64,000 nucleotides of DNA, taken from the NCBI RefSeq assembly GCF_964204645.1, contig NC_134035.1, positions 12,629,951 through 12,693,950 on the forward strand, in the 5' to 3' direction. Of the stretch, positions 1 through 64,000 are shown piece after piece; the first letter of the stretch is position 1; each line of letters begins with the position of its first letter. Both the position numbers and the translations under genes were made by a program. The stretch is from Tubulanus polymorphus. Taxonomy: Eukaryota; Nemertea; Palaeonemertea; Tubulaniformes; Tubulanidae. The notes below the pieces were generated by a model that was not told the DNA's origin, searched no databases, and worked only from the letters and a program-made list of their open reading frames with translations.

Positions 1-480
1 AAAAATTGTCCAGCTGGCTGTACCTTGGAACTCAAATGGCCTAAAAATTCGGAACTTTGGAATTTCGATTTGAATTATCAAGTCCTAAACCATGCTTATT
101 GCCTTATTTACGCCTAATACCGCCATTCTAGCATGCAATGGTCTAGATGTAATGGTCAAAGAATTTTGTGAGCACTTTGAAAAATTGTGAAATTTTTGAG
201 TTTGGAAATGAGATTTTAGGTCACAGTACTTAAAATACTAGATTATAGAAGAAGACTATTTAATCCTACCTATCCCTATACTAAACACAAAATACGGTCT
301 CTAGACAAGTTCACGTTGCAAGTGCAAATAGGTTTTTGAAAGGTCAAATAGTTTTCGTAATAATTTGCTATGTCTCAATCGGAAAAGGGTGACTACAAAA
401 TTACATCCTGCCGTAGCGGTGCCTACAGGGACTAACCTGACCAGTAGGACTATCAAAGGTTGCATAGCCCACATTAACGA
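1..480. other. Non-coding stretch without recognised feature
   Basis: AT-rich sequence. I see no exon, no repeat family shared with the rest of the window and no RNA gene. The only open frame (301-528, minus) does not resemble a known protein. Confidence 0.4.
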
Positions 481-720
481 AGAAAAACTAAGAGAGTAGT
501 GACATTTAGACTGAGTTCTACCAGCCATTTTCAGAAACTAAGAGAGTAGTGACGTTTAGACTGAATTCTATGAGCCATTTTCAAAACTTAGAGAGTAGTG
601 ACGTTCAGACTCAATTCTCTGAGCCATTTTCAAAAACTAAGAGAGTAGTGACGTTGAGACTGAATTCTATGAACCACTTCAGCTTTGGAAATGGCCAACG
701 GAATCTAAACGTCACTACGC
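481..720. repeat. Foldback repeat family A, copy 1 (tandem terminal units)
   Basis: Four direct units of about 50-60 bp, each with the core AGTAGTGACGTT followed by GACT(C/G)AATTCT and AGCCATTTTC, run to 690. They are closed by one inverted unit (AATGGCC ... AAACGTCACTAC, about 690-718). The structure is an inverted-repeat element with one terminus amplified. The same family occurs at 21577-22160, 39824-40165 and, as a shorter form, near 27385-27485. Confidence 0.8.
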
Positions 721-3700
721 TCTGTGTTTTACTTTGTTATTGTTTGTTTTTTCTTCAATTGAACCGAATACACGGAAACTACGTGGCTCTGAAAACTGAC
801 CGATGCCGTCTATAGATGGCTGTAACGACAAACAATTCACTCGACCCGTTATCAAACTTATCTGCAACCCTAAAACTCGTGACCAAATAAAGCATGTTGC
901 TTTTGATCGTATAGGACTTAACGATGCCGGGACGTGTAGGATTTTATACGCTTTTCAGTGACACGAAACAAATCCTACGACAATTGATGAACATTGAACG
1001 ATAATCTCTTATACTCGGTGTATCGTAAATAACGTGTTCAGCGTTACACGGTTTTTATGATTGATAAAGTCTCTTCTCTCGAGTCGTGTATGTTTTACCA
1101 TTTATGACGAAGTGTCTAGTGTTTATTGTTAGACGCAGAAAGCGAAGCGTCATGGGTTCCATATGACATCATCGAATTACCTTCCGAAAAGATGGTTGCC
1201 TCCGTAATGACATATATTATCTGTTCATATTTATTCCTAAGAAAACACAGCCATAGACCCCTATATGACATCATCGAATGATCTAATGGTCCCCATTGAA
1301 GAAACACTCATTCCGTGTTATAACGATAAGTAGAGAATCCCACACTGATAAAACGAAAGATGAAGTCCGAAAAATTCCTCAATAGCTATTCAGCATTCCT
1401 GAAGATGACTATTGATGTTATAGTCGAAACGTCGAATGAATAAGAAACATTAGCTATATAGGAAACTTGGTATCTTTAAGGAAAGTTGGCCTGGCTCCTT
1501 TAACCTCATAAATGACATTTTTGAATTTACCCTTTCAGGAAACTTGGCTGCTTCCATAGATCCCCACATGACATCATCAAATTACCTCTAGTCTATCTAA
1601 AGATGGCTGCTTTAAAAAAGCCCCAATAACATCACTGCACTTATAAACCCTTCCACGAAAAATGCTACACCCTAGGTTTCATATTCTGTTGTAGAAATAG
1701 ATTGTTAGCTCGGTTCCTTTGGTTCTTGGCATGTATTTGATAGGATTTTTGTTTAAGCTTAATGAAAATGAAAAAACTCCGACCTTAGAGTCATATCCAC
1801 AATTTGCGGATGCAAATTTTCAAAAAAATCAATATGTTTCTACGAACAAAAATCTAAAGATGTCGGGAAAATACTTAAAAAGTTTTAGCCTTACCAAAAT
1901 AACCAACCGAATTCAGACGAAATTCTCCGAATGTTTTGTAAGTGAAAATGACTTCTTCAAGTAGACATCCCTGAGGGGATTTTATCACTTCCGCATAGCT
2001 GCGCATTCGCGCATAATATCACTAAATATGATAGTATCCAGTGTTTGGAGAATTACTATATATCTTCTAGCTGTAGGGTTATATACTAATTGATTTAACT
2101 GATTAGCTTCTCAATCTATGGTTCTTACTCAATCTGATCTGTAACGAAGGTATTTTATGATATGTAGAATGTCGTATAGTATATAAGCACACACACTCGG
2201 TAGACTATAATGTATTCATTATTGATATTTCGGCATCTTTTCCGCCCTGAAGACGCTCAGAAACCACACGCGAAAGGGAATTATTATATCCGTATTGCAT
2301 GATCGTGACCGTCGGTAACACGACCTTTAGATCGACTAATGAGCTGTTTATGAATTAATTGGAAAATTGAACCCGTCTCTGGAATATATCGGCGGGAGAT
2401 TTTGTCGCGTATACTACGCGTTTATATTTCAGTACAATTTCTTGACAAAACATTTGTGTTCGTTGTTCAATCTTCCGGTATATGTTTAGGTCGATTTTCT
2501 CTTCGCTTTAGATTCGGAGGCCATTTGCGCAGTTAAATGTTAACACGCGACTTAAGATTGAAATATTTAAATGAACTTTTTCGATAATTTCTTGACAAAA
2601 CATTTTCTGTTCGTTAATCAATCTAAAAACGTATTTTCGGTGATTTCCTTTTCGACTTGGGTCATTGGGCGCTTGATTCGGTAGCGCCAGTTGCGCAGTT
2701 CCGGGTTAGATACGCACGATTAAAGGGTTAAAGCATTCAAAATATACTATTTTAAACTCGAGATTCAATTTCTAACAGGCCACTTTGAAAGCGGATCCAG
2801 AACATGATAGATACACTACCACAGACGATTGACAGAACGGAATCTGAAACTATCTGATAATGTCGTATAAACTTCAGGCAATCCTTGGCATCTTTCATGT
2901 AACTTTCTTCATAAAGTTACCAGGTATTAATTGCCGATGTGATCTGTAAGGTATAATTTGATATGAGATATATCGGTAGCCCGTGTGTCGCGGTATTACA
3001 AGGCCTATGATTCATCAGTTTTCTCGAGTGAGGTTTCTGATATTTATATATACTAAGTGTTCCATATAAGATTGTTTTATCTGCCTGAAACCTTTCAGTG
3101 ATTCCTCTTGCTGTTGGCTCACTTCGATATCAATGAACTCTAGGTAGTAAATTCATAATAAAACCACAACTAAAACAAAATTCATCCTTGAAAATAATGT
3201 GTATATATACATTGCTGATTTTCTTCAACCTCATAAAGTGCGTATGAGATAAGATATGAAATAAAGAATGTGGAGAAGGGCATATTATAAGCCCACAGAA
3301 CTAAACAAGTATTAACATGCAAATACAAGATTTACAAGGATCAATATAGGTTCGACAGTAGAGAATTAGAGAGTTATCGTGGTTTTTGATATAAAAAATA
3401 AACTAGTTTCTCAGTATAGGGACATGAACGGACATCACGTATTGTTTACTCACATTAGTGAACTGTGACCTTTTAGTTTACTGTCAGCGCTTGACCAGTC
3501 CAAAATTACGCATTGGGAATTCAGGGACATTACGCACCTATAAGATCGTCACGTAGGGGTAATTTTATAAACTCAGATTAACCTTTCTGAACCATAAGAT
3601 TTCGTAATGAATTATAGATTGTACGCGTGGCCGCCTGCGTGCAGGGAGTCGTCGGGTATCGTGCATGATCCAGTTCCACAGTTTGGAGTTAAGATCTGAC

Positions 3701-4165
3701 TTTGAGTAAACACTAGTATTAGTGGAACCGGGTCCTGAGTTGTGCCTATATCATCGACTGGGATAATTGTTTTATAGACTTAAAAACTAAAACGATGTCA
3801 TTCGATACGGAAGCTCGTATCTCTCTACGCCGGCGAACTCGGGAGAATCTTTTTAAACGCCGCGCCGTCATTCGTTTTAACCGTCGCTATTTATTCACGC
3901 AACCGTTTTTATTCCAAACGGCTGTTAATGAATTTAAACGCCAGATCGCCTCGTTTTATGCGCGGTGTTAGGTCGAACTGTAAAATCGTGTAGTCGTAAA
4001 CAGTACTTTATTTTGCCGTCGTCGAATTTCTAGCGATCTTCTGATTATATGATCATTGAGGGGTGTTTTGTGTGTTGTTTAGTGGTTTAGTGATAATTTG
4101 AATGTTTAGCTCGTTCTAACTATTGATAAAATACTCTCGAGTTCGTGCTGCCACGATAGATTATT
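721..4165. other. Non-coding stretch with diverged foldback pieces and a diverged duplication
   Basis: No exon is recognised. Around 1360-1470 there is a family C foldback fragment (core GTCGAAACGTCGAATGAATA). At about 2438-2710 two diverged direct copies of a roughly 150-bp segment begin with AATTTCTTGACAAAACATTT and end near TTGCGCAGTT. At about 3667-3735 there is a degenerate family F element (ATCCAGTTCCACAG ... GGAACCGGGTCC). Confidence 0.5.
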
Positions 4166-4322
4166 GAGTCCGAAATGATTCCTTGAACTAGTAGTTTATA
4201 CTTCAACGTTTCGATTATATCCTATAAGTCACCTTAAGGAATAGCCATTTAGTGTTTCTCTGCAGAAGGATATTGTCTAAGCATCGAAATGAACTATAAG
4301 CTAAAGGAAACATTTCGGACTC
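4166..4322. repeat. Foldback repeat family C, full copy
   Basis: The ends are inverted copies of each other: GAGTCCGAAATG at the left and CATTTCGGACTC at the right. Pairing continues imperfectly for about 57 bp (AACGTTTCGATTATATCCT against AGGATATTGTCTAAGCATCG). There is no room for a transposase, so this is MITE-like. Related pieces lie near 1360, 16142, 16515, 23046, 41857 and 42320. Confidence 0.75.
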
Positions 4323-7300
4323 GATATTCCATTCTTATTGTGGTACATTCTATAATAACGAATAATCATCAGCGCTCGGCGATGCTCCGTAGTTGACCAC
4401 AGGTTGTGACGTCATTGTAACCGGTGTTTCTGGTCGGTTGAGTTGAATAAGTGCTTCTATACGACGTGTGTCAAGCGCTTCCTGTTTCTCATTATTCCCC
4501 GTTTGAGCCCGGCGATAAAAGAAACGATGCAGTCACGCCAAGGCGGAACCGTCGCGATCTTTATTATTTCGCCACACAAAGTGTCTCGGAGTTATAAACC
4601 AATATGAACGAAGGAAGTCCAACCGCGTCGGAAGAAAAAGCCTCCATTTTCCGTCGCAATCGAGTTTTATTTATCCAAAGGGTTGATATTGGTTAATAGT
4701 GTAATAGGTCTATCAATAACTGACGTCAGTTTGATTAGTTCGTTTGACAGCCGCTGACAATGCGTCAACAAACGTAACTAAGTCCCAATAATCGCCCGTA
4801 CTGTGATTATTGCTCGGTGTATTATACTTGCGACAGCGCCATCTCGCTGGTCGATCCGTGGGTGACAATTTACCTCGATAGGTAACAGGTTAAAAACATT
4901 ATAGCTTAACCTATACCCGAACACATTCCCGTCATCGAATTCAAGTATTTAGGGTAGATTTTCAACCCTTCCTGTATACATCGAAAACTTTGCATTGGAT
5001 CATTGACGGAAAAGACTATAACCGGTTTTAACCAACACTACCACCTGGCGGATTGACTGAATGAAACAAGGAAACTATCTTGAAAGTTTATCGACACCTT
5101 GCAAAATGACACATGCTTGATATTGTTGACGATAAAGGATATAATATAAACATCAAACTAATCTCATATAAGTAGTATAAACACCCGTACACCCTGACGT
5201 GGAGATTAGATTTAACTGGCGTATCCGAGAGTTCGAAACGAGATTTCTTTTATCTATAACTCTTGAGTAACGAAATACATTTTAGATCTTTTTAATTTCT
5301 ATATGGTTGGTCTTAAACTTTTATTCCCATTTTGATTCTTTTAATTGCGGTTTTTACATCACCATAAAAATTTAGAAAATTAAAAACGAAATTTATTTAC
5401 AAGAATTGAAAATAGAAAAAACGACGGATACAGTTTCGCCGTATAAACTTCACTAGACACTATATTCTAGGCGGATATCACTTATGAACTGATACTCATT
5501 TATTGTTTATTTTAATTGTTTATTTATTGTTTATTTTATTTTTAAATGCTGAGGTTTTTTAACTTCAGTGCCCGTCGTAGTTGCTGTTTTCTCCTCGGAC
5601 CGATCTTCCGTTTTCGTCTGCCGGAAAAGCGAGCGTTAACTGTAAAAATGCGGCGTAAACAATTCGCTGTAAACGATGATACGACGAGTTACGACACGTC
5701 GATACATTACACAACACTTATTTCATTATACACAATCGTGTGACTTACCGCAATAAAGCGAACCTCGCAGATTTATTACCAAACGCGACCACGCGCACCA
5801 ACCAGTTCATAAACTCATTCCATTAGAGACGGAATAACGAATTCGAATACAGACACAGAGCCAACTTCAAAGCAATTCATTCTCAAATTATACCCCACCC
5901 CCGGTGACTAACTCGTTAAAAATGCAGTCACATTTTGCGTCTTGATTCTATGATGATTTTATTAGGACGATGCCACGGCTGATGGTTGTCTATACCCGCT
6001 AGCATAAGGCTCGTTAAACATGTAATCGTATTTTGAATTCTGTGCCTGAATTTTTCGAAAAGTTAAGAACCGAACTTCGCGACTGCACGTTCGGATTCAA
6101 AATGCATTAACAATCGTTAGAAAGTGCTTTGAAATTACAAGAGGCTCTAACTCATCTTTGAGCTGCAACAAGATCATCAACAGACCATACAATTCGTTGT
6201 TTCCAAATGAATTATCCTAAAGCGGCCGTTTCGAAAGAGATTGTATCGACGGGGTACTTACTATATGATAAGGATAAAACGTTTAAAACTTGTTTCAAGT
6301 GTTCGAGTATATATTATACACGGTTGATCGGTCGTTGTTTTTACACCGGGGATCAACAGCCGCGTATAACACGGCAAAGCTGTCTGGTGTGGATTTTCTT
6401 CGCAAAATAACATAATCCTCGAGTGAAGATCAACGAGAGATTTCGAATCGAGAGATCGGACACGATAATGGCATCCACGCTCGATTTACAGATAGTAACA
6501 AAATCATCTATCGCTCGAAGTGTACGATATAAAATATAATATCGGATTCGATCTTTACAGCGTTTTTTTATCCCGTCATTAACGCCGTGATCTTCACAAG
6601 ACGGCCATTAACTGAGTAACTCTTACTTTACTTCTATATTCAGACATTCCCGAGCCCTTTTTAGCAAATATTCGCCCGTAACTTCAATTCAGAAAAGAAC
6701 TTTCACACTTTAGGAACAAAGCCTCTTCTTCTCAAGGTTTGTTTTTGGAAAAATTGGTGAAATGGGCGGCAATCAGAAGATAAAGTTGTCTTTTTTTGTC
6801 TCCAATGAGGATGGCCCTTTTGGACCCTCTGCCGAAAATCCTGAATCCGGTTCCACAGATCTGAGTTAAGAAAATTCAACTCAGAGTGATTGAACTTGTT
6901 GGAAATGAATCAAATTTCACTTTCGTTCGCAACACTGTAGACTAGGATTTTGGCTGGCGCGCGTAGAGCTCGACGACCAATGAGGCGCCCCACGCGCGTG
7001 TCTCCGTACGGTCGAGATCAACCGAAGCGTGCGTTTTGTCGTTACGTCATAGCGAGTGATCGAGGCAATGAGGCGAATTATTGTAGCCGGTGCGTAATAT
7101 ATGAGTTTTTGTCACGAAAGAATGCCATTAATAAATATAATAGGAAATTGAACGTCTATAGCGAGTATCTGTGACAATCAACGAAAAGTGAATTTAGTCG
7201 TCCGTCTTCATTAGAAATACAGATCCCTTTCCGTAAACTACGCGCGCTCGTTTACCAACTGTATATAAAACTAATCAAGGAGTAGTTTATTTTTTCAGCA

Positions 7301-8536
7301 TTCATTTCTCATTTTCTATGACTCTCCCTCTCTCCCCCTGATTCTACCTTTCTCTCCTCACGCCCTCTCCCTATCACCCCCACTTTTTCTTCCACATTTC
7401 CCCTTCTCTCTCCCTTTCCCTCCATCTTGACCCTGTCACCCTCTACTTCTTCCTCTCGTCCCTATGCTTCTGTCCCCCGCTCCACATTCCCCGCTCACCC
7501 TGTCTCCCACCATCTAGTCCAATCTCTCTCCTTCTCGAGTATCATCTGATGGTTGATATCCCTAAATATGTCAATTCATATCAAGATCAAAATCAAACTT
7601 TAAATACAGCAGGAAATGCATTTTACGATTTCAATATGTTGAATTAGATCTTTGTCCTGCTCAAGTGAAAAGATGTTTTTTACGAGATATAACGAACTTA
7701 TTACCTATAGAACTCATGACTTTTAACTTATAACTTTCTCATATAACTAGAACTCAATCGACTATTTCAACCTCTCCCCATAACGACGCGGCTCTATAAA
7801 CCGTTCGTTATGCAGTATTCATTAATGAGATTTATTTAATTAGTTGCTACCGTTAACGGATTCATCTCTTATTGATCTTCGACTTACAAAGTGTACAACA
7901 AATACAGCCTCAAATACACTTCATTCGAGTAAATAAACTCGATTACGACCGATCGACTGAACACTGGTTGCTTTATACGTATATACATAAATCCCTGGAC
8001 GACTATTTGAAGAATTCTGACGCCTGCGCCTCCAAATACCTAAATATTGCTATTTTGTGTTGATTTTTAAACGCGTGAATTTTAAGTATGCGCTTAGGAA
8101 GTCTAATTTTGTCGGTTTCCTGCGGCGAAATCGCCGCGCTATACCGCCTGCTCGTTCGCTCGGCGCTGGCGAATTCCGGAAATACCCGAAAGCGTCGGAA
8201 CGATCACTTGGCGCATTCCGAAAGAGTCCGAACAAACATCGCTCGTAGATTTTAGGAATAACTACGGAACTCGTGTACGAGTCGAACCGGTTACAAACGA
8301 TTCACATTTACATGAAATTATCGAATTAACCTCATCGACTGTTTCGTCACGTTTCCCGCGCTCGCACAAGTGTCGTCTGCCGCCCAACTCTAATACATAA
8401 TGAATTTATTCCAAGTCTCTACTTGCGTAATAGGTTTAACTGAATAAATTCAGATATGGTCAGATATTTCTCATCTGACGGTCGTGTGTCTCCTGGGGCC
8501 AGTTGCAAACAGTCATGGCTCGGTCTAAGAACATCT
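4323..8536. other. Non-coding stretch upstream of the neuropeptide exon
   Basis: No convincing exon is visible, although the neuropeptide gene needs an upstream signal-peptide exon that may be here or left of the window. A pyrimidine-rich, CT/CCC-containing segment lies at about 7318-7535. A degenerate family F terminus is near 6850. Short open frames here (for example 5546-5743, 6207-6410, 8057-8248) show no known motifs. Confidence 0.4.
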
Positions 8537-8677
8537 GGAGCCAGTTGCACAGTCGTGACTTAAGTCCGAAAGTGGTCTTAAATCTTAAGACTGGTCTTAA
8601 GTTGTTAGATAGGCTATAGAATTAAGTTTGTCTTTGACTGGTCTTAAGTCTAAGCCATGACTATGGGACCAGCTCCT
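8537..8677. repeat. MITE-like foldback family B, copy just upstream of the neuropeptide exon
   Basis: The ends GGAGCCAGTTGCACAG and CTATGGGACCAGCTCC are imperfect inverted repeats. The interior carries the family signature CTTAAGTCC, TCTTAAATCTTAAGACTGG and TTAGATAGGCTATAG. The whole is a roughly 140-bp near-palindrome. It ends about 170 bp before the acceptor of the peptide exon. Confidence 0.8.
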
Positions 8678-8848
8678 CAGTTGTATATAGACAACCCTAT
8701 ACAACTTCAGATAAGCCTTATGAACTAAGACCACTTTGATGTCGCGACTGTAAAACAACTGGGCCCTATACTCTGTTCCTTGTCTATAAATCAACTTGAC
8801 CTCAACTTTACTCCGACTAACGTATTCCTTGCTATTGTATATTTACAG

Positions 8849-9810
8849 ATTCGGTACATACGACCGATGAAAACGATACCCCGGTCAGAAATCGACGAGC
8901 GATGCCTATGGTTCGCATGGGTCGAGGCTTGGAACTGGTGAGGATGGGCAAACGGGACTTGAAACTGGTGCGAATGGGTCGATCACCGTACTCAAACAAC
9001 AACGACGAAGTAGAAACCGACGATGATTTATACAGAAGACAACCTCATTTCCCGCGCATCGGCAAAGATCTGGAAAACTTAGAAGAGGAGGCTCGAACCC
9101 CGAATTTACCTCGACTCGGTAAAAATGTTTACCGCCAGTTGTTAATACGAGCTCTGTTAGACGATCTACAAGCGCCACCGGCTTACAAACCTAGGTTCGT
9201 CCGATCAGCTAGAAATACCCGCTCTACCGACCACGTGGATGAACACAACGACCACCACCAGGCGGAGCTACCGTCCACACACGACAACGACCACAGCGAA
9301 GATGAAGACGCCAAGCCCGATGCAGACAGGGCTATACAATTCCCTCGATTGGGTCGCCAATTGAAAGAAGTTCAAGACATAAAGCGCGCATTCGGATTGG
9401 TTCGCATGGGCAAACGGGAACTGGACGACAAACGCGCGTTCGGTCTGGTTCGAATGGGCCGGGCGTTCGGTCTAGTGCGCATGGGCAAGAAATCGGCAGA
9501 TTCCGACACCGACGAAAAACGAGCGTTCGGTCTGGTGCGCATGGGCAAGCGCGACGAAGACGAGGCTGCCAAAAGAGCGTTCGGTCTAGTGCGCATGGGC
9601 AAACGCGACGAGGAAGACTACAAAAGAGCGTTCGGTTTAGTGCGCATGGGCAAACGTGACGAGGAAGACTACAAACGGGCTTTTGGACTAGTGCGCATGG
9701 GCAAACGGGACGAGGAGGATACTAAACGGGCTTTTGGTTTGGTGCGCATGGGCAAACGTGACGAGGCCGACGATAATAAGCGCGCTTTCGGTCTAGTGCG
9801 CATGGGCTAG
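8849..9810 (+). CDS. Multi-copy amidated neuropeptide precursor (myomodulin-like), last coding exon
   Basis: This exon encodes the peptide-bearing part of a secreted prohormone, about 319 residues to the TAG stop. It starts after a good acceptor (TTTACAG, 8842-8848). The frame from there to the first ATG (8902) reads ...VRNRR, a dibasic site followed by AMPMVRMG, so 8902 is not the true start. Predicted products with a Gly amidation donor are AMPMVRM, GLELVRM, DLKLVRM, QPHFPRI, TPNLPRL, AIQFPRL and nine copies of AFGLVRM, mostly bounded by KR and separated by acidic spacers such as DEEDY. The middle (about residues 85-160) is His/Asp/Glu-rich with no peptide copies. The last copy ends Met-Gly-stop. 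By family knowledge, molluscan myomodulins end MLRL-amide and an annelid form ends MLRM-amide; [M/L]-V-R-M-amide is close. The FPRI/FPRL-amides recall the FPRM end of small cardioactive peptides. The exon needs one base from an upstream exon carrying the signal peptide, which I could not find. The class is certain; the family name is an inference. Confidence 0.9.
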
Positions 9811-10607
9811 AAACAAAACCCAAGTGCAACGCGTCCCCCGCGCCGACCCCCTAGATTATTCTAAACAAAAAAAAACATGTTCAGTGCAAATTAAAAAAGA
9901 ACGAAGAGGCAATTTTTACTTGACTGAAAACTCGCGTGTAAATAATGATTAAATGATAATGATAACTTGTTCTAGCAAATTATGGAAACTTAATACGATG
10001 ACTTTAATATAGCCACAACTATCAACGTTTCGGAGCAAACTATCATAATGTTGAAGCCAAAAGGAAACTTGTGCAGAAATGAATACCATATCAAAGCCGA
10101 ATCAAATGTAGGAGTTGAATACAAATTCGCTGAGAAATTGATAATGTATTTGCGTAAAAATATCACCTGAATCTGAATATATCTTATAGCTATCTAATAC
10201 ATGAAAAACCTGGTGTGCACGAAATATATCAAAAACATTTCCTTTCATCTCGTTACTCCCACGGTTTACATCAAACCATTATCGACGAATTCATTTACCG
10301 ACTATGAACATCAAACTTATAAACGCCACTTGTGGATTCAATGTTGAAATGTATGCAATGGCTTATATATACTGACTGACTGACTCGTCGCACAGTAGCA
10401 GGAATTCGTGCCGTTTTAGCGCCGGAGTTTAGTGATGCGTTTCACCACCAGGGTTCGTTCTGATTAGAATTTGCCGTGTAAATAATGATCGAAAAACAAA
10501 GCCAGCCCCAGAAAATAAAGCGTCAATAATCTAATATGAATAATACTGTGTATCTGTGTGTCCGATAATAATGTTGTTCGTGTTATTAAATGATTGGAAA
10601 TAATAAA
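9811..10607 (+). other. Neuropeptide gene 3' UTR with polyadenylation signals
   Basis: Non-coding, AT-rich sequence follows the TAG stop of the neuropeptide exon. The first AATAAA hexamers on the plus strand are at 10514-10519 and 10602-10607, giving a 3' UTR of about 0.7-0.8 kb if either is used. No other coding signal is seen between the stop and these hexamers. Confidence 0.5.
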
Positions 10608-11274
10608 AATAACTGAACATATTTTAGCAAATCTGCTGCGAGTTCTTGTGTTTTCATCGGGCTGTTTTAAAGATCATTTCTACCGTTTGTTTTATAGAGG
10701 AAATGCACGGACGTCACAAGCGTCATAACGACCGTCAAATGGCCGTCGGATTGTGACTTGACTCCAGTTATCCACTTGCGCTTGGCGGTTGATATGACGC
10801 ACTGTGACGTCACATTTACAATCGTTATGATACGGATTTCATAAGCCCATTCACCATAAAAGGGCCGCACAGACGTGACGTCATCAATGGTTTCACCGTC
10901 ATTGCTGGAGACCCGTCAAACAAGTAAAGGCGACTACACAGTCATGAGATTTTGAGGCCAGTTTAAGACTGACAGAGTTCTATAGCCAACTAACAACCTA
11001 AGACAAATCTTTTTCGGACCCCTCTTGGACTTTCGTGGGCCATGACTGTGCACCTGCACCCAGAGTCTGAATATCCAAGGTCGCTTTTGGACTCGGAAAT
11101 CTCGACTGCACAACTTTTCTGCCAGAATTTGGGAGAATTCGAAATTCTCGATTTTCGTATCGACGTCACATACATACACAGGTCACATTGACTGCAGCTG
11201 ATGATATTGAGATGAGAGACTTCGTAATTCAAACGAGAGCGCAGTTAATTTCACCTCAGTGTCACGCAAACCGG

Positions 11275-11440
11275 TTCGATTAACGGAAGCATCGCGGCCT
11301 CTTAAACTCGTCCACGCAGATGGTGTTCGTCACGAGATCTTATCCGACTAGCACACCATTTCATACAATCGGGGACTCGAACCCACGCGACGTTACTGAC
11401 AAGGGTGCCACCTACCGGCGTATTCGTGCAATCGATTATG
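11275..11440 (-). repeat. tRNA-derived SINE-like sequence
   Basis: On the minus strand there is a classical RNA polymerase III B box, GGGTTCGAGTCCCC (about 11371-11384). About 35 bp before it is a weak A-box-like segment (GGTGGCACCCTTGTCAG). No acceptor stem pairs around these boxes, so this is not an intact tRNA gene. The following non-tRNA tail fits a SINE body. Boundaries are approximate. Confidence 0.4.
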
Positions 11441-12939
11441 CAAATTTTTCTCGAAATGGCGGAAACGGATAGTTGAATGATGAATGGACCGCAATTGAAA
11501 GAATTACTACGAAATATTGGCGCTTCCGAGTTCTCAATGTTGGTATTCATTCAATTTTGAGTTAAAACACTTGATAGAAACAGATGAATAATAGGTAAAA
11601 TGATTGTATATAAGTGAATGATCACAACATCACTATTCTCAATTGTCTTCCATATTGCGGGTTCTTTCTTCACGCTGAACATTGTTTGAATGAAAAGTCA
11701 ACCATCATAATTTATGTAAATTCGAACATACGTAATTATGCAAAAAGCCTCCGGTCTATGAGAAGAGTTTTAATAGATGTTTATAGATGTTATATAGATG
11801 TTCATGTGATGCGTCGTTTCTGACGTTCGCTTATGAACGGAAATGTTGAAAACGGGAAGTAACTACTTTAAAAAAAGCTAGCTTTAATGGACTTTTAGCA
11901 GACGTTTATTTTAAACAGACAGCCACTTCACACCATTACCGCGTGCGTGAATAACAAACGTAGAAACCTACGCGAATGGTGCAACGTAAAATAATAACAG
12001 TTTATTTCGGACACTATTGCATGGCGGTAATATAATACTATAGCATGGTAAAGGATTTAATTCCAAGATTAGGGAACTTTTCACAGAATGACTTGGTCAA
12101 GTAGCATCATCGGTATTGCTTATGACCATCTAAAGAAACTCTGAGCACATCCCCAGATCAGTGGTAAAAAGAAACATTACCGGTATGATTCTTCCAAAGC
12201 CTATTATCACAAACTCGTTTGAAATCCATTCAGTTTCTTCATCATATCAGGGAGGTACATATTTCAATTTTTCATCGAAATCGAGTCTTTAATCTTTTCT
12301 GTACGAGGGCCCTGGGCGGGTGACGTCATTCTGATCTATATCCTTTATCGAAATATCTCCGCGGTTAATTTTAGATTCTTGGAAATTCGCCCTTACCGAA
12401 CGAGCTGACTGGTCGAAACGAATCGGCACGAGATTTATTGTTGCAACTCGACTCGCGGATGTATGTTGAGATGTTCGGTCGTCTCGAGGGGTGCAAATTA
12501 ACATGTTCTATCCGTTGTTTCGTTTATCTAGTTCGGGATTTACGATCAGCCGCCACGTCTGTTCGTCGGCTTTCTTTTTTACAAATTCATTTTGGTTTTA
12601 CCGAGAATGAGACTATCGGCTGGCGTCGGCGGGAGATGAGTCTAAATTACGGAGAAGTCATTTTCGATCGAAAACATGAAACCTTTCCGTACAGCGAACG
12701 TTCGTACATGGTGTATTTTATGAATTATGAAATAATGTGTCAAATATCCAGCCATGAATGGAAATAGGTATGATATGGGCTGTCCGAAACTTTTTCAGTT
12801 CGTAGCCAGACCTCTTATTTTCAAGCGTCTATTATTTTCATATTGGAATGTACGAATCATATACCGGTATTATCACGATTATTGAAAACATGATTTCTAA
12901 TGAAATATTGTAGCAGCAGATAATTTAAATTCAAGAAAA

Positions 12940-13035
12940 AAAATTAAAAAAAAAAACTCGTCTATGCTAGGATTCGATCTCGGAACCTACCAGTTGCGTG
13001 GCGGTGGTTCTAGCCATTCGGTCAGGCCGGGATGG
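12940..13035 (-). repeat. tRNA-like sequence followed by T runs (SINE or tRNA pseudogene)
   Basis: On the minus strand CCTGACCGAATGGCTAGAAC resembles an A box and GAGATCGAATCCTAGC a B box, about 35 bp apart. T-runs that could terminate polymerase III follow at once (A-rich on the plus strand, 12938-12956). The stems do not form a convincing cloverleaf, so I call it a tRNA-derived element rather than a functional tRNA. Confidence 0.4.
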
Positions 13036-16000
13036 CTGACGTGTCCTTATACGAATTTCGACAATAACTGGTGGTGGTAAATTCATCATTACGTCATCAT
13101 TCATGTGTGCGTGTGGGAATCTCCGGTGACGTCATTTGGAGGGAAATCCTCGTGTTGTCGTCTCGTCGTTCTGTGAGACTATTACCAGTCATTCAAATTT
13201 TCTTTTCAAGTGCCCTTTTTCATCAAGGAAATTAGTTCATTCCAGTGTGGGGGATGGCGCTTAATAATGACGTTTTGGAGATACCAATGTACCCTTGTGG
13301 TGAGTGTGATGTGACAAATTCTTCAAAACCCCTGTATCCACCCTGGTTTAACGCCGAATCTATTTTGAGGTGCAAATGAAGTAACAAATTCGTCGATGTT
13401 TTGATCCAATTTATTCATAACCGATGTACATCATATATTACTCTTATATATCATTTATTTATTTATATATATATTTCATGTATACATATATACCAGTATT
13501 TAATTAATCAATATTAATTGATTTATTTATTTACACGTACGTATACGTCACTCCGTATTCATATATTTATCGATTAACCAATTATTTTCAATTAATCAGT
13601 AATTCCATAACGATCACAATCATAGAACTAGTTTCATTTCATTTTTTAATAATATTTTGAACTGAATGGTCATAATACCACTTATTATATATTATGATAA
13701 TTAACTTTATTATTATAAGTATAATTATTATTATAATTATTATTATATTGTTGTAATCACCAACATCATTTTTATCATTATTAATATCATCATCATTATT
13801 AAATAGACTTTCATAATGTTTTAATGTCTGTACATTTCATGCCCATAAGGAACGATTACGATACACCTATGATGTATAATCCCATTGTTTGTCGAGCGCG
13901 GTGGTTCGTATGCTAAACCCATAAATGCACGTTCTAATTACTTTTTAAAGCAGAAACGTCTCTTGTTGTCTTTAGTTTTCGATATTTTCAGCCTAGCCAA
14001 CGATGACTAAGTCGCCATCTGTCACAAAACGACACGCGACAAACAACTCACCGCTGCAATCAAACGTCGCTGTACAACGTCCATCTCGGAAATACGACGG
14101 ATCTAAAAACCGATGCCACGCGTAGTTCCATATCGCTCGGGGTAGACTCCTCTTAAGTCGGATCCGAGAGATTTAAACCATTTAAATCGGATGTTTGTTG
14201 CAATAGTTCGTGACATTTTAAAAATAATTCAGATTTCACTCAATTCGAACAAATTTATATGGTCCCAAAAGGTCCGATTTGAAAGGAGTCTACCCTGTGG
14301 TCATTTCGTTGTTCTCAATGATAAGTTAGTTTCGAAAATTCAATTTAGCAACTAATTGAGAAATGTGAATGTATGGTCAATGTATTAGCTTCTATGAGTT
14401 GCGTAGCCTGCAGGGGTTCATAGACAGTTTACAGATTCATTATAGTTTTTTTTTTAGTGTTGTTTTCATGGCTAATGGAACTATAACGTACTAAGTATGA
14501 ACCTAACTCCTGGTTTAGGTAAGCAATCGCCTAGGCGATATATTCAGGACTAAGAACCCCAGACAAAGTGCCAGCATCCCTCTGGGTGAACCCATAAGAC
14601 ATTGAGATAAATTTCGTATAATATCCGGTGAAGAAATAGCCTCTATGTAATGCAATGTGTATCGGAAAGCAGTTTAAACGTATACGAAGAGACTGGCCGT
14701 TAGTTTAGGGGGTCGTTTTTCAGACTATCGCCATCGTCCAGCGTCAGCTGTCAAGTATAAACCACGTCCGACGGGATGGCGATAATCAAAAATTCGCCCG
14801 CTGCTGCTGCTGCTGCTACATCAACGTTTTCTTTCTCTCAACCTTCTCGATTTTCGCGGTCGAGAAGAATGTTGCGGAACTTTCTCTGTCGGGGTCGTCT
14901 CTCGGCGACGACGACGGTTTACATAGACACGCGGTACGTCATTAGTTCCTGATTGGTACACCAGGGAGCACTATTTTACGCGATCGGCTTATCAAACAGG
15001 AAGGATCTATCCGCCCGCAACGCGATCAGGGAATTCGTTAATTGTTACGTGTTTTCCGATCACGTATTATTTCGACTGATTCGAATCACGAGGGTAAGAG
15101 ACTGTTCTGTCAGCCGAACCCCGTCATCTGTATCGATTATTTACGCCCGTTTAAACCCCGGGGCTATTTCCCAATTTATAGTTGCCATTCATTTGCAGTT
15201 CTTTCCGAGGTTTTAACAAATTCGCCCCGAGAGTCCGGCCGCACCGGAGTCGGACTCCCACGCACTGCACGCGAACAGTATGGAGGAGTTCCTATCAAGA
15301 CGGCACTGCGCGCTCAGACAGACTCTTAAGGGAAATCCGCGCACTCCCGCCTCGACAATGATTCGCTTCAGCTCCTGCGATACCGAACTTCGGAAATGTC
15401 GGCAATAAATATTCGGTCGTTTCTCCGATCAATTAGAACTTTATAAGTTGTTTGTAAATGCGAATGTCGCGAGCCTCCGTCTGATAATCCGAGGTCTCTT
15501 TTCAGTGAACGATTATTGATGCCGGCCCGACGCGAATCCGGCGTCGTCGCATTTTTTCGGCGTCTGCGGAATTTGAAAGTTTTACTGCAGAAAAACAGTA
15601 GTATGTATATCCAGAAAATTCTCGATGGTGACGCATACAGGCACCAGGAGTCGCCACTGGTTATACCCGCCGAGCACCAAGACATGATGATATGTGTCTA
15701 TATTGACCACCACGTAAGCGAATACTATGATATGTAGTCGAAGTCTGGTTGAATCACACCCAGAAATTCTAAAGTCGTCTTAAATTCACTCAAATCAATA
15801 ATTTCATCACCTGAAAAATTGTGAAAATCTCTTTAAAAACATTGAAATATATGTATATATTCATAATGCTTGGTATCTTCGACTCTTTAAGTAAGTTCAG
15901 TAAGTTCGACTCTTAAAGATGTTGTAAGCGCCACGAAAAATGTCAAATTCATTATAAATGCGACAATAACAAGTTTACGTCGCAGATTAGGTGGTCGATG

Positions 16001-17297
16001 ACGTCATTTTCATGCAGACAATATTTGAGGGATTCTTTCGATAAATAAGTGGCTGTTTATTTGAAGAGGAAGCCACGTTTAGAAAGAAAAAACAATGCGA
16101 GTATCACTCTCTCGGTGAATGGTGATATAAAATCACACCTACGAACCAAAATGAGCCCGAACTGAAAACGACTTTCAGGATAAAGTCAAAACGTCGAATG
16201 AATATTAGCTCGAGGAAACATTTCTGACTTTTTTATTTTCTTTATAAGATACCGCTAGCGTCTTACCGTTCAAATCAAATAAATGGAAAAGTCTCTCGGC
16301 GAAAACTGAATCGGAGTGTTCAGCACCGTGGCCGCGCATATTGCTAAATATAGAAAATGCCGTGTCCCCGCTCCGTCTAGCCGTCGATGGGTGAGATTCT
16401 GTACGAGAACATAGGAAGAAAAATAACCATGGATGAAACATTCTCAGCCTGTTGTAACGACGATATAGAAAATCCCACAGAAAGAGACACTGAGTCATAA
16501 AACAGTTTTCTTTTTAGTTAATGATTTATTTTCGACAGCATTCCTGAAGGTGACCGTAAGAATAAACGGTAGTCTCGAAATGTCGAAAATAAATTATTAA
16601 GTAAATGAAACCTTTTCGGACTTGTTTTTCTGAGTTTGGCATTTTCTACATTATCAACACAAGACGAGCATATGAAATTACACACACACAGCACAAACGA
16701 ACGATCTTTTAAATACGGCAATTTTTTTCGTGAACGGAGGCGTGCAATCGCCGCCCGATCATCACTGGCCGAGTTCAGGTTACCGAGAATAGAGGAAAAA
16801 AGAACTTCGCCTTATTTATAATCGCTTTGACAATATTTTTACGCAAATGTCGAGCGAAATTTTATCGCGACGTCGCGAAATATTGAGATTATCGTCGACA
16901 TTATCGGGTTACGTAATTCGGTATACGGTGTAATTTTCCTACACGTCTCTGGAGACGATCACGACAAGTTATTTTGCGCTTATCTATAAGCGGGTGTAAA
17001 AGATTGTTATGAATATCATGAATCGTCTTAATTTGTCAGAGCACTTGGCGTATCTTCTATTCTCTACATGGTTGAATTTGGTATTGAACAGGCACCTAAA
17101 ATCACTAATGCCTTGCAGTGCAATTTTCATCGAAAATCCTTTCGCAACTCCGAATTTGTGCCAACCTTTGAACATTAAGAGTAGAGTTAATTTGTTAGGC
17201 CGTAGACACTGGGTTCATCTAGTCTATCCATGCTTAGATTTGAAATTAGATTTTTTTAAACGTTAGGAACACGCGATTTTGTAGTAAACTCACCACG

Positions 17298-17408
17298 ACC
17301 CAGTTCTACAGTTGTGAGTTAGAGTTAACTCTTGAGTTAAAGTTAGTTCATTTTTAATGAGTTAACTCAGAGTCAAATCTTAACTCGCGGTTGTGTGGAA
17401 CTGGACCC
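17298..17408. repeat. Foldback repeat family F, copy in gene-poor region
   Basis: GACCCAGTTCTACAGTTGTG at the left pairs with TGTGTGGAACTGGACCC at the right. GAGTTAGAGTTAACTC and its reverse fill the inside, so the roughly 110-bp unit folds back on itself. Related copies are at 61518-61620 and 62214-62315 inside DDB1 introns. Confidence 0.75.
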
Positions 17409-17826
17409 AGAGCTTTCTATCCAAATCGATGGATCAATGCCAATGCACTACGCGCGCTAGACGAAGATTGGGATCTAAAGCTCCGGTGAGTTTTCTACGA
17501 ATTGTGTGTTTTTAACGTTTAAACATTGACTAACTTTATTGGTTTACATATACAGATCAACTTATTCCAATTGGTATAGAACACACGGTTCCAAGGGTTC
17601 AGCTTGACTCTAGTCGAAATAATTTCATTTCGACTGTTTTAGATCTCGAGACGAAATCTTTAGCGAGAACTCATTGAACTGGATCCAGAGGTTTGCATTA
17701 AACTATAAGTGTCCGTATTCAGGAAGTGACGTACGCGTTTCGCAACGACCAGAAGGAAGGAAACTTTCCGATCGGAAGCAGTTGGCGTGATACTCACGAG
17801 CTGACGCTGACAGGGGTTCGTTACGT

Positions 17827-17863
17827 CAGGGAGGTGGGAGTGAACTTCACTCCCACCTCCCTG
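17827..17863. repeat. Perfect 37-bp palindrome
   Basis: Two 18-base arms (CAGGGAGGTGGGAGTGAA and its exact reverse complement) flank a single C. A weaker extension (TTACGT on both sides) lies outside. No other copy is seen in the window. Confidence 0.9.
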
Positions 17864-18187
17864 GTTACGTGTATGCCACATGGGCAACTGAAATACCCGC
17901 GGGCACCTCGTGAAACACCGGTACGGTCCCAGGGCCTGCGGGGTATTGACATGGCTTTTCAAAAGATGAAGGAAGCGTGAAAAAATGACACTATTTAATA
18001 AATTCATGGAGTCTGACTATCAAAATAGTAAAAAACCTTTCTACGATTTCAAGGACCTATATTAGTGTATATAAACCTATTTTCACGATTTTGATGAGGT
18101 CGGTGCGACCCGCTTGGAAGTAGTTTGTATATACGTACCATGCGTATTTTGCTTTGATGAGTGGTGATAATGGCGCTCGTGGTCGGG

Positions 18188-18196
18188 TATATAAAA
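18188..18196 (+). promoter_or_regulatory. TATA-like promoter element
   Basis: TATATAAAA lies in a locally GC-richer context (GGTCGGG before, CGCTCC after). Transcription would start near 18220. No recognisable coding exon follows, so the site is only suggestive. Confidence 0.2.
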
Positions 18197-18667
18197 CGCT
18201 CCACACTTTGATAGGCAGCAAATACAGGACAGAAGAAGAACGACTACGTGTAGACCATCCATTTAGTGCTTGTATCTAATATCAAAATGAAAAGAAAAAG
18301 AATAAAACTATGATGATATTCAATCAGGCTAAACGACAAAATTATTTCGTATTTTAATTTTTTTTTCACAAAATATTCTTGTAAGTATAAAAGTATATAA
18401 GTTTAGTCACTTTGATGAATTAAGATTATCAATATTATTACATTAACCGTTGAAAACAGTATCAAATGCAACATATCGTATTCTCTACCTTCATCACGTG
18501 ATAAAACAGAAATAGTTTTTAAAAAAGGGGAAAATGCGGATAAAAGTACCCTAACAAAATGGCGGCTAGCAACTGTAAAATGGTTAAGTGAGAAACATCC
18601 GTTTGCCATCAGGATCAGAGGCACTTTGAACTGAGTATTCGTAAATTACCCTAAAGCTGATTTCACA

Positions 18668-18783
18668 CCTGTGACTTAAGTTCAATGAAAAGTGCTCTTA
18701 ATTCCTAAGACTGGCCTTAAGTTGTTAGATAGGCTACAGTTGGTCTTAGAGCGCTCTTAAGCCGTGCCTATGCAACTGGCCCC
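18668..18783. repeat. MITE-like foldback family B copy (left end eroded)
   Basis: The interior signature TTAAGTTGTTAGATAGGCTA and the right end CTATGCAACTGGCCCC match the family B element. The left GGGGCCAGTTGCACAG end is degraded to CACACCTGTGACTTAAG. Confidence 0.7.
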
Positions 18784-19952
18784 TGGACATGCGCCGCACT
18801 TAAAAACCCTAGCCTATTCAAACCTAAGATAAAGTGCGCGGAAAATTAAAAATCTCTGAAAGGAAGAGAGAGCTCTCAGTTTGAGAAACCACCGACTGAA
18901 AAGAAATAGTAACGAAGAAGAGAAAATACGTTTTCAGGTGTTTTAGTTTAGAAAGTTACGAACGGGGATGATCAGAAACGCGTCGAAACAGTTGATTTTT
19001 CTGTAAAGTATTGTGTAAGACCTCCACGATGTTCGGAACCTGAAGCCATTCATCTTAGTATCTCCCTCAGACACTGTGCGTGTGTGTGTGAATGAACGTG
19101 TGTTCAGTTATTTACTATCGCTTCTTAATATATCTATTTCTCTTACGTGCGGAGTTAGTGTCTTGTAATCGTACGTTTAAGCTAACACTAAACAACACAT
19201 ACTTGCAAAATTATTTTAATAGTATACACCTTTTTATTTACAGTTTTTTTTGACGCTTTTAAAAACTAGTACAAAAAAGTGTTTTCATGCATCGATAACT
19301 ACTACTAACGTAAATTCTATATCATTCTTTATCGATAATGCTAAGCAACATGAACGCGTACAGTTTTCAAAGCGTCAAAAAACTTTCAAGTTAGTTTTCT
19401 CGTTCGTTTTTACCTGTTATTGTAACAACGATATCCAAAGAAATTCCTTTATCATTTTGCAGTTATCCCCGACAAAATGCATTGAAGCTGTTACAATAAA
19501 TTGTACACATTCTGTCTTTCGAGACTCAATCTCCTACATACATTATCACCTCATTCCTACCGGTAGTCGCTAAGTAAGACTATGCTAATTTGACGATTTT
19601 GACACAACGATTTTAATGGTGAAATTGTATTCATTTGATATAATCTATTATATCCCTTTAACTCATCCATCATAGTCTAGTTAAATAATCATTCGTTTTA
19701 ATAAGTGCTACCAGCAGTATATGCGCAAACGATGTAATGACCGATGACATCCCTTCCTGGAAAGATGTAACAACAGGACTCGGTGGGTGTCTCAACAGCT
19801 CTTCTCGGTTGATGTCTCGTGTCACCCAATCGGAAATGATGAACTACGTCTTACTCTATCATAACCGCAAACTGTTGGCGCTCAGTACGTCATCTCTCAG
19901 GCCAGTTAGCCATGGTGGAAATGTAGTTAACAGTGTGGATAAGTGCTCTCCA

Positions 19953-20083
19953 GGGCCCAGTTTCACAAAAAAGTTAAACTCAAATTTTTGGTGTAATTGC
20001 CATTGGTTACTTCATGTTTTCAATGAGGACAACAATTCAAACTTAACCGTTTTAGGCTAAACTTGTTCGTGAAACCGGCCCCA
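19953..20083. repeat. Foldback element family G (GGGCCCAGTTTCACAA ends)
   Basis: The left end GGGCCCAGTTTCACAA and the right end TTCGTGAAACCGGCCCC are inverted repeats of about 16 bp. Inside, AAGTTAAACTCAAAT pairs with ATTCAAACTTAACC. It is about 130 bp long without coding capacity. The terminal motif resembles families B and F. Confidence 0.7.
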
Positions 20084-21576
20084 GGTTTTTCCTGATTTTT
20101 TCTAAATTTTTCAGATTCGCTGGGTTGTCCAGGTTAGTGGCCACCCTGCTCCCAGAGAAAGGAACCCACGACATGGCCACCTTTTGCACTAGTTTGTTAA
20201 CGACCTACCATCATCAAACCTACCAACAGAACTTATAGAAGAATGTAGGATACCAACACCAAAGACTTCGTAATCGCCTAAATTCTAAAATGGAAAAGGG
20301 GCGGGACGAAAAAATTAGACAAACCTACCTGAGACGTCTTCACTGCAAGACATAGTAACGGTTTGAAACCGAGTGCAAAGGAAATATGCTCCCGAAATCT
20401 AAAGTCAGGACACCGAGTACGATCGAAAGAAATAAACAATAGATTTGTTGCGTTACATCTGTCATAAACTGTTTATATGTAAGTCTGACCCGCGGGATGA
20501 AAATATGAAACAAACTTCACGCTCGTAACACTGTAGGCATGTTAATCTAAATTGACTATAATGAGATATCAATTTGTCAGTAGTCGGCATTCCGTAATGT
20601 AGAACCGGGGAGAGAGAGAGGGAGAGAGGGAGACGATATACACGTGCAGGAGAACCGGCCCGAACTTACTATAAAAAAAACACTACAAAAACTGCTATAA
20701 ACATGCTGAATTACGTAAACGTCCTGGGGACATGTTGTTTGAAAAGAAGGTTGCTAACTCGGAATAGACCTCGAAAATTTTTTTCAACAATTTTGTTCTG
20801 TACTTTATGATTATGATTATTTTCTCGACTCACGGTCGGCATTTATTCAACTAATTTCGTATTCATACGTAAATCTAATTCAGCTCGATGGAAAATCAAA
20901 TGAATCGAGTGAATGTCATTCATTTGTGCATCATTTTTCGTCGATAAAAAAATTAAACTTTTCATCCGATTCACTTGAGTTCTTATTTCTAGTTCAATCG
21001 TCATCATCATCGTATACGGAACGAATCTATCGATAAACTAGCTACAAGAAAAATAGGGGAGAGTAATTCTTCATCGGTAATTCAAATAAATGGCTTTACG
21101 TCAATATCTAATTAACTGAAGAGAACAAACTTCACCAACCACGGTTTCTAATTAGTAATCAGAAAGCTAATCCGTCGTCGCACAGTCAACTTGAGTTCAA
21201 TTAGTTAGCTAATTTATATTCACGCGACGGTCATATCTCTCTACAATAAGATCCCAATGGTCATATCAACTCATATTAATCATCATTAAATGGTTTGGAT
21301 TGATGCGCATATTTAAAGGTCAATTGCACCCTAATTCGGTAGCTTAACGTTGACTTAACTCGGTCGTAAAGAAAGAAAGCGTTTTATCGTTCGTCTGGTG
21401 TAAGATATCCATCCAAACAGTTTCATGTCTATAATAAACAAGAGGAATCTACAGTGTGAACGTTCGGAGCGGATAAATCATATCTCCTAGCATGATTGAT
21501 GAAAAGACCAACAATTATAAACGAAAACCAAGAAAAGTATTTGCAATTTCGAATCAATTACCATGAGCAATTATAA

Positions 21577-22160
21577 AAAGATAGTAGTGATGTTTAGACT
21601 CAATTCTATGAGCCATTACAGAAGAGAGTAGTGACGTTTAGACTCAATTCTATGGGCCATTTTCAAAACTAAGATAGTAGTGACGTTTAGACTCAATTCT
21701 ATGAGCCATTACAAAAGAGAGTAGTGACGTTTAGACTCAATTCTATGAGCCATTTTCAAAACTAAGATAGTAGTGACGTTTAGACTCAGTTCTATGAGCC
21801 ATTTTCAAAAATAAGAGAGTAGTGACGTTTAGACTCGATTCTATGGGCCATTTTCAAAACTAAGATAGTAGTGACGTTTAGACTCAATTCTATGAGCCAT
21901 TACAAAAGAGAGTAGTGACGTTTAGACTCAATTCTATGAGCCATTTTCAAAACTAAGATAGTAGTGACGTTTAGACTCAGTTCTATGAGCCATTTTCAAA
22001 AATAAGAGAGTAGTGACGTTTAGACTCGATTCTATGAGCCATTTTCAAAACTAAGATAGTAGTGACGTTTAGACTCAATTCTAATGAGCCATTTTCAACA
22101 TTGGTAATACTGGTACGATTTTGGAAATGGCTCACAACAGGATTGAGTCGAAACGTTACT
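21577..22160. repeat. Foldback repeat family A, large tandem array
   Basis: About eleven direct units of 45-50 bp (AGTAGTGACGTTTAGACTC ... ATGAGCCATT) alternate between a form ending CATTACAAAAG and one ending CATTTTCAAAACTAAG. A single inverted unit (AATGGCTCACAAC ... AAACGTTACT, about 22127-22160) closes the array. A roughly 190-bp block of units is repeated as a higher-order unit (for example 21710-21850 against 21900-22040). Confidence 0.85.
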
Positions 22161-25051
22161 TAAGAGTACCGTCCCCGGTATGGAAGGAAAACCACACTGT
22201 TAGTTTTTCGTCATAATTGTGAGTTTTATTCTTCGGTTGAATCATAGACACTCATTTGTCCTTGGAAACCGAAGTCTCAGATGATTTGCTGATTGAATTC
22301 AAAAGAAAATGGAATTTACTTCTGTCTCTCTGACTATACGAATATATAAATAGGACGGATACCAAATTCTTTAGATTGAATTGAATCATTCATTCTATAA
22401 ATCTAAACTGCGCACTCAATCCGCGAATATGTGTGACTGCTGCACCTCTAATCTCTATTCTATCCCTCTCTCCACGATTCATCACTCTGAAACTTTTTGT
22501 CCGTTTCATTCGACGTCGAATATTCATAATCACCCGAGGCATTTGCGTTTGGAGAGGGTTCTACTTAATCGTTGATGAAACGATGATTTTATCAAGCTCT
22601 CAAATTGGAACTTTAAAGGTATCGTTTATTGCTCATTTGTACATCTCATATTATAGCCAACCCGCCTACGCAATTTGAATATCCGCTCGTGTTCACGCGA
22701 TTGAATTTCATTAATCAGTATTTTGTAATTCAAGTTTCTTTTTCCATCCCCGATCCAACCGATAATACCAGCTGATGAAGTTTTTTTCTTGTCCGTTAAA
22801 ACCGGCGGGAGTTTCACGGGGGAAAATACATCGCGACGCAGTTGATGAAAACCCGGGAGATTGATACGAGAGCGACTAGAAGCTACTAATGAACTTATCT
22901 TTCGGAGACGATCCAGTAAAATCCCTCCTACGTAAGAAATGAATGTGTCATAAAAGCAGCAACAAATCTGGCTTTTGTTTAAACGACAAACTGCCCGGAT
23001 CAATTCTACTGTTATCGGTTATATCTCAAGTCGTCGGCGGATTTTATGTAAAATGAAGACCGAAATGTTTCCTTGCACTAATAGTTTATTCGGCGTGTCA
23101 AAACTATACAGTCATCTTCAGCAATACTAGTGTCATGAAGAAATTATCAGATAAACATAATGAGTTTAAAACCAGCTAAACTAAGTTTAAAAGTTTTAAA
23201 ATTTCAATTATCAAAATTCAAAATCAAAAGACACGGCGTTTCGGACTCTCTCTAGAGACCAATCGTCAGGTATATTTAGTATATGGTGGTTTTTGAATAG
23301 TTGATTTTAAACTTATTATCTATTATCCACATCAGAGCTATTCTGCTATGAAACATACATGTATATTAACAGTCCAGTTCCAATTAAACTCCAAGTAAAC
23401 GCTTTGGACTCGGTTTATTCTGAGTGTGCAGGAACCTAACATGATCTATCAACGCGGACTTGCGGAATATTTCATCAATTTCGCCGATTCTCATCTCGAC
23501 CATCCGTCGTGTCGTGTTTTGCTGTGCTTTTTGATGGTGCCGTTTCATCGTGTGTCTAATCGCTTTTAACCGTATTGACATTTCGCGCCAAGATCGACAT
23601 CATTTCCGACCACCTATTATGTATATCTGTGTAACACAAACGGACTGACCAGTAACACAGGCAATCAACGCTTGCCTGCCTGCCTGTCTGTCTGTCTGTG
23701 GGCTCATAATATATATACATCATACATAATCATATCACAAAGAGCACAAATTGACATGCATCCTATCAGTAATATGGCGAATCTTTTGATGGAGGAGGGG
23801 GTTGATAACGCCTCTAGCAGCGAAGATAGTGTCATCGGTTATATCTGGCGGTCATCGTTTTTGTCCTATCGAATAATTGCGCGCGCTTGTCGATTGTAAT
23901 GCGACTAGCGAGGACGGAAAGAGGAATCTGACGACGGTGATCGTGCTAATGCCGGCCGTCCTCCGCCCGCGCCAGCCAGGTGACATTTGACGGAAGTTTA
24001 CGAAGAGAAAAAAAAAACAACTATCGAAAGATTATCAGGCGTTTCGGGCGACGGTCCAGAAACAAGCATTTTTGTTTCGTGTTCCAGCGCATTCCAAAAT
24101 GGTTAGAGACTTTCTCAGTTGCTCGGTATCAACACAATTTGCCTGAAACTCAAGTCTTTCAAAAATGATAAGTTTACCGCATAAGCCCTGACAAATAACG
24201 TCACCTTATATGATTAATTCACACTACACAGTACAGTACACGTGCACCGCTTAAAGGAAAATGAAAATTTCGAATCTGTTAACTCCGTACAAATGCGTTG
24301 ATTGAGTTAGGGAATTAACAGTTTGAATAATTATAAACGCAAACATATAAACGAGCGTAGATAATATGATAAATCACGGACTCCTGCAGGGCGACTCTCT
24401 ATTTTAGAGTCCATGGCGCTAAAGACCTACGTAAGGAAAAAAACGTCAAAAGCGATCCTCATCCTCATTACCTCATCATTCGACACAAGACCTTCGAGAA
24501 AATGGTCAGGTTCTTATGTTCTTATCTATTCTAGAAACAAATCTTATTCAAAAAATGATTCGAGGCGACAAGAATTTGTTCGGATTTAATTCTTAATTAA
24601 AAAAAAAAAACAGGAAAAGATATGATAAAGAACGATCGCGATATTCTAGTTTTCCCTCTCTGTACCGACTATTTCAGAATTCATAACACACTGTGCTATT
24701 TCAATCAAAATAAATGAGATCATTAACAAGGGAACGATGCAATTATATCGGGTTCTGTTTTGTCTATCGTTTCTAACGTTTAAAGTCTATTTAAAGTGAT
24801 ATTCATATATTTTTTTTTCAAAAATCAAAAAGGAAGTTGGAGAGAAGAGTGTCTCCTGCAGTCAGACTCACCTGTTCCGGTAGACACTTGTTAACTGAGG
24901 GTGCGGAATTAGTGTTCGAACACTAAGGCAATGCCTCGTGTTTTATCCGCGATCTTACAGACGGTTATGTCATGTATTCGGGTGAAAAAGTACTTAAGTT
25001 TTACTAACACGAGCAAAACAAGAAACGATAAGATGCCGTTTAGATAAGAGG

Positions 25052-25108
25052 CAATGAGAGAGAGAGAGAGAGAGAGGGAAGAGGGAGAGTGAGAGGGAGA
25101 GAGAGAAC
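25052..25108. repeat. GA-rich microsatellite
   Basis: A mostly (GA)n purine tract with GGGAAG interruptions. Confidence 0.9.
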
Positions 25109-27384
25109 GAAAAAAAGTGAATTCTAATAAGAAATACTGAATTTTCTATGTACAGCCTCCCCAGACACACACGTGTGTGTGTCTCAAAATCGAAAAAGGT
25201 GAAGGCAACGTATTGTGGGGATGAGAACCTTATCGAGGTTAGGAGGATGTGCGAAAAACTTGGATGAGCAAGACAAGTCTGAGCCGTTTTTGCAGAGAAT
25301 AATGAAGTATTGGTTTCCAAAGACAAGTAGCCGTATAATGTCAATAAGTTGATAAACCCACCGTAAGTAGGAAAAACTAGGAGATAGTCTGACGTTTCAA
25401 ATCACAAATCTATGAGCCATTTTCAAAATTCGCCTAGTTTTTCTTCACTTTGGGTGGGTTTCTCAACTTATAATATTTTAGTTTTTTCAGGGAAGAATTT
25501 GACAAAATTCCGTCGGAGAAAAGACAGTCAGTGTCCTCTAGAAAATGTGTGCATTTACGAAAACAGGCAGTTCGTGTGCACGAACCGAAAAGGATCGTGC
25601 TGTATATCGAGTTGGTAAACATACGTTTTCGTTTAGCTGGTCTGAATAAGATGTTAACCATCAATGAACAGATAAGATGAAGAAAATTCGAAACTGTAGA
25701 CACGATATGGGAGAATTCTGGGGTTCATTTCCAGGAAATAGCCCCTATACCACACAGGCGTTATACGTACATACAGCACAAACCTTTTCAATTCTAGTTA
25801 AACCACCAGCGACACATCATTTTTCTGTATAAAACCCGATGATTTCGCTGATACGTATTTCAACTATTTTTACGACGATAACAAAAAGTCTGCGTGGTTG
25901 ACTCATAATGAAAAAAACCCATCGATGACAAAATCCTACGTTAGATTTCGTGGTTTTTGTTCCAGTATAAATAATTTAGATAAATAGAAAGCATGAATCA
26001 AAATCCGTAGTTGTTCGATGATTGTGGTTAAACTTGGTCGTCGTCGTTTCTATCGTTGGAAATTCATGAGCTGCGAAACTCGAATCCGGAGTTAAAACAT
26101 ATACGGTAGATACAGTAAGTCAAAATCACCGATCCTAGTCGACTAAGACTACGATATATAGGTTGAAAATTGCAAAAACCGCCATACGAAATATCATGTT
26201 AAAGTTGCGGATTAAGATTCACAGTTTTCTCTGCAGAAATAAAGCTCTCTAAGACGTCTACGGGTAATTGATGATGGATGATGGCTGTTATAGGAAAAAG
26301 CGGTTTCGAAAGATCTTTTTAGTGTATAATCTGTGTATTTTTTGCCCGAAAAATTATGAAACCTTTTAGTCGATCCTCTAATTCTCTGTGTTCAAATATA
26401 TGTTGATATTCAACTAATTATTGTCCCGGTATATCATAAGTATTCATGTATTGTGTTAATTCATTTTTTATGTATTTCAATTCATTTCACAGAAAAGCAT
26501 AACATTAAGATTACAAGAAAGTTAAACAATTAAAATGAAATAGAGAAGAAAATATATAAATTTACAAATATTGTAGCGTGCTATTTCCATGTGGGCCTTG
26601 CAGGCACCCAATGAAACATTTCGCGTGGTGTCATCAGCGAAAACTAAAATTTTGATTCTCGGACAATAGCCCTTCGGAACTACAAATCAACTCCAATCCG
26701 TCTCGAAAATAAAGCGTTAAAAAAATAATAAAACACGCCGAATGATTGGGGTAAAGGTCGAGTTAGCCAAATTTGCTGGGAAGTTATTGAATATTTCTAT
26801 AGAAAGTGGCGTAGATAATAGAGAGACTTCCTTTCAAAAAAAAATAAACTCCCACCGCGTGTGGGGTCACCATAAAATAGCGTAGTTTTTACACGCTTAA
26901 AACATTGTGGTAATAGTTAGTTTTGATGATGTAGGTGGTTCTCGGTTATTCACGACAGATGGAATTGTATTTACTATGAAGATGCACCTGTAACCTGTTT
27001 GAACAGCGAGAGAAACAGATAGCACCACAATCAACCTTCAATCGCTCCACACACTCTCTCCCTCTCCCCTCTCTCCCTCTCTCTCTCTCTCTACAACTAA
27101 ACCGCAAACTACTACTCCACTTTACTGCAGCAATATCGCTGGTACAAACCAGTCTACGCGCAAACTACGACTGAAGTACCGAACCGGCGACAACAGACGT
27201 GTTGCGAATGAGGAACAGTGTAGAATTAAAATCACTCTCGTCCTCCCTATCGACTAACGCCTACTGAAGATCTCCTACTGCATTAATCCTATTAGTTTAA
27301 ACATTGATAGATTGATTGTTTCCACAACCAAGTGGCTGTCTGTAGTTCAAACTTGTTAAGGAAAATTCCATCCAACTCTATTGG

Positions 27385-27485
27385 CCATTTTCAAAACAGT
27401 TTTAAAAATGAATCTGAACGTCACTACTCAATTAGTTTTTGAAAATGGCTCGTAGAATTCAAGACTCCAAACGTCACTATATATA
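27385..27485. repeat. Foldback repeat family A, minimal form
   Basis: One direct unit (TTGGCCATTTTCAAAAC) and inverted units (AACGTCACTAC, GAAAATGGCTCGTAGAATTC, AACGTCACTAT) are present without the tandem array. This gives a view of the unamplified element. Confidence 0.6.
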
Positions 27486-27897
27486 GTACCGTTTCTTTAA
27501 AAAGGGGGGGGAATATAGCACGACAATTAGAGGGCAAAACCATAGTTAGTGGTCGAATTTGTCACGAGGGTCACAAATTCATTTCCAGTGTTATTTTTAT
27601 CCAAGTGTCCATTTTGTCCATTCCAGTCAGAAGGGGTTGTTTGATTTTGAAATCGAAATTTTAACTACGCATATTGCGTAGATGGTTGGTGAAATTACAC
27701 AATTTGGAAATATCGCTTCTCGACCAAGAACGGGTGTGCAATCAAAGGTCCAGTGTTTAAAACAGCTAAAATTAAGTCATAACTAAAACGCGAAGGGTTT
27801 TTTCTAAACCGACAAGACTGTTCTACTTCGTGATTACAAGTTCATTTTCTTATTTTGAGAGCGGTATAAATTTTATCTTCTCCCATCAATGTCTGGT

Positions 27898-27951
27898 TTT
27901 CTCTCTCTCTCTCTCTCGCACATACACTCACACTCACACACACACACACAC
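27898..27951. repeat. CT and CA microsatellites
   Basis: A (CT)n run is followed directly by a (CA)n run ending in CACACACG. Confidence 0.9.
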
Positions 27952-28385
27952 GTGGATAAATCCAGCTCGCCCCGGAGTGAGTGGTTCTAACTCATGTACT
28001 ATACCCGTTTATCCATCAATTCACGTCCCGACAGCGAAAAAAATGATTCCGTACAAACAGGCCAATAGGTAGGCTTCCATAGACAACATCGCTGTCTATG
28101 TATCTTCTAAACTGGAAAAAAGACACTTTTTACTCGTTGATTAAACTGGTCAGAATCATAGCCCTTTAAGTAAATCAAAGATGAATATGTTGAGGAATTC
28201 GCTTTTTCTGCCATATTCCGTTGCCAGAAGGGATAGGAGCGGACCTAGGGACGTTCCAACGTTACCGCGTGAGAGCTTTACCCGCGGATGAAGAAGCTCT
28301 AGTATTTTATATAGGATCCCCTCCCTCAGATTGAAGAACCCCGCTTTTACATTCCGTCTGTGGTGATTGTGATGCTGGATAGAGC

Positions 28386-29378
28386 AGTATGGCTCGGTGC
28401 GACCCCCTGCAGTATAGCTCGGTGCGACCCCCTGCAGTATAGCTCGGTGCGACCCCCTGCAGTAGAGCACGGTGCGACCCCCAGCAGTATAGCCCGGTGC
28501 GACCCCCAGCAGTATAGCCCGGTGCGACCCCCAGCAGTATAGCCCGGTGCGACCCCCTGCAGTATAGCCCGGTGCGACCCCCTGCAGTATAGCACGGTGC
28601 GACCCCCTGCAGTATAGCTCGGTGCGACCCCCTGCAGTACAGCTCGGTGCGACCCCCAGCAGTATAGCCCGGTGCGACCCCCAGCAGTATAGCACGGTGC
28701 GACCCCCAGCAGTATAGCCCGATGCGACCCCCAGCAGTATAGCTCGGTGCGACCCCCAGCAGTATAGCACGGTGCGACCCCCTGCAGTATAGCTCGGTGC
28801 GACCCCCAGCAGTATAGCTCGGTGCGACCCCCAGCAGTATAGCACGGTGCGACCCCCAGCAGTATAGCACGGTGCGACCCCCAGCAGTATAGCTCGGTGC
28901 GACCCCCAGCAGTATAGCACGGTGCGACCCCCAGCAGTATAGCACGGTGCGACCCCCAGCAGTATAGCACGGTGCGACCCCCAGCAGTATAGCTCGGTGT
29001 GACCCCCAGCAGTATAGCTCGGTGTGACCCCCAGCAGTATAGCTCGGTGCGACCCCCAGCAGTATAGCACGGTGCGACCCCCAGCAGTATAGCTCGGTGT
29101 GACCCCCAGCAGTATAGCCCGATGCGACCCCCTGCAGTATAGCACGGTGCGACCCCCAGCAGTATAGCCCGGTGCGACCCCCAGCAGTATAGCCCGATGC
29201 GACCCCCAGCAGTATAGCTCGGTGCGACCCCCTGCAGTATAGCCCGGTGCGACCCCCTGCAGTATAGCACGGTGCGACCCCCAACAGTATAGCCCGGTGC
29301 GACCCCCAGCAGTATAGCCCGGTGCGACCCCCAGCAGTATAGCCCGGTGCGACCCCCTGCAGTATAGCTCGGTGCCCT
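28386..29378. repeat. 25-bp minisatellite, about 40 units
   Basis: The unit begins AGTATAGCNCGGTGCGACCC and continues CC(A/T)GC. The AGTA(T/G) start recurs every 25 bases from 28386 to 29361, exactly 39 periods with no net length change. Variation is confined to a few positions: T/A/C after AGC, G/A in CGGTG versus CGATG, C/T in GTGC versus GTGT, and A/T before GC. On the minus strand the unit has no stop in any frame, and 25 is not a multiple of three. Three overlapping frames of 325-377 codons therefore stay open, each cycling through the same 25-residue pattern. They are not genes. Confidence 0.97.
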
Positions 29379-30195
29379 GAGCAACGACAAGATAGGAAAA
29401 CTATGCGAGTATACGACGTATGGACACAATTCTACGAGGCAACTTCTCTTACATTCATTTTTGAAAATATTCCGTATCAATATAGTGAAAACGTCACTTT
29501 CGAATAGGTTTTCTTTCTAACTGTGGTTTTTCTCTAATTCAAAAGCAAATCGACGCCGTTTCATGGTTTCTTTCGGTGTCCGTTAACTAGTTCTGAAATG
29601 TTATCATCGCATGTACATAATATTAGCCTAGAAACAGGCCAACCTCAATACAAATTCAGCCACATCTAAATGTTTTACTTCAGACAACAAAATACTCAGC
29701 AATTCTGAAAATCTCAAGAAATCCAGCGGTTAATTGTTACTTAATAGTCACTTCTACTGAATTGTCGTCATTCGACTGGAAATTTCAATTTTATTGTAAG
29801 CATTTCATTTTTATTAAGAAACTTTAAGTACATTCGCGAGTTTTTTTTCCAGTTTTCTTTAGTCGACAAGAAACCTGGATTTCTTTACTTTCACTGTGGG
29901 TTTGATACGGGTTAAAAGTAGAGGCAATGAACTGAGTATAGTCTATTCCTGAACACAAAAACTGTGAAACTAGATTCGCGAACTGTAGAACTGACAAAAT
30001 GTGAACTTTAAGTTAAGAAACTTTCAGAGATGGATAAAACTAACGAAAATGTGAAAAGCTGCGGAACGGGTTGAAACAGGTCTGAGACTTTATAATTCCG
30101 TCAGTATTCGAATAAGTTATGAGCTCAAGGAAACAACTTCCTGACTCTGATTTTTCAATTCATAGCGTTGGATTCCATATTAGAGGTCTGAAACT
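29379..30195. other. Non-coding stretch between two minisatellites
   Basis: AT-rich unique sequence with no exon or RNA gene that I can recognise. Confidence 0.4.
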
Positions 30196-30598
30196 TTTTT
30201 GTTTAAAATTTCATTATTATATTTTCAACTTTTTTGTTCAAAATGTCGTATATTTTCAACATTTTTGTTTAAAATGTCATATATTTTCAACATTTTCGTT
30301 TAAAATGTCATATATTTTCAACATTTTTGTTTAAAATGTCGTATATTTTCAACTTTTTTGTTCAAAATGTCGTATATTTTCAACATTTTTGTTTAAAATG
30401 TCATATATTTTCAACATTTTTGTTTAAAATGTCATATATTTTCAACATTTTTGTTTAAAATGTCGTATATTTTCAACTTTTTTGTTCAAAATGTCGTATA
30501 TTTTCAACATTTTTGTTCAAAATGTCGTATATTTTCAACATTTTTGTTTAAAATGTCATATATTTTCAACTTTTTTGTTTAAAATGTCGTTTATTTTC
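30196..30598. repeat. 31-bp minisatellite, about 13 units
   Basis: Each unit has the form TTTGTT(T/C)AAAATGTC(A/G) then TATATTTTCAACAT(T). Copies differ at a few positions. The first copies (30196-30240) are degenerate. It is AT-rich and non-coding. Confidence 0.9.
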
Positions 30599-31000
30599 AT
30601 GACAACGTGTCCCAAAGCGGGCACAAACAGGTTATGCTTATACCCATATTGAAAGGCGTAGCATTATTCATCGTGTTGTTATAAACATTAGGTTTTCATT
30701 GGTTAAGGATATATTGTGTAGACGATATTAGCCCCTTTAATAGTTGCGACTCTTTGATAAGTCGGTAGATAAAGACAGTGAAATGCAACCATTGTGACAA
30801 CATCACCGATTGTGTTTAACGTATTTTTTCTCCACACAATATCCCACGGTTCTGATGCGCCGTTAATGGATCTCGTTACTTTCATCAGACCCCAGTTAAG
30901 AATTCTTTTTTGAGCAATAAAAAAAACCTCTTCGCGAACTATCGTATGTGTGTGTGCGTGTCGTGAGAGGGATTCATACATAATTCATCGTGTGATTCGT

Positions 31001-31129
<129 letters not shown>

Positions 31130-31926
31130 CCTCCCTCCTCCCTCCAGACACCTTCTATCCTACCCCTTCTCCGAAAATTATTGCTAATTATCCCCTTACC
31201 TCTAACCCTTCCATCCGTGAGCTTTGTCTTGATTTCTTTCCAAATTGATAATTCGAATGTTTATTTTCGTTGATTCCTGTATTTTGTATCAATTTACTTT
31301 TAAGTACAAGGATTACTGGTAGACATTTCACTACATGTTAACAACAGAAATTGTAATTATTGATACTCGTTATTTAGAATCGATCTTGTTCATATTAGTA
31401 CGCGTCCTATATCTTCCCTTATCATATCATCATATATCTCCTGTTATGCAGTTTCTCCACCCCTCGAACCAATCGTTTCTAGCTGATTTTCATCCGCAAA
31501 CCGGCTGAAGAATAGACCCATGACGCCAGTATAGATTCAACAAATTCGATTCTTATACCAATTCACTGCGAATAACAGATCGAAATCAGTGGCCCAGTAA
31601 CCAAATTCTCGCCGAAATTCGTAAATATAAGAATCGATCCAGATTCGGAGATGATACTTTTTTCGAAACGATGTCCAATAAATACATCATATCTGTAATA
31701 AATTGGCGCCTATTCGTCGCATTATTGTCAAATCTATAGCGCGTGCGGTGTATTATTCAAATGATAAATATTATTATAGGATCGGCAATAATCCGGAGGC
31801 TGTTCGGTTTAAAGAAACACGTATATTCACCATCACTATCGACCACAGGTTGAGAGTTAAAGATGTGTTATACATTTAGTCCATGAGGAGAGGAGATAGA
31901 GAGGGTGAGAGAGACTGAGTATAAAG

Positions 31927-31927
<1 letters not shown>

Positions 31928-32000
<73 letters not shown>

Positions 32001-32004
32001 GAGT
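31928..32004. repeat. GA microsatellite
   Basis: A (GA)n tract with one GGGAGA interruption near the right end. Confidence 0.95.
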
Positions 32005-33408
32005 TGGTTGGGTAGACGAGGAAGGAGTGTTGTACATTAGACTGATTTCTTTCCTCGAAAACGTTTTACATTCATAGCGAACACGCGATACAAAAACAAG
32101 TCTATGACGGATTAAACGCTCGTCTTAAACCTGAAAGTCGCGTCCGAGTTTAGAGACCAAAACAGTTCACAAAACTATAATGCGCGCTGATTTATAATTT
32201 CTAACTCATTTTGATTAAATGAATGATACGTTTTCGTCTGCCAAGAAACTGAGATTGACTTTTCAAAGTTTCTTTGCATGGGTCTTACTCAAATTATGAC
32301 AAAAATGAAATACTATTACTCTGGCGCCTTTCCAATTGTACCGGGTGCTCTAGATGCCTTAAATACCCTAAATGCCCCAAATGCCCTATAAGAACTAAAT
32401 TGCTAGGCGTTAATGACGACCACAACCGCTTAAGGCCTTTAAGACCGGGACCTAAAAAACTGTTTAATCAAAGATAAGTAACTAATGTCATTAACCCTAG
32501 AGGTGATTTCATTTGTTAATAAGTCGAATTAGATCCCACGCAAGCTCGCCTCCTGAATCTCCTCTCTCCCTAATTCCTGTAGGGGTTGATGCCTTTTCCA
32601 TGAATATACGTAACGTGTTTAATCCCCCGGAATAAAATATAAACCTATACGAGAAAGGTCGTTTTACAATTGCGCTTAACGTTATAATAACTCCCACCGC
32701 CAATCCCAGTTATTCGAGTCATTGAAAAAATTAGACCTATGTGTAATTTGTAAATATCAAGGATTAGATAGGCTTACAGCGAAAAATATATAAACGTCTG
32801 AATAGCAAGTCGTTCAAGAATATCTAAATCTGTTTTCATTGAAACGCCCACAGGAGAAGTTGAAAATTAATATAAACCGCTGAAAAACCTGACCGACTGA
32901 AAAACGTATCAATATTGCTGAAACGACGACTAACGTTGGCGAATATTATGAAATGCTAATTTTAGATCTTGCGATCACGAAACAACTTTAAAAACATATG
33001 AATCTTAATCTCTTGTATTTGACAAATAATTCGAAAGCAAATCGCGACCTGTTGCAGAAATATTTCATTTTTTAGAAATTACCCATTGCCTCTTATTGTG
33101 TTGATGGCGGTCGCGTTATTGTATTGACGAAACCTCAAAGTTCATTTTGCTATCAAACACACCCCCGTTCCGTATCAGACCCTTTAATGCGTGGTTTGTA
33201 TTGAAGACGAAAGCAATTTTCATCTCTACACGCGACGGTGCGAGAGTGGAAAACATTTCGATCAAAATACTGATTAGTTTAAATTTCCCTCCCGTTCGTT
33301 CCGAGACTGTTTTGTGTGCCGATAATTGTCCGATAATCACACAGCCGAATCTCACACTGTCAAACATCACCAGCAACAGTGACTGCCGGGTGAGCGTGGA
33401 TCACTGAT

Positions 33409-33655
33409 GCATCCAGCGCCAACTTCGGTTTTCGTAGCTAGTCGACTAGTGGTCGGAACTAATAACCGAACGCACTATAGTTCGGTCGTAACGTGTTTCA
33501 TAGTTTCAGCCATCTTGGAAATGGGTCGGAACTAAACGACCGTGCTCAATCCCGTGGTCGACCATTTCCGGACCATAGTTCCGACTAACTGGCATTCGGT
33601 TTCGTTTAGTTTTAGTTGACTATAGTCGACTAAAACTCTGATAACCGAAGTTCAC
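33409..33655. repeat. Imperfect foldback element with GTCGAC/TCGGAAC motifs
   Basis: The left segment (AACTTCGGTTTTCGTAGCTA, GTCGACTAGTGGTCGGAAC) is the approximate inverse of the right segment (AGTTCCGACTAACTGG, TAGTCGACTAAAACTC, AACCGAAGTT). It is about 245 bp with no coding capacity and appears only once in this window. Confidence 0.6.
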
Positions 33656-34651
33656 CCATAGGTTACACTTTTCCTAGTGACAAGGGTATACATTTCATAC
33701 AATTCGCATGTCTGTATCCCGGACAAGGCGACTACAGCAGAAGATGCAATGCAAGCTTACATTATGAGATTTAAAGGCTTTGCTGTTGAGTAACGTTTAC
33801 TAGTGGAATTGAAGAACAAGAGCATCGAGGACACTAATTGTCACCCCCCCCCCCCACCTCTCATCGAGGCTCGAGTGCTGGGGCATTACAGTAAATAAAC
33901 CTCGACCTTTCACTCGGGTCAGCAGCCAGCACTTGACGTCCAAAATCCAAAATGACGCTTTGCGATGTCAGGTGCGTAACCTTTATCATGCACGTATATG
34001 CTAGAGTTTAATATACGTCGATGGCTCTGTTAAACGCATTTGGAACCCGGCACCGGGGTGAACTGCCTATCAACCACGTCCAGAACTGGCGGTGAAGCAC
34101 TCATCATCAGTATTTTCAGCCTTAACTATGTTTATTTTTCACGCGCCGATGAAATCAACATTAATGACGACAAGGGCTGGATACAGAAACGACGCAATAA
34201 TTCTCTCGAGTAATGCGACATAAAACAGATCGTCAGACAAAGCATCGACGATCTACAGTAATCCTTCACAGTTACCGCTGAATAGCGAAATCACCACTTT
34301 CATTTGGAGGACTGCTCCAAACGACCTTAATAGATCAGACGTATAATGCAGCCTGGTTTTGAAGATCTGAGACGGAAAAACGGCCTTAAAGAATGCTTTT
34401 ATTGCGATGTGTGTATTTTTAGAGATCGCTTTCTAAGAATGTGTCGTTGAAGGTTTATATGTATGTATAAAATTTTGTGTCATCAGTGCTGGAATTTTCT
34501 GTGCAGCGTTCACAAGATTTATAGAGTAATCAAGGGTTGATATTTATTGTCACGGAAGAGCCAGCACTAAGTGGAACACACAGTTTGAAAACGTCTTAAA
34601 TTCAGTCCATACATTTCTGCAATTTGCTCATCCTATTATATTGTGCAATGA

Positions 34652-34912
34652 TCCAGGGGCCAGTTGCGCAGCAGATACTCAGATTTTAGACATGTCTTAG
34701 ACCATCTGGCTCCACGCCCATAACCAAACAAGTTAAGACAAGTCTTATGATTCAATACCATTTTTGAACACAGGGGCCAGTTGCAAAGTCATAGCTTAGA
34801 TTCAAAACCGGCCTTTGACCGTCTTAGTTCTATAGCGAATCTAACAACTGTAAGACCAGCCTTAAGCTAAGCCATAAGACAACTTTTGGTGTGAAGTGGA
34901 CTGTGCAACTGG
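34652..34912. repeat. Two adjacent family B foldback copies
   Basis: A complete copy at about 34773-34912 starts AGGGGCCAGTTGCAAAG and ends CTGTGCAACTGG. A degraded copy starts AGGGGCCAGTTGCGCAG at about 34655 and runs to the start of the second. Confidence 0.75.
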
Positions 34913-36918
34913 ACGCGCAGTTTTACACAAATAGCTTATTAGGACTGATTTTTCAGTTTTGTTGATATTATTAAGATTATTAGCAAACAGATGAATCTAT
35001 AATTTACGTTCAGGACAATTCTCACATATTTCTAGATTATTTCTGAAAATACCGCCCGTTATCAGCTGGATTCGATGCAAATGGTGGTAAGTTAATTCAA
35101 AGAGATATAGAACTCGACATTTAGCTAAAATAAAGTACTTCAGTTTCATATCTTTCAACAGATTATTCTCTTCAGCCGGCGAAAGTTTTTTTCTAGCGGC
35201 CACGAAAATCTTATGGCTGGATAGAAAGCTTAATCAAGGGCGAATACTGGTTAATGCGGTTCAAATAAAATGTACGACAGCTGATGGTGGTGGCGAGCTG
35301 CGAAGAGAAGTGTGATCAGTGATGATGCTAACATTCGGCACATTAACGATATACACGAGCCAGCGGTGATGTTGTATTGTTAATAACACACCAAATGTGT
35401 TTATCGGGGAATGTATCTTTTCCGAGTCTAATCCGGGCCACTGATAGCTCTCTCTCTCTCTCCCTCTCCTCTCACATACACACATAAAATCAATAGAATT
35501 GTCGGGGAAAATGATGGAATTTCTTCTAGTCTGTCTCATGATTTGGTCATCGAACTGGAAAGATAAGCGCTGGGAATGGATTGTACAAACAATGAGACCT
35601 GGTTTGGGAATAGATTTTGAGAGATCAAATCTCGGCTCTGTTCGCTCCGTAGCATCAGTAGGGGATCGCATCGCTGAACGTGATCCGCTGCGATCGAAAA
35701 AACCAACGTGTGAGAGACAGAGAGAGAGAGAGGGAGAGAGAGGGAAAGAGAGAATGAGAGAGACACCGAGCACCGAGCTTGACAACAGTACAGAATACCG
35801 AATTAGCGACTCGAATTAGCGACTGTAGCATTGGTGAAATGCTGCTATTTTCCTAGCCATGTCATGCAATCAGAATACGTCTTTCACAGTTAAGTTTTAC
35901 TCTTTCAGTTAGAATTACTGCATTTCAATGTTCTAACCATAGAGTCAAACTGTGCCACAGGGGCGGTTCAAAGGTGCAGATCGAGAGAAAGATCTTTAGT
36001 AATCGGTTGAATCTGACTTATCTTTTCCAATGTTTTTCAAATTGTAAATAATTACTGCAGAACTGGGTAATTTTAATACTGCATGTTTGATTTTTTTTAG
36101 ATTTGGGTGCGCCGCCGAAAAGGTACAAAAATAGAGATCAACCCCCCAGCAACTGGTTTGATATTCAAACCTGTAATTTTCTAATAGCAAGCCCAATTAA
36201 AATGTGGAAAAAAACCTAGAAATAGAAGCAATTAATGATTGAATCATCTGTAATTTGTTTAATTATAAATCATAAAACTTCGGACCTCAATCTGTGCTAA
36301 AAACCGCTACAATATCTTAAACGGTAAAAACTATCGAAACGATAATATTCACATAAAATCAATATTGTCTTTTGAAAGAAACTCTTTAAATCACTCCTTA
36401 AACTCTTTAAATTCAATTAAGTCCAAGCTATTCATTCTTTGGCAGAATTCATTTCAAAAAAAAATTTATAAATAGTAAATGTATATCTGTCCTGTACATC
36501 TTTACAGGTGTATAATACTAAAGTTTGTATAACCAACGTTTATGTTTGTATATTCAACTTTCTATTTCAGAAAATAAACTTTTTTTTATCATTTTCATTA
36601 TTTTAATGTATGTATATTCAATTTCTTATTTCAGGAAATAAAGTCTTATCATTACCATTGCTATAATCATTACATGAACTAACCAATAGCAACTAAACCA
36701 AAGATTGGGTTTTGTCTTCTCTTTTTTTTAACTGGGCCCCAGTTGCTCAGCGGTCATTGGGGTTCAAACGCCTTGATAACTGATATAGTGACGATTGAAA
36801 TAACACCCTGGTTATTTTCCATAGCGTTTGGTTAAGTTCCACTCCACAAGTATTCTTAAAACCTGGTTGATTTCCAATGTTTAATTTAGCCTTGAATCAA
36901 ATTTCAACCCATAGTTAT

Positions 36919-37055
36919 GTTCAACTGCACAGTCACGACTTAAGTCCAAAAGTGAACTTAAATCTTAAGGCAGGTCTTGAGTTGTTAGATCGGCTATAGA
37001 TTTAAGATAGACTTAATCCGGTCTTGAATCAAAGTAATGAATTTGTGACTGCGAC
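36919..37055. repeat. MITE-like foldback family B copy (diverged)
   Basis: CAACTGCACAGTCACGACTT at the left and the interior TTAAATCTTAAGGCAGGTCT and TTGTTAGATCGGCTATAG match family B. The right end is degraded. A further GGGCCCCAGTTGCTCAG terminus lies at about 36735. Confidence 0.65.
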
Positions 37056-37671
37056 CTTTGAAGTTCATTTTCATGGAAAAGATTATCAACACGTCATCAG
37101 CGTTTTACCAAAATCGTGATTCTCTTAAAAATCCTTCGACATTTGCACTTCGATTTCCGGTTTCAAAATCAAACCCGCTGTTTCATTCCCGAGCGTTTTG
37201 CGTTGAGTTTGTGAGGGACAACAAATCAAATTAAAATCAACCAAAATCTTCAAACTAAATAAGTAACAGGGACAATCCCTAGTTTGAGATCAACGAATCA
37301 ATGTAGAAACTGTAACGGTGTTGCGAACACGTCAGTATAGAATACTTCTTCAACTAAACTTTTTAAAACAGTTTAAAAACAATTAGAAAAAAAAATTGTT
37401 TTCCATCCGAATGAACGTTTACCGACCTTTCAAGTGGACGATTGAGTCGATTACTCGATTTTAAAATTCCTCGGATACTTTCATCTATCGCAAAAAAAGA
37501 TATCTTACGTTATCTCCCTGGTGAACATCTTCTGCCGGAGCGAAAAATATACATGTTTGTACCTTTCATCGTTTGAATATCTGATGGAAATTTTACAGCG
37601 ACCGGTAACGTTAATTGTCACTACCGAGTTCATAATTCATACCGGCGTCAACTGACTCATTGTATAATATC

Positions 37672-37822
37672 CAGGGATGGCAGTTGTATAGTATTGGCTT
37701 ACATAAGACTAGTCTAAGACCATCTCACTTATACAAACGATCTAGCAACACAACACCTATTAGTTTTAAGTAAGGTGTTAATATTTAAGACTTATGAAGC
37801 CCCGACTGTGCAACTGGGGCTC
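37672..37822. repeat. MITE-like foldback family B copy (diverged)
   Basis: The right end GACTGTGCAACTGGGGCT and the interior GATCTAGCAACA and TTAAGTAAGGTGTTAA fit family B. The left end is GGGATGGCAGTTGTATAG. Confidence 0.6.
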
Positions 37823-38040
37823 AGGCGTCAAATATGTAATCTAAATTGAAAGTGCCGGCTTAGTTTGAAAACGAAATCCCTTATTTCAAGAACATACAAA
37901 ATGCAAAATACATGAACCTTGACTGTGACCAGTCGTTGGAATGAGATTTTCAATTAACCAAATCTATTTCTTGACGACTTTTACATTTAACCATCGACAA
38001 GGAAGAAAGCACGCTAGAAACGGAATGAACGTAAATATAT

Positions 38041-38135
38041 CTTACCCCAGTATCGGTCACAGTACCCCTCCATGTGGTCCAGCTGTGTAGGATGGCTCCC
38101 ATGTGAACATCGGAGAAACGAACTAACGTCTACCT
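38041..38135 (-). CDS. Candidate first exon on the minus strand, gene unknown
   Basis: On the minus strand, below a GC-rich CGG-repeat segment (plus-strand GCCGCC run near 38190-38215), two ATGs in different frames read to a good donor, GTAAGATA, at about 38050. One frame gives MEGYCDRYWG; another gives MGAILHSWTTWRGTVTDTG. The setting looks like a promoter plus first exon. I do not recognise either peptide and found no following exon. Boundaries are approximate. Confidence 0.15.
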
Positions 38136-39172
38136 AGCGTCGCTTCTTAATTCCGAGTAACGTTAGAGAAGTGTTGCTGAGCGTGTGAGTGCCGCCGACG
38201 CCGCCGCCGCCGCGTAAACGGTTGCAACATCCCACCACTTACTAGAGTGTCTCTCATTCGGGTCTATACCATTACTATACTACAACTACCACACAGTAGC
38301 GCGTGTGACGATGATACGACGTTTTTCTTTCTCCTCTTTTTCTTCTTCTCTTCTTCTCGTATACCTCTTACTCGATTCAATACGAGTTAGTCGCCTGTAA
38401 AATGATCAACGTAAAAGCTAAAATGAGGAATAGTCGACGAACGCTAGCTGATGGTATACGGCATAAGCTGCTCGAGTAACACTAGACTATTCGATTAATC
38501 TGTGACAACGTTTTTATATAAATCATCTTCACCATTTGTTTCATGTGATAATGGCTACAGTTATGGTGTTAGGTTACGTTCGCTTCAAGATATTTCCAAG
38601 ACCTAAATACACAATCTTTCGCTATCTAATAGTCATTCTACATGCTACTGATAGCATTTCGGTATTTCTTGGTTCGTTCGACAATTTCATCACATCTTTT
38701 TACGTTTGCATTTTAACCGAAGTTACGAAGTGTAAAATACAACAGGGGCTGCGACTGATGGAAAAACCGGTTTCAGTTTCACAGTTGGGAGTAAGAGTTA
38801 AAATTTGAAATTATCAAACGTTTTAACAGTTGAAAACGGTTCATTTTCAGTTCATTAGTCGAACGTAGAATCGAAATATCAACTCAAAAACTATGGAATT
38901 GAGGATCCTGGTGGATGCCATAGTGAAATTGCATTATTATTGGTATTTGTCCACCAGTTAAATCGTAACCATCTTTGCAGCGACCCCGGCTGCGGGCTTT
39001 CGAGTGTAATCCGCATTCGCGTAAGTTGAGACCGATGGAACCAAATGCCTCGAAAAAACGAAAATCAAAAACGTCGATTAACAATTTGTTTCTCGTTGTT
39101 GATAAAATCGAACGTTTCCACACGATATTCTACCACATTGAAATGTTTACGGACATCTAAAGAAGTACGTAC
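38136..39172. other. Non-coding stretch with a GC-rich CGG-type segment
   Basis: A GCCGCCG-rich segment lies near 38190-38215 and a TTC/TCT-rich stretch near 38325-38370. No exon is recognised. Confidence 0.35.
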
Positions 39173-39823
<651 letters not shown>

Positions 39824-40165
39824 AAACTAAGAGAGTAGTGACATTTCGACAGAATTCTAAGAGCCATTTTCAAAACTAGAGAATTAACGTTCAGACTTAA
39901 TTTTCTGAGCCATTTTCAAAACTCTAAGGAGTCATAACATTTAGACTCAGTTCTCTGAGCTATTTTAGAAAACTAAGAGTTTAGTGACGTTTAGATTCAA
40001 TTATCTAGTGAGTTTCAGAAATAAGAGAGTAGTGACGTTTCACCCGAATTCTACGAGCTATTTTCAAAACACTTTTTCGAAATCAGTTTTCAAATCGCTG
40101 GTCGAGATTTGAAAATATCAACTCAGGGAATTTGGAGTCGAAACGTCAAACACTATTTCAGTTTT
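39824..40165. repeat. Foldback repeat family A, diverged array
   Basis: Five diverged direct units (AGTAGTGACATTTCGAC, AACGTTCAGACTTAATT, CATAACATTTAGACTCAG and others, each with AGCCATTTTC or AGC(C/T)ATTTT) are followed by an inverted end (GGAGTCGAAACGTCAAACACT). Confidence 0.75.
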
Positions 40166-40553
40166 TCTCACAATTATTTGTTTGTTCCTCGGTAACAGTA
40201 CGCATTATCGATAATAAATGACCTCTTTTATTTCGTCTTTCGACGTCGGGTATTTTGACGACCCCGTCCAATGATTTTACGCGGTAAAAGGTGATAACCT
40301 ACGATGTTGTGTCTCTGGGTCTTTCATCCCCGACGCGCGTCATGAAACAGGACACATTGATGATAGATTATATCGACGTATGATGATATATACCGACTTA
40401 TGCATTCTTATATCGGTCGTCAGTTGACCATAAGTGTGATGATACTGTCTTTGTACCATCAGTTCATCAGCAGATTAAAAACCAAACCTAAGTCTCAGCC
40501 ACATACATAGATGTATATCATTAAGAATAGAATAGTTAACATCGATTGTACAT
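40166..40553. other. Non-coding stretch without recognised feature
   Basis: No exon, RNA gene or repeat family is recognised. Confidence 0.35.
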
Positions 40554-40804
<251 letters not shown>

Positions 40805-42719
40805 TACTGATCTATTACATATCATTTTGATCGTTTCGATTTTCATCTAAAGCCTATGACTCAGTTATTTATTCAATTCCTACATCGTAGAATATTGTAA
40901 ACCTTTTATTCTTTTTTTTTTGTTGAATAGTAACAAACGGATACAAATCTGCCAAATCTTCGGCATCCGTAAAAAGAATTAGTCCAATCCGAATATTTTT
41001 TCACACCCTGGAACTACCCTGGGCCTTATTGCACTTGTACATGTCGAAATCCGACGAAATCCGTTTTTTTTTCTTATCAATTAATAGCAGCATCTAAACG
41101 AAGAACAACGTCTCATCCAGCTAGATACGACGAGAAGCTACTCTTCAAATCTTCCATTTTAATATTCGTGAATCATTGAGTATTTCGCGCGATCGTGTTG
41201 AAAAAACAAAGAACTTACGCGCGCTGAAGATCAGAGACCTAGTATTACCATTTACTAGTAGGTGTAACGCACACGCACGCAATACCCCAGGGTAAACCGA
41301 TGCAGCACCGATCCGTGTGTATCGTATCTCGTTTTAGCTTACCTCAGTTATAATGTGTAACGGTCAATGCGACGATAATATTCACTCGTCGGATTGTGGC
41401 AGTTGCGTTGAATTGCATCCATATTTTATTGCGTCCACAAGCGTGTCTATTGCGGGTGTACATTAACTCCATTACAGAGAGTGACTGTGGATGTTGTGTT
41501 TAATTCCTGGTTCTCTCTTTCGCTCTCTCTCGCTCTCTCTCTCTCTCCTCTCTCTCACTCGCTCTCTTGCAGCGGTCGTTTGCGGTGGATGCAGTACACA
41601 GTTGATGATGCTGCAATAACCACCACGAAATCGATGCATTTTTCGATGACGTCACGCAGGTATTAATGAGCCAATATTTTGATATTGCGCGTTGATGCAT
41701 GATTATGATGGCAGTAGCTGAGACAGTGGTAGCAGCAGCAGCTGCAGCAGCGCTAGTTATCTTCAATGGAATATCATCGGTAACCATTGATGAAACACTT
41801 CGTGTCCGTGTTGTAAAAATGATTTGAAAAAATTCCATAATAAGAATGAATAAAAAGAGACCGAAATGTTTCCTTGAGCTATTGTAGTTTATTTCAACGT
41901 TTCGACTATATCCTGATAGTCCTCTTAAGGAATACAATCAAAATGTCGACGATAAACTATTAGCTCAGGAAACTGTTCTAACTCATTTTTCTATTCCATT
42001 GTGGCAATTCATATTAGAAAAGGACCTTATTTCAACGTATCGACGACATTCTAATAAGCATTCCTGAAGTTGATATTGACTAATATTGCCTTTTTGGACA
42101 TGAAAGTGCCCTTTTTGGTCTCGAAAAGTTCTATAAAACTTGCCCCATCTGTGGCGGGAAGCACACCTGATATTACCTTTTTGGACAACTCCTTCAAAAT
42201 TGGCAGGAATGCCCATCTTACAAATACGTCATTTAGTGTTACATAATTTTATGCTTAATAGAAGATCTTAATAAATGTAGCAACAAAATTTCTACGTTTA
42301 AACTACGTCTTCGTTTTAGCTGGGGAAGATGACTATCGAAACGTTGAATGAATAAATCTATAGCTTAACTGAAACTTCTCGAACTTTATCTGTCTTTTTA
42401 TAAGTGTAGGATTTTCTATATTTGCAACACGGAATTAGTGTTTCGCCAAGGTTATCCTTTAACTGGAGCCGCCCTTTGTTCATTGAATTTGCGTAGTATC
42501 TCGCGTATTCAACCGTAAAAATAAAATGGATCGATAAGAGCGTTATTATAGTGTCGATTTTTATATAGTAAAACATTGTTGCTGATGTGCACTGAAGCGA
42601 ACTGTTATACGCTGTCGCCGTCCTATTACTCTTATTCACGCTTCGATCGTCGTTAACGCGGATCAATTGAGAAAAGTTCACCCATAGCCGCAAGCTATCG
42701 TCGTCGTTCACTCGGTTCG
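40805..42719. other. Non-coding stretch upstream of PSMD2
   Basis: Content includes a CT tract (about 41513-41565), a CAG-like trinucleotide segment (41723-41752), a family C foldback (41857-41991), a second family C half (about 42315-42390) and no recognised exon. Confidence 0.4.
41857..41991. repeat. Foldback repeat family C copy
   Basis: GAGACCGAAATGTTTCCTTG and TAGTTTATTTCAACGTTTCG at the left face inverted counterparts AAAATGTCGACGATAAACTA and TTAGCTCAGGAAACTG at the right. Confidence 0.7.
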
Positions 42720-43296
42720 TTCGATCGTTGGCGACGAGAAACTAATGTCGTCTTGGATATCATCGTTAACGATCTCGACGTAAGGATCACGAGGCCAAAC
42801 CGGCGACTCTATCGAATCTAGTACTATATTGAAACGGCCGGCTGGATCCTTTAGGCGTTCAGTACATCCAAAATCAAGTCTCACTTCTTGGCTGTAACAT
42901 ACTGACGAAAAGAAAAAGTCCTTATTTAAAACAACTTTTCAGAAGGGAAAGCGAATCAAAATGCGGGATATGAAATCAAAATCATATGAATATTGATTTG
43001 AATGCATTTGCGAAGATTGAAAAGTCCGCAGCACACGGCGGCGAGTTTGAGTATACACAGGAAAGCGAGTAGAACCGCTCTGAAGATCGGCAAACCGGGG
43101 CCATTTCGGAACTAGCGAGCGGCATGATTTGAAACATGATTTTGCCCGGCACTGGGAAGCGAGTGCGAAGTGTACATAGGTAAGCGAGGAGTTCCGCTGG
43201 TGGTTTGTAACGAACCGGAGCGTTCTGCTCCGACTCGATCGATTCGATTCTCGTTTCGGGTTCGAATCCCACATTAATCTACAACCGGCTTCCAAT
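42720..43296 (+). promoter_or_regulatory. PSMD2 upstream region and 5' UTR
   Basis: This stretch precedes the PSMD2 start codon. It is less AT-rich than its surroundings and has no TATA box near the ATG, as expected for a housekeeping gene. It contains two diverged direct copies of a roughly 40-bp segment, near 43046-43085 and 43163-43203 (both run from GCGAGT to CCGCT). A sequence identical to a tRNA B box (GGGTTCGAATCCC, near 43258-43270) lies about 30 bp before the ATG. The transcription start cannot be placed by eye. Confidence 0.4.
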
Positions 43297-51800
<8,504 letters not shown>

Positions 51801-51932
51801 GAGTGAATAACGCCGATAGTCGTAGTATCCGACGCTAGTTTCTTATCAACCGACAAGTTTATGCAGTATGCGAAACAATTTGAACTTTAAACTTTAAATG
51901 AAAGGAAAAGATGTAAACTTGAAATCAATGAA

Positions 51933-51984
<52 letters not shown>

Positions 51985-52218
51985 CCTCTCTCTCTCTCTC
52001 TCCCTCTCTCCCTCTCTCCCTCTCTCCCTCTCTCCCTCTCTCCCTCTCTCCCTCTCTCCCTCTCTCCCTCTCTCCCTCTCTCCCTCTCTCTCTCTCTCTC
52101 TCTGCACTGAGTAGAGTCGAGATGTTTGCGCAAAACATTTTTATTGATAATTTCTTGGTTTGCATTTTTGTTTGTACTTGTGTAAATATATCATATATAC
52201 AGTAAATGTATGAATAAA
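51801..52218 (+). other. PSMD2 3' UTR with CT-rich tract and AATAAA
   Basis: The sequence between the PSMD2 stop and the first clear plus-strand AATAAA (52213-52218) is taken as the 3' UTR. It includes a 170-bp pure pyrimidine tract (51934-52103) made of CT dinucleotides and a TCTCCC hexamer-like variant. The transcript would therefore carry a long polypyrimidine run. Long frames read through this tract on either strand are low-complexity artefacts. Confidence 0.6.
51934..52103. repeat. Pyrimidine tract in PSMD2 3' UTR
   Basis: A pure C/T run of 170 bases has (CT)n, then about ten TCTCCC-type units, then (CT)n. Confidence 0.95.
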
Positions 52219-52271
52219 ATTAATGTATTCAATGTACATGAACAAGTGTGAGTTCTTATAGATATATCGAT

Positions 52272-53043
52272 CAGTAGATTGTGCCCCTTACAACTCAGTA
52301 GACTGTGCCCCTTACAACTCAGTAAACTGTGCCCCTTACAACTCAGTAGACTGTGCCCCTTACAACTCAGTAGATTGTGCCCCTTACAACTCAGTAGACT
52401 GTGCCCCTTACAACTCAGTAAACTGTGCCCCTTACAACTCAGTAGACTGTGCCCCTTACAACTCAGTAGACTGTGCCCCTTACAACTCAGTAGACTGTGC
52501 CCCTTACAACTCAGTAGACTGTGCCCCTTACAACTCAGTAAACTGTGCCCCTTACAACTCAGTAGACTGTGCCCCTTACAACTCAGTAGACTGTGCCCCT
52601 TACAACTCAGTAGACTGTGCCCCTTACAACTCAGTAGACTGTGCCCCTTACAACTCAGTAAACTGTGCCCCTTACAACTCAGTAGACTGTGCCCCTTACA
52701 ACTCAGTAGACTGTGCCCCTTACAACTCAGTAGATTGTGCCCCTTACAACTCAGTAGACTGTGCCCCTTACAACTCAGTAGATTGTGCCCCTTACAACTC
52801 AGTAGACTGTGCCCCTTACAACTCAGTAGATTGTGCCCCTTACAACTCAGTAGATTGTGCCCCTTACAACTCAGTAGATTGTGCCCCTTACAACTCAGTA
52901 GACTGTGCCCCTTACAACTCAGTAGATTGTGTCCCTTACAACTCAGTAGACTGTGCCCCTTACAACTCAGTAGACTGTGCCCCTTACAACTCAGTAGACT
53001 GTGCCCCTTACAACTCAGTAGACTGTGCCCCTTACAACTCGGG
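52272..53043. repeat. 24-bp minisatellite between PSMD2 and DDB1, 32 units
   Basis: The unit TGTGCCCCTTACAACTCAGT plus AGA(C/T) starts at 52280 and recurs at exact 24-base steps to 53024, 31 periods with no indel. Substitutions are limited to AGA/AAA, C/T before TGTG and a single GTGTCCC. Because 24 is a multiple of three, frames stay open on both strands with an 8-residue period (CPLQLSRL plus, SLLSCKGH minus). Neither frame has a plausible flanking gene structure, so both are rejected as genes. The array begins about 60 bp after the PSMD2 AATAAA. Confidence 0.97.
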
Positions 53044-53383
53044 TTTGAAATCACGGCTAGATACTATACTTATCAAGCATCTCTAATAACCCCCTTCAGA
53101 CGTATCAGCAGCTTGGAAACTTAGCCCTCTTTGATATCTGGATACGAGAACCATCTGGCGGAATTTCACCGATAGCGTCACCAAGGAAGACGACTACCTC
53201 GAAAGATATTGGGACGAGGGAAATACCGGTACATCAAGAACTTGATCGCCATCTATTGGCTGTTTGCTGAACTGATTAGATTACTCTGTCTACACAATCA
53301 GTTTCAATGGACGGTATAAAGTCCTAATATCCTCTATTCAGCATCGCTCACTGGGAACCAGTTTCAGTAACAGGACTCCCTTG
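53044..53383. other. Intergenic sequence between minisatellite and DDB1 3' end
   Basis: Unique sequence with no exon, repeat family or RNA gene recognised. Confidence 0.4.
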
Positions 53384-53793
53384 TTTATTATTAAGTTCAT
53401 TTAGATGCTTAGAACTCCAACCGAAGAAATCAATTCTCATTAAATTTTAACAAAGCGCAAATTTCATTTTTATTCGTATCTAATAGTTTACACGATGTTC
53501 CGACGACGTAAACGCTGATGATTAGCTCAAGCGAGAAACAAAAACAATCGACTGAAAATTATCATTTTCCGATTCGATTCGGAATCGTTTTGATAAACAA
53601 CATCACGTGCGTGTGTGAGACATACTACAGCAGCAGCTACCTGATCATACCTGCATCATTGACAGTAACTAATAACTAATCAATCACTGTGTTCTCTCTC
53701 TCTCTAAATCCCTCACTGATCATACCGTTATCTTCGAGAATTATCTCCGCATTTCTACTTGAAATGTTCATTGTTTTTTTTTTCTATCTATTC
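53384..53793 (-). other. DDB1 3' UTR with candidate poly(A) signals
   Basis: Reading the minus strand beyond the DDB1 stop (53794-53796), AATAAA hexamers occur at 53474-53469 and 53389-53384 (TTTATT on the plus strand). The 3' UTR would be about 0.3-0.4 kb. It ends before the 24-bp tandem array, so the two convergent transcripts need not overlap. Confidence 0.5.
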
Positions 53794-63750
<9,957 letters not shown>

Positions 63751-64000
63751 CTGAAATACAACGTCAACAACTCACTTCACAATGTATTCATTAAAACAAG
63801 AATTGAAACCGTCAACGTGTCGTGTCTGCACGGCTTGGATGATGGACAGGATGTTTGACTCTACAACTGAGAGATGGTTGCTTTGATTTGGTTGGTGACA
63901 TAGACTAACATGAAGTCTCACTTCGTAGTAATTTTCAGCACCAATGCCAGTAATCGAACATCAAATATAGTATTTTGATAATCTCTTGGTAGTAGTTGAG
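63751..64000 (-). other. DDB1: DDB1 intron, running out of the window
   Basis: This is intronic sequence upstream (in gene direction) of the first DDB1 exon in view. The acceptor TTTCAG for the 63750 exon is at the boundary. I see no further DDB1 exon or repeat in these 250 bases. Confidence 0.8.

Follow-up and report, generated by a model that had tools for sequence, protein, structure and literature searches.

Does a single gene of the nemertean Tubulanus polymorphus supply two kinds of amidated neuropeptide, and if so, is this combination peculiar to the animal or an established property of a known precursor family? The question is raised by an exon at 8849..9810 on the forward strand of the window, i.e. 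the whole stretch of 64,000 nucleotides analysed. Very probably it encodes the peptides of a lophotrochozoan myomodulin-type precursor, from which VRM-amides and PRX-amides would both be released, likely to act on two receptor types.

Fifteen predicted heptapeptides in one exon

The open frame, its translation and the splice acceptor identify the 962 bases at 8849..9810 as the main and last coding exon of the precursor. An AG at 8847-8848 with a T-rich stretch before it fits an exon start at 8849, and the intron ahead of the exon is in phase 1. Traced back to 8821, the open frame runs to 9807 (+) over 329 codons, with 319 whole codons inside the exon, and ends at a TAG stop (9808-9810). In 500 base shuffles of the exon, read in six frames, the longest open frame never exceeded 233 codons (319 in the real exon), and the highest number of R[MLI]G[KR] motifs per frame was 3 (14 in the real exon); thus, neither the open frame nor the motif count is due to chance.

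A total of 12 VRM-Gly and 3 PR[IL]-Gly peptides are encoded in this single frame, all on the forward strand. The series begins with AMPMVRM-Gly followed by R (8899..8922), predicted to yield AMPMVRM-amide, GLELVRM-Gly followed by KR (8926..8949) and DLKLVRM-Gly followed by R (8956..8979). Two peptides of the PRX type come next, QPHFPRI-Gly (9040..9063; RR before, single K after) and TPNLPRL-Gly (9097..9120; single basic residues on either side), then an Asp/Glu/His-rich stretch, a third PRX-type peptide, AIQFPRL-Gly (9331..9354), again with single basic residues on either side, and finally nine copies of AFGLVRM-Gly (9388..9807). These copies start at 9388, 9436, 9463, 9523, 9577, 9628, 9679, 9730 and 9784, with mostly acidic spacers that range from a single R up to 12 residues. 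The peptide counts of the sequence-only reading (nine AFGLVRM-Gly, three other xVRM-Gly, and one peptide each ending in FPRI, LPRL and FPRL) therefore hold in one frame; its placing of the peptides before Gly-basic sites is correct for 14 of the 15, in which K or R follows the Gly, whereas the last AFGLVRM-Gly abuts the stop codon. The nine AFGLVRMG copies are encoded by 8 distinct DNA strings with a mean of 3.1 base differences (36 pairs), all of them silent, a pattern that points to selection acting on the peptide.

We infer expression, processing and amidation of the precursor, as well as the receptor pairing discussed below, along the following lines. The signal peptide would be removed and convertases would cut the precursor at basic sites; a carboxypeptidase would then remove the remaining basic residues from the new C-termini, leaving a terminal Gly to be converted into an amide. 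Cut at basic sites, all fifteen peptides would be heptapeptides, the predicted products being AFGLVRM-amide in excess, from its nine copies, along with three further VRM-amides and three PRI/PRL-amides, of which QPHFPRI could form an N-terminal pyroglutamate. Computed [M+H]+ values of the amides are 792.455 for AFGLVRM, 834.415 for AMPMVRM, 816.476 for GLELVRM, 873.534 for DLKLVRM, 809.499 for TPNLPRL, 843.520 for AIQFPRL and 876.484 for pGlu-PHFPRI.

The PRX peptides are flanked downstream by a single basic residue (GK-D, GK-N and GR-Q), the only dibasic site next to any of the three being the one that precedes QPHFPRI, and segments at such single basic sites may be poorly excised. Conceivably, then, the VRM peptides alone are released in substantial amounts, and the PRX segments are mostly unexcised spacer or give non-amidated pieces, in keeping with an earlier view of the PRXGX stretches of annelids as peptides that might lack an amide (Conzelmann 2013, PMC3890597). 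We consider this rather doubtful, since single R also follows AMPMVRM, DLKLVRM and one AFGLVRM copy, monobasic cleavage has been inferred from nemertean mass spectrometry (PMC8557429), and the PRX peptides of slug and Aplysia are treated as amidated, with synthetic amides active on the slug receptor (PMC7749107).

Assignment to the myomodulin family

Neither Pfam, PDB nor NCBIfam contains a usable myomodulin model, and searches of the precursor against them returned chance-like matches only (best E 0.24, 0.32 and 0.027, respectively, the NCBIfam match lying far under its cut-off); neither an Rfam nor a tRNA scan of the window gave any match. The precursor was set beside its relatives by descriptions and motifs only, with family criteria taken from a published description (PMC6425005), namely multiple short peptides ending in LRL, LRM or variants such as VRL, LRV and VRM before Gly, and PRXamides in the same precursor. 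The exon encodes 12 xVRM-Gly peptides, 11 of them with K/R after the Gly and the last with the stop, together with QPHFPRI-G, TPNLPRL-G and AIQFPRL-G, so that the idea of a prohormone combining a myomodulin-like set with PRX-amides is borne out. It lacks the FPRM-amide ends of small cardioactive peptide (sCAP) precursors, its three PRX ends being PRI, PRL and PRL. VRMamide is itself named among the LRL/LRM-amide variants, in conchiferans and nemerteans (PMC6425005; PMC8557429), and myomodulin, the spiralian counterpart of myosuppressin, has precursors listed for nemerteans, brachiopods and phoronids (Thiel 2021, PMC8557429).

The mixed precursor had seemed surprising because of a mistaken premise, i.e. 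that no precursor was known to hold both kinds of peptide. In fact, PRXamides are described as being encoded by molluscan and lophotrochozoan myomodulin precursors too, except for gastropod myomodulin-1 and platyhelminths (De Oliveira 2019, PMC6425005), and the same content is repeated for lophotrochozoan precursors by Thiel 2021 (PMC8557429). Slug myomodulin2 explicitly mixes myomodulins and PRX peptides, and Aplysia MMG2 is cited as being of the same mixed kind (Ahn 2020, PMC7749107). The exon shares with the lophotrochozoan myomodulin proneuropeptides described in PMC6425005 and PMC8557429 the occurrence of many short [L/V]R[L/M]-amides and of a PRXamide class in one precursor, but is dominated by nine identical AFGLVRM copies. 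Myomodulin orthologues with PRX peptides, which the sequence-only reading had named as evidence against its proposal, are thus on record at the level of the family, whereas none of the exact heptapeptides of the exon was found in the literature searched.

Closer likenesses are found in gastropods and annelids. Deroceras myomodulin2 and Aplysia MMG2 likewise use one gene for myomodulins and PRX heptapeptides, the latter including QPPLPRYa, AVALPRIa and AVPRPRIa; QPPLPRYa resembles QPHFPRI of the exon, AVALPRIa resembles AIQFPRL, and AVPRPRIa is also similar (PMC7749107). Slug myomodulin2, however, carries just two myomodulins and has PRY and PRG ends too, in contrast to 12 VRM peptides and only PRI/PRL ends in the exon (PMC7749107). 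Annelid myomodulin precursors (Platynereis, Capitella) have in common with the exon RM-amides and conserved PRXGX stretches with monobasic flanks, but their amides end in LRM rather than VRM (Conzelmann 2013, PMC3890597). Passages on myomodulin in scallop and oyster give MLRL-amides, with an FFRI-amide form in oyster, and name no PRX peptide (PMC5996578, PMC4200219). With molluscan sCAP the exon shares the PRX-amide end, but the slug sCAPs, two to a precursor, end in FPRM (PMC7749107), whereas FPRI, LPRL and FPRL stand beside VRM copies here.

A myomodulin gene fused with a small cardioactive or pyrokinin precursor, or an intermediate showing the origin of one family from the other, would account for the presence of both C-terminal motifs in one exon. 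We regard this as very unlikely: PRXamides are described as part of the myomodulin precursors of molluscs and lophotrochozoans, two exceptions aside (PMC6425005), so that no recent fusion is needed, and the PRX peptides, placed after the third VRM peptide, end in PRI or PRL and include no FPRM pair. Fusion was rejected on the first of these grounds, and nothing in the present data shows one family arising from the other, as had been suggested. For a separate sCAP precursor, the exact FPRMG pattern gave 8 matches in the genome compared to 6 in a reversed control, which is near chance and no proof of sCAP absence; two of the eight were inspected, and both lie in a tandem repeat.

When the myomodulin-type precursor was searched against its own genome (267.8 Mb in 77 contigs), it matched itself (8e-218), and no second such precursor was found. 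A single further match had an E value of at most 0.001 (3.8e-4), and it belongs to another kind of precursor, which carries 15 FMRI-Gly copies and lies 3.45 Mb off on the same contig. This FMRI precursor (L007, C11:9182500-9191500, minus strand) consists of one open frame, has a signal peptide as judged by eye and resembles the FxRIamide family.

Upstream exon and surroundings

A strict scan of the first 8.8 kb of the window for the signal-peptide exon yielded nothing, a loose scan yielded 4 weak rows, none in the needed phase, and a convincing signal peptide was not found within the window. Among the 804 ATGs in the 48,848 bases upstream of the exon, two met the requirements of the scan, and the donor score of one of them was 6.0. 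The window occupies C11:12629951-12693950, and upstream of it a tentative candidate for the signal-peptide exon at C11:12607385-12607442, which encodes MLPSKFRLALAVTTILYLS, ends in the matching phase at CAG/GTAGGT (donor CAGGTAGGT); joined to the main exon across an intron of 31,356 bases, it would give a precursor of 339 residues. As a control, three stretches totalling 167,038 bases were scanned; this total counts 8,848 bases twice, since the reverse strand of window 1-8848 belongs to two of the stretches. The loose thresholds let through 12 control rows, including nested ATGs that share a frame, and all 12 had donor scores below 5. The candidate nevertheless stays tentative, because this cut-off of 5 was set after the candidate had been seen and because the hydrophobic stretch is stronger in several controls than in the candidate. 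A decaying or unexpressed pseudogene exon, with which the failure to find a signal exon within the window would agree, is extremely improbable given that the exon has 319 open codons and that its nine AFGLVRM copies vary at silent positions only.

Other features of the window include a short frame at 18140-18262 (-) whose first residues (MDGLHVVVLLLSCICCLSKCGAFY...) look like those of a secreted protein; a donor-like site follows the frame, which has no Pfam match. Exons of the proteasome subunit RPN1/PSMD2 lie at 45192-50876 (+), with Pfam RPN1_RPN2_N at 45192-45470 and 46232-46471; 49046-49405 and 50646-50876, which have no Pfam match, we take by eye to be further RPN1/PSMD2 pieces. Exons of a DDB1-type protein are located at 56044-61036 (-), with Pfam CPSF_A in two frames and the RSE1/DDB1/CPSF1 propeller in one, and presumably represent DDB1. 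Tandem arrays are present at 28383-29375 (unit of 25 bases), 52271-53040 (24), 57398-58305 (33) and 21578-22098 (about 49), and a comparable unit of about 50 bases was noted by eye at 484-676 and 39940-40040 as well.

Candidate receptors in the same genome

By analogy, the VRM-amides would be ligands of myomodulin-type receptors, and a neuromedin-U (NmU)/pyrokinin-type receptor would respond to the PRX-amides. QPPLPRYa, QPPVPRYa and AVPRPRIa, encoded by slug myomodulin2 and 3, activate an NmU receptor as synthetic amides (Ahn 2020, PMC7749107), and these active ligands have the same heptapeptide length as the peptides predicted here. The earlier proposal of two receptor classes is thus reasonable, although not without precedent. 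Only 3 of 10 slug peptides were active on the slug NmU receptor, the other slug PRXamides tested failed, and when Ala or Trp took the place of its final Tyr, the activity of QPPLPRYa was almost lost or strongly reduced (PMC7749107). An action of PRI/PRL peptides on an NmU-type receptor is therefore not assured, even though AVPRPRIa is active.

Nemerteans, brachiopods and phoronids are on record as having pyrokinin-type receptors (PMC8557429), and the presence of such receptors in the same genome permits the pairing model but does not prove it. A search of the T. polymorphus genome with an NMUR1 segment scored 126 places, with a clear outlier on C2 (4e-48; next place 2e-26). This NmU-type receptor exon (C2:3871321-3872016, minus strand) is closer to NMUR1 (8e-50) and NMUR2 (1e-46) than to the neurotensin receptor (5e-35) among PDB entries, and a further NmU-type piece with 39% identity to the NMUR1 query is found 25 kb off on the same strand (C2:3846467-3846697). 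A second NmU-type receptor (C1:21195739-21196284, minus strand) likewise ranks NMUR1 (3.4e-27) ahead of the ghrelin receptor (2.7e-21) in PDB. Both genes are apparently split by introns.

The receptor for the VRM-amides may be among the Srw-group receptors of the genome. Profile searches listed at least 125 Srw and at least 150 7tm_1 matches; five Srw proteins were read (L008, L009, L010, L012 and L017), and L008 and L010 were compared with PDB. For L008, the top Srw-group receptor among the matches listed, the nearest PDB entry is GPR139, which together with GPR142 is sister to a protostome receptor group that includes myosuppressin/myomodulin receptors (Thiel 2021, PMC8557429). L010, another Srw-group receptor, is only weakly similar to solved structures, with NMUR1 and not GPR139 as its best PDB match. 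A second myomodulin receptor has been deorphanized in Platynereis (PMC5747525).

If VRM- and PRX-amides act on separate receptors, a single precursor could allow a neuron to send two kinds of signal. It is even possible, albeit unlikely, that most of the ligand for the NmU/pyrokinin-type receptors of this animal comes from the myomodulin gene, in which case the release of VRM- and PRX-amides would be tied at a fixed ratio of 12:3 and two receptor systems would be driven together. The mixed precursor is an already known state of the family, to which this exon adds a clean example with VRM replacing LRM/LRL. Its peptide sequences, their predicted masses and the NmU-type receptor of this genome allow the receptor pairing to be tested beyond gastropods.
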